From Halorubrum alkaliphilum (GTDB taxonomy: Archaea > Halobacteriota > Halobacteria > Halobacteriales > Haloferacaceae), in assembly GCF_017873815.1 (NCBI RefSeq), contig NZ_JAGGKQ010000001.1, positions 62,001 to 126,000 on the forward strand: a DNA stretch of 64,000 nucleotides. Reading direction: 5' to 3'. The first letter of the stretch is position 1; each line of letters starts with the position of its first letter. The notes under the pieces were generated by a model. The model saw only the letters and a list, made by a program, of their open reading frames with translations. It made no database searches and had not been told where the DNA came from. Below are positions 1-64,000 of this stretch, one piece after another. The position numbers and the translations under genes were made by a program.

Positions 1-529
1 GATCGGTACCCACAACGGTCGACAGTGGGAGGCGACCGTCGTCGACAACGAGGACGACGGGCCCCTGGAGATCCTCGACGCCGACCCGGACGCGGAAGTC
101 GTCGCGATCGACGAGGCGAACTTCTTTTCTGAGACGCTGGTCGGAGTCTGTGACGCGCTTGCGGATCGCGGGACCCGTGTGATCGTCTCGGGGCTCGACC
201 AGACGTTTCGCGGCGAGCCGTTCGAGCCCGTCCCGCAGCTGATGGCGACCGCCGAGTATGTCGACAAGCTCCGCGCGATCTGCTCGCAGTGCGGCGAGCC
301 AGCCACCCGAAACCAGCGGCTCATCGAGGGAGAGCCCGCCCACGTCGACGATCCGACCATCCTCGTGGGTGCGGAGGAGTCCTACGAGGCCCGCTGTCGC
401 GCCTGCCACGTGCTCCGAACCGGCGAGGAGGGGTACCATGGTTCCGGAACGAGCACGGACGAGAACGGGACCGGAAACGTGACCGAGTCCTCGACGGACG
501 AGAGTCCACACACGTCGACGAACGATTGA
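1..529 (+). CDS. tdk: Thymidine kinase, 5' end outside window
   Basis: Phosphorylates thymidine to dTMP in the salvage pathway. The frame is open from position 2, so the P-loop N-terminus lies upstream of the window. Visible parts are the AIDEANFF segment, the [10 protein letters not shown] loop and the structural zinc site (CSQCGEP, then CRACHV), all typical of type II thymidine kinases. The last roughly 30 residues form a Thr/Ser/Glu-rich acidic tail. The GTG near 179 is internal and is not the start. Thymidylate kinase, which performs the next step, lies separately at 35.1-35.7 kb. Confidence 0.93.
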
Positions 530-694
530 TCGGCCGACGCGTTCGAGTTCGATCCGACCGACTCCATCAAATATCACTTCGTTGCCATCGATCTGAGCGA
601 TTCACTCCCGCTATCGCTCACACGTCCTCCCGTACAGATACGGAGTGGAACGGAGTTCGTCACTCTCCGGCAGTGTCAACGGACCCACCGATCC

Positions 695-702
695 TTTTAA
701 AT
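695..702 (+). promoter_or_regulatory. TATA-like box of the decayed symporter gene
   Basis: TTTTAAAT lies about 25 bp before the ATG at 725, the spacing expected for a leaderless haloarchaeal transcript. The promoter appears intact although the gene behind it is broken. Confidence 0.5.
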
Positions 703-724
703 CGATCTCGTGCGACGCCGACGC

Positions 725-1031
725 ATGCGCGTCCCCTCCCGGAGCGATCTCGGTCGCCCGCTCGGCCCCGCCGCGTTCGCGGCGCTGTGGATCGGCGGCG
801 ACGGGCTCGGGATCGCTCCCGACGCCGCCGCTGACGCTGATGGCGACGGTCGCGCTCGCGGCGTCGTTCGCGTTCGTGCTCCCGGTGGCGACCGCACCCA
901 ACGCCATCGTCTTCGGCTCGGGCTACCTGACGATCCCCGAGATGGCGAAGGTCGGGGGCGCGGTCAGCGTGACCGGGACAGCCGTCATCGTCGTCGGCGT
1001 GGTCTGGTGGCTCCCGTTCGTGTGGGGATGA
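725..1031 (+). pseudogene. Remnant of a DASS/SLC13-type anion symporter (internal deletion, frame change)
   Basis: The N-terminal segment, starting MRVPSRSDLG in frame 2, resembles the beginning of divalent-anion:sodium symporters. From about 830 the recognisable sequence continues in frame 3 with the family's C-terminal signature: a serine followed by FAFVLPVATAPNAIVFGSG, then a last hydrophobic segment ending WWLPFVWG. A complete protein would exceed 450 residues; here about 100 codons remain in two frames, so the middle has been lost and the join is out of frame. Dicarboxylate or sulfate uptake by this locus is therefore gone. The C-terminal match is strong; the N-terminal match is weaker. 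Confidence 0.72.
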
Positions 1032-1109
1032 GACGGAGGCGGCGACGTGTCCGGGGTCGTCGGGGCCGGAACCGGAACCACTACGGCGGGCGCTCGCCAC
1101 CGCCCGCAT

Positions 1110-2036
1110 ATGCAACTGGGCGTCATCGGACTCGGGCGGATGGGGCAGATCGTCGTGAACCGGTCGATGGACGCGGGCCACGACGTGGTGGCGTTCGACC
1201 TCTCGGCGGAGGCGACGGCGACCGCGGCGGAGAACGGCGCAGAGCCCGCGGATTCGGTCGCGGACCTGTGTGACCGGCTCGGCGGGCCGGCCGAGGGGGA
1301 CGGTGAGGAGAAACGGATCTGGCTGATGGTGCCCGCGGGCGACGCGGTCGACGCCACCCTCGATGACCTCGAACCACACCTTTCCGACGACGATGTCGTC
1401 GTCGACGGCGGTAACTCCCGGTTCCAGGCGTCGGTCCGACGCGCCGAGGCGACGGACGCCGCGTATCTCGACTGCGGGACTTCGGGGGGTCCCGCCAGCG
1501 CGACGGAGGGGTTCTCGTTGATGATCGGCGGCCCGAAGTGGGCCTACGAGACCATGACGCCCGTCTTCGACGCGGTCGCGACCGGGCCGGACGGCCACGA
1601 CCGGATGGGCGAGTCGGGCGCGGGCCACTACGTCAAGATGGTCCACAACGGCGTGGAGTACGCGCTGATGCAGGCGTACGGCGAGGGGTTCGAGCTGCTC
1701 CACGACGGGCGCTACGACCTCGACATGGAGACGGTCGCGCGCACGTGGAACAACGGTGCGGTGATCCGCTCGTGGCTGCTCGAACTCTGTGAGGAGGCGT
1801 TCGCGGAGGAGGGAAGCGACCTCGGCGACGTCGCGGACCACGTCGCCGGCGGATCGACCGGCACGTGGACGGTTCAGGAGGCGCTCGAACAGGAGGTTCC
1901 GGTTCCACTCATATACGGTGCGCTCGCGGAACGGTTCGACTCGCGCAACGAGGGTCGATTCTCCCGCCGCCTCGCGAACCGGCTGCGATACGGATTTGGT
2001 CGTCACGAGGTCGCACGCCGCTCCGACAGCGAATAG
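1110..2036 (+). CDS. gnd: 6-phosphogluconate dehydrogenase (decarboxylating), short GndA type
   Basis: Oxidises and decarboxylates 6-phosphogluconate to ribulose 5-phosphate, the oxidative route to pentoses in haloarchaea. The 308-aa protein begins MQLGVIGLGRMG, a Rossmann nucleotide-binding motif, carries DGGNSRF and CGTSGG substrate-loop motifs, and has the catalytic segment GAGHYVKMVHNGVEY with its lysine. The length fits the short archaeal/bacterial form rather than the 470-aa enteric form. The ATG at 1110 is chosen because the Rossmann motif starts at once; an upstream in-frame GTG would add 21 residues without similarity. Gene is monocistronic, with a convergent gene downstream. Confidence 0.93.
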   Translation: MQLGVIGLGRMGQIVVNRSMDAGHDVVAFDLSAEATATAAENGAEPADSVADLCDRLGGPAEGDGEEKRIWLMVPAGDAVDATLDDLEPHLSDDDVVVDGGNSRFQASVRRAEATDAAYLDCGTSGGPASATEGFSLMIGGPKWAYETMTPVFDAVATGPDGHDRMGESGAGHYVKMVHNGVEYALMQAYGEGFELLHDGRYDLDMETVARTWNNGAVIRSWLLELCEEAFAEEGSDLGDVADHVAGGSTGTWTVQEALEQEVPVPLIYGALAERFDSRNEGRFSRRLANRLRYGFGRHEVARRSDSE

Positions 2037-2131
2037 CGACGTCGATCGTCGGACTCATTCCCACGCTCAAAACGCGGGGCTTTCTCCTCGCACGTCCGTA
2101 ACCGGAGGTCGCGACCGCTCCTCGGTGGGTG

Positions 2132-2725
2132 TCAGTCGTTCCGCCCGCGGACGTACGTCTGGTCGTGGGCAGGAAACACTTCGGCGACGGTTTCCGCGCC
2201 GTGTTCCTCGGCGATGAGTGCGCGAAGTTCGTCCTCGTAGTCCGCCTTCGGCACCTCCTCGCTCGGTCCCTGCTGGACCTCGAACGTCTCCTCGACGAGT
2301 CGGTCGACCGCGTGCCGCCCGAAGCCCGAAAGCGGCGAGATGTAGTCGACCCCGTGGCGGTCCTCAAGGCTCTGCGCCTGTGCACGGGAGACGGTCGGCA
2401 CGCGGTCGTCCCGCCGACTCCCGTCGGCGATGGCATCGACGTCGTGTTCGGCGATGGTCTCCAAGGCGTGTTCGTGGACGCGCTGTATCCCGTTCCGGGG
2501 GTATCCGTCCGCAAGCATCCGCTCCGTGGCCTCCTCGGCGACCGCTCGGTCGAGTTCGACGCGCTCGAAGGGGAATCCCAGCTCGACGGCCGCGCGCTCG
2601 GCGTGTTCCCAGTCGTCGGTGAGTCCGAAGCTGCCGGTGACACACCGGACGTCGTAGAACCGGTCAAGTAGGGTCGCGGCGAGCGAGGAGTCCTTTCCCC
2701 CGCTGTACAACAGCGCGAGCTCCAT
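2132..2725 (-). CDS. PP-loop ATP pyrophosphatase family protein
   Basis: The 197-aa protein begins MELALLYSGGKDSSLA, the SGGKDS PP-loop that binds and adenylylates with ATP. Later motifs include IADGSRRDDR and DYISPLSGFG. The fold is shared with tRNA thiolases, asparagine synthase and diphthine-ammonia ligase; this short archaeal group has no certain substrate, though an RNA or translation-factor modification is plausible. Its ATG directly follows the TAG of the PDCD5-family gene (stop 2726-2728), so the two are one transcription unit. The enzyme superfamily is clear; the reaction is not. Confidence 0.85.
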   Translation of the reverse strand: MELALLYSGGKDSSLAATLLDRFYDVRCVTGSFGLTDDWEHAERAAVELGFPFERVELDRAVAEEATERMLADGYPRNGIQRVHEHALETIAEHDVDAIADGSRRDDRVPTVSRAQAQSLEDRHGVDYISPLSGFGRHAVDRLVEETFEVQQGPSEEVPKADYEDELRALIAEEHGAETVAEVFPAHDQTYVRGRND

Positions 2726-3076
2726 CTATCGTCGCCGGATGTCGAAGCTCTGTTGCTCGGGCTGGAGTTCCTTGAGCAGATCACGCATCTGTTCCTCGTC
2801 GATGCGTCCCTGAACGCGGCCGCTCTGGGCGAGCGACGCCACCTGTTGTTTGACCTTCTTCGCGAACTCTGGTTTCGACATCTCGACCGCGTTGAGTCGC
2901 TGTCGCGCGCCATCGGTCAGGTACTGCTTGAGCACGGCCTCCTGCTGGGCCTCCGCACGCTGTTGGGCCTCCTGTTGGGCCTCAGCGTCCCCGCCTTCGC
3001 CGGCCCGGTCCTGTAGCTCCTGCATCTTTTTTTCGCGTATTTCTTCGAGTCGTTCGTCGTCGGGGTTCTCGCTCAT
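2726..3076 (-). CDS. DNA-binding protein of the PDCD5/TFAR19 family
   Basis: A 116-aa, strongly charged, mostly helical protein. It has the archaeal PDCD5 layout: an N-terminal helix ([15 protein letters not shown]), a Gln/Ala-rich linker, then a compact helical core containing [11 protein letters not shown] and a C-terminal QSFDIRRR. The archaeal members bind nucleic acid in vitro; the cellular role is not settled. First gene of an operon with the PP-loop ATPase. The length matches the family. Confidence 0.92.
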
Positions 3077-3162
3077 GGACGTTTCTTCTCGGCCCGGGCG
3101 AAAAACGATTTCGGAGGAGCGCCTCTCCCCGTCGACACGGATCGAGACTCAATCGATCGGGT

Positions 3163-3203
3163 CACGCTTGGGATCGGACCACGCTTGGGATCGGACCACG
3201 CTT
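3163..3203 (+). repeat. 17-bp tandem repeat, about 2.4 copies, before nmd3
   Basis: Two perfect copies of CACGCTTGGGATCGGAC occupy 3163-3179 and 3180-3196, followed by CACGCTT at 3197-3203. The array ends about 8 bp before the TATA-like box of nmd3. Confidence 0.85.
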
Positions 3204-3210
3204 CGGGCCG

Positions 3211-3217
3211 CTTAAAC
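3211..3217 (+). promoter_or_regulatory. TATA-like box of nmd3
   Basis: CTTAAAC inside the inverted repeat GCCG-CTTAAA-CGGC lies 24-30 bp before the ATG at 3241, consistent with a leaderless start. Confidence 0.55.
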
Positions 3218-3240
3218 GGCGCACCGTCGTATCGAGACCC

Positions 3241-4356
3241 ATGACTGAGTCGCGGGAGTTCTGTCCCCGGTGTGGCGACGCCGTCCCCGAGCGTCGCGAT
3301 CCCCTCCCGGGAGAGCCGGCGGGACGGGACGCGCTGTTGTGTGACGACTGCTACTTCGAGGACTTCGAGTTGGTGGACGCTCCGGACCGGATCGAGGTCC
3401 TCGTCTGTTCGGGCTGTGGAGCGGTTCGCCGCGGGGAGTCGTGGCGCGACGTCGGCGCGCGCGATTACACAGACGTCGCCGTCGACGAGGTGGCCGAGGC
3501 GCTCGGAGTCCACGTCGACGCCGCGGACGTCGAATGGGGCGTCGAACCCGAGCAGGTGGATGAGAACACGGTCCGGATGCACTGCCGCTTCTCGGGCGTC
3601 GTCCGCGGAACGCTCCGCTCCGAGGACGTCACCGTCCCCGTCAAGATCTCGCGAGGAACCTGCGACCGGTGTGGTCGGATCGCCGGCGGGTACTACGCCG
3701 GGGTCGTTCAGGTCCGCGCGGACGACCGTGAGTTGACGCCCGAGGAGCGTGCGGAGGCGCTCTCCATCGCGGAGTCGTACGTGGCGGATCAGGAGGCGAA
3801 AGGGGATCGTGAGGCGTTCATCACGGAGGTGAAAGAGACCGACGACGGCCCGGACGTGAAGCTCTCCTCCAACGGGTTGGCCCAAAACGTCGCGACCCGG
3901 ATCACGGAGGAGTTGGGCGGCAGCTTCGAGTCGTATCCGACCCTCGTCACCGAGGACGGCGACGGCAACGAGGTGTACCGCGTCACCTTCGCGGTTCGGC
4001 TTCCGCGCTACGCGGTCGACGAGATCGTCGATCCCGAGGACGGGGACGGTCCGGTGCTGGTCACCGGCGTCTCCGGGCGGCTCCGCGGAACTCGGCTCGC
4101 GACCGGCGAGCCGTACAGCGCGGACTTCGAGGACGGAGAGACGCCGACAGCGACCCGACTCGGACGCCGCGAGGACGCGACGGAGACGACGGTCGTGACC
4201 GTCGAGGACGAACACGCGATACAGGTGCTCGATCCGGAGACCTACGAGGCGAGAACCGTGCCGAATCCCGCGTTCGTCGACGACGACGCTGATACCGTGC
4301 TCGCGGTCGAACACGACGGTGACGTTCACCTCGTCCCGCGGGACGAGTCCGCGTAG
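3241..4356 (+). CDS. NMD3 family protein (archaeal homolog of the 60S export adaptor)
   Basis: The 371-aa protein starts with paired CxxC zinc sites (FCPRCG, LLCDDC, VCSGCG, TCDRCG), the hallmark of the NMD3 N-terminal domain, followed by the conserved core including a segment like GGSFESYPTLV and RVTFAVRLPRY. Eukaryotic NMD3 binds the large ribosomal subunit for export; archaea have no nucleus, so a role in 50S maturation or quality control is the usual inference. The ATG at 3241 fits the TATA spacing. Transcribed alone. Confidence 0.92.
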   Translation: MTESREFCPRCGDAVPERRDPLPGEPAGRDALLCDDCYFEDFELVDAPDRIEVLVCSGCGAVRRGESWRDVGARDYTDVAVDEVAEALGVHVDAADVEWGVEPEQVDENTVRMHCRFSGVVRGTLRSEDVTVPVKISRGTCDRCGRIAGGYYAGVVQVRADDRELTPEERAEALSIAESYVADQEAKGDREAFITEVKETDDGPDVKLSSNGLAQNVATRITEELGGSFESYPTLVTEDGDGNEVYRVTFAVRLPRYAVDEIVDPEDGDGPVLVTGVSGRLRGTRLATGEPYSADFEDGETPTATRLGRREDATETTVVTVEDEHAIQVLDPETYEARTVPNPAFVDDDADTVLAVEHDGDVHLVPRDESA

Positions 4357-4424
4357 CGAGGCTCGGAAAACAGCTACCGCTCGACTGGGGGAGAGCGTAG
4401 TGAGAAACCGGGTCTGCGGTGACG

Positions 4425-4616
4425 TCAGTCCGCGCGGGCGGTACGGTCGCTAGCGGAGACGGCCGCGCGCTCGGACTCGGTCACGTCGATGCCGCGGCGC
4501 TCCAGTTGCCGGATGAACTCGTCCTCGCTGAGCCCCGCCTGCGCTGCTGCCTGCGAGAGCGTCAGCGTTCGCGCACCGTACAGCGTCAGCGCACTCGACA
4601 GCCCGTTCGTTGCCAT
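4425..4616 (-). CDS. Small UPF0175/HTH-like protein
   Basis: A 63-aa protein whose core LTLSQAAAQAGLSEDEFIRQL followed by a helix ending RRGI has the alternating Ala/Leu pattern of UPF0175-type small helix-turn-helix or antitoxin-like proteins; I recall a related haloarchaeal family named DUF7317. No toxin partner is visible beside it: the neighbours are nmd3 (convergent) and a tiny membrane-protein gene. The AT-rich stretch 4617-4700 immediately upstream is probably its promoter. A DNA-binding or regulatory role is inferred from the fold only. Confidence 0.7.
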   Translation of the reverse strand: MATNGLSSALTLYGARTLTLSQAAAQAGLSEDEFIRQLERRGIDVTESERAAVSASDRTARAD

Positions 4617-4806
4617 GGATACCAGTCACTCGTGAACGAATATGAACCTTACTAATTCATTCAGGACCCTGATACACCTTATATGATATTATGTACCATG
4701 AGAGATGGCGTGAGGATATAAGGAAACGCGCCGGGCGGGCGGGGTCGACCAGTCATCGTTGACGAACCCCGCAGGAATTATGACCCTCTATGGCCGAGAC
4801 GGGTGT

Positions 4807-4890
4807 ATGGAGAGACAACAGATAATCGCCGTCCTGTTCGCGTTCCTCATGGTGAGTTCGATGGTCGCCTGGGGCGTCAGCATCATCTAA
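4807..4890 (+). CDS. 27-aa single-span membrane microprotein
   Basis: The ORF begins MERQQIIAVLFAFLM and continues as one hydrophobic helix to a short end (VSIISTOP), with a charged N-terminus suited to membrane insertion. An AT-rich region with TATA-like TTATATGATATTATG lies at 4680-4695 and AGGATATAAGG near 4713. I think similar very short proteins occur next to helicase genes in other haloarchaea, but this is from memory. Function unknown. Confidence 0.55.
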   Translation: MERQQIIAVLFAFLMVSSMVAWGVSII

Positions 4891-4962
4891 CCCGGTCAAC
4901 CGACGACGCGGATTCCGGACGGTCAGTTCCGGAGACACCGCTCCGGACCGTCAGAGGGTACC

Positions 4963-6876
4963 TCAGCCGTCACCCCAGACGTCCGAGAGCGGATGGTTCC
5001 TTCGGCGATCAGCGTCGGCTTCCGATCGCGTTCGGAGGCCCGGATCCGTCGTGTCCGCGCTCCCGGCTCCGTCCGTCGCCTCCGACCGTTTACGACCGGA
5101 TGCCGATCCCGCCCGCCCCTCGTTACTCGAACCCTCGTCTCGTCCCGTGCGCTCGTCTCTCCTCCCACGTCCCCCGCGTCCCGGACCGGAGGGATCCGCA
5201 TCGATCCCCGCCAGAGCCGCGGTCGGGTCGAACTCGGGGAGCGCGGGACTCGCCATCGCGCCGATCTGGTCGTGGAACCACGGCGGGGTGTCGGCGGCAG
5301 CCCGATCGAACAGATCGAGCAGCGAGTCGTCGGCGAGATACGTCGCGCCGTAGTCGTCGGGCGCGCGCACGACTCGTCCACACGCTTGGATCACCGTCCG
5401 CAACGCGGTCCGGTGATACCACGCCCACTGGTCGTCCGCCAAGCGCCGCGCGACGCGGGAGTCGTTCGTGTTCCGATAGGGTGCCTTACACACGACCTGC
5501 CAGCGACACAGTTCGTCGTGGAGATCGAGCGCCTCCTCCATCTTCACCGAGACGAACACCTCCGGATCCGCGCTCGCCTTCCACGCCTCCAGCTCCGCGT
5601 CACGGTTCGACCGGGTATGCCGCCGAACCCGCGCGGTGACGCCGAACTCGCCCAGTTTCTCGACGAGTCGGCCGGCGATGTCGTATGAGTGTGCGTGGAT
5701 CAGCCCCTTCTCGTCCGGATGCTCGGCCATCAGCCGGACGATCAACCGAGCGATCTTCGGGATCGTCTCGTCACGGTGTTCGTAGGTCATCGATCCCTGC
5801 GTGACGTCGTACAGCGGCCGGTTCTCCACCGGGAACGTGTGCTCGACGTCGACGAGGGCGACGTTCGCGGGGTCGAGGCCGACGCTACGACAGAACGCGT
5901 CCTTCGAGAGGATCGTCGCCGACAGCAACGCGAACCGCTCGCCGCGGTCCCAGACCGTGTGTGTCAGGTAGCGTGCCGGGTCGAGCGGCTTGATCGCGAG
6001 CGCCGATCCCTCCCCGTCGGGCTGGTCGACGACCCACGTCGTCGGCGAGTCGAGGTCGCGGTAGTCCTCGAGGAACCAGCCGAGCTCCGAGATCAGTTCT
6101 TGCAACCGGTCTCGGCGGGCGACCTCCTCGCGGCTCAACTCGGATCGCCCGACGAGCTCGTCTTTCGCCCGCTTCGCGACGCCTCGGAGGCTCTCGACGA
6201 ACCGGGCGGTGCGGTCGAGCGCGTCCTCGTCGCCGCCGGCGTCGCGCTCGACGTCCGGGACGCCCACGTCGTCCCAGACGGGTACTCGTTCGGGGGATAG
6301 CTCGATGGTCGCGTACATCTCTGCCCATTCCGCGAGCCCGTGTGCCTCGTCGACCACGACGACGTCCCGTTTCCGGAACGTCTCCGAGCCCGCAGTACGC
6401 ATGAAGTACGCGAGCGTCATGGCGGCGAACCGGTTCCCGGAGGCGATGGCGCGGTCCGAGAAGTACGGACACCGGTGTTTGATGCTACAGTCGAATCCGC
6501 GTTCACGGGCACAGGGTGCGCGGTCGACGGGCGTGTCGTGTTCGCCCGGGAGGATACAGTCGTAGTTCGATTTCCCGCGGATCACGTCCAAGTCCGCGAG
6601 CAGGTCGTCGGTCGCCACGTCGTCGAGCTGGGACACCTGCGGGGTCGTGTAGTAGGCGTCAGTTGGATCGCTCGGGGCCGCGTCGGCGACCTCGCGGGCC
6701 GCACCCATCACGGCGCGCGCGAGCAGCGACTTGCCGCTGCCGGTCGGGGCACGCACCAACACGACGTCGTTTCCGGCGGCGAACGCGTCACGTATGTCCG
6801 CGAGCGCCTGCTCCTGCGCGCCGCGAAACGTCGGGGCGGGAAACTCCGTGGGGATCCGGTCGGGGTCCACACCCAC
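4963..6876 (-). CDS. Rad3/DinG-type (XPD-like) superfamily 2 DNA helicase
   Basis: A 637-aa ATP-dependent 5'-3' type helicase. Walker A is APTGSGKS at residues 43-50 and the DEAH box is at 176-179. Between them four cysteines (C107, C122, C130, C136) are placed like the 4Fe-4S cluster of XPD/DinG helicases. The C-terminal ATPase half contains the conserved QACGRVVRAPDDYG motif VI region. The last about 70 residues are a Gly/Arg/Asp-rich tail without visible domains. Likely role: DNA repair or resolution of unusual structures. A second member of the superfamily starts at 61993. Confidence 0.9.
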   Translation of the reverse strand: MGVDPDRIPTEFPAPTFRGAQEQALADIRDAFAAGNDVVLVRAPTGSGKSLLARAVMGAAREVADAAPSDPTDAYYTTPQVSQLDDVATDDLLADLDVIRGKSNYDCILPGEHDTPVDRAPCARERGFDCSIKHRCPYFSDRAIASGNRFAAMTLAYFMRTAGSETFRKRDVVVVDEAHGLAEWAEMYATIELSPERVPVWDDVGVPDVERDAGGDEDALDRTARFVESLRGVAKRAKDELVGRSELSREEVARRDRLQELISELGWFLEDYRDLDSPTTWVVDQPDGEGSALAIKPLDPARYLTHTVWDRGERFALLSATILSKDAFCRSVGLDPANVALVDVEHTFPVENRPLYDVTQGSMTYEHRDETIPKIARLIVRLMAEHPDEKGLIHAHSYDIAGRLVEKLGEFGVTARVRRHTRSNRDAELEAWKASADPEVFVSVKMEEALDLHDELCRWQVVCKAPYRNTNDSRVARRLADDQWAWYHRTALRTVIQACGRVVRAPDDYGATYLADDSLLDLFDRAAADTPPWFHDQIGAMASPALPEFDPTAALAGIDADPSGPGRGGRGRRDERTGRDEGSSNEGRAGSASGRKRSEATDGAGSADTTDPGLRTRSEADADRRRNHPLSDVWGDG

Positions 6877-6981
6877 TGCTCGCGCGTTCCCGAAATTAAA
6901 CCCTCGGAGTGGTTGTCAGTCCGTCGACGCCGAACGCCTCGCCGACGGTCGGAGCCGAAACAAACGAACAACCACCAGATC

Positions 6982-6989
6982 GTTTATCA
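6982..6989 (+). promoter_or_regulatory. TATA-like box of acyl-CoA synthetase gene
   Basis: GTTTATCA lies 24-31 bp before the ATG at 7013, which decides for that start over the in-frame ATG at 6989 that overlaps the box. Confidence 0.55.
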
Positions 6990-7012
6990 TGGTTCGGGGG
7001 TTCGCAGTCGGT

Positions 7013-9046
7013 ATGACTTGGCAGGAGGCCGAACGCGATTTCGTGGACGAGGTCGTCGCTCACGAAACGCTCCCTCGAACGTTCGAGCGGTCCGCCGAGC
7101 GGAACGCGGACCGCATCGCACAGCAGTATAAGGGCGGGATCTACGACCGATCGCTCGTCACCGCGGGCGTCGTCGACGCTGCCGCCGAGGGCGACTACGC
7201 CGACCTCACCTACGCGGAGATGCGGGCCGTCGTGCGGTGTCTCGCCGCGGGGTTCCGTGAGGTCGGCGTCGCGGAGGACACACGGGTGGCTATCTACGCC
7301 GGCACCCGCATGGAGTGGGCACAGACCGATTTCGCGGCGCTCGCGGCGGGCGCGGTCGTCACGACCGTGTACGCCTCCTCGTCGCCGGATCAGGTCCGGT
7401 ACCTCCTCGACGACCCGGACGCGACCGTCGTGGTCGTGGAGAACCGGGAGCTTCTCGACGAGGTGCTCGCCGTTCGCGACGACCTCCCCCACGAACTGGA
7501 CGCGATCGTCTCAATGGACGACATCGACACGGCGGAACTGGACGCCGATGACGCCGAGATCGTGTACACCCTCGGCGCAGTCCACGACCTCGGCGCGGCG
7601 GCGTTCGACGAGGCGACCTACGAGTCGTGGATCGACGCGACCGACGTCGACGACCTCGCGAGCCTCATCTACACCTCCGGTACCACCGGGCAACCGAAGG
7701 GCGTCCGGCTCACCCACGCCAACTTCCGGACTAACGTCAACCAGTGTTACAAGCGGTTCGCCGACAGACCCGACCGTGACCCCGACGCGCCCGGCATCTC
7801 GGCGGAGACGACGACGCTGTCCTTTCTCCCGCTCGCACACGTGTTCGAGCGGATGGCCGGCCACTACATGATGTTCGCCGCGGGAGCCACGATCGGCTAC
7901 GCCGAGAGCCCCGACACCCTCCGTGACGACTTCCAACACGTCCGTCCGACGACGACGACGAGCGTTCCGCGCGTCTACGAGAAGTTGTACGACGCGATCC
8001 GGGAGCAGGCGTCGGAGTCCGGCGTCAAAAAACGGATCTTCGAGTGGGCCGTCGACGTAGGACGGACCCACCACGAGACCGAGGATCCGGGTGTCCTTCT
8101 CGACGCGAAGCGGTCGCTCGCCGACACGCTCGTCTTCTCGTCGGTTCGCGAGGCGATCGGCGGCAACGTCGACTTCTTCATCTCGGGCGGCGGGTCGCTG
8201 TCGGCGGAGCTGTGCGCGCTGTATCACGCCATGGACCTGCCGATCCTAGAGGGGTACGGACTCACCGAGACCGCGCCCGTCATCAGCGTTAACCCGCCCG
8301 AGGAGCCGAGAGTCGGGACCATCGGACCGTCGGTCGTCGACACCGAGATCGCGATCGACGGGGGAATGGTCGGCGAGGAGGTCGCGGACGTTCCGGGCGA
8401 CGTGGGTGAGCTCCTCGTCCGCGGCCCGCAGGTGACGAACGGCTACTGGAACCGGCCGGACGCGACCGCGGACGCGTTCACCGAAGCCGACGCGCTGCCC
8501 GACGGGATCGTCACCGCGGGAACCGCCCCCGCAGACCGCGACGGCGACCCGGACGAGCCCTGGTTCCGCACCGGCGACATCGTCCAACTCCGTCCGGACG
8601 GCTACATCGCGTTCCGCGAGCGGGCCAAACAGCTGCTCGTGTTATCGACCGGGAAGAACGTCGCACCCGGACCGATCGAGGACCGCTTCGCCGCCAACGA
8701 GTTCGTCGAGCAGTGCGTCGTGCTCGGCGACTCCCGGAAGTTCGTCTCAGCGCTGCTCGTCCCGAACTTCGAGCGCGTCGCGTCGTGGGCCGACACCCGC
8801 GGGTTCGACCTGCCGGAGGACCGGCGAGCGATCTGTCGGGACGACCGCGTCCGCGAGCGGTTCCAAGAGGAGGTGGACCGCGTGAACGAGGAGTTCGAGC
8901 CCTACGAGCGGATCAAGAAGTTCCGACTGGTCCCCGAGGAGTTCTCCGAGGAGAACGATCTGCTCACGCCGACGATGAAGAAGAAGCGCCGGAACATCCT
9001 CGACCGCTTCGCCGACGATGTCGAAATGATCTACGAGGAGGACTGA
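7013..9046 (+). CDS. Long-chain fatty-acid--CoA ligase (AMP-forming)
   Basis: Activates a fatty acid to acyl-AMP and then acyl-CoA. The 677-aa protein has the adenylate-forming P-loop LIYTSGTTGQPKGVRLTH, the motif GYGLTETAP, the WFRTGD hinge region and a C-terminal lysine-bearing domain. The length matches bacterial FadD15/ACSL-type ligases that carry an extra insertion. The start at 7013 (MTWQEAERDF) fits the TATA spacing; 6989 would add eight residues. Its 3' end overlaps the convergent methylthiotransferase gene by 16 bp. The acyl-CoA dehydrogenase at 43.8 kb could act on its products. Confidence 0.9.
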   Translation: MTWQEAERDFVDEVVAHETLPRTFERSAERNADRIAQQYKGGIYDRSLVTAGVVDAAAEGDYADLTYAEMRAVVRCLAAGFREVGVAEDTRVAIYAGTRMEWAQTDFAALAAGAVVTTVYASSSPDQVRYLLDDPDATVVVVENRELLDEVLAVRDDLPHELDAIVSMDDIDTAELDADDAEIVYTLGAVHDLGAAAFDEATYESWIDATDVDDLASLIYTSGTTGQPKGVRLTHANFRTNVNQCYKRFADRPDRDPDAPGISAETTTLSFLPLAHVFERMAGHYMMFAAGATIGYAESPDTLRDDFQHVRPTTTTSVPRVYEKLYDAIREQASESGVKKRIFEWAVDVGRTHHETEDPGVLLDAKRSLADTLVFSSVREAIGGNVDFFISGGGSLSAELCALYHAMDLPILEGYGLTETAPVISVNPPEEPRVGTIGPSVVDTEIAIDGGMVGEEVADVPGDVGELLVRGPQVTNGYWNRPDATADAFTEADALPDGIVTAGTAPADRDGDPDEPWFRTGDIVQLRPDGYIAFRERAKQLLVLSTGKNVAPGPIEDRFAANEFVEQCVVLGDSRKFVSALLVPNFERVASWADTRGFDLPEDRRAICRDDRVRERFQEEVDRVNEEFEPYERIKKFRLVPEEFSEENDLLTPTMKKKRRNILDRFADDVEMIYEED

Positions 9047-10377
9047 GGCGGTCGCGAGCCGGTTGACCGGGAGTCGACCTCGCTCGACCGTTCGTTTTCG
9101 ACGGTTTCGACTCCTTCCTCCACCGTTTCGACCGGCTCCCCGAACGCGTACACCGTGTTGTGACTCGTCACTTCGACGTCGAGGAAGTCGCCGACCTCGA
9201 CCCCCCGCTCCGCCGCGTTCCGCACGATGACCTGCCGGTAGGCGGAGTCGCGACACTTCACCGAGTCGCCGGTGCCCTCCTCGACGACGAGCACCTCGTA
9301 GGTCTCGCCGACCATCGCCTCGTACGCCTCGGCGACGACCTCCATCTTCAACTCGGACATCGCCTTCGAGCGCTCCTTCTTGATCGTCCCGCCGAGCCCC
9401 TTCATCTCGGCCGCGTCGGTGCCGGGACGCTTCGAGAACCGGGTGACGTTGATCTTCTCGGGTCGGATCTCACGCAGGAGATCCATCGAGCGCTCGTGGT
9501 CGGCGTCGCTCTCCGTGGGAAAGCCGACGATGAAGTCGGTCGAGAGCGTCCAGTGGTCGAGCCGGTTGTCAAGCGTTTCGACGACCTCACGGAACTTCTC
9601 CACGCGGTGTTGCCGGCGCATGTCGGACAGAACGTCGTCGGAGCCGGACTGGACCGGGGCGTGGATGAAATCGTACAGCTTCTCGTTGCGAGCGAAGACG
9701 TCCGCGAGCCTCTCGTGGATCCCGTGGATCCCGCCGGGGTTCGCCATGCCGAGTCGGACCCGGAACTCGCCGTCGATATCACAGATCCGATCGAGCAGCT
9801 CCGGGAGCTTACGGTCGCCCGTATCCCAGCCGTACACGCCCGTGTCTTGGCCGGTGACGCGGATCTCCTTTGCGCCGGCGTGGACCAGCGCGCGCGCCTT
9901 CTCGACGTTCTCCTCGATCGAGGGTGAGTCGACCCGGCCGGTCGCGAACTTCGTGATACAGTACGAACAGTTGCTCATACAGCCGCGCGCGATGGGGAGG
10001 ATGCCGACGACGCCGTCGAGGATCGGCTCCGTGTCGGGCGTGTGCGTCGGACACTCGCCGTTGAGCACGTGGCTCGGGACCTCGTCCCAGTGGAGCACCT
10101 CGGCGTCGATGCCGGCCTCCCGGAACTCCTCGCCCTGTGCGAGCGCCATACAGCCGGTGACGACCAGCTCTGCCGTCTCGGCGTCCAGCTCCTCGGCGCG
10201 GCGGAGCATGTTTTGTTCCGTTTTCTCGACGACCGTACAGCTGTTGAGGATGGCGACGTCGGCGTCGGCGGGACCGTCGGCCGGTCGGTGCCCGCCGTCG
10301 CGGAGGGCGCGCTCGATCGCACGGCTCTCGCCCCGGTTGGACGTACAGCCGTACGTCTCGATGTGGTACGTCGCCAT
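9031..10377 (-). CDS. tRNA t6A37 methylthiotransferase (e-MtaB/CDKAL1 type)
   Basis: A radical-SAM enzyme that adds a methylthio group to t6A at position 37 of ANN-decoding tRNAs. The 448-aa protein shows the N-terminal cluster cysteines C11, C47 and C76 (GCTSNRGES, NSCTVV, TGCMA) and the radical-SAM motif CMSNCSYC (C133, C137, C140), followed by a TRAM-like domain (ETYEVLVVEE). The final about 35 residues are an acidic Val/Glu/Ser extension beyond the TRAM core; part of it overlaps the end of the convergent acyl-CoA ligase gene. Likely a single-gene unit. Confidence 0.93.
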   Translation of the reverse strand: MATYHIETYGCTSNRGESRAIERALRDGGHRPADGPADADVAILNSCTVVEKTEQNMLRRAEELDAETAELVVTGCMALAQGEEFREAGIDAEVLHWDEVPSHVLNGECPTHTPDTEPILDGVVGILPIARGCMSNCSYCITKFATGRVDSPSIEENVEKARALVHAGAKEIRVTGQDTGVYGWDTGDRKLPELLDRICDIDGEFRVRLGMANPGGIHGIHERLADVFARNEKLYDFIHAPVQSGSDDVLSDMRRQHRVEKFREVVETLDNRLDHWTLSTDFIVGFPTESDADHERSMDLLREIRPEKINVTRFSKRPGTDAAEMKGLGGTIKKERSKAMSELKMEVVAEAYEAMVGETYEVLVVEEGTGDSVKCRDSAYRQVIVRNAAERGVEVGDFLDVEVTSHNTVYAFGEPVETVEEGVETVENERSSEVDSRSTGSRPPQSSS

Positions 10378-10453
10378 GGGTTGTACACGTTATCCGGCGG
10401 GCAGGCAAAAGGGCGGCGGATCGAGAGTAGAGAGCGACCGAACCGAAGCCCGG

Positions 10454-10759
10454 TCAGTCCTCGGCGACGACGGCAGAACGAGCAGTCCCGGTCTCGGATC
10501 CCGATTCCGACCCGGCGGTTGACTCCGCCGGGTCGGCGGTACGGTACACCGATCGTCGCGCGTCGGTCGGACAGAGGCCCTCCTCTACGAGGTCCGCGTC
10601 CACGAGTTTCTCGATCGCGAACCGGACGGTGCGAGTGGAGAGTCGCGTCTCGTCGGCCAACCCGGTCTGGTCGAACCGACCTTCGGCGTCAAGCACGTAA
10701 TAAACCAACTTGGCGCTCGGGGGGAGCGGTTCGAGACGCTCACGGGGTTCGTCGTCCAT
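10454..10759 (-). CDS. Winged helix-turn-helix transcriptional regulator
   Basis: The 101-aa protein has a MarR-like winged HTH: AKLVYYVLDAEGRFDQTGLA, then recognition-helix residues RLSTRTVRFAIEKL and a wing (LVEEGLCPTDARRSVYR). A roughly 25-residue Ser/Glu/Thr tail follows. I chose the ATG at 10759 (MDDEPRERLE), where similarity begins; a longer open frame upstream lacks coding character. It lies between the methylthiotransferase and the divergent SHOCT-domain gene. Target genes cannot be read from sequence. Confidence 0.82.
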   Translation of the reverse strand: MDDEPRERLEPLPPSAKLVYYVLDAEGRFDQTGLADETRLSTRTVRFAIEKLVDADLVEEGLCPTDARRSVYRTADPAESTAGSESGSETGTARSAVVAED

Positions 10760-10904
10760 ATGTACACGACGGGCGAGACGAGCATAATCGTGGTCCGGGT
10801 GTGCGCACCCAGCACATAACCGCTTGCGCGGCGCGAGGGACACCGTCGTACGAACGGTAACACACCACCACGTTATTGAGACTACGCGTCGATCTACCGA
10901 ATCG

Positions 10905-11417
10905 ATGCCCTCCACGACGGATACGGCTTTCGACCGCCTTCGACAGTCGATAGAGGAGTACACACCCGACGGGACGGTCGGTCGTCTCGCGCTCGCCGCA
11001 GTCGCCGCTCCGGTAGCGGGATTCTCGCTGTTCCTCGCGGCCGGGTTCTTCCTCGCACCGGCTCCGATATCGCTACTGATCGTCCCGCTTACGGCCGCCT
11101 TCGGGGGTGGCCTCTCGCTGCTGGCGGTGCTCACGATCTGGCCCGTGTACCTCTCGGCGATCGGGCGCGTTGACTCGCCCCCCGAGTACTCGAGAGCCAT
11201 CAGGGACCGTCCGTCGAACTCCCGAACGGACCGAGTGAAACGGAAGTATCGGGAGGGATCGATATCGGAGGCAGAGCTCGAATCCGAACTCGACACAATC
11301 CTCGACTCCTCGAACGACGAACCACCGAGCACTGATGCGGACTCCGAAGGCGGACGCCCCGCGCAGCCGGACCGGACGGAAGCGTCGAAAGCGGGCGAAA
11401 CGGAACGAAACGGGTGA
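10905..11417 (+). CDS. Membrane protein with C-terminal SHOCT-like motif
   Basis: The 170-aa protein has two hydrophobic spans (about residues 25-50 and 55-82), then a basic region and a SHOCT-like oligomerisation motif (RKYREGSISEAELESEL). The tail is acidic and disordered. SHOCT motifs usually sit at the end of membrane or regulatory proteins and mediate assembly; no enzyme activity is suggested. Starts MPSTTDTAFD at 10905. Convergent with the sensor kinase gene downstream. Function unknown. Confidence 0.75.
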   Translation: MPSTTDTAFDRLRQSIEEYTPDGTVGRLALAAVAAPVAGFSLFLAAGFFLAPAPISLLIVPLTAAFGGGLSLLAVLTIWPVYLSAIGRVDSPPEYSRAIRDRPSNSRTDRVKRKYREGSISEAELESELDTILDSSNDEPPSTDADSEGGRPAQPDRTEASKAGETERNG

Positions 11418-11481
11418 GTGTCTGTTATAAATCGCTTGCGGATACTTCCGCGGTCCGTTCGTCGACGCCTGACCTCGTCGT

Positions 11482-13989
11482 TCAGCCGGCCGGCCGGAAC
11501 TCGAAGCGAACGCCTTCGGAGCCGTCTTCCACGGTCGTTTCCCACCCGTGAGCGTCGGCGATCTCTCGAACGATCGCTAGCCCGAGCCCGGATCCGTTGT
11601 CCGATCCCGAAACGCCGTGCTCCAGCGCGTCGCTCGGATCGATCCCGTCGAATCCACGGCCGTCGTCGGCGATGTAAAACCCCTGATCGAGAGCACCGAC
11701 CGTCACCGTGATCGCTCCCTCGGCCTTCGGCCGACTGCTCGTTGAACCGTGTTCCACACTGTTCCGAAACAGGTTCTCCAACAGCGTTCGGAGCCGTTCC
11801 GGATCGGCGTCGATGGTCGCGTCCGTATCGGGAGTTTCCAGAACGGCGCTTTCGGTGTCCACCGTGCGCCATGCTTCCGCCGCGGCGGTCGCGATGTCGA
11901 TCCGTTCCACGTCGTCGACGGTCCGTCCGTGTCGGGCCAGCGCGAGCAGGTCGTCGATCAGTTCGCCAATGCGGTCGTGCGCGTCCTCTACTCGGTCGAT
12001 CTCCGCTTGTATCCCGTCGTCATCGACGAACCCATCGAGGAGTTCGAGGCGACCGCTGGCAACCGTGAGCGGGTTCCGGAGGTCGTGTGAGACCATCTCG
12101 GCGAACTTCTCGTGGCGGTCGAGCTCACGCTGGAGCTCGGCGTCGCGCTCACGAAGCTGTTCGGTGCGCTCGGCCCGGTCGAGCGCGGCGGTCACGTTCG
12201 CGCCGAGCACCCGTGCGAGCTGGACGTCGCGGTCGTCGAAGAACCCCGGGTCCCGTGAGCCGAGCGGCATCACGCCGTGGTCTCCGAGAGGGACGATGAG
12301 CAGGCTCCGAAGCTCACTGTACTCGGCGGTCGTGTCGACCGCGGCGAGGTCGTCAACGCGTATCAGCTCTCCGCGGTCGAACGCCTCCCAGACTCGTCCG
12401 TCTCCAGGACCGAAAGGTGGTCGATCACCGATTATCTCGGTCGCCTCCTCGGATATGACGGTCGGACGAAGGGTTCCGGACTCGGGATCGTACAGTCGGA
12501 CGCCGCTGTTCGGGAGCCCTAGCGTGTCGATGGCGGCGCGGACGGCAACCTCGACGACCTCCCGCGTTCCGTCCGTCTGGAACATCTCACGTGTCGTCTC
12601 GTGGAGCGCACGTAGCGTCCGCTCGACCCGTTTCTGATCGTTGATGTCCGCGTACACGCTGTACACGATCCGCCCGTCCGGTTGACTAACGGGGATCCCG
12701 TGAAGGATGAAGTCCCTGACTCCGTCGAGCGTCCGACGCCGTACCTCGACTCGGATGGGGTCGCCGTCGCCGTTCAGCATGTCAGGGTCGACCCGTCGAG
12801 CGCCGTCCGGGGTCATAGCATCGCGGGCCTCCTGATAGCCGTTCTCGGACGCAGCGTAGCCGAACGTCTCCTCGAAGGCATCGTTCGTCTCGTCGAGGCG
12901 TTGGTTCCCGTCCCCGTCAACGAGGACCCTCGCGACGGGTAACGGGATGTTGTCGAACAGCGCGGCGAACCGATCCCGCTCGGATCGGAGCGCGCTTTCC
13001 GTCTCGATCTGTGCTATCGCCTCGGCAGCGTGCGTGGCAACGAGCTCGGCGAATTCGATGTCGGCCTCGTCGAAGGCTTCCGGACGGCTGGACACCGCCT
13101 GGATCACTCCGTACTCACCGATCGGGACGCTGATCACCGACCCGATGTCGTCGGTGACGGGATCCGCGTCATCCGACCGGTCGAGCTCGTCGATCACAAA
13201 CGTTCGTTCCTCGGCGGCGGTCCGCCCCGCGATCCCCTCGCCGAGCTTGAACGAACGGACCTCGTCGCTCGTGACGGTCTCGGAGAGCGCCGCGGGGGAG
13301 ACGTGGTCGCCCTCACGACGAGCCGTGACACAGCGATCGAACTCCAGCACCCGTTCGGCGACGTCGACGACGCGATCGAACACCGTCTCGACCGCGTCGA
13401 CGGTGGACACCTCGGTCGCGAACTCGTGGATGGCAGTCACCTTTCGGTTGGCCGCTTGAAGATCCGCCTCTGCGTGTCGGCGGCTCAGCGCGTTGTCGAC
13501 GCGGTTCGCCAGCATCTCGTATCCGTCGGAGCCGCCACCCTTCTGGAGGTAATCGGTGACGCCGGCAGAGATCGCGTCGCTTGCGATTTCCTCGCTTCCC
13601 TTCCCCGTGAACAGAATGAAGGGGAGATCGCCGATCTCGGCTCGGACATCGTCCAGCAGGTCTAGTCCCGTCGCATCCGGCATGTCGTGATCGCTGACGA
13701 CGCAGTCGACGTGACCCTCACGGATCCGGTCCATCGCGGCGTCCGGGGAGGAAGCGGTGACCGTTTCGACGTCGTCGAGGATCCGATCGAGGTACGTCGC
13801 CGCGAGATCGGCGGCACCCGGCTCGTCGTCGACGACGAGGACGCGGTCCGGGCCGGCCGTTCGCCCCACGGCGTCGTCGGATCCGTCGACTCCGATTCGG
13901 GGTCCGGTTTCACCGGCCCTGCCGTCATCGGGGGCGTCCTCGTCGACTCCGTCCTCCCCGGTTCCGTGGGTCCCGGGGTTCGAATTCAT
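11482..13989 (-). CDS. Hybrid sensor histidine kinase: REC-GAF-PAS-GAF-HisKA-HATPase
   Basis: A soluble 835-aa signalling protein with no clear membrane segment. Residues about 48-165 form a receiver domain (VLVVDDEP; phosphoacceptor Asp100 in SDHDMP; FTGKGSEE). Then come GAF (about 190-310), PAS (about 325-450) and a second GAF (about 470-610). The HisKA dimerisation motif is EMVSHDLRNPLTVASGRLEL, and the ATPase has the N box (LLENLFRNSVEHG) and G boxes (DDGRGFDG, GSGLGLAI). An N-terminal receiver ahead of the sensors is a common haloarchaeal arrangement. It probably phosphorylates or relays to an unlinked partner. The receiver closely resembles that of the protein at 18193. Confidence 0.92.
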   Translation of the reverse strand: MNSNPGTHGTGEDGVDEDAPDDGRAGETGPRIGVDGSDDAVGRTAGPDRVLVVDDEPGAADLAATYLDRILDDVETVTASSPDAAMDRIREGHVDCVVSDHDMPDATGLDLLDDVRAEIGDLPFILFTGKGSEEIASDAISAGVTDYLQKGGGSDGYEMLANRVDNALSRRHAEADLQAANRKVTAIHEFATEVSTVDAVETVFDRVVDVAERVLEFDRCVTARREGDHVSPAALSETVTSDEVRSFKLGEGIAGRTAAEERTFVIDELDRSDDADPVTDDIGSVISVPIGEYGVIQAVSSRPEAFDEADIEFAELVATHAAEAIAQIETESALRSERDRFAALFDNIPLPVARVLVDGDGNQRLDETNDAFEETFGYAASENGYQEARDAMTPDGARRVDPDMLNGDGDPIRVEVRRRTLDGVRDFILHGIPVSQPDGRIVYSVYADINDQKRVERTLRALHETTREMFQTDGTREVVEVAVRAAIDTLGLPNSGVRLYDPESGTLRPTVISEEATEIIGDRPPFGPGDGRVWEAFDRGELIRVDDLAAVDTTAEYSELRSLLIVPLGDHGVMPLGSRDPGFFDDRDVQLARVLGANVTAALDRAERTEQLRERDAELQRELDRHEKFAEMVSHDLRNPLTVASGRLELLDGFVDDDGIQAEIDRVEDAHDRIGELIDDLLALARHGRTVDDVERIDIATAAAEAWRTVDTESAVLETPDTDATIDADPERLRTLLENLFRNSVEHGSTSSRPKAEGAITVTVGALDQGFYIADDGRGFDGIDPSDALEHGVSGSDNGSGLGLAIVREIADAHGWETTVEDGSEGVRFEFRPAG

Positions 13990-14072
13990 ACGTGCCAGTC
14001 ACCACGCGCTTATTTGAACGTTTTGTCAATAAAATCAAAAATGATACCAGCCGGGGTGTCCCGATGTCCAGC

Positions 14073-14942
14073 CTACAGGAAGCTCTCGACGTGGTCAGCG
14101 ACGTCTTCGGGGGTATCGCCGACGGGAACGCCCGCGTCGTTGAGCGCGTCGATCTTCGACTGTGCGGTGCCCGTGCCGGAGCCGGAGACGATGGCACCCG
14201 CGTGACCCATTCGCTTGCCCGGCGGGGCCGTACGCCCGGCGATGAAGCCGGTCACCGGGGTGTCCATGTGTTCGCCGATGAACGTCGCGGCCTGCTCCTC
14301 GTCCTCGCCGCCGATCTCGCCGCACATTACGACCGCGTCGGTCTCGTCGTCGGCCTCGAACGCCTCTAGGGCGTCGACGAAGGAAGTGCCGATGATCGGG
14401 TCGCCGCCGATACCGATCGCGGTGGTCTGACCGATACCCCGTTCGGTGAGGTTGTCGACGACCTGGTAGGTGAGGGTCCCGGAGCGGGAGACCAGCCCGA
14501 CGTTCCCCTCGGAGAAGATGTTGCCGGGGAGAATGCCGAGTTTCGCCTCGCCGGGCGTGATGATCCCGGGGCAGTTCGGACCGAGCAGACGCGTGTCGGT
14601 CTCGCCCAGCCGTTTGTTCACCTTCGCCATGTCCTGCGTCGGGATCCCCTCGGTGATCGCGACCGCCAGATCGAGGTCGGTGTCGAGCGCCTCAAACACC
14701 GCGTCCGCGGCGAACGCCGGCGGCACGAAGATCACGGAGGCGTCCGCGTCCTCGGCCTCGACGGCCTCGTCGACCGTGTCGTAGACGGGGACGCCGTCGA
14801 CCGCTTGGCCGCCCTTGCCGGGGACCGCACCGGCAACGACGTTGGTCCCGTACTCGATCATCTGTCCGGCGTGGAACTTCCCTTCCCCGCCGGTGATACC
14901 CTGTACGACCACTCTGGTGTCGTCGTCGACGAAAATGCTCAT
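14073..14942 (-). CDS. sucD: Succinate--CoA ligase, alpha subunit
   Basis: With SucC interconverts succinyl-CoA and succinate with ADP or GDP phosphorylation in the TCA cycle. The 289-aa protein has the CoA-binding Rossmann domain at the N-terminus ([18 protein letters not shown]) and the phosphohistidine loop [18 protein letters not shown] near the C-terminus. The start overlaps the sucC stop (ATGA overlap at 14939-14942), which shows translational coupling. The length is typical. Confidence 0.96.
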
Positions 14943-16084
14943 TGGGTTACCTCCTCCGCGTTCTTCACCGCACGCTGGACGGCTGCCTCCAGCGTCGCCT
15001 CGACTTCCACGAGGTCGGTGTTCAGGATCTCCATCCCCTCCTCGGCGTTGGTACCGGCGAGCCGGACGACAACCTTCTTCGGGATCTCATCGAACCCTTC
15101 GAGCGCTTCGTTGATCCCCTTAGCGACCTCGTCGCCGCGGGTGATCCCGCCGAAGATGTTGAAGACGACGCTGTCGACGTTGGGATCGGAAAAGACCATG
15201 TCGAGCGCCTGCGTCACGCGCTCCGCTTTCGCACCGCCGCCGATGTCGAGAAAGTTGGCGGGTTTGCCGCCGTAGTAGTCGACCAGATCGAGCGTCGTCA
15301 TTACGAGTCCAGCGCCGTTCCCGATGATCCCGACGTTGCCCGACAGGCGGACGTAATCGAAGCCGTACTCGCCGGCCTTCCGTTCGAGGTCGTCCTCGTA
15401 GGACTCCTCGGCGAGGTCGGCGAGGTCGGGCTGGCGGAACAGGGCGTCCTCGTCGATGTTCATCACGGCGTCCGCGGCGGTCACGTCGCGGTCGCTCGTG
15501 ATCATGACGGGGTTGACCTCGATCTCCGACGCGTCGCTGTCCTCGTAGAGATCGTACAACGTCGAGAGGATCGACGCCACGTCGAGCGCGACGTCGGCGT
15601 CGACGCCGGCCTCGTAGACGACCTTGCGAGCCTGATACGGGTGGAGCCCGAACGCGGGATCGACGTGCTCGCGCGCGATCGCGTCCGGCGTCTCCTCGGC
15701 GACCGTCTCGATGTCGACGCCGCCCTCAGTCGACACCATCAGCACGGGCTTGCCCTCGCCACGGTCCATCGTCACGCCGACGTACAGCTCGTCGACGAAG
15801 TCGACACCGGCCTCGACGAGGACGGTTTCGACGGTGTATCCTTTGAGATCCATCCCGAGGATCTCCTCGGCGTACTGCTCGGCCTCGTCGCGATCGGTCG
15901 CGATCTTGATTCCGCCGGCCTTCCCACGACCCCCCACGTGGACCTGCGCTTTGATCGCAGCCGGATAGCCGATCTCGTCGACGGCGTCGAGTACCTCCTC
16001 GACGCTCGTCGCGAGCCGGGACTCCGGTACCGGAATCCCGGCATCCGCGAAGATGGTCTTCGCTTGATGTTCGTGTAGTTTCAT
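14939..16084 (-). CDS. sucC: Succinate--CoA ligase, ADP-forming beta subunit
   Basis: The 381-aa beta subunit begins [20 protein letters not shown], as usual for SucC. It has an ATP-grasp N-terminal half ([14 protein letters not shown]) and a CoA-ligase C-terminal half ([16 protein letters not shown]). First gene of sucCD. A TATA-like CATTTAAG (minus strand, about 16108-16116) lies about 27 bp before the start and fits a leaderless transcript. The fumarase gene, upstream on the same strand, places two TCA-cycle steps side by side. Confidence 0.96.
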
Positions 16085-16325
16085 CCGTGTGGGATCGGAA
16101 CGGACGGCGGCTTAAATGGTGCCGATCCGGTGTGAGCAAGGCGCATGTCGGCGGGGACGGTCGATGCGACATCGCTTATAGACGTCGGCGCAGCCAACGA
16201 GGGCACCGACGAACGGAGCTACCGCCGACGCGAACGATCCGACAGTGCTGCTAGCGCGGTACCCGTCCACGAAATCCGGCCACTCATTTATATAGATTCG
16301 AAAAGGCCCTCCGAATCCGGTGTGT

Positions 16326-17735
16326 TCAGTCGTCGTCGCCGAGAATGACTCGATGGGTCATCGCCTCGGGGTCAAGCACCTCGTCGGCCTCCGCCTCAGT
16401 TAAATACCCCTCGTCGACGGCGACCTGCCGGACGGTCTTCCCCTCGTCGAGGGCCTGTTTTGCCACCTTCGAGGCCTTGTCGTAGCCGATCGCGGGGTTG
16501 AGCGCGGTCGCCAGTGCCATCGCCTGCTGGACGCGCTCCGCACAGTGCTCCTCGTTGGCCTCCAGCTTTCCGACGAAGCGCTCGCCGAACGTCTCGGCCG
16601 CGTTCGCCAGCATATCGGCCGACTGGAGGAAGTTGTACGCGAGCACCGGCTTGTAGAGGTTCAAGTCGAGTTCGCCGCGGGCCGCGCCCGCGGAGACGGC
16701 GGCGTCGTTGCCGACGACCTGCTTGTGGACCTGGTTCACCGACTCGGCGACGACCGGGTTGATCTTCCCGGGCATGATCGACGAACCGGGCTGGTTCTCG
16801 GGCTGTTCGATCTCCCCGAGTCCGTTTCGCGGCCCGGACGCGAGCAGCCGCAGGTCGTTGGCGATCTTGTTCAGGCTACCGGCGACCGTCCGCAACGCGC
16901 CGTGTGCCTCTCCCATCGCGTCGTGAGCCGCCTGCGCCTCGAAGTGGTTGTCGGCCTCGCGGAAGGTCGTCCCCGTCTCGTCGCTGATGTACTCCGCCGC
17001 GAGCTCCGGGAACTCGGGATGGGTGTTGAGCCCGGTACCGACCGCGGTGCCGCCCAGGGCGAGCTCGCGGAGGTTCGACTGGATCCCGGAAACGCGCTCG
17101 ATCCCCTTCGCGACCTGCGTCCGGTAGCCGCCGAACTCCTGTCCGAGCCGGACCGGCGTGGCGTCTTGGAGATGCGTGCGGCCCGTCTTGACGACGCCGT
17201 CGAACTCGGCCTCCTTCGCCTCCAACTCCGCGTGGAGTGTTTCGAGGGCGGGGACGAGGTCCTTCTCGACCGCCTCGAGGCTTGCGACGTGCATCGCCGT
17301 CGGGATCACGTCGTTGCTCGACTGGCCGTAGTTGACGTGGTCGTTCGGGTGGACGACGCGATCGCCGATCTCCGCGCCCGCGATCTCCGCGGCGCGGTTG
17401 GCGATCACCTCGTTGGCGTTCATGTTCGAGGAGGTGCCCGAACCGGTCTGGAACACGTCGACCGGGAACTGGTCGTCGTGCTCGCCGGCTATCACCTCGT
17501 CCGCGGCCGCGACGATGGCGTCGGCGGTGTCCGCCTCCAAGAGCCCGAGGTCGCGGTTCGCCTGCGCGGCCGCCTTCTTGACGACCCCGAGCGCACGGAC
17601 GAAGCGCCGTCCGAACGTGAGTCCCGAGATCGGGAAGTTCTCGACGGCTCGCTGAGTCTGTGCGCCCCAGTAGGCGTCGGTCGGGACCTGCATCTCGCCG
17701 AGGCTGTCCTCCTCCGTGCGGTAGTCCTCGCTCAT
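16326..17735 (-). CDS. fumC: Class II fumarate hydratase
   Basis: Interconverts fumarate and malate. The 469-aa protein carries the superfamily signature GSSIMPGKINP, the early motif MQVPTDAYWGAQTQRAV and the active-site region TGSGTSSNMNANEV. The length is standard for oxygen-stable class II fumarases. I chose the ATG at 17735 (MSEDYRTEED); the much longer upstream open frame is antisense to the next gene and has no similarity. A TATA-like TTTTACC on the minus strand about 17760-17766 supports this. About 240 bp separate it from sucC. Confidence 0.96.
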   Translation of the reverse strand: MSEDYRTEEDSLGEMQVPTDAYWGAQTQRAVENFPISGLTFGRRFVRALGVVKKAAAQANRDLGLLEADTADAIVAAADEVIAGEHDDQFPVDVFQTGSGTSSNMNANEVIANRAAEIAGAEIGDRVVHPNDHVNYGQSSNDVIPTAMHVASLEAVEKDLVPALETLHAELEAKEAEFDGVVKTGRTHLQDATPVRLGQEFGGYRTQVAKGIERVSGIQSNLRELALGGTAVGTGLNTHPEFPELAAEYISDETGTTFREADNHFEAQAAHDAMGEAHGALRTVAGSLNKIANDLRLLASGPRNGLGEIEQPENQPGSSIMPGKINPVVAESVNQVHKQVVGNDAAVSAGAARGELDLNLYKPVLAYNFLQSADMLANAAETFGERFVGKLEANEEHCAERVQQAMALATALNPAIGYDKASKVAKQALDEGKTVRQVAVDEGYLTEAEADEVLDPEAMTHRVILGDDD

Positions 17736-17816
17736 GCGCGTGGGTTCTCCGGAGACGTGGTAAAACCTGCCGATGGCGTGACGAGCGGGATCCTCGGCAC
17801 CCGCGACCGTCGCATT

Positions 17817-17822
17817 GCTTTT
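17817..17822 (+). promoter_or_regulatory. TATA-like box of small membrane protein gene
   Basis: GCTTTT lies 25-30 bp before the ATG at 17847, consistent with a leaderless start. Weak on its own. Confidence 0.35.
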
Positions 17823-17846
17823 GAGGACTCCCGTCGAAGAGTCGGT

Positions 17847-18107
17847 ATGAGAGCCATCCTCTTCCTCGTCGTGGGGGTCATCGGGCTGGTAGAGGCACTG
17901 GTCCCGGGAGTCGTCGTGAGCGCGTTCACCCGGATCGCCTACCGCGACGCCGAGGACGCGGAGGCCAGACCGTGGTTCCGGACCGTCGTGCGGATCGAGG
18001 GTGCGGTCCTCGTTCTCGTCGGACTCGTCGGGCTGTTCCGGACCGCTCGATCCGCGGGGTCGGACGACGAGCGATCCGAGTCCGTCGAACCGGAGTCGAA
18101 CGATTGA
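17847..18107 (+). CDS. Two-span small membrane protein
   Basis: The 86-aa protein has a hydrophobic N-terminal helix (ILFLVVGVIGLVEALVPG), a short loop containing RIAYRD and PWFRTVVRIEG, a second helix (AVLVLVGLVGLF) and an acidic tail. Similar short proteins are common in haloarchaea and unnamed. It is divergent from fumC, with about 110 bp between them. The start at 17847 is supported by the TATA-like spacing. No function can be assigned. Confidence 0.72.
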   Translation: MRAILFLVVGVIGLVEALVPGVVVSAFTRIAYRDAEDAEARPWFRTVVRIEGAVLVLVGLVGLFRTARSAGSDDERSESVEPESND

Positions 18108-18160
18108 ACGATTAAAGCGTTCACGGGCTGGAACGTCATTTTTTCCTCGATTCACCCGAA

Positions 18161-18169
18161 ACTATATTT
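18161..18169 (+). promoter_or_regulatory. TATA-like box of REC-PAS-PAS gene
   Basis: ACTATATTT lies 24-32 bp before the ATG at 18193, a good leaderless-promoter placement. Confidence 0.55.
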
Positions 18170-18192
18170 CGAGCCCACGAGACGTGTGGGGC

Positions 18193-19374
18193 ATGAACGA
18201 TCCCGTCCACGAGTCGGGTTCCGACGACGTCGAGGGGATCCGGGTTCTCCACGTCGACGACGATGGGGCGTTCGCGGATCTCGTCGCGACGTATCTGGAG
18301 CGTCTCGACGACGCGTTCTCGGTGCGGTCCGAGACGGCGGCCCGGGACGCGCTGGAGACGCTCGGATCGGGGTCGTTCGACTGTATCGTTAGCGACTACG
18401 ACATGCCCGGGATGACGGGACTCGAACTGCTCGATGCGGTACGGTCCAACGACATCGACGTCCCGTTCGTGCTGTTCACGGGGAAGGGATCCGAGGAGAT
18501 CGCGAGCGATGCCATCGCCGCTGGGGCGACGGATTACATTCAAAAGGAGGGTGGAACCGACCAGTACACCGTCCTCGCGAACCGGGTGCGGAACGCGGTC
18601 GATCAGTACCGTTCCAAGCGGGCGCTGGCGTCGAGCCAGGAACGGCTCTCGCGGTTCATCGAACAGTCGCCACTGGGGACCATCGAGTACGACGAGACGT
18701 TCGAGATCGTTCGAACCAACCCGGCAGCGGAGACGATACTCGGGTACGACGCCGAGGAGCTTGTGGGCGAGACGTGGACGCCGTTCGTGCCGACGGACCA
18801 GCATCGGACCGTCGCGGCGGTCGAACGCGATCTGCTGGCGAACCGCGGCGGGTTCCGGAGTGTCAACGAGAACGTCACCGCCGACGGCGAGCGGATCCGC
18901 TGTACGTGGTACAATCAGGTCGTGACCGACGACGACGGCGAAGTAATCCGGGTGTTCTCGCAGTTCGAGGACATCACGGAGCGCGAGGAGCGGAAACGAC
19001 GGCTCGAACGCACGAACGCGGTACTCTCCACGGTGTTCGATGCGCTCCCGCACGGCGTTCTCGCGGAGGACGCCGACCGACGAGTGCTGACCGTCAACGA
19101 CCGACTGTTCGAACTGTTCGGGATGGAGGAGATCCCGGCGGAAGCGGTAGGAGCCGACTGTGTCGAGTTCGCCCGCGACGCGAGCGACCGTTTTGCGGAT
19201 CCCGAGGAGTTCCTGACTCGGGTGAACGCGATCATCGAGCGGGGCGAGCCAGTACGGAACGAGCGGCTGGCGCTCGCCGACGGTCGAGGGCTGATACGCA
19301 CCTACCGGCCAATTGACCTCCCGGACGGCCGCGGACACCTGTGGCTGTACCGGAACGCCGAGGACGGGTCGTGA
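18193..19374 (+). CDS. Response regulator with two PAS domains and no kinase domain
   Basis: The 393-aa protein starts with a receiver domain (VLHVDDDG, phosphoacceptor Asp68 in SDYDMP, LFTGKGSEEIASDAI, about residues 16-140), then PAS domains at about 155-275 (ending FSQFEDITEREE) and about 285-390 (PHGVLAEDADRR). It stops where HisKA and HATPase domains would normally follow, and the gene ends naturally with TGA. It could be a truncated hybrid kinase or a phosphorylation-responsive adaptor. Downstream lies the long gene-free region at 19.4-20.07 kb, which could mark the truncation. Confidence 0.88.
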   Translation: MNDPVHESGSDDVEGIRVLHVDDDGAFADLVATYLERLDDAFSVRSETAARDALETLGSGSFDCIVSDYDMPGMTGLELLDAVRSNDIDVPFVLFTGKGSEEIASDAIAAGATDYIQKEGGTDQYTVLANRVRNAVDQYRSKRALASSQERLSRFIEQSPLGTIEYDETFEIVRTNPAAETILGYDAEELVGETWTPFVPTDQHRTVAAVERDLLANRGGFRSVNENVTADGERIRCTWYNQVVTDDDGEVIRVFSQFEDITEREERKRRLERTNAVLSTVFDALPHGVLAEDADRRVLTVNDRLFELFGMEEIPAEAVGADCVEFARDASDRFADPEEFLTRVNAIIERGEPVRNERLALADGRGLIRTYRPIDLPDGRGHLWLYRNAEDGS

Positions 19375-19486
19375 TCGGACGGGGTCGTCGAACTCGTTTC
19401 CAGTTGCTGTCTGTTCATCCGATGGCTTAGTATGGACGTAGTAGTGAGCGATATCGGGAGTAAGCCTCTCAAATCGGCAGCGACGT

Positions 19487-19551
19487 GATCGTATTTAAAC
19501 GGACTGTGAGCGACAGCAACGATCGCTTATAAACAAACCGTGCGGTGGCGT
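19487..19551 (+). repeat. Copy A of a 65-bp intergenic module
   Basis: By hand count, 45 of 65 positions match 23010-23074 without gaps. Conserved blocks are GATCGTA, ACGATC, TTATAAA and GCGGTGGCGT. Both copies lead directly into hairpin-rich, gene-free DNA. Confidence 0.65.
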
Positions 19552-19561
19552 GCGCCTCCGA

Positions 19562-19790
19562 GCGCCCTTTTAAGGGCGCGAGTAGGGAGAGACCGAAGGT
19601 CTCTCTGACAGCCGGCGGCAACGCCGCCGGCGAGAGCGTCGCGCGAGGGAGTCGCTGGCGGCGGCTGCCGCCAGCGACAGGGCGAGAGCGGAGCTCTCTC
19701 TAGCAATCGGCGGCAAAGCCGCCGGTGACGAGGCTGGGGAGGCGTGAGGTGCGGTTGCTGTGCCGGCTAGGGCTTTGGAGGTCGTCACCG
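19562..19790 (+). ncRNA. Candidate structured RNA or intergenic element with six hairpins
   Basis: Perfect stem-loops follow one another: 19562-19579 (8-bp stem), 19587-19605 (8 bp, GAA loop), 19611-19631 (8 bp), 19651-19678 (12 bp, GGCT loop), 19684-19698 (6 bp) and 19708-19724 (7 bp, AAA loop). CGGTGACGA (19723-19731) also pairs with TCGTCACCG (19782-19790), enclosing a G-rich segment. A TATA-like box (19526-19534) is about 28 bp before the first stem. Whether it is transcribed, or is a dispersed DNA repeat, cannot be decided here; I have an uncertain memory of similar GAGGCTGGGGAGGCG-containing elements in other haloarchaea. Confidence 0.5.
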
Positions 19791-20069
19791 TCGATCCGCG
19801 GTCAACCGCTTATAAACGAGTGGCTAGAGCTTTTCAGTAGTTCCTCATATCCTCGCCCATTTATAAACAGCCGCCAGCAACACCACTAATCCACTTATAA
19901 ATACCTACCACACCGTATTGCGAGACCTACTCTCGGTATCGCTCATGAACGAACCCCCGTCGACCAACGGTTTCTGGGAAGAACCATGTATATAAAAGCG
20001 ACCTCAACGGGGCCCAAACGCCGGGAACCCGTCTCCCGGACTACCCCTACGATCCCGATCCCGGCCGAT

Positions 20070-21374
20070 CTAGGGCTCTAGCCGGTTCGGATCGCGCGGG
20101 AACATGATCGCCTCCTTGATGTTATCGAGCTCGGCGACCTTCTGGACGAGCCGGTCGATCCCGAGCCCGTAGCCGCCGTGGGGCGGCGTTCCGAAGCTCA
20201 GCGCCTCGATGTAGAACTCGAAGTTGGCGGTCTCGACGCCCTGCTCCTCCATGACCTCGACCATCCGCTCGACGTCGTGTTCACGCTGGCCGCCGGAGGA
20301 CAGCTCCTGCCCCTTATATATCAGGTCGAACTTCCGGGACGCGACGTCATCGCCCTCGACGTCCTGCATGTAGTAGAACTTCTCGTCCGGGTAGCCGACG
20401 ACGAAGAACGCGGGGTGTCCCTGCTCCTCGAAGTACTCCCCGAGCAGCTTCTCGCCTTTCGTGTCCAAGTCGGTCGGATCGTCCGGGAAGTGTCCGTACT
20501 CGGTCTCGAGGATATCGAGCGCCTCGTCGAACGTGATCCGCGGGAAGTCCTCTTCGGGGACTTGGAGGTCGACATCAAGCACGTCGAGCTCGCGCTCGGC
20601 GTTTTCGGCGGCCGCCCGCAGCGCGTGTCGCAGCGACTCCTCTTGGACGTCCATCACGTCGTGGTGATCCTCGATGTACGCGAGCTCGACGTCGAACATC
20701 GCGATCTCGGAGACGTGTCGGGAGGTGGCAAAGTCCTCCGCGCGGAACGCGGTCCCGTTCTCGTAGACGGCCTCGTAGCCCGCGGCCATCAACATCTGTT
20801 TGTACAGCTGGGGGCTCTGTGAGAGGAACGCGTCCTTGTCGTAGTAGAGGATCGGGAACAGCTCCGCGCCGCCCTCCGCACCGCCCTTCGAGATGCGCGG
20901 GGTCTTGATGTCGACGAACTCTTCCGCCTCGAACCACTCCTCCATCGCGGTCATCAGCTCCGAGCGAAGCGTGAACACGGAGAGGACCTCCGGTTTCCGG
21001 AGGTCGAGCGCGCGGTTGTCGAGCCGGGTCGAGAGGTCGACGTCCACGTCCTTCGATATCTCCAGCGGGAGCGGGGAGTCCGCCTCGTCGATGACCTCGT
21101 ACTCGGTCGGCGCGATCTCGACGCCGCCGGGGGCCTGATCGCTTTCCACCGGTTCGCCGACGATCCGAACGACGTCCTCGGAGCCGACGTCCTGTACGGC
21201 CTCGAACAGCTCCGGCTCACGCTCCTCCTTGAAGACGACTTGAATGAGTCCCTCGCGATCGCGAACGATGAGGAAGACCAGTCCGCCGAGATCACGGATC
21301 TCGTGGACGTGTCCCGCGATGGCGACCGATCCGGCGTCCGCTTCGACCTGCGACGTGTGAATTCGATCGATCAT
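20070..21374 (-). CDS. aspS: Aspartyl-tRNA synthetase (archaeal type)
   Basis: Charges tRNA with aspartate. The 434-aa class II enzyme has an N-terminal OB anticodon-binding domain ([19 protein letters not shown]), motif 2 ([16 protein letters not shown]) and motif 3 ([10 protein letters not shown]). The length matches archaeal AspRS, without the bacterial insertion. I chose the ATG at 21374 ([10 protein letters not shown]), which aligns with the family start; an in-frame ATG at 21407 would add 11 residues. A TATA-like ACTTATA directly abuts the chosen start, too close to serve it, so the start is not certain. Whether the enzyme also charges tRNA-Asn cannot be told from motifs alone. Confidence 0.94.
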
Positions 21375-21477
21375 ATAAGTGTGTGTTACGTCCAACTGGC
21401 CGCGCATCCGGCATAGGCCTGTCGTCTCGGCGGCGACGGGACCCTCGCTCGTGACCGACGAGTGCTATCGAGAGGCT

Positions 21478-22902
21478 TCAATCGAGGAGTGCGTGGACCG
21501 CGGCCTCGGCCCGCCGGAGCACCTCGCGGACCGGGAGGCCGGTGTCCTCGGCGACCGCCGCGGCCTCGTCGTACTCGGCGCTCACGTCGTACACGTCGCC
21601 GTCGGCGGTCGCGGCGACCTTCACCGACACCTCGTGATCGGTCCCCGAAATGGTCAGCGTCGCCGTCTCAAAGGAACGTTCGGCGATCCACCGATGGCTC
21701 GCCCCCGCCTGCCGGATCCCGAGCGTCCCCGTCTCGCGAGCGAGACGCTCCGCGACCGTGTCCGCGTCCGCCGGCTTACAGATGACTTTCACCAGATGCC
21801 CCGGGCGCGACTTCTTCATGGTCGTCGGAACTATCGTCACGTCGCGAGCGCCCGCGTCCACGAGGGTCTCCTGAAGCCCGCCGAGCACCTCCGGTGCGGC
21901 GTCATCGAGGTTCGTCTCAAGGATCGCGATGTCGTCGTGGACGAGGGGTCCCCCCTCCTCGTGACCGTCGTGGCCGGAGTGCGGCTCCTCGCGGGCGTCA
22001 ACACCGTCACCCCCGTCGCCGACCAGCGTGCGGAGCACGTTCGGGTGTTTCGGGAACGTCGCGTCGCCGGCCCCGTAGCCGGACGCGTCGATGTCGATCG
22101 TCGGGATCGTGTCGACATCCTCGGCCACGGCGGCGAGGATCGCCGCGCCCGTCGGCGTCAACAGTTCTCGGTCGATCGGTCCGCCGGAGAGCGTGAACGG
22201 CGCACGTCCCGCGATCTCGACGACCGCCGGAGCTGGGACCGGATACGTCCCGTGGCTCATCTCGACCTCGCCACCGCCGGCCGCCACGGGCGTGGTGACG
22301 ACGCGATCGACGTCGAGGTCGTCGAGGAGGAGCGCCGCTCCGACGACGTCCGCGATCGCGTCGTCCGCGCCGACCTCGTGGAAGTGGATCTCCTCGAGAT
22401 CGACGCCGTGGATCGATGCCTCGGCGCGACCGAGACGTTCGAAGGCGTCGAGCGCGACGGTCTCGACCGGAACCGGGAGATCCATCGACGCGACGATGTC
22501 GACGACTTCGACGTACGAGCGGCTGGCTCCGGAGCCTTCAGCGTGCTCGTGATTGTGGTCGTGATCATGCTCGTGGCTATGACCGTGATTGTGGTCGTGA
22601 CCATGCTCGTGGCTATGGCCGTGATCGTGGTCGTGATCATGCTCGTGGGACGGAGTCGAATTCGCTTGCTCGCGGTCGTCCCCGTCATCGGGGCCATCGG
22701 CGGTATCACCGAGATCATCGAGGAGCACGTCGACCGTCGTCGAGCGGATCCCGTTCTTCGTCGTCTCGCCCACCTCGTAGCGAACGGGGAGTCGATCGCT
22801 CACGGGTTCGAGGACCGCGGGATCGGCACCGGCGGCGATCAGGGAGGCACAGATCATGTCGCCGGCGGCACCGGTTCGACCGTCGAAAACGAGCGTTCGC
22901 AT
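21478..22902 (-). CDS. larC: Nickel insertion protein LarC (DUF111 family)
   Basis: LarC inserts nickel into the pyridinium bis-thiocarboxylate mononucleotide to form the NPN cofactor of lactate racemase-type enzymes. The 474-aa protein starts MRTLVFDGRTGAAGDM and keeps EIHFHEVGADDAIADVVG and LTPTGAAILA. Residues 86-120 form a linker with 18 histidines alternating with Asp, Glu, Gly, Asn or Ser, a likely nickel store. It is one continuous frame, unlike the frameshifted gene known from Lactobacillus. No larA, larB or larE is in the window. Confidence 0.9.
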   Translation of the reverse strand: MRTLVFDGRTGAAGDMICASLIAAGADPAVLEPVSDRLPVRYEVGETTKNGIRSTTVDVLLDDLGDTADGPDDGDDREQANSTPSHEHDHDHDHGHSHEHGHDHNHGHSHEHDHDHNHEHAEGSGASRSYVEVVDIVASMDLPVPVETVALDAFERLGRAEASIHGVDLEEIHFHEVGADDAIADVVGAALLLDDLDVDRVVTTPVAAGGGEVEMSHGTYPVPAPAVVEIAGRAPFTLSGGPIDRELLTPTGAAILAAVAEDVDTIPTIDIDASGYGAGDATFPKHPNVLRTLVGDGGDGVDAREEPHSGHDGHEEGGPLVHDDIAILETNLDDAAPEVLGGLQETLVDAGARDVTIVPTTMKKSRPGHLVKVICKPADADTVAERLARETGTLGIRQAGASHRWIAERSFETATLTISGTDHEVSVKVAATADGDVYDVSAEYDEAAAVAEDTGLPVREVLRRAEAAVHALLD

Positions 22903-22927
22903 GCGGTACCGGTGGCGATCGTGGAAC

Positions 22928-22934
22928 AAATACC
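22928..22934 (-). promoter_or_regulatory. TATA-like box of larC
   Basis: On the minus strand GGTATTT lies 26-32 bp before the ATG at 22902, consistent with leaderless transcription. Confidence 0.45.
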
Positions 22935-23009
22935 TCCGGGTTCGCCTCCGTCGATGGAGCTGCCGTTTGACCGATCTCGGGAGTGCGTCGCTCGAACCGA
23001 TACCGACGA

Positions 23010-23074
23010 GATCGTAAATAACGGACGTGAGAACGGCCGTCACGATCCATTATAAATGAACGAGGCGGTGGCGT
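23010..23074 (+). repeat. Copy B of the 65-bp intergenic module
   Basis: Diverged copy of 19487-19551, same length, 45 of 65 identical by hand count, with TTATAAA and GCGGTGGCGT in the same positions. It is followed by GC-rich inverted repeats, though fewer and shorter than behind copy A. Confidence 0.65.
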
Positions 23075-23244
23075 CACCGGCGACTCCGCCGCCGGCAATG
23101 ACGAGAGAGCGCCACTCACTCGTTTATAAACGCCTCCCTCTCAGTACACTCGATCTACCCCTGACATCGCTCACCGCCCCGTCCGGATCATGCGGGGGGA
23201 CGACCACCGGTTCCGCTACGGACCTCAACGGTGGCGTTTTTCCC

Positions 23245-24237
23245 TTATAACGTGTCTTTCACTCCCAACACGCGCTCCTCCGCGTCACGGCCCGGGTCCC
23301 ACTCGCTTCCGTCGCGGTCGGACTCGCGGTGTTCCGCGACGGTTCGGTTCATCGCCTCGTCGACGGGCATCGACTCCCAGCCGAGGTCCGCGAGCGCGCA
23401 GGTGTCGAGCAGGTGCGGGTATTCCCGGTGGAGCACGAAGTCGTCGGGCGCGAGATCGCCGGCCGCCAGCGCGTCGTCGCTGGCGGGGACGACCGTCACT
23501 TCGGTGCCGGCGGTGTTCGCGATTGTCTCCACTGTCTCTTGTAGGGTGAGCGCTCGTCGGTCGCCGACGTTGTAGGCCGTTCCGGGCTCGCCGCGCTCGG
23601 CGACGATCCGGAGCGCGCTCGCCACGTCCTCGACGTAGGCCCGATGCCAGAGGTTCTGCCCGTCACCCGGGACGACCACCCGGTCGTGGGTCAGCACACG
23701 GTCGATCCAGTAGTCGAGCCGCTCGGTGTAATCATACGGGCCGTAGACGATACACGGCCGCACCGCCATCGCGTTCACGCCCGCCTCGGCGGCGGCGAAT
23801 ATCTCGCGGTCGCCCTCGGCCTTCCGGTTCCCGTAGGTGTCGTGGTCGTCGTCGGCCGCCTGCTCGGGCGTACACGGCTCCAGCGGGGTGACACCCTCGC
23901 GTTTGGGGACGTGCTCGGCCGCGTACGACGCTCCCGAGGAGATGTACACGTAGCCGTCGACGTCGGCGAACACGTCGGTCGCCACGGCGACGTCCGCCGG
24001 GTGGTACGCCACGCAGTCGATCACGACGTCCGGATCCGCGGAGAGGCGCGCGGCCTTCAGGTCCCGCTCGTTCGTCCGGTCGCCCTCGACGTGGGTGACG
24101 CGGTCGTCGTCCGCGAAGGGGTTCTCGTGGTTCCCCCGGTTCAACATCGCCACCTCGTAGCCGTGCGCCAGCAGGTCCTCGACGGTGTGTCGGCCGATGA
24201 ACCGCGTGCCGCCGATGACGAGCGCCGTGTCGGTCAT
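23245..24237 (-). CDS. NAD-dependent epimerase/dehydratase family protein
   Basis: The 330-aa extended-SDR protein starts MTDTALVIGGTRFIGRHTVE with a TGxxFxG-like nucleotide-binding loop. It has the conserved SSGASYA and a downstream region containing PCIVYGPYDYTERLDYW, where the usual YxxxK is replaced by TYGNRKAEGD (Tyr-Gly-Asn-Arg-Lys). Such proteins act on nucleotide sugars or related substrates; the short loop LNRGNHENPF resembles the RNA-binding/CSP41-like subgroup as much as UDP-sugar epimerases. Likely monocistronic. The substrate is unknown. Confidence 0.86.
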   Translation of the reverse strand: MTDTALVIGGTRFIGRHTVEDLLAHGYEVAMLNRGNHENPFADDDRVTHVEGDRTNERDLKAARLSADPDVVIDCVAYHPADVAVATDVFADVDGYVYISSGASYAAEHVPKREGVTPLEPCTPEQAADDDHDTYGNRKAEGDREIFAAAEAGVNAMAVRPCIVYGPYDYTERLDYWIDRVLTHDRVVVPGDGQNLWHRAYVEDVASALRIVAERGEPGTAYNVGDRRALTLQETVETIANTAGTEVTVVPASDDALAAGDLAPDDFVLHREYPHLLDTCALADLGWESMPVDEAMNRTVAEHRESDRDGSEWDPGRDAEERVLGVKDTL

Positions 24238-24286
24238 ACCGGATTTCGGAGGAGCCGCCTCAAAAGCGTGACCGAAGCGGAAGACG

Positions 24287-25528
24287 CTATTCGCTCGGAC
24301 CGATAGTGAAGGTTGCTCCGAACGGGTTGAGTCGGTAGTCGTATGTGGAGTCTAGCTCATCGTTTTCGGAGCCTTGTGTGATGGTTGCCTCCTCGCCAGC
24401 TGGAATTCGAGCCGAAAGGGTCTCATTCCCTTCAAGACGCCTTTCCCAGTCCGCACTATCGCCTTCTCGCCATTCGAGCTCTCCCCGGAACGTTCCAACG
24501 GCATCGCCGACGTTCGCGATGGTGAATTCGAACTCTTGGAAGCCTTCTTCGCGTTGATCCGGTACGTCCATGCTCACGAACTCGAATTCGGGGAACCCAA
24601 CGTCTCCGATGTCAAGTTCCCAGATAGCGTCTTTGGGAGCACTTCTCGAGTCACGGTGATAGCCGATTTCAGCGTCACTCACTTCGTTTTTGTTCGCTCT
24701 GAACAGGATCCAGCCATTGATCCGGCTACCGGGGTTGACCGAGACTCCCTCAATTGGGGATGATTCAATGTCCCGGAGATCGCCAAAGGCCGTGCCACTC
24801 AGACTGGTTAATGCCGATTCATCCGCGAAGGTAAAGTTCTCCGTTCCGACTGTAAGTCCGCTACTCCCCGCGTTTTCTACGCTCACATTGACAAACACAA
24901 GGGTTTGGTCAGAGAGGGTGCTTTCAACGGCAACCCGGTCTCTGCTACCGCCAAATAACCCACCAGTGGATTCGGTGATATCGTAGTGGAGTCCTTGTTC
25001 GAAGGACACGTCTTCGACGGTGAATCGAAGGTCTTCAACGACTTCTTGTGTGCCACCGGCTTCGGCGCGGATCGGGCCCACTTCGATTTCAGCATCCGCA
25101 TCATCGTCGACGGGGAGTAGCCCGTCGCTGGCGTCCGAAGCGGTGACCGCATATCGGCCAGCGTACTCGAAGTCCACTGTTTCCGTAGTCAGAGTCACTG
25201 TGCCACCACTCTCGACTTCCTCTTCAACCGTAGAAAGGGACGCAGACCGTTGTGGTGCGGATTCACTTTCGAGGCTATCGATTACCGCTTCGACATCCGG
25301 TTCCCCGGGCTCACCACCTCGATTACCAATGACGATATCGATGGTCGTGTCCGAATCGACCGTTACTGACTCGTCGTCGGAAACTGACGCGCCATAGACC
25401 GCGAATTCGGCCGGGCCGTCCGTTGTCTCTACGTCCGGGATGTCTCCATCCTCATCGCCAAGACAGCCGGCCATTGAACCGACCGATACAAGCCCCGCTG
25501 CTGTGAGAAACGTCCGTCTGTCAACCAT
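24287..25528 (-). CDS. Tat-exported lipoprotein of unknown function, AT-richer than neighbours
   Basis: The 413-aa protein has a Tat signal (MVDRRTFLTAAG) and lipobox SMAGC, so it is anchored outside the cytoplasmic membrane. The rest is beta-rich with repeated Ig/CARDB-like patterns (VTVDSDTTIDIVIGNRG, VSVENAGSSGLTVG, FEFTIANVGDAVG). No enzyme motif is seen. Its codons use A and T in third positions much more than neighbouring genes, which suggests later acquisition. I prefer the ATG at 25528 over a TTG one codon upstream. Confidence 0.75.
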   Translation of the reverse strand: MVDRRTFLTAAGLVSVGSMAGCLGDEDGDIPDVETTDGPAEFAVYGASVSDDESVTVDSDTTIDIVIGNRGGEPGEPDVEAVIDSLESESAPQRSASLSTVEEEVESGGTVTLTTETVDFEYAGRYAVTASDASDGLLPVDDDADAEIEVGPIRAEAGGTQEVVEDLRFTVEDVSFEQGLHYDITESTGGLFGGSRDRVAVESTLSDQTLVFVNVSVENAGSSGLTVGTENFTFADESALTSLSGTAFGDLRDIESSPIEGVSVNPGSRINGWILFRANKNEVSDAEIGYHRDSRSAPKDAIWELDIGDVGFPEFEFVSMDVPDQREEGFQEFEFTIANVGDAVGTFRGELEWREGDSADWERRLEGNETLSARIPAGEEATITQGSENDELDSTYDYRLNPFGATFTIGPSE

Positions 25529-25574
25529 CAATTATCCATCATCCGCAGCCGCATAAAGCAGTTCCTGTTACATC

Positions 25575-25742
25575 TCAGTCTGCGTCTCGACGCGACTCCG
25601 GTCCCTCGCCGCGCCAGCGCCTGTAGAGAAGGTACGCGATGGCGAAGGGGATCGCCCAGACGGCGACGCCGATGAGCCCGTACCAGACTCCCGTGGCGAG
25701 ATCGCCTGCGGCGATGCCGATCATCGCGGCAATACCGGTCAT
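25575..25742 (-). CDS. 55-aa small membrane protein
   Basis: The ORF begins MTGIAAMIGIAAGDLATG and continues through a single long hydrophobic helix (about residues 19-40) to a basic-acidic end (RRWRGEGPES...). GC content and codon use match the surrounding genes and not the AT-rich lipoprotein next to it. It lies between that lipoprotein and the divergent zinc-ribbon gene. Function unknown. Confidence 0.6.
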   Translation of the reverse strand: MTGIAAMIGIAAGDLATGVWYGLIGVAVWAIPFAIAYLLYRRWRGEGPESRRDAD

Positions 25743-25818
25743 ACTCTCGCTCGGCGTTTCGGGGACATAAACGCTCCGAGGGACAACTACTCGTTCCCCG
25801 GGGGCCTACCGGCCACGT

Positions 25819-26370
25819 ATGAGCGATGTGAGTCGACGGCGACCGTGGCTCGCCGTGTTGCTGGCGATCGTCATCTCCGGACTCGGCCACGCGTACCTCC
25901 GCCGATGGGGGAGAGCACTCGCGTGGTACGTGGCGATCACGGCCACCCTCGTCTTCGTCGTCCCCGACGCGGCGCTCGACCAGCTGTTCGCACGGGAGCT
26001 CCCCCCGATAGGCGACATCGGGCCGGCGCTCGTCGTGATCGGGGCCAGCATCGTCGACGCGTACGTCGTCGCGATCCGGAACAACCGGACGTACGATCGT
26101 CAGCAACGCGCGAGGACGGCGGGAGCCGGGGGGCGAGAGGGAAGCGACCGCGAATCCGAGTTCGGCGACGGTGATCGATCGTCCGACGGCGACGCGGCTA
26201 CCACCTCGATCGGCTCGTCGACCGGGATGACCGCGGAGACTCCGAACGAGTCGACGTCGACCGCGGAGACCCCGACCGTCGACTGTCCCCACTGCGGGCG
26301 GGAGACCGACCCCGAGATCGACTTCTGTCACTGGTGTACCGAGCCGCTGGATCGTGGAAACGACGCGTGA
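25819..26370 (+). CDS. Membrane protein with C-terminal zinc ribbon
   Basis: The 183-aa protein has two or three hydrophobic helices in residues 10-85 (WLAVLLAIVISGLGHAYL, YVAITATLVFVVP, ALVVIGASIVDAYVV), a disordered Ser/Thr/Asp linker (about 95-150) and a C-terminal CPHCG...FCHWC zinc ribbon. The N-terminal pattern GLGHAYLRRWGRA is typical of a small haloarchaeal membrane family. The ribbon probably mediates a protein interaction. Function unknown. Confidence 0.8.
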   Translation: MSDVSRRRPWLAVLLAIVISGLGHAYLRRWGRALAWYVAITATLVFVVPDAALDQLFARELPPIGDIGPALVVIGASIVDAYVVAIRNNRTYDRQQRARTAGAGGREGSDRESEFGDGDRSSDGDAATTSIGSSTGMTAETPNESTSTAETPTVDCPHCGRETDPEIDFCHWCTEPLDRGNDA

Positions 26371-26440
26371 GGCAGGCGAAGGCGGTGCGTGAAGTAGGCG
26401 ATAGCGATGCGTGAGACGGGCGACGCGTCCGTTTTCCCGA

Positions 26441-27088
26441 TCAGTACTGTGATTCGACGAAGGCGACGACGTCTGCCAGCTCCGCGTCGCCGATCCCGTG
26501 GCCGACCGGATACGTCTCGTAGGTGACTGCCGCGCCGATCTCGCGGAAGCGGTCGGCCGCGGCGGACGCACGGGACTCCGGGATCACCCGGTCGCCGGTT
26601 CCCGCGCCGACGAAGACGGGTTTCCCGTCGATCCCTGCCGGGTCGACGTCGGCGTGGGAGTCCGGGAGATAGCCGTGAAGCGCGACGACCCACGCGTAGC
26701 GGTCGGGCGCTTCGAGCAGCAGCGACAGGCTCGTGATCGCGCCCTGGCTGAAGCCGAGCAGGCCGATCCGATCGGGGTCGATCCCGTAGGCGTCGACTGC
26801 GGCGTGGACGCTCTCGCCGACCAGATCGAGTGCCCGTGCGAAGTCCGCGGCGTCCGGCTGGCTCTGGTGAAGCCCGCCGCCGGAGAGGTCGAGCTCGTAC
26901 CACGTGTAGCCGCCCTGAAGCGGGTCCGGCGCGCGGAGGCTGACGACGTGGAGGTCGTCCGGAAGCGCCTCGGCGATCGGCAACAGGTCCTGCTCGTCCG
27001 CTCCGCGACCGTGGAGGACGAAGACGGCGGGGGCGTTCTCGGGGTCATCCGGCGCGACGTGGACGTGTTCTAAGGGGAGTTCACTCAT
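26441..27088 (-). CDS. Alpha/beta hydrolase, phospholipase/carboxylesterase family
   Basis: The 215-aa serine hydrolase has an oxyanion-hole segment VFVLHGRGADEQDL, nucleophile elbow GFSQG and a C-terminal catalytic histidine in YPVGHGIGDAEL; the Asp is likely in GAGTGDRVIP. The size and order match the acyl-protein thioesterase/YpfH-type esterases. I chose the ATG at 27088 (MSELPLEHVH); the long upstream extension of this frame runs through the 18-bp tandem repeat and gives only FRRQQR units. Substrate unknown. Confidence 0.9.
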   Translation of the reverse strand: MSELPLEHVHVAPDDPENAPAVFVLHGRGADEQDLLPIAEALPDDLHVVSLRAPDPLQGGYTWYELDLSGGGLHQSQPDAADFARALDLVGESVHAAVDAYGIDPDRIGLLGFSQGAITSLSLLLEAPDRYAWVVALHGYLPDSHADVDPAGIDGKPVFVGAGTGDRVIPESRASAAADRFREIGAAVTYETYPVGHGIGDAELADVVAFVESQY

Positions 27089-27144
27089 GGCTCCCCGTTC
27101 GACGGCTCCCGGGTTGTATCCGTCGACCGCGGCAGCGGGGTTCC

Positions 27145-27234
27145 GTTGCTGTCGGCGGAAGCGTTGCTGTCGGCGGAAGCGTTGCTGTCGGCGGAAGCGT
27201 TGCTGTCGGCGGAAGCGTTGCTGTCGGCGGAAGC
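27145..27234 (+). repeat. 18-bp tandem repeat, five perfect copies
   Basis: GTTGCTGTCGGCGGAAGC is repeated five times without a mismatch (units at 27145, 27163, 27181, 27199, 27217). It occupies the middle of the 224-bp divergent intergenic region between the esterase and the aldo/keto reductase. Confidence 0.95.
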
Positions 27235-27312
27235 GCGGTGGACCGCGGCCAGATCCACCCCACGCTTTCCGGCTCAGGTGGCCTTTTGAGGCCACGGCGG
27301 GAATCACCGTTC

Positions 27313-28107
27313 ATGCCGCCGCTGGATCTCGGACTCGGGCTCGGGACCTCCGGACTCGACGACCCGGACGAGTGTACGGAGACGGTCGTGACCGCGCTCG
27401 AAGCCGGCTACCGCCACGTCGACACCGCACAGATGTACGACAACGAGGCGGCCGTCGGCGAGGGTATCGCCGCAGCCGACGTCGACCGCGAGGAGGTCGT
27501 CGTCGCCACCAAGATCCACCCGGAGAACCTCGCGCCGGAGGCCGTTCGGGAGACGGCAAGGGAGAGTCTCGACCGGCTCGGACTCGACCGCGTCGACCTC
27601 CTCTACGTCCACTGGCCGATCCGGAGCTACGACGCCGAGACGACGCTCCCCGCCTTCGATGAACTCCGCGAGCAGGGACTCACCGACCACGTCGGAATAT
27701 CCAACTTCACGCCGGATCTGGTCCATGAAGCCCGAGAGATACTCGACTCGCCGATCGCGGCCCATCAGGTCGAGTGTCACCCACGGTTCCAACAGCCCGA
27801 GATCCGGAAGCTTGCGGGGGAGCTCGATCACCACCTCGTCGGCTACTCCCCGCTCGGCGGCGGCGAGCTGCTGGACGACGAGGTGCTCGGCGAGGTCGCG
27901 GAGCGCGCCGGGCTCTCGCCGGCGGTCGTCGCGCTCGCGTGGGCGCTCGAACGCGATGTCGTTCCGATCCCCAAATCCACCGGCGAGCACGTGATCGAGA
28001 ACCTCGGCGCGCTCGACATCGACCTCTCCGAGGCGGACCTAGAAGTCATCGATGCGATGGTTAGCGGGGAGCGGACCATCGACCCGGACGACGCCGCGTG
28101 GAACTAA
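27313..28107 (+). CDS. Aldo/keto reductase
   Basis: The 264-aa TIM-barrel NADPH-dependent reductase has the family signatures GYRHVDTAQMYDNEAAVG (with the catalytic Asp and Tyr), a conserved catalytic Lys in VATKIHPENL, His in LLYVHWP, GISNF, and the cofactor motif IPKSTGEHVIENL. The length is typical of short bacterial/archaeal AKR5-type members. Starts MPPLDLGLGLG. Its stop overlaps the end of the convergent phosphotransferase gene by 4 bp. The substrate is not predictable. Confidence 0.93.
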   Translation: MPPLDLGLGLGTSGLDDPDECTETVVTALEAGYRHVDTAQMYDNEAAVGEGIAAADVDREEVVVATKIHPENLAPEAVRETARESLDRLGLDRVDLLYVHWPIRSYDAETTLPAFDELREQGLTDHVGISNFTPDLVHEAREILDSPIAAHQVECHPRFQQPEIRKLAGELDHHLVGYSPLGGGELLDDEVLGEVAERAGLSPAVVALAWALERDVVPIPKSTGEHVIENLGALDIDLSEADLEVIDAMVSGERTIDPDDAAWN

Positions 28108-29114
28108 GCGCGGTGGGAACCGTCCGCCGTCTCCGCCGCTCGGACGGCCGCTAATCGGCGTTCCAGCTCCGCATCGATCCGCTCCACTAGCTCCGGCATC
28201 GGTGTGTCGAGGTACGTCTCCCACTGGTCGAGAAAGCCTGAACGGCCGAGGATCCTGACGACCCGGTAGACCGGTGCTCGTGTCTCGAACCCCTCGGGGA
28301 GCCCGCCGGCCCGCTCGCGGTAGCCCGCGTACACCGCGTCGCCGAACCGGGCGGGACCCTCGCTATCGAAGTCGTTACACAGCTGGTCGCGGGCCCGAAC
28401 CAGATCACGGGCCGGGTCGCCGACGTGCGCGAGCTCCCAGTCGATCAGCCCGACCTGCGTCTCCGCCGCCTCGTCGACGACGAACGCGTTCGGCTTGGCC
28501 ACGTCCCCGTGTAACAGCGCGGCCGGAGCCTCGTCGAGGATCGACCGGTTGGCCTCGACACAGTCGATGGCGGCGTCGAAGTGTCCGGCGAGGCGATCGG
28601 TCGTCCCGATCTCGCGGGTCCGTTCGATCGTCGCGAGCAGCACGTCGGTCCACCCGGCCGTCTCCAGTTCGAGACCGGCGTCAACGCGACCGCCGACGAT
28701 CTCGCCGTGGCTCCCGAAGCGCCCCTCGTGAAGCGCCGCCAGCGTCCGCCCGACGCCCCGCAGGAGCGCTACTCGCTCGGGGTCGTCCTCTGCCGCCGCG
28801 TAGACGTCGAGCAGGTCCCGTCCCGGCGCGGGCGCGGTCGCGAGAAACGGCGGGTCCGCGTCCGAGTCCGCGGCGAGGACTTTCGGGACCGGAACCGTTC
28901 CGCTCGCCCGGACGTGTTCCAACACCGCACGTTCGCGTGCGATCCGGCTTCCGTCGCCCTCGATGGCGACCTTGAGGTACGCGCGCCCGCCATCCGCGAA
29001 GTCGACGCCCACCGTCTCGTTGCCCCCGTTCCAGGAGGGACCGACGCCGACGAGTTCCTCGACGGCTCGATCCGGAAACGCGACCGGGAGGGTCGCCTCG
29101 ACGGCATCGCTCAT
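28104..29114 (-). CDS. Aminoglycoside-phosphotransferase-like kinase (APH/choline kinase fold)
   Basis: The 336-aa protein has the APH catalytic loop LLHGDVAKPNAFVVD and the metal-binding segment GLIDWELAHVGDPARDL, with an N-lobe lysine in RAYLKVAIEG. The family phosphorylates small molecules such as sugars, choline or homoserine, and rarely antibiotics. I chose the ATG at 29114. It is divergent from the 713-aa gene, with about 110 bp between. Substrate unknown. Confidence 0.88.
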   Translation of the reverse strand: MSDAVEATLPVAFPDRAVEELVGVGPSWNGGNETVGVDFADGGRAYLKVAIEGDGSRIARERAVLEHVRASGTVPVPKVLAADSDADPPFLATAPAPGRDLLDVYAAAEDDPERVALLRGVGRTLAALHEGRFGSHGEIVGGRVDAGLELETAGWTDVLLATIERTREIGTTDRLAGHFDAAIDCVEANRSILDEAPAALLHGDVAKPNAFVVDEAAETQVGLIDWELAHVGDPARDLVRARDQLCNDFDSEGPARFGDAVYAGYRERAGGLPEGFETRAPVYRVVRILGRSGFLDQWETYLDTPMPELVERIDAELERRLAAVRAAETADGSHRA

Positions 29115-29227
29115 ACGTTCGATGGCCCGCGGTGACGCAAAACCGTTCCGACGAGCCGCGGGCTCACGATCTCGAACGGGGAGAACGACCGACAACGTCA
29201 TACGTATCACGAGCGTTTCACGTTTCG

Positions 29228-31369
29228 ATGACAGGACGGGACGCCGCTCGGCGAATAGAATTCGAAACCGACGGCGAGACGCTGTACGTCCGCGACGGCA
29301 TCGAGAGTGAGCGACTTACGCTTCGGTTCGATCGCGAGCCCGACCCACAGCCCGCGATCACGGATCTGTTTCCGGTTCCCGTCGACCGAGCCGTCAGCTT
29401 CGAGGCCGAATCGATATCGGTTCCGTCCTACTCTTCGGTGACGATCAACGAGTCTGACGGCGAGTTCGTCGCCATGCTGACGGAGGATTTGAGCCTTCCT
29501 CGGGGAGCGTACTGTTTCGATATCACTGGGACCACGAAGGTGTTCGTCCGCGCAGTCGACGTATCGATCGAGGCAACGGAGATGGCCGGCGAGGATCCGG
29601 TCGAGATCACCTTCGACCGACCGACGACGATCACCGTCGGAGGTCGCTCCCTCCACACCCGCCCGGAGGCGACGATCACCGTTCCCGACGACCCGGAGGC
29701 ACTGATGACGGCGGTGTCGGCGCTCGGCTCGTCGATAGCGGAGTGGTCGCCGGAGCGCTCGTGGCCCACGCTTCGCGGCTATCCGCCCAGAATAGAGCGC
29801 GGCGACGAGCTCCACGTGCCGGACCACCTCTCGATCCCCGACACCGGGATCGAGATCGCCGTCCCCCCGACGTATGCCGACATCTATCGGATCGCTCCTC
29901 TCGCGTACTACCTCGGCGCAGCCGTCGTTCCCGGTGCCGAGCCGGAGATCCGGCTCGACACGGGGTACGTTGAACCGCTCCCCTCTGAGGGACCGGCGCT
30001 CGAGGAGCGGGTTTCGGAGCTGCTCCGAACCACGCTGTTTCTGGACTCGCTCGTCCGCACGGAGGGGTACGTCCCGTCGGACCGCTACGAGTACGAGCAG
30101 GTCGGTCCGGATCTTCCGTTCTATCCGCCGAAGCTCGCGGACCGATCGGTAAGCGAACAGCTGATGGAGTATCTGGAGGTCGATCCGGAGATACTCGAGC
30201 CGTACGCGCCGCCGTGGCCGACGTGGGCCGTCCTCCGGCCCGGACCCGCGGGTGCGGAGCTGCTTCCGCACCTCGCACACCTCGTCGCTCCGATCCGCGT
30301 CCGTGGATCCCCGCTCGACGGGGACGACGGCGACGATGCCGGCGCTCCGACCACGAACCGACCTCTCGCGCTCGCGACCAGCCCGTATCTCCCGCCCGAT
30401 GGCGGCGTCCCGAACCCCGACGACGAGCCGCTCCCCTCCGGGGTCTCCGCGTTACGCCCCGCGGGATACGAGACCCTCCTCTCGGGATCCCGGTCCGTCG
30501 AGGGTGACGTGCGGGTCGCGTTCCTCGTCGACTCGCCGGAGCGAGCCGACGCCGGGAGGCGGGCGATGTCCGAGCCGGCACCGCCCGACGGGGTCGACTC
30601 GTGGGAGGTGTACGAGCGCCCGAGTCGCGAGGAGATCGTCGAGATGCTGACCGATCCGGCGGTCGACCTGCTGTACTGTAGCCTCCCGACCGACGGGTCA
30701 CGGATCGTTCATGAAGACGGTGGTATCGACCTCGCGGGGATCCGGACCCTCCCCGCTGCCACGGTCTTCGAGCGTACCGGGACGGTCGCACCCGCGCACC
30801 GCTCCGTCGAGTCGGGATCGGTCGGGTCGGTCGCCGCCGACGGACCGCTCGATGCCTCCCGGATCCGCTCGCTCGTCGGACTCCTCGCGAGCGCGACGCC
30901 GCTTGCTCTGAGCGTTGCTCTTGCGGGGGTACAGGAGGCGGGTGATATCCGACTTGCGGGGGATCCGGGGGTAGTGGTGGCCACACCAAAGCCCGGATCA
31001 TATAAATATCGGTGTGTAGTCAAGATACAGTCAAGCTCTTCAAAAACACATATCGCTGAGTCGCATACTGCTCTCTCGACGGACTCGCGTGTTGGTGCGG
31101 AGTCAACGTGTGTCCACAATTGGGGCCAGCAGCTGCCGGAGCTCGGGGGAATTCCACAAACCGAACCAGAATCGCTGTCGGGAACGCAAGTACTGGATCT
31201 CATCCCCGAACCTGACGGAATCGTCGATCTTAACGGACAGATCGTCTTTCAGAGTGACGGTCTCACCGAGTCAGACATCGAACAGTCGGCCCGCGACGCG
31301 CTCGCCGACGAGGACGAGACGAGCGACAGACCCGACATGCGATCGCTGATTCAACCCGACTCCGAGTAG
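29228..31369 (+). CDS. Conserved 713-aa haloarchaeal protein of unknown function
   Basis: A large soluble protein starting MTGRDAARRIEFETDG. No signal peptide, membrane span or standard nucleotide-binding motif is visible. The N-terminal third is beta-rich (AVSFEAESISVPSYSSV, ITFDRPTTITVGGRSLHTRP). The middle has conserved-looking WPTLRGYPPRIERGDEL, PTYADIYRIAPLAYYLGA and PDLPFYPPKLADRSVSEQLMEYL. The C-terminal third resembles a Rossmann/CHAT-like layout (VDLLYCSLPTDG ... SRIRSLVGLLASATPLALS). I think homologs are widespread in haloarchaea but unnamed. From about 30985 the coding sequence becomes AT-richer to the end. Confidence 0.8.
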   Translation: MTGRDAARRIEFETDGETLYVRDGIESERLTLRFDREPDPQPAITDLFPVPVDRAVSFEAESISVPSYSSVTINESDGEFVAMLTEDLSLPRGAYCFDITGTTKVFVRAVDVSIEATEMAGEDPVEITFDRPTTITVGGRSLHTRPEATITVPDDPEALMTAVSALGSSIAEWSPERSWPTLRGYPPRIERGDELHVPDHLSIPDTGIEIAVPPTYADIYRIAPLAYYLGAAVVPGAEPEIRLDTGYVEPLPSEGPALEERVSELLRTTLFLDSLVRTEGYVPSDRYEYEQVGPDLPFYPPKLADRSVSEQLMEYLEVDPEILEPYAPPWPTWAVLRPGPAGAELLPHLAHLVAPIRVRGSPLDGDDGDDAGAPTTNRPLALATSPYLPPDGGVPNPDDEPLPSGVSALRPAGYETLLSGSRSVEGDVRVAFLVDSPERADAGRRAMSEPAPPDGVDSWEVYERPSREEIVEMLTDPAVDLLYCSLPTDGSRIVHEDGGIDLAGIRTLPAATVFERTGTVAPAHRSVESGSVGSVAADGPLDASRIRSLVGLLASATPLALSVALAGVQEAGDIRLAGDPGVVVATPKPGSYKYRCVVKIQSSSSKTHIAESHTALSTDSRVGAESTCVHNWGQQLPELGGIPQTEPESLSGTQVLDLIPEPDGIVDLNGQIVFQSDGLTESDIEQSARDALADEDETSDRPDMRSLIQPDSE

Positions 31370-31414
31370 CCTACTGCCGACGAGTTTTCAACGCCTCCGC
31401 TCAAATCATGGCGT

Positions 31415-31540
31415 ATGCCACAGATCCACCTCGACGAGGAGACGATCGAACGGCTCGACGCGCTCCGCGCCGCCGACGAGGAGTACGACGAACTCGTTAC
31501 CGAACTGCTGGACAGTCACGCGGACACAACCGGGAACTAA
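31415..31540 (+). CDS. 41-aa antitoxin-like small protein
   Basis: The ORF MPQIHLDEETIERLD... DEEYDELVTELLD has the short ribbon-helix-helix-like pattern of VapB/CopG-like small haloarchaeal proteins; I recall DUF7557 for this group. It directly follows the 713-aa gene on the same strand, 45 bp downstream. No toxin gene accompanies it: the next gene is the convergent DUF5799 protein. Confidence 0.68.
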   Translation: MPQIHLDEETIERLDALRAADEEYDELVTELLDSHADTTGN

Positions 31541-31576
31541 TTCGCAACCAGAAGCCGGCGCCCCTGCCCCGATCGG

Positions 31577-32041
31577 TCACTCCTGATACGCGATCCGCAC
31601 CTGTTCCCACTTTCCGACCTCCTCCAGATGCGCCTGTAGCTCGTCGGCGTACTCCTGAACCAGCCGTTCGGCGGCCTCGACCTCCTCGTCGCTCGGGGCC
31701 GCTCCCCCGCCCGAGCCGCCGAGGCCGAGCGCGCCCTTGATCGAGTCGAGGACGCCGCCGGAGCCGCCGGATCCCCCGTCTCCCCCGCCTCCGGGCGTGC
31801 CACCCATCGCCGAGACCTGATCGCGGACGTTCTTCAACTCGGGCATGATCGCGGGAAGGTTCGAGGTGTCGGCGACGATCCGCGCGTTCTCGGGGTCGTC
31901 GGAGTGCTCGATCTCGAACTCCGTCGCGGTCATGATGAGTCCCCACTCCTGACTGGAGAAGCGGGACGAAGCCACGCGGTCGTTGAACCGATTGTCGACG
32001 GCCATCCGCTCGCCGACGATCGCGTCCGTCCACTCGCTCAT
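31577..32041 (-). CDS. DUF5799 family protein
   Basis: The 154-aa protein starts MSEWTDAIVGERMAVDNRF and contains FSSQEWGLIMTATEFEIE, a central Gly/Ser-rich linker (about residues 82-108, eight or more glycines in runs) and an acidic helical end (EAAERLVQEYADELQAHLEEVGKWEQVR). I recall this family from haloarchaeal genomes as DUF5799; no function is known. Divergent from halocyanin. Confidence 0.78.
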   Translation of the reverse strand: MSEWTDAIVGERMAVDNRFNDRVASSRFSSQEWGLIMTATEFEIEHSDDPENARIVADTSNLPAIMPELKNVRDQVSAMGGTPGGGGDGGSGGSGGVLDSIKGALGLGGSGGGAAPSDEEVEAAERLVQEYADELQAHLEEVGKWEQVRIAYQE

Positions 32042-32133
32042 ACCCGCTCATGGGCGATGACGGTTGAAAAACTCGTTCCCATCGACCGGGAGACGGCGAG
32101 ACGTTTTAGCCCGTTCATCCCTTCCCCGAGAGC

Positions 32134-32538
32134 ATGGTAGAACGCAGCCGTCGAGCGGTCGTCGCGTCCGCCGGAGCGCTCTCCCTGCTCGGGCTCGCGG
32201 GCTGTGCCGGACTGGGAGACGACGGAAACGACTTCGGTGACGCCGTCGACCGGACCGGCGAGGACACGATCGACGTGACCGTCGGCGCGGACAACGGGCT
32301 CTCGTATGACCCCGCGAACGTCGTGATCGACGTCGGGACCACGGTCGTCTGGGAGTGGACCGGCCGAGGCGGCGGCCACGACGTCGTCGAGGTCGACGAC
32401 GAGGTATTCGCCTCGGATCTCGTCGACGAGGCCGGTCACACCTTCGAGCACACGTTCGAGGAGCCGGGCGAGTACGAGTACGTCTGTACACCACATCAGA
32501 CACAGGGAATGAACGGACGGGTCGAAGTCGTGGAGTGA
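32134..32538 (+). CDS. Halocyanin-type blue copper lipoprotein
   Basis: A small electron carrier outside the membrane. The 134-aa precursor has a Tat-like N-terminus (ERSRRAVVASAG) and lipobox LAGC (residues 21-24). The cupredoxin domain has all four type 1 copper ligands: His82 (GGGHDV), Cys118 (YVC), His121 (PHQ) and Met126 (QGM). It is a single-domain halocyanin, expected to shuttle electrons to a terminal oxidase or similar partner, none of which is encoded nearby. Confidence 0.94.
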   Translation: MVERSRRAVVASAGALSLLGLAGCAGLGDDGNDFGDAVDRTGEDTIDVTVGADNGLSYDPANVVIDVGTTVVWEWTGRGGGHDVVEVDDEVFASDLVDEAGHTFEHTFEEPGEYEYVCTPHQTQGMNGRVEVVE

Positions 32539-32574
32539 GAGGGTTCGGAGGGCTCTCGGCCCCCTCCGTGTGGG

Positions 32575-33918
32575 TCAGCAGGAACAGTAGTACTCGCGGT
32601 CGTCGAACTCCGTCTCGAACAGTTTCGCGGTCGGTGCCGGATCCGACGGCCGATAGATCCCGGTCGTAAGCGACCGTCCAGCCTCGAATTTCCCCGAGAC
32701 CAGCGCGCGCCAGTCGTCGCCGCCGAGCAGGTCGCCGACCTCCCCACCGGAGAGGGCGGCGAGGTAGTCGCGCAGATAGACCCATCGTGCGGGCTCGATC
32801 CCGGTCGACTCGTACTCGGCGTCGGTGACCGCGGCGTACGCCGCCATCGGGAGGTTCGCCCCGGCAGCCACGGGCAGCGAGATCCACTTCCAGGGCCGCG
32901 TGTTGACGTCGAGCAGGAGGTACTCCTCACGCTCGCGGTCGTAGACGAACTCGGCCTCGCTGATCCCGTGGTAGCCGGCGTCGTCGAGGACGCCGAGCGC
33001 TCGCGCCTCTATCTCCGGGTCCGCGACGGTCTCGACCAGACAGGAGGTGCCGAACTGCCGGGGGTATCTGACGGCCGCGTTGCCGACGACGGCGAGGGCG
33101 TCGTCGACGCCCGAGGGCGGGACGTACGACGCCAGCGAGCGGTCCTCGCCGGTGGCGATGTCGACACGCTTCTGTGCCATCACCTCGACGCCCGCCGCCG
33201 CCGCGGCCGCGACGGTATCGCGGAACTCGGCCTCGTCGGCGACCTCTATCACGTTCGTGCCGAACGCCTCCTCGAACTCCCGCTTCCGGGCGGGCTTCAC
33301 GACGAGCGGAAAGCCGAGCGCGTCGGCCGCGGCCTCGAGGTCGGCGTCGTCGACCGACCCCTCCCCGCCGTTCCCCCCGAGTCGATGCGTCTCCGGGTAC
33401 GGCACGCCGAGTTCCTCACAGGTCGCGTACAGCTGCGACTTGTTCAACACGTCGTCGACCGTCTCGATCCCCGCGTACGGGAGCCGAACCCCGTCCGGGT
33501 CAGCCTCGGCGTACGCCAGTGCCCACTCGTCCATACAGCCGAACGCGACCGCCTCGCGTCCCGCGGCGTCGACTATCGCCTCCACGTCCTCGCGGAACCC
33601 GTCGAGGTCGTCGAGTGGATAGGTGACCGCGCCCGCAAAGTCGACCGCGTCCGACGGCGGGGCGAGGCCGTCGTGGGTGACCGAGACCGTCGCAGCCTCC
33701 GCGCCGCCGTCGGGACGGGAGGCGTCCTTGGAGCCGGAGGCGGATCCGCCGTTCGCCGGGCGGTCGAGCGCGATCACGGGCACGTCGTGGGCGTCGAGTG
33801 CCCTCGCGACCCCGAGTCCGGTGACGTGGGCGTTGCTGACGAGTGCGGGCGGGCAGTCGAACGACGCGTCCGTGAGCGCGTCGATCAGTCCCTGGGTGGA
33901 GTGAAATCGGTCTGCCAT
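32575..33918 (-). CDS. ATP-grasp carboxylate--amine ligase
   Basis: The 447-aa protein starts MADRFHSTQGLIDALTD. It has a pre-ATP-grasp segment (PALVSNAHVTGLGVARALDA), then the ATP-grasp core: LGFPLVVKPARKREF (nucleotide-binding lysines), EVMAQKRV and a metal-binding EYLLLDVNTRPWKW. Such enzymes join a carboxylate to an amine through an acyl-phosphate; the layout resembles D-aspartate ligase-like and carbamoyl-phosphate-synthase-like proteins of cell-surface gene sets. It ends in CSC. Substrates are unknown. Monocistronic by position. Confidence 0.88.
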   Translation of the reverse strand: MADRFHSTQGLIDALTDASFDCPPALVSNAHVTGLGVARALDAHDVPVIALDRPANGGSASGSKDASRPDGGAEAATVSVTHDGLAPPSDAVDFAGAVTYPLDDLDGFREDVEAIVDAAGREAVAFGCMDEWALAYAEADPDGVRLPYAGIETVDDVLNKSQLYATCEELGVPYPETHRLGGNGGEGSVDDADLEAAADALGFPLVVKPARKREFEEAFGTNVIEVADEAEFRDTVAAAAAAGVEVMAQKRVDIATGEDRSLASYVPPSGVDDALAVVGNAAVRYPRQFGTSCLVETVADPEIEARALGVLDDAGYHGISEAEFVYDREREEYLLLDVNTRPWKWISLPVAAGANLPMAAYAAVTDAEYESTGIEPARWVYLRDYLAALSGGEVGDLLGGDDWRALVSGKFEAGRSLTTGIYRPSDPAPTAKLFETEFDDREYYCSC

Positions 33919-34069
33919 ACCTCCGATCGCCGGTCCGGGTACAAAGGGACACCAGTACCGGACTCGCGTGCCACTACCGAAGACGGAGTTGGGTCGTACC
34001 GGAGCCCCCGGCGAGCGCCCGAGCCCCGATCCCGGCGCGTTTTTGCGTGCGCAGGGCGTACTCCGAGAT

Positions 34070-34654
34070 ATGAGCGATTCCGAGCACGACGCCGGGAACG
34101 AAACCGGGATCCCCCGTCGCGTCCGCCGCACCTTCGGAGATCACGGGTCCTTCGAACCCGTCGATATCGACGATTCGGATGGTGACGGAGGCGATGACGA
34201 CACGAACGTCTGGACCTCCGAGACGACCGCGTTCGACGGCGAGGTCGCGGTTTTCTCCGCCGGAGACGGGCGTCTCCGCTTCGCCGTCACCGTTCGCGTG
34301 CCGTCGCTGTCGGCGGTTACGGCAGACGAGGTCGCCGACGTCGTCGAGACCGGCTGGTTCGAGACGTTCGAACGGCGCGTCGCCGATGTCGGGGGCGTCA
34401 CGCGAGGCGACCACGAGTTCGATCCCGACGTTGATCGCGGGGTGGACGACGTCGTCGTCCGGTTCGAATTGAGCGATATCAACGAGCGCCGCGGAGTCGA
34501 CGACGCCGGCGCGCTGATCGATTTCGTCGAGGGGACGTACGTCCAGGGCGTGATCCCCGGTTACGAGTACACGGAACCGGTTGCCGGGTTGATCTCGTCG
34601 GCGAGGCGGCAGGGCGGAGACGAGGCCGACGGAGCCGACGGCGGGGCGTTCTGA
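34070..34654 (+). CDS. DUF5813 family protein
   Basis: The 194-aa acidic protein begins MSDSEHDAGN and shows RVRRTFGDHGSFEP, TTAFDGEVAVF, VTVRVPSLSAVTADEVADVVE and YVQGVIPGYEYTEPVAGL, which I recognise as the haloarchaeal DUF5813 pattern. No membrane or catalytic motif is seen. It starts 151 bp from the divergent ATP-grasp gene and precedes a small membrane protein. Function unknown. Confidence 0.8.
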   Translation: MSDSEHDAGNETGIPRRVRRTFGDHGSFEPVDIDDSDGDGGDDDTNVWTSETTAFDGEVAVFSAGDGRLRFAVTVRVPSLSAVTADEVADVVETGWFETFERRVADVGGVTRGDHEFDPDVDRGVDDVVVRFELSDINERRGVDDAGALIDFVEGTYVQGVIPGYEYTEPVAGLISSARRQGGDEADGADGGAF

Positions 34655-34730
34655 TGGCGAGCGTCACGGACGCTCCGACCTCACTGGAGCCGACGTGCGG
34701 CGGAAGACCGCAGGAGGCTAGCACTGACGC

Positions 34731-35054
34731 ATGATCGCGCTGCTCGGATTCGCGCTCGTCGTCGCGCTGCTGGCGTTTCACACCCTCGTTGCCGGCGTGG
34801 TGACACGCTTTTTCCGGCTTCGACTGTCGACGTCGTGGGGATGGGTAGTGTACACCGTCGTCCTGACGCCGATCCTGTTGCTCGTGTCGACCCTGCTTTT
34901 CGCCGGGTTCTTCGGTCTCGGAACGGGAGTGAACCTCCGGAGTCCGGCCGTCGTCGTCGCGCTGCTCGTGGTGCTACCGGCCGTTCTCGGTGCTGCCATC
35001 GACTACCTCTACGTCGAACCGCCCGACGAGTACGAGCTGCCGGATACGCGGTGA
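34731..35054 (+). CDS. Three-span small membrane protein
   Basis: The 107-aa protein consists of three hydrophobic helices (about residues 2-27, 38-64, 70-92) with a short basic loop (RFFRLRL) after the first and an acidic C-terminus (YVEPPDEYELPDTR). An AGGAGG-like sequence lies about 18 bp before the ATG. It follows the DUF5813 gene by 76 bp and may be co-transcribed. Function unknown. Confidence 0.75.
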   Translation: MIALLGFALVVALLAFHTLVAGVVTRFFRLRLSTSWGWVVYTVVLTPILLLVSTLLFAGFFGLGTGVNLRSPAVVVALLVVLPAVLGAAIDYLYVEPPDEYELPDTR

Positions 35055-35085
35055 TCGGGGCCAAGAGAGGGTACGCAACGGCAAC

Positions 35086-35679
35086 TCACTCGTCGAGGAT
35101 ATCCGCGAGCGCCCGCTCGACAGAGTCGATCACCGCCTCCGGCGATCGGGTTGCGTCGATCCGAACGAACCGCTCGGGTTCGGCCTCGACGAGCCGTTCG
35201 TAGTTCTTCCGAACCGCGGACAGGTAGCCGTCGCGTTCGAGCTTGTTCGTCCGTCCCGCTCGGTCCGCCGCGGTTCGTGCGTCGAGGTCGAGATAGATCG
35301 TCGCGTCCGGCGGACGCGAGAACGCGCTGTGGATCCCCCGTACGTACTCCAGGGGTCGGGCGACGTCCGCGTCGCTCGCGGCGATGGTCGCGGCCTGATA
35401 CGCGAACCGCGAGTCGGAGTAGCGGTCGGAGACGACGAGACGCCCCTCGTCGAGCGCCGGTCGGACCGTGTTGGCGAGGTGGTCGGCGTGGTCGGCGGTG
35501 TACAGGAAGAGTTCGGCGAGCGGATCAGCGTCGTCGTCGTCGATGGAGCGATACACCGCGTCTCCGTACCAGGAGTCGGTCGGCTCGCGGGTGAACAGGG
35601 CGTCGGGGTAGACGTCGTGGAGCGCCTCCCAGACCGTCGTTTTCCCGCTTCCGTCCAGTCCCTCCAGCGTGATCAGCAT
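35086..35679 (-). CDS. tmk: Thymidylate kinase
   Basis: Phosphorylates dTMP to dTDP. The 197-aa enzyme has the P-loop [10 protein letters not shown] near the N-terminus, the DRx motif [16 protein letters not shown] and a LID region rich in Arg ([20 protein letters not shown]). The length is typical. Convergent with the small membrane gene and tail-to-head with the SMP-30 gene on the same strand. Confidence 0.95.
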
Positions 35680-35768
35680 GCGTTCGCTCCGGCAGCCCGA
35701 CGAATAAATCGCCGGATCCGGTCGCCGCCGGGACTGACGACCGTCGCGGCTCCCGTCCTCACGGATAG

Positions 35769-36635
35769 TCAGGCGATCCGCGACCGGAACTCCGGGACGC
35801 CCCCGCCGACGTCGGGGACTCGAAACAGTGCGCCCGCCCCCTCACCCTCCGTGTCGCGATCGGCGTCGGTCAACGCGGTCGTCAGGTAGAGGTCGTCGTA
35901 GTCGGGACCCGCGAACGTCACGGACGAGACCTTCCGCGCCGGGAGCGCGATCGTCTCGACCGGCTCGCCGTCCGGGTCGTACCGGACGACGCGGCTTCCG
36001 TTCCACCTGGCCGACCAGACGTGGTCCGCGTCGTCGACGGTCAAACCGTCCGGAACGCCGTCGTTTTCGGGCGTCTCCCGGAACGTTCGGCGGTTCGAGA
36101 TCGATCCAGTCGTCCGGTCGTACTCGAACGCGTAGATCGACCGCGCCTCCGATTCCGTGAGGTAGAACGTCTCGCCGCCGCGCGAGAACCCCATGCCGTT
36201 CGGGATGTCGAGCCCCTCGACGACGACTCGGGTCGACCCGTCGGGGTCGATCCGGTACAGGTCACCGAGCCCGTCCCCGCTCGGCATCGTCCCCGCGAAC
36301 ACGCGCCCCTCGGGGTCCGCTATCACGTCGTTGAACCGTGTCTCGGCGTCGACGTCGAGAACCGTTTCGGTCCCGTCCGTACCGGGGACGTACCGTTCCA
36401 CCGTTCCATGAGTGAACAGCAGGAGGGCTCCGTCCGCCTCGATCGTGTAGCCGCCCAGCGGGTCACCGTCCGTCTCGTAGACGAGGTCGTTCGCTCCCGT
36501 GGCCGGGTCGTGCGCGTACAGCCGGCCGGCCGGGATGTCTACCCAGTACAGTCGTTCCTCCTCCGGATGCCACAACGGTCCTTCACCTGTGTGCGCGCGT
36601 GTGTCGGCAACGCGGACGGGATCGACGTCGTTCAT
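35769..36635 (-). CDS. SMP-30/gluconolactonase family lactonase
   Basis: The 288-aa six-bladed beta-propeller has the metal ligand Glu in [20 protein letters not shown], Asn/Asp ligands in [17 protein letters not shown] and [18 protein letters not shown]. The family hydrolyses aldonolactones to aldonates. It is divergent from an AGE-family epimerase and a mannonate dehydratase-like gene, so a role in aldonate production for that pathway is inferred. A GGGAG ribosome-binding-like site precedes the ATG at 36635, unusual in this mostly leaderless genome. Confidence 0.9.
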
Positions 36636-37071
36636 GCGACTCCCTTTCTTAAGCGTGATACTTCATTCCCCGTCTCGTACCCTCGGGTAGTGTAGCACAA
36701 TTCACGGACGATCTGATCGTGTGAGGACCGTCGCCATCGATCGGCCCACGGTCGCCTTCGCTCGTTCGTCCCGCGGCGTCGACTCCGATCGGTAGAATCT
36801 TCTAAAATAGTCAGTTCAGTACTCGTGGAGGCGATCAACGAATAACGAGAGGGTCAACGACGTCGAGGAGCTCATCGAGCCGGCGGTCTCGGCAGTCGCC
36901 GACGCCGACTCGCACGCAAACCCGGGTACCACGACGGGAGCCGATCACCGAGACGACGCTGACACGGGAGACGATACCTCGTCCGTGAGCGTCATCACGG
37001 ACTCAGACGGCCGTTCTCCTCGTCCGGAGCCAGCAGCCGACACCGACGTACACGGAGCCGGAACACACACC
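36636..37071. other. 436-bp divergent region between lactonase and AGE genes
   Basis: It holds an AT-rich patch (TTCTAAAATAGTCAG, about 36799-36813) and from 36811 a frame open into the AGE gene. Its translation (NDVEELIEPAVSAVADADS, then Thr/Asp-rich) looks coding-like but has no ATG until 37072, only a GTG at 36985. It may be a regulatory region, an N-terminal extension or the remnant of another gene. Confidence 0.55.
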
Positions 37072-38358
37072 ATGACATCGAACCACGACACACGTACCGC
37101 CGAAACCGACGCGTTGCGGGATCGGGCGGGTGCCAACCGAGGAGGCGTCCTCGCGACGCTCCGCGTACAGTATCCGGACGTACTCGCCGACCGCGGGTTC
37201 CGGCTGTTACACCCGCGAACCGGCGACCACTACACCGGTGACCGACGACACCTCGTCGCGACCTGCCGGTCGATCGCGAACCTCGCGGTCGGGGCACTCG
37301 TCGACGGCCCGGACTGGTGTATCGACGCCGCCGAACACGGGCTGCGGTTCCTCCGGGAGGCTCATCGCGCTACCGGCGGTGAGCACGACGACGGTGCCGG
37401 CGGCGGCTACCATCTCGTCGTGGACGGGTCGGGGGAGCCGGTCGATCGGACGCGGTCCGCCTACGCTCACGCGTTCGTTCTCCTCGCATACGCCCGGTCG
37501 ACGGACGCCGGGATCGAGGGGGCCGCGGCCGATCTGGAGGCGACCCACGAGCTGATCGAGGCGCGGTTCCGCGACGAGGCTGGACTGCTCCGCAGCGACT
37601 GTGACCCCGACTGGACCGAGAAGGAGGCCTACCGCGGCCAGAACGCGAACATGCATGCGTGCGAGGCGTATCTCGCCGCCTACGAGGCGACCGGCGAGGA
37701 GCGATACCTCGATCGCGCGCGTCACATCGCCGAGACGATCACGGTCGAGCTAGCGGGAGAGACGGGCGGCCTGCTGTGGGAGCACTACTCCGACGAATGG
37801 GACCACGACTTCGCGTACAACGAGGAGACTCCGCGCCACCAGTTCCGACCGCCGGGCTACCAACCCGGTCATCACATCGAGTGGGCGAAGTTCCTCGCGC
37901 TCCTGGATCGCTACGGGGCGGACCCGCCGAAGGTCGACGCGGGGACCACCGGCTGGTACGAGCGTGCCCGGGAGCTGTTCGACAGCGCCGTCGACCACGG
38001 CTGGGCGGAGAACGGGTTCGTCTACACTCACGAGGCGAACGGAACGCCGATCGTCGCCGACCGTTACGGCTGGGCGCTCGCAGAGGCGATGGGTGCGTCC
38101 GCGGCGCTGTCCGAGCGGGCGGTCGCGAACGGTGACGACGAGGCGGCCGGGGTCCTCGACGAATGGAATCGACGCTTCGAGATCTGCGCCGACCTGTATC
38201 GGGGACCTGCCGGCGTCTGGTACGAGAAGCGGCTCGCTCCCGAGGACGGCGGCGGAGTCGTTCCGCCGGATTCGCCCGGCGTCGAGCCGGACTACCATCC
38301 GCTGGGCGCGCGCTATGAGGGATACCGATCCGCACGGAGGCGGTTACGTGACGACTGA
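37072..38358 (+). CDS. N-acylglucosamine 2-epimerase (AGE) family sugar epimerase/isomerase
   Basis: A 428-aa (alpha/alpha)6-barrel protein. Conserved features are DRRHLVATCRSIANLAVG, GGGYHLVVDGSGEPVDRTRSAYAHAFVLLAYA, QNANMHACEAYLAAYEAT, LLWEHYSDEWDHDF and PGYQPGHHIEWAKFLALL, with the barrel histidines used by mannose isomerases and AGE epimerases. It probably interconverts aldose/ketose or 2-epimers. I chose the ATG at 37072; an in-frame GTG at 36985 is possible. It is translationally close to the following mannonate dehydratase-like gene. Confidence 0.87.
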   Translation: MTSNHDTRTAETDALRDRAGANRGGVLATLRVQYPDVLADRGFRLLHPRTGDHYTGDRRHLVATCRSIANLAVGALVDGPDWCIDAAEHGLRFLREAHRATGGEHDDGAGGGYHLVVDGSGEPVDRTRSAYAHAFVLLAYARSTDAGIEGAAADLEATHELIEARFRDEAGLLRSDCDPDWTEKEAYRGQNANMHACEAYLAAYEATGEERYLDRARHIAETITVELAGETGGLLWEHYSDEWDHDFAYNEETPRHQFRPPGYQPGHHIEWAKFLALLDRYGADPPKVDAGTTGWYERARELFDSAVDHGWAENGFVYTHEANGTPIVADRYGWALAEAMGASAALSERAVANGDDEAAGVLDEWNRRFEICADLYRGPAGVWYEKRLAPEDGGGVVPPDSPGVEPDYHPLGARYEGYRSARRRLRDD

Positions 38359-38443
38359 TCCCGACCGGCCTCCACTCGACGGAGAGCCGGTGACGACCAC
38401 GGATACGACGACCACTGACACGGCGACACACACACTAACACAC

Positions 38444-39451
38444 ATGACATCGAACGACACCGACCCGACCGGAAACGACACTGCTGCGAGCGCGAACGAC
38501 GCGGAAGCGGATCCGACGGTGATGCTCCCGCCGCGCCCGGACCGGCGGTGGACCATCGCGAAGCAGCTCGGACTCGACACGGCGGTCGTGCGCTTCTGGG
38601 GAGTCGACGACTGGTGGGAGTACGATACGCTCCAGCGGACCGTCACCCGGTTTGCCGACCACGGCTTCTCGTTGGACGTCGTCGAGGACCGCCCCCCGAT
38701 GGAGAACACGGTGCTCGGCGAGGAGGGCCGTGACGAGGAGATAGCAACGGTCAAGACGCTGATCGAGAACATGGGGCGACTCGGGATCGACACCTACTGT
38801 TGGGTGTGGACGGAGAACCCGCTGGGCGTCATCCGGACGTCCGACTCGCTCCCCGGGCGCGGCGGCTCCCAGCGCATCGGGTACGACCACGAGTGGACCG
38901 AGCGCGCCCCGGACCACGAGGCGGCCGGAATCACCGAGGCAGAGCTGTGGGAGAACCTCGAGTACTTCCTCGACGAGATCGTTCCTGTCGCCGAGGAGTA
39001 CGGGGTGAACCTCGCCTTACACCCCGACGACCCACCGACCTCGCCAGTTCGCGGCGTCCCGCGTATCGTCCAGTCCGTCGAGGACTATCGCCGCATCCTA
39101 GACCTCCACGAGAGTCCGCGGCACGGGGTCACGTTCTGTCAGGGTAACTTCTCGGCGATGGCGGGGGACACGATCGAGGCGATCCGCGAGTTCGGCGACC
39201 GGATCCACTTCGTCCACTTCCGAGACGTCGAGGGCGACGAGCGGAACTTCGTCGAGACGTGGCACGACGAGGGACCGACGGATATGAAGGCGGCGATCGA
39301 GGCGTATCGAGAGGTCGGCTTCGACGGTCCGATCCGCCCGGATCACGTCCCGAGAATGATCGGAGAACAGGACCGTGAGGACGCCATGGCGGGCTACACC
39401 GACATTGGCCGACTGTTCGCGATCGGCTACATCAAGGGACTGATCGAATGA
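38444..39451 (+). CDS. Mannonate dehydratase-like TIM-barrel protein (UxuA family)
   Basis: UxuA converts D-mannonate to 2-keto-3-deoxygluconate. The 335-aa protein has the metal-binding elements NLALHPDDPP, VTFCQGNFSAM, FVHFRDVEG and RPDHVPRMIGE found in UxuA. I placed the start at ATG 38444 (MTSNDTDPTG); the conserved core begins at MLPPRPDRRW (38522), and an in-frame GTG at 38348 would overlap the AGE stop. The region upstream is Thr/Asp-rich, and its start context resembles that of the AGE gene. With the lactonase and epimerase it suggests an aldonate-to-KDG pathway. Confidence 0.86.
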   Translation: MTSNDTDPTGNDTAASANDAEADPTVMLPPRPDRRWTIAKQLGLDTAVVRFWGVDDWWEYDTLQRTVTRFADHGFSLDVVEDRPPMENTVLGEEGRDEEIATVKTLIENMGRLGIDTYCWVWTENPLGVIRTSDSLPGRGGSQRIGYDHEWTERAPDHEAAGITEAELWENLEYFLDEIVPVAEEYGVNLALHPDDPPTSPVRGVPRIVQSVEDYRRILDLHESPRHGVTFCQGNFSAMAGDTIEAIREFGDRIHFVHFRDVEGDERNFVETWHDEGPTDMKAAIEAYREVGFDGPIRPDHVPRMIGEQDREDAMAGYTDIGRLFAIGYIKGLIE

Positions 39452-39534
39452 GACCCGTAGTTCGGTTCGGCACTGCCTCGTGACATCGGCTGCGATGCCA
39501 CTCGTGACCCGCGACGGACCGCCGGGAACACACC

Positions 39535-39543
39535 TTTTATTTC
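39535..39543 (+). promoter_or_regulatory. TATA-like box about 140 bp before gcvH
   Basis: TTTTATTTC is the only AT-rich patch between uxuA-like and gcvH. Transcription from it would give a 5' leader of about 110 nt, uncommon here, containing GGTAGG/CCTACC and GGCCAC/GTGGCC pairs. Confidence 0.45.
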
Positions 39544-39678
39544 CTCGTCCTCGGTAGGGTTAGGTACGCGAATCGTGGACCACTCCTACCCGGACGATGG
39601 CCCGCCAATGGCCCGTCGATGGCCCGCCGGCCACGGTGGCCGAATCCCGGGAGAAGGGGTGCCACGGTCTATCCCACA

Positions 39679-40062
39679 ATGAGCTTCGAAGTTCCAGACG
39701 AGTTACGATACCTAGAATCGCACGAATGGACGACCGGAGACGGAGAGACGGTTCGGATCGGCGTCTCGGACTTCGCACAGGACGAACTGGGCGACGTGGT
39801 GTTCGTCGAGCTGCCGTCCGTCGGCGACGAGGTCGTCGCGGGCGAGACGTTCGGCGTCGTCGAGTCGATAAAGGCCGTTTCCGACCTCTACTCTCCGGTC
39901 TCCGGCGAGGTCGTCGCGGTAAACGAGGAGCTGTTCGACCGCCCCGAACTCGTCAACGAGGACCCGTACGGGGACGGCTGGATGATCGAGGTCGCGCCGA
40001 GCGACGGAGTCGGCTTCGAGGCGCTGCTCGACGCGGCCGACTACGACGAACAGATCGCATGA
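39679..40062 (+). CDS. gcvH: Glycine cleavage system H protein
   Basis: The 127-aa lipoyl carrier shuttles the methylamine group between GcvP and GcvT. The lipoylated lysine is in [35 protein letters not shown] and [11 protein letters not shown] are typical. First gene of gcvH-gcvPA-gcvPB, overlapping gcvPA by ATGA at 40059-40062. In haloarchaea gcvT often precedes gcvH; here it does not. Confidence 0.96.
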
Positions 40063-41378
40063 GCGGGAGTCCGTACGCGCCACACACCGACGCGGAGACC
40101 GACGCGATGCTCGAAACGATCGGCGTCGACGACGAGGAGGCGCTGTTCGACATCCCCGATGCGGTCGGGTTCGACGGCGAGTTCGGCATCGACACCCGGA
40201 GCGAGCGGGAGATCCGCCGCGAGTGTACCCGACTGTTCGGTCGTAACGACGACCTCGTCGAGTTCCTCGGGCGCGGTCACTACGGTCACTACGTGCCGAG
40301 CGTCGTCGACCACCTCTCGGACCGTGCGGAGTTCCTCACGAGCTACACGCAGTACCAGCCCGAGGTCTCACAGGGATTCTTACAGGCGTTGTTCGAGTAC
40401 CAGTCGATGCTCGTCGAGCTGACCGGGCTTCCGGTGGCGAACTGCTCGATGTACGACGCCGCGACCGGGCTGGCGGAGGCCGCGACCCTTGCCGACCGCG
40501 TTCGCTCGACGAGCGGCGACGTCGTCGTGGTGCCCGAGCACCTCCGGGAGGGCAAGGCGGCGGTGCTCTCAAACTACTGTGCGGGCGCGGATCTGACCGT
40601 CGAGTCGTATCCGATGGACGACGGAGTCGTCGACGTCGACGCCCTCGCGGAGCGACTCGGCGACGACGTCGTCATGGTGTACGCCGAGAACCCGACCGTC
40701 CGCGGCTGTATCGAAGAACGGCTCTCGACTATCGGCGAGCTCGCGAGCGAGAACGACGCGCTGTTCACGCTCGGCTCGGACGTCGTCGCGCTCTCGGTCC
40801 TCGAGGAGCCCGCGAGCGTCGGGGCCGACGTCGTCGTCGGCGAGGCCGGCGCGCTCGGCCTGCCGACCGCCTACGGCATGGGGCTCGGCGTGTTCGCGTG
40901 TCGCGAGGAGTTCCTCCGACAGGTCCCCGGGCGGCTCGTCGGTGCCGGCGAGGACGCGCACGGGGACCGCGCGTTCACGCTCACGCTTCAGACCCGTGAA
41001 CAACATATCCGCAAGGAGCGTGCCACCTCGAACATCTGTACGAACCAGGCGTGGGTGGCGCTCCGCGCGGCGATCCACGCGGCGACGCTCGGCCCGGACG
41101 GGCTCGTCGAACTCGCGAACGACTGCGTCCGTGAGGCGGCGGATCTCGCCGAACGGATCGACGATCTCTCGGGCGCGAAGGCACCGGTCCACGATCGGCA
41201 CCACTTCCGGGAGTTCGTCGTCAACACCGACCAGCCGGCGGCCGCGGTCGCGGGCGACCTCGCGGACGAAGGGTTCGCGGTTCACGTGGTCGGAGAGCAT
41301 CTCATCGAGGTGTGCGTGACCGATCTGAACGCCGACCGCGCCGACGGGTTGGTCGCGGCGTTCGAGGAGGTGATCTGA
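40059..41378 (+). CDS. gcvPA: Glycine dehydrogenase (decarboxylating), subunit 1
   Basis: The N-terminal half of split P protein. The 439-aa protein has the PLP fold type I without the PLP lysine; signatures are [50 protein letters not shown] and [20 protein letters not shown] (as [15 protein letters not shown]). It pairs with gcvPB, whose ATG follows the gcvPA TGA after one base. Confidence 0.96.
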
Positions 41379-41379
41379 G

Positions 41380-42816
41380 ATGCGACACGATCAGGCTCGC
41401 TACACGCGAGAGGACGAACCGCATCACGAACCGCTTCTCTCGGAGACGGGCGAGGCGACGGTGGACGTAACCGACGAGTCCCCGCTTCCGGACGAACTCA
41501 CACGCGATGAGGTGACGCTACCGAACCCCTCGGAACCGGAGATCGCCCGCCACTACACCCGCCTCTCGCAGATGAACTGGTCGATAGATTCGGGTCCGTA
41601 CCCGCTTGGGAGCTGTACGATGAAGTACAACCCGAAGTTCACGGAGGACGTCGCCACGGATCCGAACGCGGCGGTCCATCCGGATCGCTCCGACCGAACC
41701 GTTCAGGGGAACTTAGAGCTACAGCATCGCCTCCAGGAGTTCCTCGCCGACATCGGCGGGATGGACGCGGTCACGCTCCAGCCGCCCGCGGGTGCCGCCG
41801 GCGAGTTCACCGGGATCCTGATCGCGAAGGCGTATCACGAGCACCACGACAACGACCGTTCGGAGGTCGTGATCCCGTCGTCGGCGCACGGAACCAACTT
41901 CGCGACCGCCGCGCTCGCCGGCTACGACGTGGTCGAACTCCCTTCCGGCGATGACGGACGCGTCGATCTGGAGGCGCTCGAAGCCGCCGTCGGCGACGAC
42001 ACGGCCGCGCTGATGTTGACGAACCCGAACACCGTCGGTCTGTTCGAGCGTGATATCACGGAGATCGCTGACATCGTTCACGACGCGGGCGGACTCCTCT
42101 ACTACGACGGGGCAAACCTCAACGCGCTGTTGGGTCGCGGTCGCCCCGGCGACATGGGGTTCGACGTGATGCACTACAACGTCCACAAGACGTTCGCGAC
42201 GCCACACGGCGGCGGCGGACCGGGTGCCGGTCCCGTCGGCGTCACCGACGAACTCGCCGAGTTCCTCCCGCGACCGCGAGTGCGCGAGGCGGAGACGGGA
42301 AGCGGCTACGAGCGGTTCGACCCGCCGGAGTCGATCGGGAAGGTACACGGCTTCGAGGGCAACTGGCTCGTGTTAATAAAGACGTACGCCTACATCGCGC
42401 GACTCGGCGACGAGGGGCTCGCGGACGCGGCGGCGAAGGCCGTGCTCAACGCGAACTATTTGGGCGAGCGGATCGACCTCGACGTGCCCTACGGCCCCTT
42501 CCATCACGAGTTCGCGGCGACCGCCGGCGACCGCGACGCCGCCGACGTCGCGAAGCGAATGCTCGACTTCGGCGTTCACCCGCCCACGACGAAGTGGCCC
42601 GAGATGGTGCCCGAGGCGATGTTGACCGAGCCGACCGAGATCGAGGGGCAGTCGTCGCTCGACGACCTCGCGGCCGCGTTCAACCGGGCGTACGCCGACG
42701 ACGATGAGACGCTCGACGCCGCGCCGAACCGGACGACGTCGGCCCGTATCGATCAGGTCGACGCCGCGCGCACCCCGCGGCTCTCTTGGCGGGCGCTCGA
42801 AAACGACGGCGAGTAG
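41380..42816 (+). CDS. gcvPB: Glycine dehydrogenase (decarboxylating), subunit 2
   Basis: The C-terminal half of split P protein, 478 aa, decarboxylates glycine and transfers the aminomethyl group to GcvH. The PLP-binding lysine is in HYNVHKTFATPHGGGGPGAGP. Other motifs: PLGSCTMKYNPKF, PSSAHGTNFATAAL and LTNPNTVGLFE. Last gene of the operon; the DUF1028 gene begins 100 bp later on the same strand. Confidence 0.96.
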   Translation: MRHDQARYTREDEPHHEPLLSETGEATVDVTDESPLPDELTRDEVTLPNPSEPEIARHYTRLSQMNWSIDSGPYPLGSCTMKYNPKFTEDVATDPNAAVHPDRSDRTVQGNLELQHRLQEFLADIGGMDAVTLQPPAGAAGEFTGILIAKAYHEHHDNDRSEVVIPSSAHGTNFATAALAGYDVVELPSGDDGRVDLEALEAAVGDDTAALMLTNPNTVGLFERDITEIADIVHDAGGLLYYDGANLNALLGRGRPGDMGFDVMHYNVHKTFATPHGGGGPGAGPVGVTDELAEFLPRPRVREAETGSGYERFDPPESIGKVHGFEGNWLVLIKTYAYIARLGDEGLADAAAKAVLNANYLGERIDLDVPYGPFHHEFAATAGDRDAADVAKRMLDFGVHPPTTKWPEMVPEAMLTEPTEIEGQSSLDDLAAAFNRAYADDDETLDAAPNRTTSARIDQVDAARTPRLSWRALENDGE

Positions 42817-42916
42817 GCGCGGCTCGCGGCAGTGAGGCTGGCGGTAGCCGGGCTCGCGGCGATCCGTCCCTGCCGCCGCCTGAACGCTTTTGCCGTTCCC
42901 GCTCGCCGGATCCGAC

Positions 42917-43834
42917 ATGACGTTCTCCATAGTCGCACGCGACCCAGAAACGGACGCGGTCGGCGTCGCCGTCCAGTCGAAGTTCATCAGCGTCGGCTCC
43001 GTCGTCCCGTTCGCCGCTGCCGACGCGGGCGCGGTGGCGACCCAAAGCTTCGCGAACGTCGCGTACGGGCCCGACGGACTCGACCTGCTCCGCGAGGGAC
43101 ACGCCGCAGGAGAGGTGATTGACGCCCTCATCGAGGACGACGAGGAGTCGGCGAGCAGACAGGTCGGCGTCGTCGGGCAGGACGGCTCCGTCGCAGCGTT
43201 CACCGGCGAGGAGTGTCTCGATGTCGCGGGCGACGTACAGGGCGAGAGCTACACCGTCCAAGGAAACATCTTGGAGAACGAACGGACGCTCACCGCGATG
43301 GCGGAGGCGTTCGAGACGGCGGACGGGGGATTGCCGGAGCGGCTTCTCGCGGCGCTGTTCGCCGGCGACGAGGCCGGCGGCGACTCCCGCGGCAAGCAGT
43401 CGGCCGCGCTGTACGTCGCCAAGCCGGAGGGGGGCTACGACGGGCGAAACGACCGCTGGATCGATGTCCGCGTCGACGACCATGAGGAGCCGATCGCGGA
43501 GCTGGAACGGGTGTTCAAGCTGTACGACGTGACGCTCCTCTCACGAGCCGAGCCGGACGAGCCACGGCCGCTGGAGGGCGAGCAGGCGGAGGCGGTGACC
43601 GAGGTCCTCGCCGACCTCGACTTTTATACCGGCGAGCCGTCGGAGACGTTCGGGACGGCGGAGCGCGACGCGCTGGAGTCGTTCCGCGGCGTCAACAACT
43701 TCGAGAACCACTCGATCACCGCGCTGGAGGACGCCATCGCACACGGCTGGGCGGAGACCGACGCCGAGGCTGAGGGTGAGACGCGCCTCGTCGACGCCGT
43801 CTGGCACGGGCTACGGCGACTGCCGCGTTTATAA
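42917..43834 (+). CDS. DUF1028 family protein (Ntn-hydrolase-like)
   Basis: The 305-aa protein begins MTFSIVARDPETDAVGVAVQSKF and has AAADAGAVATQSFANVAYGPDGLDLL and YTVQGNILEN, the DUF1028 pattern, whose fold resembles Ntn hydrolases or proteasome subunits. A C-terminal extension contains a peptidoglycan-binding-like helical segment (YTGEPSETFGTAERDALESF). Hydrolysis of an amide is suspected but unproven. The 3' end overlaps the convergent acyl-CoA dehydrogenase gene by 6 bp. Confidence 0.88.
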   Translation: MTFSIVARDPETDAVGVAVQSKFISVGSVVPFAAADAGAVATQSFANVAYGPDGLDLLREGHAAGEVIDALIEDDEESASRQVGVVGQDGSVAAFTGEECLDVAGDVQGESYTVQGNILENERTLTAMAEAFETADGGLPERLLAALFAGDEAGGDSRGKQSAALYVAKPEGGYDGRNDRWIDVRVDDHEEPIAELERVFKLYDVTLLSRAEPDEPRPLEGEQAEAVTEVLADLDFYTGEPSETFGTAERDALESFRGVNNFENHSITALEDAIAHGWAETDAEAEGETRLVDAVWHGLRRLPRL

Positions 43835-44977
43835 CCCGAGTTCGCGACCGATCACGACGTGTTGGATCTCGCTCGTCCCCTCGCCGATCTCCATGAGCTT
43901 CGCGTCGCGGTAGAAGCGTTGCGGCGCGAAATCGGTGGTGTAGCCGTAGCCGCCGAGCGTCTGGACGGCCTCCTCGGCCACCTCGCGGGCGGCCTCGCTG
44001 GCGTCGAGCTTCGCGAGCGCCGACGCCCGAGTGACCGGCTCTCCAGCGTCGTACGTCGTGGCTGCCTTATATGTAAGCAGGCGGGCGCGCTCGGTCTGCC
44101 GGTGCATGTGGACCACCTTGTCGCGGATCGCGTCGAACTTCGCGATCGGCTTGCCGAACTGCTCGCGTTCGCCCGCGTACTCCTTGGCGGCCTCGTAGGC
44201 CCCCTGTGCGAGCCCCGTCGACAGCGCGGCGATGGAGATCCGGCCGCCCTCCAGTGTCTTCATCGTCTGTGTCCATCCCTCTCCCTCCTCACCGAGGAGT
44301 CGGTCGGCCGGGAGACGAACGTCGTCCAGTCGGATCTCACAGGTCGGCGAGGAGTTGAGCCCCATCTTGTCCCAGACGGTCGTGACCTCGAACCCGTCGT
44401 CCTCGTCGGGGTCGACGATGAACGTCGAGATCCCGTCGTAGCCGGCGTCAGCATCGGTGACCGCCTTCACCAGCACCGAATTCGCGACGTTCGCGTTCGT
44501 GATGAACTGTTTCGTGCCGTTCAACACGTACTCGTCGGCGGCGGGGTCGTACTCGGCGGTCGTGTCCATGTTCGAGGCGTCCGAGCCGCTGCCCGGCTCC
44601 GTTAGCGCCCACGCACCCATCTCACCGCCCGACGCCAGCGGACGGAGCCATGTCTCTTTCTGTTCGTCGGTGCCGAACAGCTCGATCGGCTTCGCACCGA
44701 GCGAGGTGTGTGCGGCGTACGAGAGACCGATTCCACCGGAGACGCGGCCGAGTTCCTCCGTGACGAGGGCGTACATGAGCTGGTCGCCGCCGAGCCCGCC
44801 GTACTCCTCGCTCACCGGCACGCCCATCATATCGAGATCGTTCAGCTCCGCGAACACCTCGTCGGGGAACCGGTGGTCGTCCTCGATCTCTTGAGCGATC
44901 GGTTGGATCTCCTCCTCGCAAAAGTCCCGGACGGTATCGCGTATCATCCGGTGTTCCGCCGGCAGTTCGAAGTCCAT
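43829..44977 (-). CDS. Acyl-CoA dehydrogenase
   Basis: FAD enzyme for the first step of beta-oxidation or of branched-chain amino-acid degradation. The 382-aa protein has ALTEPGSGSDAS, the flavin/substrate region and the C-terminal signature QTLGGYGYTTDFAPQRFYRD with the catalytic Glu in GEGTSEIQ. The ATG at 44977 (MDFELPAEHR) is preferred over a TTG two codons upstream and fits the TATA at 45000-45007. Substrate chain length is unknown. Confidence 0.94.
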   Translation of the reverse strand: MDFELPAEHRMIRDTVRDFCEEEIQPIAQEIEDDHRFPDEVFAELNDLDMMGVPVSEEYGGLGGDQLMYALVTEELGRVSGGIGLSYAAHTSLGAKPIELFGTDEQKETWLRPLASGGEMGAWALTEPGSGSDASNMDTTAEYDPAADEYVLNGTKQFITNANVANSVLVKAVTDADAGYDGISTFIVDPDEDDGFEVTTVWDKMGLNSSPTCEIRLDDVRLPADRLLGEEGEGWTQTMKTLEGGRISIAALSTGLAQGAYEAAKEYAGEREQFGKPIAKFDAIRDKVVHMHRQTERARLLTYKAATTYDAGEPVTRASALAKLDASEAAREVAEEAVQTLGGYGYTTDFAPQRFYRDAKLMEIGEGTSEIQHVVIGRELGL

Positions 44978-44999
44978 AGGCAAGTCTTGCGGCGGCCGA

Positions 45000-45007
45000 G
45001 TATAAAC
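45000..45007 (-). promoter_or_regulatory. TATA-like box of acyl-CoA dehydrogenase gene
   Basis: On the minus strand GTTTATAC lies 23-30 bp before the ATG at 44977. Confidence 0.55.
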
Positions 45008-45042
45008 GATGCGAACGACCGTGAAGAATACGGACGGATCCG

Positions 45043-45048
45043 TTTATC
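45043..45048 (+). promoter_or_regulatory. TATA-like box of RIO-like kinase gene
   Basis: TTTATC lies 26-31 bp before the ATG at 45074. Together with the box at 45000-45007 it makes a compact divergent promoter. Confidence 0.5.
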
Positions 45049-45073
45049 AGGTGCCGACTCGTTGGTTCGGTAT

Positions 45074-45871
45074 ATGGAGCTCCGTCGACTCGTCCGAGGG
45101 AGCGTCGGGTGGGCCGAGCTGGAGTCAGTCGTCCGCGAACTGGCGGACCGGTACGATCGGGAGACGGTGCGCGTGGAGTTCCTTGACGCCGACAACTGGC
45201 TGTCGACGCCGATGGTGATCGACGACGATCTGTTCGTGAAGGTGATCACCAAACAGAACACCCTCGTTCACACGCTGTTCACGACCGGCCGGAACCTCGG
45301 GGCGTTCTCCGCGGGGACGGAGGGATTCTTCGAGCGCTACGAGACGCCGTACGAGATGGCGAACCACGAGCTGGAGGCGACTCGGAAGGTCCGTGAGATC
45401 GGCGTCAACGCGCCGGAGCCAATAGAGGCGCTGGAGATCGGCGGTCTCGGCGTCGTCGTGTTGGAGTACCTCCCGGACTTCCGGACGCTCGACGAGGTCG
45501 ATCACGAGCGCGAACGCGAACTCGCCCCGGAGCTGTTCGCGACGCTCCGGCGGATCCACGACGCCGGACTCGCCCACGGGGACCTCCGCGCGGAGAACGT
45601 GTTGGTCCTCGACGACGAGCTGTACGTGATCGACGCGACGAGCGTGAGCGAGGGCGGCCGGGAGGACGCTCGCTCATACGACCTCGCGAGCGCGCTCGCG
45701 GCGCTGGAACCGCTCGTGGGGGCTTCCGTCGCGGTCGACGCCGCCCTGACGAGCTACGATCCCGCGGAGCTGCTCGCGGCAGACCGATTCCTCGATTTCG
45801 TCGCCATTCGCCCCGATCACGACTTCGACGCCGCGAAGCTGAAAGGCGAACTCGAGAAACGAGCGACCTGA
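45074..45871 (+). CDS. RIO/ABC1-like atypical protein kinase
   Basis: The 265-aa protein has an N-lobe lysine in DDLFVKVITKQ, the catalytic loop HGDLRAENVL and a metal-binding Asp in YVIDATS, as in RIO and other lipopolysaccharide/choline-kinase-like kinases. It lacks the standard APE region. RIO kinases act in ribosome maturation, but this short haloarchaeal group may have other targets. Convergent with the EamA transporter gene. Confidence 0.83.
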   Translation: MELRRLVRGSVGWAELESVVRELADRYDRETVRVEFLDADNWLSTPMVIDDDLFVKVITKQNTLVHTLFTTGRNLGAFSAGTEGFFERYETPYEMANHELEATRKVREIGVNAPEPIEALEIGGLGVVVLEYLPDFRTLDEVDHERERELAPELFATLRRIHDAGLAHGDLRAENVLVLDDELYVIDATSVSEGGREDARSYDLASALAALEPLVGASVAVDAALTSYDPAELLAADRFLDFVAIRPDHDFDAAKLKGELEKRAT

Positions 45872-45891
45872 TCGTCGGGCTTCGATCCGTG

Positions 45892-46827
45892 TCACTCCGG
45901 AGTCGCGTCGGACGGTCCGTCCGCCGGCGACGCTCGCTCACGGCTGACGATCCAGATCCCGACGGCCATCAGCGTCCCGCCGACCAGGAACCCTCCGCCG
46001 AGGTGCTCCCCGAGGAGCACCGCACCCAGCGCCGCTCCGACCGCGGGTTGAGCGAAGAAGAAGACGGCGACGGTTCCAGCGGACACATACTCCAATCCCT
46101 TATACCAGAGATACCAAGCGGCGGCCGTCGACGCCACCCCCAGATAGAGGACCGTCGCGACCGACTCGACCGTCACCGGAACGTCCGCCGGCGAGATTCC
46201 GAGCGCCCACAGCTCGCCGGCGGCGAGGATAGCCAACATCGGCACGCTCGCGATCGAGGAGTACGTCGCCGCTTCGAGCGCGCCGTAGCGTCTCACGACG
46301 TCTACTCCCCAGACCGTGTATCCGGCCCACGCGACGCTCGCGACGACCAACAACCCGACACCGAGGAGGTTGTCCGCGGCGAGCGCCGATAGGTCGTACT
46401 GGCCCGCGAGAACGACGACGGTGCCGACCCCGGCGACGGCCATTCCGGTCGCTTTCGCCGTGGTGACGCGCTCGCCGAGGACCATCGCACCCAGCAACAC
46501 CGTAAAAACCGGCGTCAACACGGTCAGAAGCGATCCCTGACTCGCGTTCGTCAGTTCCGTGCCGACGAACTGTGTCAGGATCGTCAGGGTCACCCACCCA
46601 CCGAGCGCGAGAAACCCCGGCCAGTCCGCACGGGACGGGGCCCGTCGACCGCTGGCGAGGGCGACTGCCGAGAGGACGCTCGCGCCGAGCACGACGCGGA
46701 GAAAGCCGAGCGTCACCGGCGGGATCAGCGTGAACCCCCACTTGCTGACGACGTACATTCCGCCCCAGAGCCCCGCGGCCACGAGGGGAGCCAGCGCGAA
46801 GACGTACCGGCCGAGGCGACCGGTCAT
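45892..46827 (-). CDS. EamA/DMT-superfamily transporter
   Basis: The 311-aa membrane protein has ten hydrophobic helices in two EamA repeats (first with LWGGMYVVSKWGFTLIPPV, second with VASVAWAGYTVWGVDV). These carriers usually export amino acids or other metabolites. Its ATG overlaps the livF-like stop by 4 bp (46824-46827), so it is the last gene of the ABC transporter operon, hinting at a link with amino-acid transport. Confidence 0.9.
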   Translation of the reverse strand: MTGRLGRYVFALAPLVAAGLWGGMYVVSKWGFTLIPPVTLGFLRVVLGASVLSAVALASGRRAPSRADWPGFLALGGWVTLTILTQFVGTELTNASQGSLLTVLTPVFTVLLGAMVLGERVTTAKATGMAVAGVGTVVVLAGQYDLSALAADNLLGVGLLVVASVAWAGYTVWGVDVVRRYGALEAATYSSIASVPMLAILAAGELWALGISPADVPVTVESVATVLYLGVASTAAAWYLWYKGLEYVSAGTVAVFFFAQPAVGAALGAVLLGEHLGGGFLVGGTLMAVGIWIVSRERASPADGPSDATPE

Positions 46828-47594
46828 CCTCCGAGATAGAGCTGTGAGACCTCCTCGTCGTTCAATAACGTGTCGGGAGTACCGTCGAACCGGACCGTGC
46901 CCTGATCGAGGACGTACCCCCAGTCGGAGATGCCGAGTCCTTTCGTCACGTTCTGTTCGACCATCAGTATCGCCGTGTCCATGTCGTTGACCGCTTGGAC
47001 GTCCTCGAAGACGTCGTCGGCGGTGTTCGGTGCGAGCCCCGCCGACGGCTCGTCGATGAGGAGCACGTCCGGCTCCATCACGAGCGCACGGGCGAACGCC
47101 AGCACCTGTCGCTGTCCGCCCGAGAGGGTTCGCGCCTTCGCTCCACGCTTCTCGTCGATGATCGGGAACCGATCGTAGAGCCGGCCGATGACTTCGTCGA
47201 GGTCGTCGTTGCGGGCGACGCCACCCATTCGAAGGTTCTCTTCGATGGTGAGCGAGCCGAACACGTTGTCCGTCTGCGGGACGTAGCCGATCCCTTCCCG
47301 GACGATGTCCTCGGGAGCCATCCCGCCGATGTCGCGACCGTGATACTCGACGGTGCCCTCCCACGGCGTCAGCATGCCGAACGCCGTCTTGAGGACGGTC
47401 GATTTCCCCGCACCGTTCGGTCCCACGAGACAGACGATCTCGCCGGCGTTGAGGTCCATGGAGAGGTCGTCGAGCACCTGTACCTCGCCGTAGCCGCTGT
47501 CGACGTTCGACAGCGAGAGCACGGGGTCGGAACCGGTCCGTTCGGCGTCGGTCGGCTCGACACCGGCCTCGTCGCCGGCGGACGCGTCGCTCAT
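46824..47594 (-). CDS. livF: Branched-chain (HAAT-family) amino-acid ABC transporter ATPase, LivF type
   Basis: The 256-aa ATPase has Walker A GPNGAGKST, signature LSGGQRQ and Walker B VLLIDEPSAG, with a LivF-like short C-terminus (LYLGG). It overlaps the livG-like stop by 4 bp. An acidic N-terminal extension of about 25 residues precedes the ATPase core. Together with LivG it powers the LivHM permease. Confidence 0.93.
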   Translation of the reverse strand: MSDASAGDEAGVEPTDAERTGSDPVLSLSNVDSGYGEVQVLDDLSMDLNAGEIVCLVGPNGAGKSTVLKTAFGMLTPWEGTVEYHGRDIGGMAPEDIVREGIGYVPQTDNVFGSLTIEENLRMGGVARNDDLDEVIGRLYDRFPIIDEKRGAKARTLSGGQRQVLAFARALVMEPDVLLIDEPSAGLAPNTADDVFEDVQAVNDMDTAILMVEQNVTKGLGISDWGYVLDQGTVRFDGTPDTLLNDEEVSQLYLGG

Positions 47595-48439
47595 GCCCCA
47601 CCCCCGAGGTATGCCTCGATGACGCGGTCGTCGCTCCGAACCCCGTCGGGCGTCCCCTCCGTGAGCACGTGTCCCTGATCCAGAACGATGATCGGGTCGG
47701 CGAGATCCATCACGAACTCCATGTCGTGTTCGATGAGGACGAACGTGGTTCCCTGCTCGTGGAGCCGGCGGATCTGTGATTTGAGCTTCTTCGCGAGCGT
47801 CGGGTTCACCCCCGCGACCGGTTCGTCGAGCAGTAGTACCTCCGGCTCCGCCAACATCGCGCGCGCCAGCTCGACGAGTTTCATCTGCCCGCCGGAGATG
47901 TCCGTCGCGGGCTGTGTCGCGAGGTGGTCGATCTCGAACTCCTCCAGTATCCGTTCGGCCTCGGCGAGGTTCGCGGACTCGCTTTCGGCGACCGTCCCCG
48001 GCGACGTAAACAGCGTCAGGAACGACTCGCCGGGCTGGTTTCGCGGCCCGATCAGCATCGCCTCCCGGACGGTCATCCCCTCCAGCTTCCGCGGGGTCTG
48101 GAACGTCCGGATGAGCCCGTGTTCGGCGACCTTGTACGGCTCCATCCCGGTCACGTCGGTCCCGTTCACCGTGACGGTACCGCCGTCAGGCTCGTAAAAG
48201 CCGGAGATCAGGTTGAACAGGGTCGACTTTCCGGCACCGTTCGGGCCGATGAGTCCCGTGATCGTCCCGCGTTCGACCTCGAACGTCGCATGGTCCGTCG
48301 CCGTGAGCCCACCGAACGACTTCTGGAGGTCGTCGACGCGGAGGACGACGTCGTCTTTGTCTTCGACCGCGCCGACCTGTGGGGTTGCGGTCACGTCACT
48401 GCTCTCCGTCGCCACCGTCGATTCGGGTTGATCACTCAT
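47591..48439 (-). CDS. livG: HAAT-family amino-acid ABC transporter ATPase, LivG type
   Basis: The 282-aa ATPase has Walker A GPNGAGKST, the LivG-specific insertion after NLISGFYEPDGG, signature ISGGQMK and Walker B LLLDEPVAGVNP. A Thr/Glu/Ser-rich N-terminal tail of about 40 residues is haloarchaeal in style. I chose the ATG at 48439, which overlaps the livM-like stop; a GTG/ATG further upstream lies within livM. Confidence 0.93.
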   Translation of the reverse strand: MSDQPESTVATESSDVTATPQVGAVEDKDDVVLRVDDLQKSFGGLTATDHATFEVERGTITGLIGPNGAGKSTLFNLISGFYEPDGGTVTVNGTDVTGMEPYKVAEHGLIRTFQTPRKLEGMTVREAMLIGPRNQPGESFLTLFTSPGTVAESESANLAEAERILEEFEIDHLATQPATDISGGQMKLVELARAMLAEPEVLLLDEPVAGVNPTLAKKLKSQIRRLHEQGTTFVLIEHDMEFVMDLADPIIVLDQGHVLTEGTPDGVRSDDRVIEAYLGGGA

Positions 48440-49649
48440 CGTTGTCGCCTCCGTCGTTTCCGTTGCCTCCGCCGCCTCCGCTTCCACCCTTCCGTTCGCG
48501 CACGCCGCTCGTCGGGCGCTCCGGCGTGCTCGATCCCTCGATCGCGCTCGGCCAGATCAGTTCGCGCTGTGGCGGGAGCACGCCTTGCGGCCGGAATCGC
48601 ATCACGAGCACGATCAGCAGGCCGATCAACAGCAGCCGCAACGGTGCTCCGTCGATCGGGAACCACGCGAAGTCGTTGAGGAACCGTGACCCCTCGCGGA
48701 TCGCGACGACGACGAAGCCGCCGAGCAGCGCGCCGCGGTTCGAGCCGCTCCCGCCGAGAATCACCGCGACCCACACGTAAAACGTCGTGATCGGGTCGAG
48801 GTCACCGGGGTTGACGAAGAGGTTGAGATGCGCGTAGAAGACGCCCGCAAGCGCCATGATCACGCTGCCCAATACGAACGCCTGCATCTTGAACGCGAAG
48901 GTGTTCTTTCCGAGCGCCTTCGCGAGGTCCTCGTCCGACCGAATCGTCCGCAACACGCGGCCCCACGGCGACTGCTGTGCTCGGCGGAGCACGAAGAACG
49001 CGCCCCCGAGGAACGCGAGCAACAGCGACACGTTGAGTAGTTGTCGCCAGAACTGCGTGCCGAGCGTGATCGGGGATCCCACGACGATCACGATCTCCAG
49101 AGTGGGCATCGTCTGTGGGAACGTTCCGAGCAGCGGCCACCCCTCGAAGAAGCTCGGGATCCCGCGGATCCCGGCGCTGCCGTTCGTCCACTGCCGCTCG
49201 TTGCGGAGGAAGAGCCGGATCACTTCGGCGAGACCGAGCGTCGCGATCGCCAGATAGTCCGCCCGGAGCCGGAGCGTCGGGACCCCGATCGCGACCGCGA
49301 CGATCGCGGCGACGAGCAGGGCGACGATGAGACCGATGAGCGGACTGAAACCCCCCGCAATCGGCGAGTTTCCGGCCGTCATCAGCGCTGCGCCGTACGC
49401 GCCGATCCCGAAGAACGCGGCGACGCTGAAGTTGATCAGCCCGCCGAATCCCCACTGGGCGTTCAGTCCGAGCGACAGCAGCGCGTACATCCCGGCCAGT
49501 CCGAACAGGAACAGGAAATACGACGGGCCGAGCCGACCGGCCGCGAGCGAGAGGAGCAACGCGAGGGCCACGAACCCGAGGACGACGCTCACGAGCACCT
49601 CCGTGAACGTCAATTCGTCGCCGAGGGTCCGCGGATCGAATCGGGACAC
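48432..49649 (-). CDS. livM: HAAT-family amino-acid ABC transporter permease, LivM type
   Basis: The 405-aa permease has about ten helices. It carries the conserved LNAQWGFGGLINFSVAAFFGIGAYGAAL and GVPTLRLRADYLAIATLGLAEVIRL segments and the EAA-like loop GSVIMALAGVFYAHLN with GSGSNRGALLGG. The tail of about 40 residues is Gly/Asn/Asp-rich. It begins 3 bp downstream of the livH-like gene end. Confidence 0.93.
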   Translation of the reverse strand: MSRFDPRTLGDELTFTEVLVSVVLGFVALALLLSLAAGRLGPSYFLFLFGLAGMYALLSLGLNAQWGFGGLINFSVAAFFGIGAYGAALMTAGNSPIAGGFSPLIGLIVALLVAAIVAVAIGVPTLRLRADYLAIATLGLAEVIRLFLRNERQWTNGSAGIRGIPSFFEGWPLLGTFPQTMPTLEIVIVVGSPITLGTQFWRQLLNVSLLLAFLGGAFFVLRRAQQSPWGRVLRTIRSDEDLAKALGKNTFAFKMQAFVLGSVIMALAGVFYAHLNLFVNPGDLDPITTFYVWVAVILGGSGSNRGALLGGFVVVAIREGSRFLNDFAWFPIDGAPLRLLLIGLLIVLVMRFRPQGVLPPQRELIWPSAIEGSSTPERPTSGVRERKGGSGGGGGNGNDGGDNDE

Positions 49650-49651
49650 GA

Positions 49652-50578
49652 CTACACACCCCCTCCCTCGGCGGTGTCGCCCGCGATCCCGGTCGGTCGT
49701 ACGAGCAGGATGGCCACCATGATCAGAAAGGCAACCGCCTCAGCGTACTCGATACCGATCGGGACCCCGACGCGGGAGAGCAGCGGCGTCATCTCGACTA
49801 TCATGCCGATCAGAAAGCCGCCGAGCACCGCGCCGTACACCGAGCCGATCCCGCCGAGGATCACCGCGGCGAAGACGACCAACAGGAGATTGAACCCCAT
49901 CCGAGGGGAGAGCTGATTGAACAGGCCGAGGAACGCGCCACCGGCCCCGGCGAGTCCGGCACCGATGACCCACGACCAGAGCTTGACTCGGTAGGTCCGG
50001 ATCCCGCTCACCCGGGCCAGATCGGGGTTGTCGGCCATTGCTCGCATCTTCCGTCCGAGGTCGGTGTGTTGTAAGAGGACGTGAAGCCCGGTTACGAGCA
50101 GCGCCGCCGACAGGACGGTTGCGAGGTCGTGAGCGGTGATCAACACGCCGTACTGCTGGAGGCTTTCGATCGGCCGCAGCGACGGGATATCGTACCGAAC
50201 CGTGTCGGCACCGAACCCCATCTGGATTAACGCTCGATAGATGAACGCGATGCCGATCGAGGTGATCAGCAGTCCGATCGAGCCGACGTCGAGCGCGTCG
50301 TACACCATCCGCTGTGTCACGACGGCAACGACCGCGGCGGCGGCGATTCCGACACCGACGGCCGCAAAGAACCCGAGCGGGACGCCGAGGATCGTGAACC
50401 CGACGCCGCCGATGAGCCCGAACGCGACGAGCGTTGCGTATGCTCCAACGGTCATGGTGTCTCCGTGTGCGAAGTTCGCGAAGCCGGCGATGCTGTATAT
50501 CAGTGAGAGGCCGATGCTCGCGAGGACGATGATGCTGCTGTAGACGACGCCGTTAGCGGCTAACTCGATGACGGACAT
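49652..50578 (-). CDS. livH: HAAT-family amino-acid ABC transporter permease, LivH type
   Basis: The 308-aa permease begins MSVIELAANGVVYSSIIVLASIG and has the LivH motifs LIYSIAGFANFAHGDTMTVGAYA and LGLFNQLSPRMGF, followed by GGIGSVYGAVLGGFLIG. About eight or nine helices. Twelve bases separate it from the end of the binding-protein gene upstream, so the order is binding protein-livH-livM-livG-livF-EamA. Confidence 0.94.
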   Translation of the reverse strand: MSVIELAANGVVYSSIIVLASIGLSLIYSIAGFANFAHGDTMTVGAYATLVAFGLIGGVGFTILGVPLGFFAAVGVGIAAAAVVAVVTQRMVYDALDVGSIGLLITSIGIAFIYRALIQMGFGADTVRYDIPSLRPIESLQQYGVLITAHDLATVLSAALLVTGLHVLLQHTDLGRKMRAMADNPDLARVSGIRTYRVKLWSWVIGAGLAGAGGAFLGLFNQLSPRMGFNLLLVVFAAVILGGIGSVYGAVLGGFLIGMIVEMTPLLSRVGVPIGIEYAEAVAFLIMVAILLVRPTGIAGDTAEGGGV

Positions 50579-50590
50579 GGACGGGAGGGG

Positions 50591-51826
50591 TTACGACTCC
50601 CGGAACTCGATCGACACGTAGTCGTGGTCTTGGACCTCGAAGACGACGAGACTTCCGCGCGGGTCGCCGTTCTCGTCGAAGTCGATCGGCCCGCTGACCC
50701 CCTGGTAGTCCACGTCATCCGGCGTGCCGCCGTCGTCGAGGATCGCGTGGGCCTCCTCGTAGGTGAACGCCTCCTCGCCCTCTGGCCGGGTGACGTCGCG
50801 GACGACCTCTCCGAGGGCGGTACCGGTGAACTCGTCGGCGGCCTGGATCGAGAGCGCCGCCGTGACGACGCAGTCGTACGCGAACGCCGACCACGCGGTC
50901 GGCGACTCGCCGAACTCGGCCTCGAAGTCGGCCGCGAACGCCTGGTAGTTCTCTTGGTCTTCCGGCGCGGCTGGTTCGACCAGCTTCATGCCGTTCATGC
51001 TCCCCTCCGGCGTGTTGGCGAGGACGGTGTCGCCGCGGTTGGAGTCCGCGCCGTACAGCTGCGGCTCGTAGCCGCTCTCGAACATGTTCGTCACCATCGT
51101 CGAGAACTCCTGTTGGTAGGTGATACAGAGCCACGCCTCCGTCCCGGAGCCGTTCATCTCCGAGACGAGGCTGCCGTAGGAGGCCTGCTCGCCGTCGTGG
51201 GAGCTCTCGTAGACGATGTCGCCGTCGTACGCCTCCGCGAACGCGTCATAGAGACTCTCGCCGAACTCGTCGTTGATGTAGGTGACCGCCACCTCGTCGT
51301 AGCCGTCCTCCGCGATGATGTCCGCCAGCGCGACCGACTGCGTCCGACCGCTCGGAGACATCCGAAGCAGTCCCGGGAAGTCGGTCAGGCCGAGTCCGGT
51401 CGAGTTCTGGCTCAACTGAACGACGTCGGTGTCCTGGATCACGCTCTCGTAGATCGACAGCGAGACGCCGGAGCCGACCGCCCCGATCAGGAACGGAACG
51501 CCGTCCTGGTTGACGAGCTTCTGGGCGGCCGCGACGCCCCCCTGACTCTCGCTTTCGGAGTCCTCGACAATGATGTCGAGTTCCCGCCCGTTGACGCCGA
51601 CCTCGTTGACGTCGTCGAGCGCGAGCTCGACGGCGCGCTGGTTCCGTTCGCCGAAGTCCGCCAGCGAGCCGGTCAGCGAGTCGACCATTCCGATCTCGTA
51701 GACGTCGTCGTCCCCATTGTCGTCATCGGGCGTGCCGATACACCCCGCGAGCGCGAGGAGTCCCGCTCCGCTCGTCGCTTTCAGTACCGTTCGCCGACCG
51801 GTTCGTTCCGTGGTATTTCGTGTCAT
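50591..51826 (-). CDS. HAAT-family substrate-binding lipoprotein (LivJ/LivK type)
   Basis: The 411-aa precursor has a Tat signal (TERTGRRTVLKATSG) and lipobox LAGC, then a type I periplasmic-binding fold (IGMVDSLTGSLADFGERNQRAVELALDDVNE, FLIGAVGSGVSLSIYESV). It captures an amino acid or amide outside the cell. First gene of the operon. The ATG at 51826 is chosen because the Tat motif begins there; the longer frame adds 13 residues. A 14-bp motif shared with the proline-catabolism promoter lies 47 bp upstream. Confidence 0.92.
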   Translation of the reverse strand: MTRNTTERTGRRTVLKATSGAGLLALAGCIGTPDDDNGDDDVYEIGMVDSLTGSLADFGERNQRAVELALDDVNEVGVNGRELDIIVEDSESESQGGVAAAQKLVNQDGVPFLIGAVGSGVSLSIYESVIQDTDVVQLSQNSTGLGLTDFPGLLRMSPSGRTQSVALADIIAEDGYDEVAVTYINDEFGESLYDAFAEAYDGDIVYESSHDGEQASYGSLVSEMNGSGTEAWLCITYQQEFSTMVTNMFESGYEPQLYGADSNRGDTVLANTPEGSMNGMKLVEPAAPEDQENYQAFAADFEAEFGESPTAWSAFAYDCVVTAALSIQAADEFTGTALGEVVRDVTRPEGEEAFTYEEAHAILDDGGTPDDVDYQGVSGPIDFDENGDPRGSLVVFEVQDHDYVSIEFRES

Positions 51827-51872
51827 AGATGTGCTGTACGGTGGGTGGAGGTTTCGGTACCTCAATCCCTAC

Positions 51873-51886
51873 CCGTCCATGGTCGG
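51873..51886. promoter_or_regulatory. Candidate operator, near-copy of palindrome at 53701
   Basis: CCGTCCATGGTCGG matches the perfect palindrome at 53701-53714 in 13 of 14 bases. It lies in the divergent region between the liv-type binding-protein gene (47 bp away) and proline dehydrogenase (120 bp away). On the minus strand an upstream TATA-like GGAATATGG lies about 51892-51900. Confidence 0.55.
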
Positions 51887-51976
51887 CGATGCCATATTCC
51901 GTCGCCAGTTGAAGAAATTATTGCCGGATACAGTTAATTCCACAGAGCAGTTCAGAAACAATTGGTCGGGTGCCCC

Positions 51977-51982
51977 TATATG
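51977..51982 (+). promoter_or_regulatory. TATA-like box of proline dehydrogenase gene
   Basis: TATATG lies 24-29 bp before the ATG at 52006 and decides for that start over the GTG-type start at 51970. Confidence 0.55.
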
Positions 51983-52005
51983 TCGTGTGGGCTCGTATCG
52001 ACGGT

Positions 52006-52875
52006 ATGATCCCGCCGATCGCGAGCAACTTCGTTGCCGGGGAAACGCCCGAGGCAGCGTTGGCACACGTCGAGGCGCTCAACGACCGCGGCGTGGCCGG
52101 CATCCTGAATCTGCTCGGCGAACACTACACGGAGCGCCCGCCGGCCGACGCGGACGCGGACGCGTACGTCGACCTCGTGAGGGCGATCGCCGACCGCGGC
52201 GTCGACGCCTGCGTTTCCGTCAAGTCGAGTCAGATCGGTCTCGACATCGATGACGATGTCTTTCGAGAGAACCTCGCACGGATCGTCGATGCGGCGAACC
52301 CGGCCGACCCGGACGCCGCGGACCATACGACCGACGGTACCTTCGTCTGGATCGACATGGAGGACCACGAGACCACGGACGTCACTCTGGACGCGTTCGA
52401 GCGTCACGCGATCGAGACCGACGGCAACGTCGGCGTCTGTGTACAGGCGAACCTCAAGCGCACCCACGAGGACCTCGAACGCCTCGCCGACCTGCCGGGG
52501 AAAGTCCGTCTGGTCAAGGGTGCGTACGACGAGCCGGCTGCGATCGCTTATAAAGAGAAGTCACGCGTCGACGAGTCGTACCGAGAGTGTCTCGCGTACA
52601 TGTTCGACGCGTTCGACGACGGGATCGCCGTCGGGAGCCACGACCCTGCGATGATCGAGTACGCGGCCGAGCTACACGCCGAACACGGGACCGACTACGA
52701 GGTCCAGATGCTGACCGGCGTGCGGGAGTCGGCGCAGTTCGAACTCGCGGCCGACGGTGTCGAGGTCCACCAGTACATCCCCTACGGATCCAAGTGGTTC
52801 TCGTACTTCTATCGTCGGATCCGCGAGCGAAAGTCGAACGCGCTGTTCGCACTCCGGGCGATCGTCGGGAACTGA
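52006..52875 (+). CDS. Proline dehydrogenase
   Basis: FAD enzyme that oxidises proline to 1-pyrroline-5-carboxylate. The 289-aa single-domain TIM barrel has LNLLGEHYT, CVSVKSSQIG, WIDMEDHETTDVTLD, RLVKGAYDEP and the C-terminal substrate motif YIPYGSKWFSYFYRRIRERKSN. The length is that of the stand-alone bacterial/archaeal enzyme. The aldehyde dehydrogenase two genes further on supplies the second step. The start is set by the TATA spacing. Confidence 0.94.
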   Translation: MIPPIASNFVAGETPEAALAHVEALNDRGVAGILNLLGEHYTERPPADADADAYVDLVRAIADRGVDACVSVKSSQIGLDIDDDVFRENLARIVDAANPADPDAADHTTDGTFVWIDMEDHETTDVTLDAFERHAIETDGNVGVCVQANLKRTHEDLERLADLPGKVRLVKGAYDEPAAIAYKEKSRVDESYRECLAYMFDAFDDGIAVGSHDPAMIEYAAELHAEHGTDYEVQMLTGVRESAQFELAADGVEVHQYIPYGSKWFSYFYRRIRERKSNALFALRAIVGN

Positions 52876-52889
52876 ACCGGGAAAACGGG

Positions 52890-52939
52890 TCGCAACGACG
52901 ACTGATCCAGCGGTGTCGCAACGACTACGGATCCAGCAG
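52890..52939. repeat. Imperfect direct repeat spanning the regulator's stop codon
   Basis: TCGCAACGACGACTGATCCAGC (52890-52911) is followed by a near-copy TCGCAACGACTACGGATCCAGC (52916-52937). The second copy includes the stop and last codons of the Bat-type regulator, so the first looks like a short duplication of that gene's 3' end. Confidence 0.6.
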
Positions 52940-53662
52940 CTTCGACTCCGCCTTCCGGAGGTGTTCGAGCAGCGTCGTCTTCGACACGTCGAGGTCGGCG
53001 GCGAGTTCGCGCGTCGACGTTTCGCGGGGCCATTCGTAGTACCCTTCCTTTCGTGCGTGCTCGTACACCTCCCGCTGGGCCGTCGTGAGAGTATCGAGCC
53101 GCGCTTCACGCGCGGTCCGTCCGGCGTATCCCGTCGACGACATCGACTCGACGCTCACCTCGGCCCCGGAGTCGGCCATTACCCCGTCGAGTGACTCGCG
53201 GATCTCCGTCCGCTCCCCGACGAAACACACCTGCCACTCCTCGCGGCCGTCCTCGATCCGAACCGGGGCACTGTGGACGAAGCCGTGTTCCAACAGCGTC
53301 GGACACACCATGTCCGCGGGATCGTACTCCAGAAAGAACTCCCGGACGACGTTGCCGGGCGCGTCGCGTGCGCGTCCGAACCGCTCCTGTAGCTCGTGGA
53401 GATCGCCCGCGCGATCCGACTCGCGTATCGCGTCGAGCAGCGCCTCGACCTCCTCGTTCGTGTCCGCGAACGCGGTGAACAGCCCGTTCACCGAGTTCGG
53501 GGTGTTTCCCCGTGCCTTCGGCGTGTTGTATATCGCATGTGCGAGCACCCCACCCCCAGTTCGTTCCGTCGCCTCGATGGCCCAGCAGTTCGGATGCCAC
53601 AGGTCAAGCGTGAGACGGGTCCCTTCCCACTCGCCGATTCCAGTCGCGTCGGACGTAGCCAT
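52925..53662 (-). CDS. Bat-type (HTH-10) transcriptional regulator
   Basis: The 245-aa protein has an N-terminal sensor-like region (LTLDLWHPNCWAIEATERTGGGVLAHAIY) and the C-terminal bacterio-opsin-activator HTH: LTTAQREVYEHARKEGYYEWPRE, then ELAADLDVSKTTLLEHLRKAESKLL. It stands between proline dehydrogenase and the divergent aldehyde dehydrogenase, so local regulation of proline catabolism is the natural inference. A perfect 14-bp palindrome lies 39 bp before its start. Confidence 0.92.
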   Translation of the reverse strand: MATSDATGIGEWEGTRLTLDLWHPNCWAIEATERTGGGVLAHAIYNTPKARGNTPNSVNGLFTAFADTNEEVEALLDAIRESDRAGDLHELQERFGRARDAPGNVVREFFLEYDPADMVCPTLLEHGFVHSAPVRIEDGREEWQVCFVGERTEIRESLDGVMADSGAEVSVESMSSTGYAGRTAREARLDTLTTAQREVYEHARKEGYYEWPRETSTRELAADLDVSKTTLLEHLRKAESKLLDP

Positions 53663-53700
53663 TACGACCAGTTCTATGGCACCCCGTCACAAAGACTTTG

Positions 53701-53714
53701 CCGACCATGGTCGG
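53701..53714. promoter_or_regulatory. Candidate operator: perfect 14-bp palindrome CCGACCATGGTCGG
   Basis: It lies in the 89-bp divergent region, 39 bp from the regulator start and 38 bp from the aldehyde dehydrogenase start, just upstream of the latter's TATA-like box. A 13/14 copy lies at 51873-51886. Confidence 0.6.
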
Positions 53715-53718
53715 GTGG

Positions 53719-53726
53719 GATATTTG
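53719..53726 (+). promoter_or_regulatory. TATA-like box of aldehyde dehydrogenase gene
   Basis: GATATTTG lies 26-33 bp before the ATG at 53752, consistent with a leaderless start. Confidence 0.5.
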
Positions 53727-53751
53727 ACCGTAGGGTCGGCACGTATAGACC

Positions 53752-55272
53752 ATGGCAGACGTCTATCGACACTACATCGACGGCGAGTGGGTCTCCGGCG
53801 ACGGCGACGAGACGTTCGAGAGCGAGAACCCCGCGACCGGGGACTCGCTCGGGGAGTTCGAGCGAGGGACTCCCGCCGACGTCGACCGCGCGGTCGACGC
53901 CGCGGACGCGGCGTTCGAGGAGTGGCGAGAGCTCTCCCGGATCCAGCGTGCCGAGTACCTCTGGGAGGTCTACCACGAGCTACGCGACCGGACCGAGGAG
54001 CTCGGTGAGATCGTTTCCAAGGAGTGCGGCAAGGAGATAAGCGAGGGCAAAGCTGACGTAGTCGAGGCCGCCCATATGGTCGAGTGGGCGGCGGGTGACG
54101 CCCGCCATCCGAAAGGCGACATCGTCCCCTCGGAGATCCCGGCTAAGGACGCGTACATGCGCCGGAAGCCGCGCGGCGTCACCGGCTGTATCACGCCGTG
54201 GAACTTCCCGGTCGCCATCCCGTACTGGCACATGGCCATCGCGCTGGTCGAGGGCAACACCGTCGTGTTCAAACCCGCGGAGCAGACGCCGTGGTGCGCG
54301 CAGGTCGTCGCGGAAATGTTCGCGGACGCCGGCCTTCCGGACGGCGTGTTCAACATGGTTCAGGGCTTCGGCGACGCCGGAAACGCCATCGTCGAGAACG
54401 ACGATGTCCCGACGGTCCTCTTTACGGGGTCCGCCGAGGTCGGCCACCACATCCAAGACAAACTCGGCGGCGTCCCCGGCAAGCGCGCCGCCTGTGAGAT
54501 GGGCGGCAAGAACGCGATCGTCGTTACGGAGAAGGCGGACCTCGACGTCGCGGTCCACTCGGCCGTGATGTCCTCGTTTAAAACGACCGGCCAGCGCTGC
54601 GTCTCCGCCGAGCGACTGATCGTCCACACCGATGTCTACGACGAGTTCACGGAGCGGTTCGTCGAGATCGCCGCGGACGTCGCGGTCGGCGACCCGCTTC
54701 AGGAGGACACGTTCATGGGACCGCTCGTCGAGCAGGAACACCACGAGAAGGTCGCCGAGTACAACCAGCTTGCCCGCGACGAGGGCGTGAACGTGCTCGT
54801 CGACCGGACCGAACTCGATCCCGACGAGATCCCTGACGGCCACGAGGACGGCCACTGGATCGGCCCGTTCGTCTACGAGGCTGACCCCGACGCCGACCTC
54901 CGATGTATCCACGAGGAGGTGTTCGGCCCGCACGTCGCGCTGCTCGAATACGACGGTGACATCGAGCGCGCCGTCGAGATCCAGAACGACACCGAGTACG
55001 GGCTGGCCGGCGCGATCATCTCCGAAGACTACCGGCAGATCAACTACTACCGTGATCGTGCCGAACTCGGGCTCGCGTACGGGAACCTCCCGTGTATCGG
55101 CGCGGAGGTTCAGCTCCCGTTCGGTGGCGTGAAGAAGTCGGGCAACGGCTATCCCTCGGCTCGTGAGGCGATCGAGGCGGTAACCGACCGCACCGCGTGG
55201 ACCCTGAACAACTCGAAGGACATCCAGATGGCACAGGGGCTTTCGGCGGATATCAAGACACGAGACGAGTGA
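53752..55272 (+). CDS. Aldehyde dehydrogenase, probable 1-pyrroline-5-carboxylate dehydrogenase
   Basis: NAD(P)-dependent oxidation of glutamate semialdehyde to glutamate is the likely reaction. The 506-aa protein has TPWNFPVAIPYWH, the cofactor motif FTGSAEVG, the general base Glu in CEMGGKNAIVV and the nucleophilic Cys in TTGQRCVSAERL, plus EEVFGPHVALLEYD. Motifs alone do not fix the substrate; the proline dehydrogenase two genes away and the shared palindrome point to proline catabolism. Other semialdehydes remain possible. Confidence 0.9.
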   Translation: MADVYRHYIDGEWVSGDGDETFESENPATGDSLGEFERGTPADVDRAVDAADAAFEEWRELSRIQRAEYLWEVYHELRDRTEELGEIVSKECGKEISEGKADVVEAAHMVEWAAGDARHPKGDIVPSEIPAKDAYMRRKPRGVTGCITPWNFPVAIPYWHMAIALVEGNTVVFKPAEQTPWCAQVVAEMFADAGLPDGVFNMVQGFGDAGNAIVENDDVPTVLFTGSAEVGHHIQDKLGGVPGKRAACEMGGKNAIVVTEKADLDVAVHSAVMSSFKTTGQRCVSAERLIVHTDVYDEFTERFVEIAADVAVGDPLQEDTFMGPLVEQEHHEKVAEYNQLARDEGVNVLVDRTELDPDEIPDGHEDGHWIGPFVYEADPDADLRCIHEEVFGPHVALLEYDGDIERAVEIQNDTEYGLAGAIISEDYRQINYYRDRAELGLAYGNLPCIGAEVQLPFGGVKKSGNGYPSAREAIEAVTDRTAWTLNNSKDIQMAQGLSADIKTRDE

Positions 55273-55299
55273 ACGCCAGTACGCCGCTACAGATATCGG

Positions 55300-56205
55300 C
55301 TACCTGTTTTTAACTGCGGCGCGTATCGGTTCCGCAACCGTCGAGAGCGGTGGCTGCGCCAGCGCCGGCTTCGCGACGATCCGCTCTCGGGGGCGGCCGA
55401 CCGGCTGCGGAACGCGTTCGGTGTCCACGAGTCCGGCGTCGATCAGTTGTCGCTTCACCCGCGTGAACGTGGAGGGGCTCCCGAGTCCGGCGTCCTCACA
55501 GCCCCGCCGGAGATCGTGATCGAGGACGCCGTGACGAGCGCCGACGACGTACGCGCGGATCCGTGGACCGACGACGTCGTCGCCCGAGAGGTCGGGGGCG
55601 GCATCGAGGATACGGATCACGTCGTCGGCCACCATCGGCCCACAACGCTCGACGAACGCGTCATATATCCGGTGTCGACTCGGCGTCCGGAGCCGATTCG
55701 CGGGGGCGTCGTCGACGACGCCGACGTACCGGTCCCGGAGGCTCGGGTCGTCGCCGACGCGGTGTCGCGACCGCGTTTCGTCGATCGGGGTCTCATCCAC
55801 GTCGTCTCCGTCGTCCTCGACGAGCACGCAGCCCGTCGCTTCCCCGGCGAGGACGACGTTCGGCTGTGGCTCCGCGAGCGTCAGGAGATCGACCGTGCCC
55901 GGTTCGGTCAGCGCTGCGAGGCGGCTACTCGCGTGGAACCCGTCCGTAACGGCGTCGACCACGCCTTCGGCAGCGAGCACCGTGAGCGTCGGCAGATCCG
56001 GTGTGTCCGTCAGAGGCCCCGTCTCTTCGGCGGCGGCGTCCCTGAGAGCGTCGAGATCCGGATCGACGATATCGGGGTACGCGTCACGGTAGGTCCCGAT
56101 CACGGCGGCCAGAAGCGGTGGGTCGGGATCGACGAGTAGCGGATCCGAGCGCTCGGCGAGGGGTATCGACCCGTCGGCGAGCTGGACGGACGGGCCGGTG
56201 GGCAT
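55300..56205 (-). CDS. tbsP: TbsP-type transcriptional regulator (DUF5821)
   Basis: The 301-aa protein has an N-terminal alpha/beta sensor-like region (TVLAAEGVVDAVTDGFHASSRLAALTE) and a C-terminal HTH (SPSTFTRVKRQLIDAGLVDTERVPQPVGRPRERIV). I recognise it as the DUF5821/TbsP family, a regulator of sugar-related genes described in Haloferax volcanii; this assignment is from memory. An 18-bp perfect palindrome lies 39 bp upstream of its start and just above its TATA-like CTTAAT, which suggests autoregulation. Confidence 0.82.
   Translation of the reverse strand: MPTGPSVQLADGSIPLAERSDPLLVDPDPPLLAAVIGTYRDAYPDIVDPDLDALRDAAAEETGPLTDTPDLPTLTVLAAEGVVDAVTDGFHASSRLAALTEPGTVDLLTLAEPQPNVVLAGEATGCVLVEDDGDDVDETPIDETRSRHRVGDDPSLRDRYVGVVDDAPANRLRTPSRHRIYDAFVERCGPMVADDVIRILDAAPDLSGDDVVGPRIRAYVVGARHGVLDHDLRRGCEDAGLGSPSTFTRVKRQLIDAGLVDTERVPQPVGRPRERIVAKPALAQPPLSTVAEPIRAAVKNR
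55307..55311 (+). terminator. T-run downstream of aldehyde dehydrogenase
   Basis: TTTTT, 35 bp after the stop at 55272, is a plausible archaeal U-tract terminator. It overlaps the 3' end of the convergent tbsP. Confidence 0.4.
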
Positions 56206-56243
56206 GCGTCCGAGTTCGGGCCGCCGGGATTAAGCGTGACGCT

Positions 56244-56261
56244 CCGAGGTGATCACCTCGG
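56244..56261. promoter_or_regulatory. Candidate operator: perfect 18-bp palindrome
   Basis: CCGAGGTGATCACCTCGG is fully self-complementary. It lies 39 bp before tbsP and 164 bp before the polar amino-acid ABC operon. Confidence 0.6.
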
Positions 56262-56393
56262 GGGTGACGAACGCCGATCCAACCTCGATCCATCCGTGGT
56301 CTCACGGGCCGGTTTCCGCTGACTCGCTTGACGGCCGTGACCGGTACGAGCGGGCGGGTACACGATCGATCGGCTCTCGATGCCGGGAGGAAA

Positions 56394-56402
56394 GGTTAAA
56401 AT
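56394..56402 (+). promoter_or_regulatory. TATA-like box of polar amino-acid ABC operon
   Basis: GGTTAAAAT lies 23-31 bp before the ATG at 56425, a strong leaderless-promoter arrangement. Confidence 0.6.
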
Positions 56403-56424
56403 CGTTCCCGCGTCTCGCACGGGT

Positions 56425-57222
56425 ATGTCATACCGCACGGAAACGGACATCACCCGGCGGACGTACTTGAAATTGACCGGCGCATCAAGCGCGGTCGGGC
56501 TGACCGGCGTCGCCGGCTGTCTCGGCGACGAGAGCGACGTTATCACGCCCGGGACGGCACCCGGCTTTCCGCCGTTCGAGATGCGCGAGGACGGCGAGTT
56601 GATCGGCTTCGACATCGATCTGCTCGAAGCCGTCGTCGGCGAGACTGACTACGAGCTCGGCGAATGGGAAACCTTCGAGTTCGACGGGCTCATCCCTGCG
56701 CTCACCGCGAACGAGGAGATCGACGTCATCGCCGCCGCGATGACTATCACCGAGGACCGGCAGGAGACGATCGCCTTCTCGGATCCGTACTGGGAGTCGG
56801 ACCAAGCGGTCCTCGTTCGCGAGGGCGGCGACTTCCAGCCGACCGAGTGGGCCGACTTCGAGGGCCGCCCGGTGGGAGCACAGTCCGGAACCACCGGCGC
56901 GGACCAGGTGAGTCAGAACCTGATCGATCCCGGGATTATCGACGAGGACGACTACTCCTCGTACGGCAACTACGTGTTCGCGGTCGAAGACCTCGAGAAC
57001 GCCAACATCGACGCCGTCGTCATCGACCTCCCGGTCGCGGAGACGTTCGCGGCCCAGCGGAACGTCGAGATCGCGTTCATCGAGGAGACCGGCGAGGAGT
57101 TCGGGTTCGGCCTCCGGCAGGGCGAATCGGAGTTCCAGAGCGCGCTCAACGACGGGATCGCGGCCGTCCGCGACGACGGCACCTATGCGGAGATAACCGA
57201 CCGCTGGTTCGGGCAGGAGTAG
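56425..57222 (+). CDS. Polar amino-acid ABC transporter substrate-binding lipoprotein
   Basis: The 265-aa precursor has a Tat signal (TRRTYLKLTGAS) and lipobox VAGC, followed by a type II binding fold with the family motifs GFPPFEMREDGELIGFDIDLL, DVIAAAMTITEDRQETIAFSDPYW and VGAQSGTTGADQ. It should bind a polar or charged amino acid outside the cell. First gene of a four-gene operon; the permease gene begins two bases after its stop. Confidence 0.93.
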   Translation: MSYRTETDITRRTYLKLTGASSAVGLTGVAGCLGDESDVITPGTAPGFPPFEMREDGELIGFDIDLLEAVVGETDYELGEWETFEFDGLIPALTANEEIDVIAAAMTITEDRQETIAFSDPYWESDQAVLVREGGDFQPTEWADFEGRPVGAQSGTTGADQVSQNLIDPGIIDEDDYSSYGNYVFAVEDLENANIDAVVIDLPVAETFAAQRNVEIAFIEETGEEFGFGLRQGESEFQSALNDGIAAVRDDGTYAEITDRWFGQE

Positions 57223-57223
57223 G

Positions 57224-58042
57224 ATGTCCGTGGGTGCGGCGCTGGCGCTCGTCGCAGTCGTCGCGGCCGATAGCGTTACCGCCGGTTCGATCAGCGGGAT
57301 CGAAGCCGGCACGAGCGTGGTCGGCAGTGCCACCGTCCCGTTCCAAGGGGATGCCGTCGACGACTGGGCGTTCGTGTTCCGGAACATGGACTACCTGCTC
57401 GGCGGTACGCTGGTCACGATCGGGCTCACCGTCGCATCGATCCTCCTCGGGTTCGTCGTCGGCTTCCCGGCGGGCGCGATCGAAGTGTACGGCGACGGGA
57501 TCCTCAAGCGACTCGTCTCGGCGGCCGGCGTCGTGCTCCGTGGCACGCCGATCGTCGTCATCCTCGTCGTCGTCTACTTCGTCATCGGGGTACCACAAGT
57601 AAACCTCGGCGTCTATACGCTTTCCTCGGCAGTCATGGCCGGAATTCTCGGACTTGGGTTCCGTAGTGCGGCCTACCAGTCACAGATATTCCGGGCCTCG
57701 CTGGCGAGCGTCGACGACGGGCAGCTGGAGGCCGGACGGGCGATCGGGCTGTCACAGTTCGAGGCGGTCAGACACGTCGTCGTACCGCAGGCGCTCCGGC
57801 GGTCGATCCCGGGATTTCAAAACGAGTTCACCATCGTGTTGAAGGACACGAGCATCGTGTTCGCGATCGGGCTCGCGGAGCTTCTGACCCGCGGGTACGA
57901 CCTGTTCGCCGAACAAACCACCGCAGTGTTGGAAGTCATCCTCGTCATCAGTGCCATCTACTTCGTCCTCACGTTCACCACGAACCGCGCGCTCGACTAT
58001 CTCGGCGACCGCTACGCCATCCCCGAGGGTGAGGCCGCGTGA
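57224..58042 (+). CDS. Polar amino-acid ABC transporter permease (first)
   Basis: The 272-aa permease has an N-terminal hydrophobic segment, then five or so helices and the EAA loop GRAIGLSQFEAVRHVVVPQAL. RGTPIVVILVVVYFVIG is the typical His/Glu/Gln-type permease motif. The end overlaps the start of the ATPase by 4 bp (GTGA at 58039). It would pair with the second permease, 58785-59711, as a heterodimer. Confidence 0.92.
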   Translation: MSVGAALALVAVVAADSVTAGSISGIEAGTSVVGSATVPFQGDAVDDWAFVFRNMDYLLGGTLVTIGLTVASILLGFVVGFPAGAIEVYGDGILKRLVSAAGVVLRGTPIVVILVVVYFVIGVPQVNLGVYTLSSAVMAGILGLGFRSAAYQSQIFRASLASVDDGQLEAGRAIGLSQFEAVRHVVVPQALRRSIPGFQNEFTIVLKDTSIVFAIGLAELLTRGYDLFAEQTTAVLEVILVISAIYFVLTFTTNRALDYLGDRYAIPEGEAA

Positions 58043-58785
58043 CTGACGAGTCGTTCCTCGAGGTGACCGACGTCTCGAAGTGGTACGGCGACGAGCAGGT
58101 GCTTCACGACGTGTCGTTCGAGATGGATCGTGGGGACGTCACCGTGCTCATCGGACCGTCCGGATCCGGGAAGTCGACGATGCTCCGGTGTGTCAACCGG
58201 CTCGCCGAGGCACAGGAGGGATCGATCCGGCTCGACGGCGAGGACGTGCTCGCTCCGAGCACCGATGTCGACGATCTCCGGCGTGAGGTCGGAATGGTGT
58301 TTCAGGGATTCAACCTGTTCGCACACCTCTCCGCGGTCGGCAACGTCGCGCTCGGTCCACAGCGTGTGCTCGGACTATCGAAGGCTGAGGCGCGAGACCG
58401 GGCGACCGACCAGCTCGAACGCGTCGGACTCGGTAACCAGCTCGACTCGTACCCGGCGGAGCTCTCCGGCGGCCAACAACAGCGGGTCGGCACCGCGCGG
58501 GCGCTCGCGATGGAGCCGAAGCTCATGCTGTTCGACGAGCCGACGAGCGCGCTCGATCCCGAGCTGATCGGGGAGGTGTTGGAGGTGATGCACGACCTCG
58601 TCGAAGCCGGGATGACGATGCTCGTCGTCACCCACGAGATGAGCTTCGCCCGCGCGGTCGCCGACGAGATCGTCTTCCTCGACGCGGGACGGGTCGTCGA
58701 GCGTGGGCCGCCCGAACAGCTGTTCGAGAACCCCGAAAAGGAGCGGACCGACCGCTTCCTCGACCGGATCGCGAGCCACGACTGA
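58039..58785 (+). CDS. Polar amino-acid ABC transporter ATPase
   Basis: The 248-aa ATPase starts with GTG and has Walker A GPSGSGKST, signature LSGGQQQR and Walker B LMLFDEPTSALD, with the GlnQ/HisP-type EMSFARAVADEIVFLDAGRVVE. It overlaps the first permease by 4 bp and the second by one base (TGATG at 58783-58787), so all parts are translated together. Confidence 0.94.
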   Translation: MTDESFLEVTDVSKWYGDEQVLHDVSFEMDRGDVTVLIGPSGSGKSTMLRCVNRLAEAQEGSIRLDGEDVLAPSTDVDDLRREVGMVFQGFNLFAHLSAVGNVALGPQRVLGLSKAEARDRATDQLERVGLGNQLDSYPAELSGGQQQRVGTARALAMEPKLMLFDEPTSALDPELIGEVLEVMHDLVEAGMTMLVVTHEMSFARAVADEIVFLDAGRVVERGPPEQLFENPEKERTDRFLDRIASHD

Positions 58786-59711
58786 TGGCGGGCGCGACCC
58801 AACCCGCGGCGATCCGTCGACGTGCGGCCGAGTCCGACCTCTCCGTCGGTCGGGTTCTCCTCGTCACTGCCGGGGCGCTGTTCTGGGGCTGGCTCGTCGC
58901 GAGCTGGCTGAACCGGTGGCTCGGCGGCGTCGTCGTGCCGGTCGGCGAGCCGTTCGTTCGGCCGGCGACGGTCGAGACGGCGCTGGCCACGCTTCCCGGC
59001 CTCGCTGCGTATGCGGAGCCGATCGGCTTCGCCGTCGGCATCTCGCCGGAGATCGCCCGCGGGGCGTGGCTCACGATCGTTATTACGACGGTGAGTCTGT
59101 TTATCGGCTTTTTCATCGCCGTACCACTGGCAGTCACACGAGTGTACGGCCGCTACTCCGCGTACCTCTCGCTCGGGTACACCGAGCTACTCCGCGGGAC
59201 GCCGCTTCTGGCACAGTTGTTCGTGCTCCACTTCGGGTTGAACCTCGGCGCGTACGTTCCCGGAGCGCTCTCCGGCGTGTTCCCCCGAAACGTCGTCTGG
59301 GTCGCGATACTCGGATTCACGCTCAACGGGGCGGCCTATCAGGCGGAGTACATTCGGGGCGCATTGGAGAGCGTCGAGGAGGGACAGATCACGGCCGGTC
59401 GCGCGATCGGGCTCTCAAGGGTGGAGACGATATACTACGTGGTACTGCCGCAGGGACTGCGCTACGCGATCCCCTCGTGGACGAACGAGTTCATCTATCT
59501 TATCAAGTACTCGTCGCTGGCGGCGTTCATTACGGTCCCGGAGCTGTACTACCGAGCCGACCAGATCGCGGCGTCGACGTTTCGCTACACGCTCATCTTC
59601 GCGGTGACTGGTCTCGCGTATCTCGCGTTGGTGCTCACGGCGTCGAAGCTCATGGAAGCGGTCGAAGCACGCGTCGCGATCCCCGGCCTCGGTGCTGATC
59701 GAGGACGGTAG
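58785..59711 (+). CDS. Polar amino-acid ABC transporter permease (second)
   Basis: The 308-aa permease has helices around SLFIGFFIAVPLAV and the motif RGTPLLAQLFVLHFGLN, and the EAA loop GRAIGLSRVETIYYVVLPQGL. It differs from the first permease in length and N-terminus. Last gene of the operon. About 250 bp without a convincing gene follow before dph2. Confidence 0.92.
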   Translation: MAGATQPAAIRRRAAESDLSVGRVLLVTAGALFWGWLVASWLNRWLGGVVVPVGEPFVRPATVETALATLPGLAAYAEPIGFAVGISPEIARGAWLTIVITTVSLFIGFFIAVPLAVTRVYGRYSAYLSLGYTELLRGTPLLAQLFVLHFGLNLGAYVPGALSGVFPRNVVWVAILGFTLNGAAYQAEYIRGALESVEEGQITAGRAIGLSRVETIYYVVLPQGLRYAIPSWTNEFIYLIKYSSLAAFITVPELYYRADQIAASTFRYTLIFAVTGLAYLALVLTASKLMEAVEARVAIPGLGADRGR

Positions 59712-59931
59712 TGCGCCCCGAAGCCTGATCACCGCGAGCGGTCCGAATCCAGTACCACGCTCCGCGATCGTTTGCTTGGACACACACCACTCGATACCTC
59801 ATGAACGACCGCGACATCATCCCGATGGACTCACTCCCCCTCTCGATCCAACCGGTTCTCGACGAGCAGCGACGACGGCGGACTCCATGCGGACGGTTCC
59901 CACGTACGTACCCGCTCCCGGGAACGCGCGG

Positions 59932-59938
59932 TTTAACC
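59932..59938 (+). promoter_or_regulatory. TATA-like box of dph2
   Basis: TTTAACC lies 26-32 bp before the ATG at 59964. Confidence 0.45.
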
Positions 59939-59963
59939 GTTCCGGGCCGTAATTCGGTTTCAT

Positions 59964-61010
59964 ATGAGTGGTCAGTCAACGGAGGGCGATCTCACAAAAA
60001 CGGGGATGGCCCTGAAACACGATCGAGAGTGGGACTACGAACTCGACCGGATCGTCGAGGCCATCGAGGAGCGGGACGCGACGAAGGTCGGACTCCAGTT
60101 CCCCGAGGGGCTCAAACGCCGCGGCCCGAAAGTCGCGGACGACCTCCGGGCGGCCGCGCCCGACGAGGTCACGTTCATGCTGTCGGGTCAGCCGTGTTAC
60201 GGCGCGTGCGATCTCGACACGTACCTGATGCGACGGACCGACGTGTTCGTCCACTTCGGGCACACGCCGATGAAGGAGTCCGACAGCATCGTCTACGTGC
60301 CGCTGTTCTCGAACGTCGACCCGTTCCCGATCATGGAAGACGCGTTGGCGGAGGAGCTCGCGCCTCCGGAGGAGGACGCCGACGTGGGGCTCGTCACGAC
60401 GGCCCAGCACATGAACCGCTTCGGGGAGATGACCGACTGGCTGGAGGAGCGCGGCTACGAGGTCCACACACGCCGCGGCGACGACCGGCTCACCAAGGAG
60501 GGACAGGTGCTCGGCTGTAACTACGCCTCAGCCGATATCCCGGCCGATCAGGTGCTGTACGTCGGCGGCGGGAAGTTCCATCCGGTCGGACTGGCGATGG
60601 AACACCCGGAAAAACGCGTCGTCATCGCGGACCCCGTCAACAACGCGGTCTCGGTCGCCGAACATGACCAGTTCCTCAAGCAGCGCTACGCCTCGGTTCA
60701 CAAGGCGATGGGCGCAGAAAAATGGGGAGTCATCTTCTGTACCAAGATCGGACAGGGTCGCTGGGAGACCGCTCAGGAGATAGTCGAGAACAACGAGAAC
60801 GCCTACCTGATCACGATGGACGAGGTGACGCCGGACCGCCTCCGCAACTTCGACATGGACGCGTTCGTCAACACCGGCTGTCCGCGGATCACGACCGACG
60901 ACGGCCCGCGGTTCCACAAGCCGATGTTGACTCCCGGCGAGTACGAGGCCGCGATCGGCGAGAAGCCGCTCGACTCCATCGAGTTCGACACGTTCCACGA
61001 CACCTGGTAA
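59964..61010 (+). CDS. dph2: Diphthamide biosynthesis enzyme Dph2
   Basis: A non-classical radical-SAM enzyme that transfers the 3-amino-3-carboxypropyl group to the histidine of elongation factor 2. The 348-aa protein keeps the three cluster cysteines, one in GQPCYGACD (Cys82 by position), Cys185 in LGCNYAS and Cys306 in NTGCPRIT. The length fits the single archaeal Dph2. Monocistronic, with a T-run at 61053. Confidence 0.95.
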   Translation: MSGQSTEGDLTKTGMALKHDREWDYELDRIVEAIEERDATKVGLQFPEGLKRRGPKVADDLRAAAPDEVTFMLSGQPCYGACDLDTYLMRRTDVFVHFGHTPMKESDSIVYVPLFSNVDPFPIMEDALAEELAPPEEDADVGLVTTAQHMNRFGEMTDWLEERGYEVHTRRGDDRLTKEGQVLGCNYASADIPADQVLYVGGGKFHPVGLAMEHPEKRVVIADPVNNAVSVAEHDQFLKQRYASVHKAMGAEKWGVIFCTKIGQGRWETAQEIVENNENAYLITMDEVTPDRLRNFDMDAFVNTGCPRITTDDGPRFHKPMLTPGEYEAAIGEKPLDSIEFDTFHDTW

Positions 61011-61052
61011 CGCCGGTCGAGACGACGGACCGCTGACTGACTGTCGACCGCC

Positions 61053-61057
61053 TTTTT
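61053..61057 (+). terminator. T-run downstream of dph2
   Basis: TTTTT, 43 bp after the dph2 stop, likely ends its transcript. It overlaps the stop of the small remnant on the minus strand. Confidence 0.4.
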
Positions 61058-61142
61058 AAACTGAATCGAACGCCTTCTCGACGTACTCGACTGCCGCCGT
61101 CTCCGGTCCGACTGAGCTCCCGCCGATGACGCTGACGCGCAT
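61056..61142 (-). pseudogene. 28-codon remnant of a SLOG/LOG-like (TIGR00725-type) gene
   Basis: The ORF reads MRVSVIGGSSVGPETAAVEYVEKAFDSV in two parts. The first 11 residues match the usual N-terminus of this Rossmann-like family, and ETAAVEYVEKAF resembles its C-terminal end, so about 130 middle residues are missing. The join is in frame and a TATA-like box remains in place. It may be a dead gene or a microprotein. The family match rests on my recall of its ends. Confidence 0.55.
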
Positions 61143-61163
61143 ACCGCGGGACGCGAGGCGGAC

Positions 61164-61173
61164 ATATATAAAC
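61164..61173 (-). promoter_or_regulatory. TATA-like box of the 28-codon remnant
   Basis: On the minus strand GTTTATATAT lies 22-31 bp before the ATG at 61142, one of the best TATA boxes in the window. Confidence 0.55.
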
Positions 61174-61207
61174 GATCCGGTGACACTAGGACGGCTTTGG
61201 TGAAACG

Positions 61208-61215
61208 CTTTTAAG
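61208..61215 (+). promoter_or_regulatory. TATA-like box of HAD phosphatase gene
   Basis: CTTTTAAG lies 22-29 bp before the ATG at 61237. Confidence 0.5.
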
Positions 61216-61236
61216 TACTGAGCGACTCCGGACTGT

Positions 61237-61896
61237 ATGACGTACGATACCGTCGTGTTCGACAACGACGGTGTCCTCGTAGGCCGCACGCGCTTCGACG
61301 TGCTCCGGGATGCGACCCGGGACGCGTTCGAGGAGTGCGGCGTCGAGGAGCCCGATCCGGACGACGTAGAGCGCATGACCATCGGTGCGACCCCCGGCAG
61401 CGTCGGTACCGTCTGTCAGACGTACGATCTCGATCCGGGATCGTTCTGGCGGACCCGTGACGACGTGGTCTCGAAGGCCCAACAGCAGGAGGCGCGTGCG
61501 GGTCGGAAAACACCGTACGACGACTTGGACACGCTTCAGGACCTCGACGTGAAGATGGGGATCGTCTCCTCTAACCAGCAGGCGACGGTCGACTTCCTGA
61601 TCGATCACTTCGAGGGGTTCGAGGAGTTCGGCGCGGCCTACGGTCGTGAGCCGACGATCCATAGCCTTCAGCTACGAAAGCCGAACCCGCATTACCTCGA
61701 ACAGGCCCTCGGCGACCTCGATGCCGGGTCGGCGCTGTTCGTCGGCGACAACGAGTCCGACATCAAGGCCGCCGAGAACGCGGGCGTCGACTCCGCGTTC
61801 ATCCGTCGCCCCCATCGCCGCGACTGGGAACTCAACGTCTGGCCGACGTGGGAGATAGATTCGCTGGACGATCTCTTCGACGTCTGTTCCGGCTGA
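61237..61896 (+). CDS. HAD-superfamily hydrolase (phosphoglycolate phosphatase-like)
   Basis: The 219-aa protein has HAD motif I VFDNDGVLVGRTRF (with two Asp), motif II around GIVSSNQQAT, the lysine of motif III in RKPNPHYLEQAL and motif IV FVGDNESDIKAAENAG. The helical cap is of the small phosphoglycolate phosphatase/beta-phosphoglucomutase type. It is likely a small-molecule phosphatase; the substrate is not clear. Confidence 0.92.
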   Translation: MTYDTVVFDNDGVLVGRTRFDVLRDATRDAFEECGVEEPDPDDVERMTIGATPGSVGTVCQTYDLDPGSFWRTRDDVVSKAQQQEARAGRKTPYDDLDTLQDLDVKMGIVSSNQQATVDFLIDHFEGFEEFGAAYGREPTIHSLQLRKPNPHYLEQALGDLDAGSALFVGDNESDIKAAENAGVDSAFIRRPHRRDWELNVWPTWEIDSLDDLFDVCSG

Positions 61897-61961
61897 TACG
61901 CCCGAACAGCCCCGATTCCAACCTCGGAAGGCCTGCTCGCTCCGCCGTCGGATCCCGACAC

Positions 61962-61968
61962 GTTAAAC
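61962..61968 (+). promoter_or_regulatory. TATA-like box of second helicase gene
   Basis: GTTAAAC lies 25-31 bp before the GTG at 61993, which supports that start. Confidence 0.45.
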
Positions 61969-61992
61969 TCGACGGGGAACAACCCCGGCGTA

Positions 61993-64000
61993 GTGACAGC
62001 CGACCCACCGTGGGCCGACGTGTTCGGCCACGAGGAGCCGTACCCCGAACAGGCCGACGGCATCGACGCCGCCATCGAGGCCGCGCGCGACGGCGGGTTC
62101 CTCGCGCTTGAAGGCGCGTGTGGAACCGGCAAAACGATGCTGGCGCTAACTGCCGGGATCGACCGCGTCCGGGATCCCGACTCGGACTTCGAGCGCGTGT
62201 TCGTGCTCACTAGCGTCAAACAGCAACTGCGCCAGTTCGAGACGGACCTGGAGACGATAAACGCGAATCTGCCGGACGATTACGATCCGGTCTCCGGGCT
62301 CACCCTCGTCGGGAAGGCGGACGTCTGCCCGTACGCTCGGGAGAACCGCGGCGGGATCGACCGCGAGAACGTGTACGAGCGGTGTGAGGGGCTCCGCGAG
62401 CGGACCCGGAACCTCGTCGGCGACGGCGGCGCGACCACGACGTCGAACCTCGTGAGCGAGGCACGGAGCCAGCAGGTCGGGCTGCTGGACTCGGGATCGT
62501 CTGCTTCCGGGGGCGGGACCAGGGCGGCCGACGACGGCGCGTCGTCGCCGGTCGACGCGCCCGCGGCCGACTACCTCTCTGTCGACGGCGAGCCCACCCC
62601 GTACCGTCCGGACACCGAGGAGTTCGAGGGGACCGAGTTCTGCCCCTTCTACGCGGGCTTTCTCGACGACGTTCCGGAGGACGGCGGCGACCCCGCGGAG
62701 GCGGTCCCGTTCGACATCACCGAGTTGGGTCACGTCGATTCCGACGAGCTCGTTCGACTCTCGGCGAGCCACGGCTCCTGTCCACACTCGATCATGGGTG
62801 CGCTCGTCCCCGAGGTCGAGGTCGTGGTCGGGAACTACTATCACGCCTTCGACCCGGTCACGACGGGGACGTTCACCGGCGCGCTGCTCGATGACTCGAC
62901 GTTCGTCGTCTGCGACGAGGCGCACATGCTCGAACCACGGGTCCGGGATCTCGTCAGCGACGCGGTCGCCGACGCCAGCCTCAGGGACGCCGTCTCGGAG
63001 ATCACTCGCGTCGTCCAGCCGCTCTCCTTCGAGACGGAGGGCGCGGAGTCGGACGACGCGGATCTCGTCCGCGGAGAGCTAGCGGACAGCGACGTGGACC
63101 TCGAGGAGCTGGAGCGTATCCGGGAGTTCTACTCGGACCTCCGCGAGGAGCTTGACCGGCGCGTGACCACGCATCTCGACCGCGAATACCCCGACTGGCG
63201 TGCGTCGATGCGCGAACTCGACGACGACGAGATCCCGCTTCGAGATCCGGAGGAGCCCGGCGAGGACGGGATCACGACGTGGGCGGCCAAGGAGGGATAC
63301 GACGACCGAGTCTGGTCGCGGGCACCCGCGGTCGGCGCGATCGTCAAGCGTGTCCTCGACACGCTCGCGGACGAGGACAAGCAACGGGCAGCCCCGGGAG
63401 TCGGCAGAACGCTCAACGCGTGGTATCGCGAGGGCCACGAGGACTTCTTCCGTGCGATCGATCTCGAACGGACCCACGACGAGACGGCCCCGCCGGACTC
63501 CTGGCGGCGGGCGTACAACGGGAGTCTGGCGCTGTACAACTGCCTCCCGAGCGAGCCGATCGGCGAGCGGCTCGGAGCGTTCGGCGGCGGCGTGGTGATG
63601 AGCGCGACCCTCGAACCGATGGATGTGTTCCGGGAGGTGACCGGGCTCGACCACCTCGCCGAGCGGGGACGACCCGTCGTCGAGCGAACCTACGGACTGG
63701 GGTTTCCCTCCCAGAACCGCGCGAGCCTCGCAGTCGACGCGCCGAAGTTCACCCACGACAACCGCGGCGCGCCCGGAGAACGGAACGAAACGCGCTTGGC
63801 ATATCTCGACGCAACGGCGACCGTCGCCCGTCGTGAGGGGAACGTCCTGGTCGGCGCGCCGAGCTACGCGGAAGCGGCGTGGCTGGCTGAGGCGCTCGAC
63901 GACCGCCTCGACAAACCCGTGCTCCTCGACGAGTCCTCCGGGGACCGCGAGACGGAGTCGCTGAAGGACGCGTTCTTCGCCGGCGACGGGAAGGTGCTCG
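61993..64000 (+). CDS. Rad3/XPD-type DNA helicase, 3' end outside window
   Basis: The frame runs open from a GTG at 61993 through the window end, giving the first 669 residues. Walker A is GACGTGKT (41-48) and the DEAH box is at 308-311. Four cysteines (C112 in VCPYA, C131, C217 in FCPFY, C263 in SCPHS) lie between them as in the 4Fe-4S helicases XPD and DinG. It is a different subfamily from the helicase at 4963-6876. The motif V-VI half is partly missing. Probable role in DNA repair. Confidence 0.9.
   Translation, partial: MTADPPWADVFGHEEPYPEQADGIDAAIEAARDGGFLALEGACGTGKTMLALTAGIDRVRDPDSDFERVFVLTSVKQQLRQFETDLETINANLPDDYDPVSGLTLVGKADVCPYARENRGGIDRENVYERCEGLRERTRNLVGDGGATTTSNLVSEARSQQVGLLDSGSSASGGGTRAADDGASSPVDAPAADYLSVDGEPTPYRPDTEEFEGTEFCPFYAGFLDDVPEDGGDPAEAVPFDITELGHVDSDELVRLSASHGSCPHSIMGALVPEVEVVVGNYYHAFDPVTTGTFTGALLDDSTFVVCDEAHMLEPRVRDLVSDAVADASLRDAVSEITRVVQPLSFETEGAESDDADLVRGELADSDVDLEELERIREFYSDLREELDRRVTTHLDREYPDWRASMRELDDDEIPLRDPEEPGEDGITTWAAKEGYDDRVWSRAPAVGAIVKRVLDTLADEDKQRAAPGVGRTLNAWYREGHEDFFRAIDLERTHDETAPPDSWRRAYNGSLALYNCLPSEPIGERLGAFGGGVVMSATLEPMDVFREVTGLDHLAERGRPVVERTYGLGFPSQNRASLAVDAPKFTHDNRGAPGERNETRLAYLDATATVARREGNVLVGAPSYAEAAWLAEALDDRLDKPVLLDESSGDRETESLKDAFFAGDGKVL

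Follow-up and report, generated by a model that had tools for sequence, protein, structure and literature searches.

The locus and its hairpin array

Within the window, by which we mean the whole 64-kb stretch of DNA analysed, a gap between a convergent response-regulator/PAS gene on one side and an aspartyl-tRNA-synthetase-type gene on the other contains six perfect, non-overlapping hairpins in 229 nt (19562-19790; stem of at least 6 bp, loop of 3-4 nt). All six stem-loops listed by the first-pass annotation were found, perfect, at the positions it gave. None of 2000 first-order Markov shuffles reached six (mean 0.26, maximum 3), no denser cluster of this type occurs across the window, and the folding energy of the region lies well under that of shuffled sequences on both strands (z -4.5 and -7.0). 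The TATA-like box described upstream of the hairpins is also present (CTTATAAAC, starting at 19526). An outer pair proposed between 19723-19731 and 19782-19790 does exist, but in the predicted fold it competes with a longer closing helix, P1, which joins 19542-19550 to 19783-19791 and 19554-19561 to 19775-19782 in the minimum-free-energy (MFE) structure and recurs in the RNAalifold consensus from full-length copies. The extent assigned to the feature, 19562-19790, was too narrow: terminal inverted repeats bound a 501-bp unit of which the array is the central part. The unit, its flanks and its relatives in the window are as follows.

19400-19444, plus strand: M1-type flank, relic of one end of an IS5-like shell (PWM score 11.3, shuffled maximum 4.8)
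19445-19945, plus strand: whole element, 501 bp, in family-consensus orientation, from its terminal inverted repeats and an alignment of dozens of own-genome copies
19445-19477, plus strand: left terminal inverted repeat, TGAGCGATATCGGGAGTAAGCCTCTCAAATCGG; 33-nt inverted pair, 79% complementary
19492-19500, plus strand: TATTTAAA box of the left block, conserved in the left-end alignment
19526-19534, plus strand: TTATAAAC/T box, about 15-20 nt before GCGGTGGCG, position conserved in copies of two species
19542-19561, plus strand: 5' side of closing helix P1, GCGGTGGCG ... GCCTCCGA, from the MFE fold
19562-19579, plus strand: hairpin 1, 7-bp stem, GCGCCCT-TTTA-AGGGCGC; position shared with other copies, which have different stem sequences there
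19587-19605, plus strand: hairpin 2, 8-bp stem, GAGAGACC-GAA-GGTCTCTC
19611-19631, plus strand: hairpin 3, 9-bp stem, GCCGGCGGC-AAC-GCCGCCGGC
19651-19678, plus strand: hairpin 4, 12-bp stem, GTCGCTGGCGGC-GGCT-GCCGCCAGCGAC
19684-19698, plus strand: hairpin 5, 6-bp stem, GAGAGC-GGA-GCTCTC
19708-19724, plus strand: hairpin 6, 7-bp stem, CGGCGGC-AAA-GCCGCCG
19729-19762, plus strand: G-rich block, CGAGGCTGGGGAGGCGTGAGGTGCGGTTGCTGTG, conserved in alignment A2 and other copies
19762-19791, plus strand: 3' remnant, GCCGGCTAGGGCTTTGGAGGTCGTCACCG, by comparison with full-length copies; the core helix GGGACTCAAAGGGGCAG...CTGGGG is missing here
19809-19817, no strand assigned: TTATAAA box 1 of the right block, from the right-end alignment
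19860-19869, no strand assigned: TTATAAA box 2 of the right block, from the same alignment
19894-19903, minus strand: TTATAAA box 3 of the right block, TATA-like and inward-facing, from the same alignment
19913-19945, minus strand: right terminal inverted repeat, TGAGCGATACCGAGAGTAGGTCTCGCAATACGG in the minus-strand reading, from the inverted pair and copy alignment
19946-19990, minus strand: M2-type flank, relic of the other shell end (PWM score 11.6, shuffled maximum 2.8)
22968-23173, plus strand: second family member, a short form of 206 bp (left HMM 59 bits, right HMM 27 bits)
568-620, minus strand: fragment of a third copy with one terminus (left HMM 31 bits)

Both termini of the element fit the consensus TGAnnGATnnCGGGAGTrrGT of 59 copies (terminus sequence TGAnnGATnnCGGGAGT). 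A full-length copy runs from its terminus through the TATTTAAA box, a TTATAAAT box and GCGGTGGCG into a variable array of perfect hairpins, and then through CGAGGCTGGGGAGGCGTGAGG, GGGYGGGAYTCAAAGGGGCAG, a long helix, CTGGGGCTTTGGAGGTnTTCACCG and two or three TTATAAA boxes to the other terminus. The window copy retains the closing helix and the 5' hairpin array and lacks the stretch from GGGACTCAAAGGGGCAG to CTGGGG, so that it has no core helix and is probably a derivative no longer making the complete RNA. Its box at 19526-19534 is a candidate archaeal TATA box of an internal RNA promoter, a function that is inferred. Hairpin 2 reads GAGGGACC-GAA-GGTCCCTC in other copies, a compensatory change relative to the window, and many copies have a counterpart of hairpin 4 before GAGGCTGGGG with quite different stem sequences. 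The short copy sits upstream of a larC-like gene, its hairpin centre mostly gone.

Dispersal, boundaries and insertion sites

Homologues, on whose existence the first-pass annotation had made its proposal depend, are plentiful. A search of the window's own genome with 19480-19900 returned 108 matching pieces in about 40 places, and matches occur in 34/34 other Halorubrum genomes examined, with up to about 70 terminus pairs in some of them. A loose terminus pattern matched the own genome 101 times, compared with 2 for the reversed control, and also recovered more divergent copies. The own-genome copy number of about 40-60 is an estimate, compiled stretch by stretch from a draft genome; other per-genome copy numbers are likewise estimates, motif counts excepted. 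Several contigs terminate within the element, as would be expected of a repeat. Listed full copies span 407-797 bp at about 60-100% identity, and the family as a whole about 200-800 bp.

Pairwise matches between copies all start near 19445 and end near 19945, coinciding with the 33-nt inverted repeat. Where the interiors of two copies agree at 93% or more, identity sinks to about 0.25 just past the terminus at either end (left, 17 pairs; right, 30 pairs; copies from the own genome and Halorubrum sp. CSM-61), and this drop exactly at the termini indicates that the unit is mobile. In the orthologous gap upstream of larC, Halorubrum sp. Atlit-26R has a full RNA cassette and H. distributum a form lacking the core helix; H. 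ezzemoulense and H. coriense have neither. The immediate aspS site of the window is not comparable in this way, since among the other loci retrieved neither the element nor the PAS-domain gene adjoins aspS. Taken with the inverted repeats, the dozens of dispersed intergenic copies and the near-identical cores in unrelated flanks, presence and absence of related elements at an orthologous site bears out the earlier suggestion of a mobile intergenic element. Gene conversion among resident copies, to judge from visible mosaics, could be a partial cause of the near-identical cores.

Predicted genes are avoided by 38/39 full own-genome copies. Gaps holding an element lie between convergent genes in 17 of 38 cases, compared with 26 of 144 other gene pairs, and this excess, together with the G+C-rich hairpins, might point to bidirectional transcription terminators or insulators between convergent genes. 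We consider that improbable: more than half of the copies are located elsewhere, the T-tract pattern is absent, and convergent gaps are also the safest places for insertion. Such a role would, moreover, leave the termini, the dispersal and the covarying core unexplained.

The outermost ten bases of the terminus (TGAnnGATnn) vary at fixed positions within near-identical units; in the inverted repeat, positions 1, 4, 5, 9, 10, 18 and 19 differ even among copies that are otherwise nearly identical. These positions look as though they were derived from the target or rewritten at each move. No target site duplication was detected, in that direct repeats showed no excess over permuted flanks at boundary offsets of 0-10 in 59 copies. 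Nor do the listed inward terminus pairs, spaced mostly 400-700 bp apart in the own genome and that of Halorubrum sp. CSM-61, enclose a transposase of their own. Copies of at least 1.2 kb, considered as possible autonomous partners, hold nested foreign IS elements, none of which is the element's own transposase. The relation of the termini to known transposons was checked only against the genomes searched. Phage and plasmid collections yielded no similar DNA, and those sets give no hint that a virus or plasmid serves as vehicle.

The nested insertions comprise an IS6-like element (L059:3410-4100), an IS1595-like element (L057:1990-3000), another IS (L043:3150-4990) and a short MITE-like insert with a duplicated CCAACGTAT (L042:2780-2950); the repeat is thus itself a landing site. 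At one end of a further copy (L115, G000:C13:47716-47827), about seven tandem 16-bp units of GATNGCGGGAGTGGCT are identical to the element's terminus core, which suggests that the terminus motif can expand like an iteron.

Outside the termini lie two conserved flank motifs, M1 (CGGTCAGTACAGACRCGG..G) and M2 (CTGAAACAACCGGTCGnTGAAGAGTGCTTTT). Where both flanks are recognised, 13/14 copies sit between one M1 and one M2 at a fixed offset, in either orientation (9 M1/M2, 4 M2/M1, 1 M1/M1). Both motifs run outward to GGCTCTGTTGAAATCC, the terminal inverted repeat of another element family (33 genome matches, 0 in the control), one member of which surrounds a broken transposase in which a DDE_Tnp_1 domain and a trace of DUF772 were recognised; these domains suggest an IS5-like source for the shell. 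As judged from the flanks, the element prefers one fixed position within relics of another transposon, and the window copy fits this pattern. In 14/52 copies the flanks are unrecognised as shell on both sides, so targeting is either a preference or obscured by the decay of old shells. The flanks of the near-identical cores L178, L185 and L186 have clearly diverged, and the cores lie in both orientations; this pattern speaks for insertion into old shells rather than for co-inheritance. A 133-position model of joined flanks found no directly joined, empty M1-M2 shell among 43 own-genome matches; all but one match were half-length, one extended to 97 positions, and shells without the element core contain other sequence instead. 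The second repeat family, with GGCTCTGTTGAAATCC termini (L188:2734-4341, L189:1398-1856, L101:4490-5080 and others), has differing cargos: a broken DDE transposase, a small possible HalOD1-like ORF, or the hairpin element.

The element can be compared with several known classes. MITEs share their termini and target duplication with a known transposon. Haloarchaeal MITEs resemble the element in being non-coding, dispersed and intergenic with terminal inverted repeats, and it meets their criteria of 33-bp repeats and of 200-800 bp without a transposase (present only as nested IS insertions); unlike them, it has no matching transposon that we could find in the genomes searched and no target duplication, and its interior is structured and conserved across genera. 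Assignment to the MITEs fails on the target site duplication. BOX of Streptococcus pneumoniae and bcr1 of Bacillus cereus are likewise intergenic repeats with a modular or structured make-up; they are presumed to move with the help of enzymes acting in trans, and their transcripts may fold. They are not known to be related to the element in sequence, and the element differs in a strongly covarying core found in most genera of a class.

Of the elements described so far, the nearest are the type A small mobile repeats (SMR-A) of Haloquadratum (PMC3119063). Like the element, SMR-A occur in dozens of copies, lack a transposase gene, leave the target unduplicated and insert preferentially at a fixed place in another mobile element; the terminal inverted repeats of both are unlinked to a known transposase, which for the element holds within the genomes searched. 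However, SMR-A of Haloquadratum walsbyi is about 110 bp, highly uniform (usually more than 95% identity within a type) and targets IS605-type/PATE palindromes (PMC3119063), whereas the element is about 200-800 bp and modular, has a covarying RNA-like core and targets IS5-like (DDE_Tnp_1) relics. It meets the SMR criteria on repeats, duplication and transposase and fails those on size with identity and on target; with an RNA-like cargo besides, we did not assign it to the SMRs. The SwitchRepeats and deletion-coupled insertions of Haloquadratum were drawn from strain comparisons (PMC3119063), whereas our inferences come from many loci.

Palindromes, high copy number and transposase-free repeats are also typical of Haloquadratum PATEs (PMC3119063), so that the element might descend from IS200/IS605-type (TnpB) transposons as a non-coding remnant, either a PATE or an omega RNA. 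This has been largely refuted. PATEs are defined by near-terminal palindromes as in IS605 and by the absence of the terminal inverted repeats present here; across 30 TnpB loci in six genomes neither a terminus nor an end block was matched, and core motifs fell within 1.5 kb of TnpB only twice, about as often as expected without linkage. Assignment to the PATEs fails on the inverted repeats and on any TnpB link.

The conserved core

Full-length copies carry a core, GGGYGGGAYTSAAAGGGGC-[long helix]-GGGGCTTTS', which covaries, as do the closing helix and the modular side hairpins. In a MAFFT alignment of 17 cores, RNAalifold predicts 72 pairs, 23 of them with two-sided changes. Among 22 long-helix sequences (alignment A3), 95.9% of cells are paired, compared with 85.4% after shuffling, and two-sided changes occur in 24/39 pairs against 10.8 in shuffles (0/500); sliding the helix reduces pairing to at most 46%. 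The shuffling control is uncorrected for relatedness, for which the slid control corrects. In 30 sequences from Halorubrum and other genera (A4) the covariation score is 0.507, against 0.132 shuffled, and slid helices are at most 49% paired. Position pair 50-103 of A4 is CG in 23 and GC in 6, and pair 53-100 is CG in 20 and UA in 8. One pair separates the genera: it is C..G in 49/51 Halorubrum cases and G..C in 38/38 from other genera, where the C of GGGACTC becomes G and the distant partner CTTTG becomes CTTTC, as A4 confirms. Selection for structure, as first proposed, is thereby supported at the level of the family, by helices that covary within Halorubrum and across genera, and the compensatory changes named as a check exceed both controls in A3 and A4. 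The candidate RNA fares less simply, supported for the family by covariation but not carried over to the window copy, which lacks the core motif. As a matter of sequence comparison, the RNA argument holds for the family and not for that copy.

Between the helices lies a conserved unpaired internal loop, GACGYAAG opposite CGCAGCGAG. G-U pairs exceed A-C combinations by 72 to 3 in A2 (mostly at few conserved positions) and by 28 to 13 in A3, with 5 to 6 in A4. The excess in A2 and A3, the one-strand loops and the TATA-like box would favour RNA over single-stranded DNA, although not decisively. Many copies have, in the region of hairpin 1, a stem that covaries except at tandem GA/GA mismatches (for example CGGTGAGCGGCCC...GGGCCGCGAACCG), which are a typical RNA motif. 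A second insert class within the same core stem, CCCCTATC...GATATGTCGSTGAGCGACC, replaces the GACGYAAG/CGCAGCGAG loop at type 2 loci (L214, L219, L220, L225, L229 and others).

Upstream of the motif, GGG stands at -4..-2 in 88/94 copies (54/54 in Halorubrum, 34/40 elsewhere) and neighbouring bases vary. The core thus has four conserved G-tracts, GGGY-GGG-AYTSAAA-GGGG-C[helix]-GGGG, and we hypothesize that they may form a quadruplex joint between helices, a fold in K+ that is inferred. The haloarchaeal cytoplasm contains molar K+, and a quadruplex is plausible there.

The exact core 15-mer GGGAYTSAAAGGGGC occurs in 256/391 haloarchaeal genomes and 62/86 genera (the reversed control gave isolated matches) and in 0/124 non-haloarchaeal genomes sampled from the phylum; with one mismatch allowed, a 17-mer form has 7 to 189 matches in each of 32/32 Halorubrum genomes. 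At gathering score, Rfam 15 matched only RNase P and tRNA, in the flanks, across the window and 20 element loci, and a permissive search gave chance-level matches only. A literature search restricted to open-licence papers found no description of the element or core. A possible resemblance of GTGGGACTGAAA to haloarchaeal CRISPR repeats was rejected, the Halorubrum form altering that base and its pairing partner changing with it. In other genera two core motifs often stand in divergent orientation about 45 bp from each other (L206, L207, L224, L241 and others), flanked on both sides by GGGGCTTTCTGGCTGTT-like ends, and such a pair is possibly a two-RNA mobile unit.

This breadth, often at modest copy number, would also suit a regulatory or housekeeping RNA of the host that multiplied in Halorubrum and was only later enclosed by inverted repeats, its mobility secondary. 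Apparently one locus is shared by three related species, and some Halorubrum cassettes have no terminal inverted repeats (L150). Exact motifs, however, number from 0 to 157 per genome, with none in two Halorubrum genomes, no fixed gene neighbour was seen, and near-identical copies occupy unrelated flanks. A host origin therefore remains possible, yet tentative.

Hairpin growth and a model for the family

The hairpins may have their own history. Among three related non-Halorubrum species that appear to share one orthologous locus, the long helix of one has acquired hairpin blocks of about 60 and 48 nt, and 7/15 recurrent stems bear their loop in both orientations (for example GGA and TCC). Block gain and loop flips fit DNA-level palindrome dynamics of side hairpins, which would explain the perfect row in the window, and an assembly from palindromic units, as the first-pass annotation had supposed, gains support. 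The same two observations, with the perfect Watson-Crick stems, the mosaic copies and the lack of transcript evidence for the family, could be taken further, to a MITE or small mobile repeat that acts purely as DNA, its palindromes kept perfect by template switching and gene conversion and perhaps serving a recombinase as cruciforms, with no functional RNA. That is unlikely in our estimation, as unpaired one-strand sequence is conserved across genera (the GACGYAAG/CGCAGCGAG loop and GGGAYTSAAAGGGG), conserved mismatches interrupt helices in a way that cruciform palindromes do not, G-U pairs are in excess on the motif strand in A2, and a TATA-like box is conserved ahead of the 5' end of the fold.

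We propose that the window feature represents one copy of a mobile element of Halorubrum that is non-autonomous, lacks a transposase and carries a structured-RNA gene as cargo, a reading to which we give a probability of roughly two in three and in which transcription is inferred. In our model, a recombinase supplied in trans would act on the TGAnnGATnnCGGGAGT termini and move the unit into IS5-like relics; no mobilising enzyme has been identified. Transcription would begin about 25 nt past the internal TTATAAA box, and the internal promoter would yield an RNA closed by a CGGTG/CACCG helix, in which the four G-tracts may form a quadruplex-like joint between two helices. Side hairpins would be gained, lost and flipped as DNA palindromes through template switching or gene conversion, which would keep the stems perfect. 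The conserved core would then be the probable functional part, and the side hairpins tolerated growth. Most likely the RNA would aid the spread or maintenance of the element, for example by binding a mobilising protein. We give an RNA that serves the element the most weight, and regard a host RNA turned mobile as the main alternative.

In a broader context, the gap between two genes probably leads to a new family of mobile RNA genes. Whether this is a class-wide, previously undescribed family of haloarchaeal structured RNA, spreading in the form of a mobile gene and enlarged by the capture of hairpin modules, and defined by the GGGYGGGAYTSAAAGGGGC-[helix]-GGGGCTTTS' core, the GACGYAAG/CGCAGCGAG loop and a possible quadruplex joint, is in our judgement evenly balanced. 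To our knowledge, very few structured RNA families are known in haloarchaea. If our reading is correct, a structured RNA would have gone unrecognised in most haloarchaeal genomes, where its copies can number more than 150. The movement of transposase-free mobile repeats was termed enigmatic in 2011 (PMC3119063), and such repeats would now be tied to a defined RNA and defined termini, both testable. Because the cells contain molar K+, the conserved G-tracts would be a natural setting in which to test quadruplex folding, and the hairpin modules naturally document the origin, flipping and spread of perfect palindromes.
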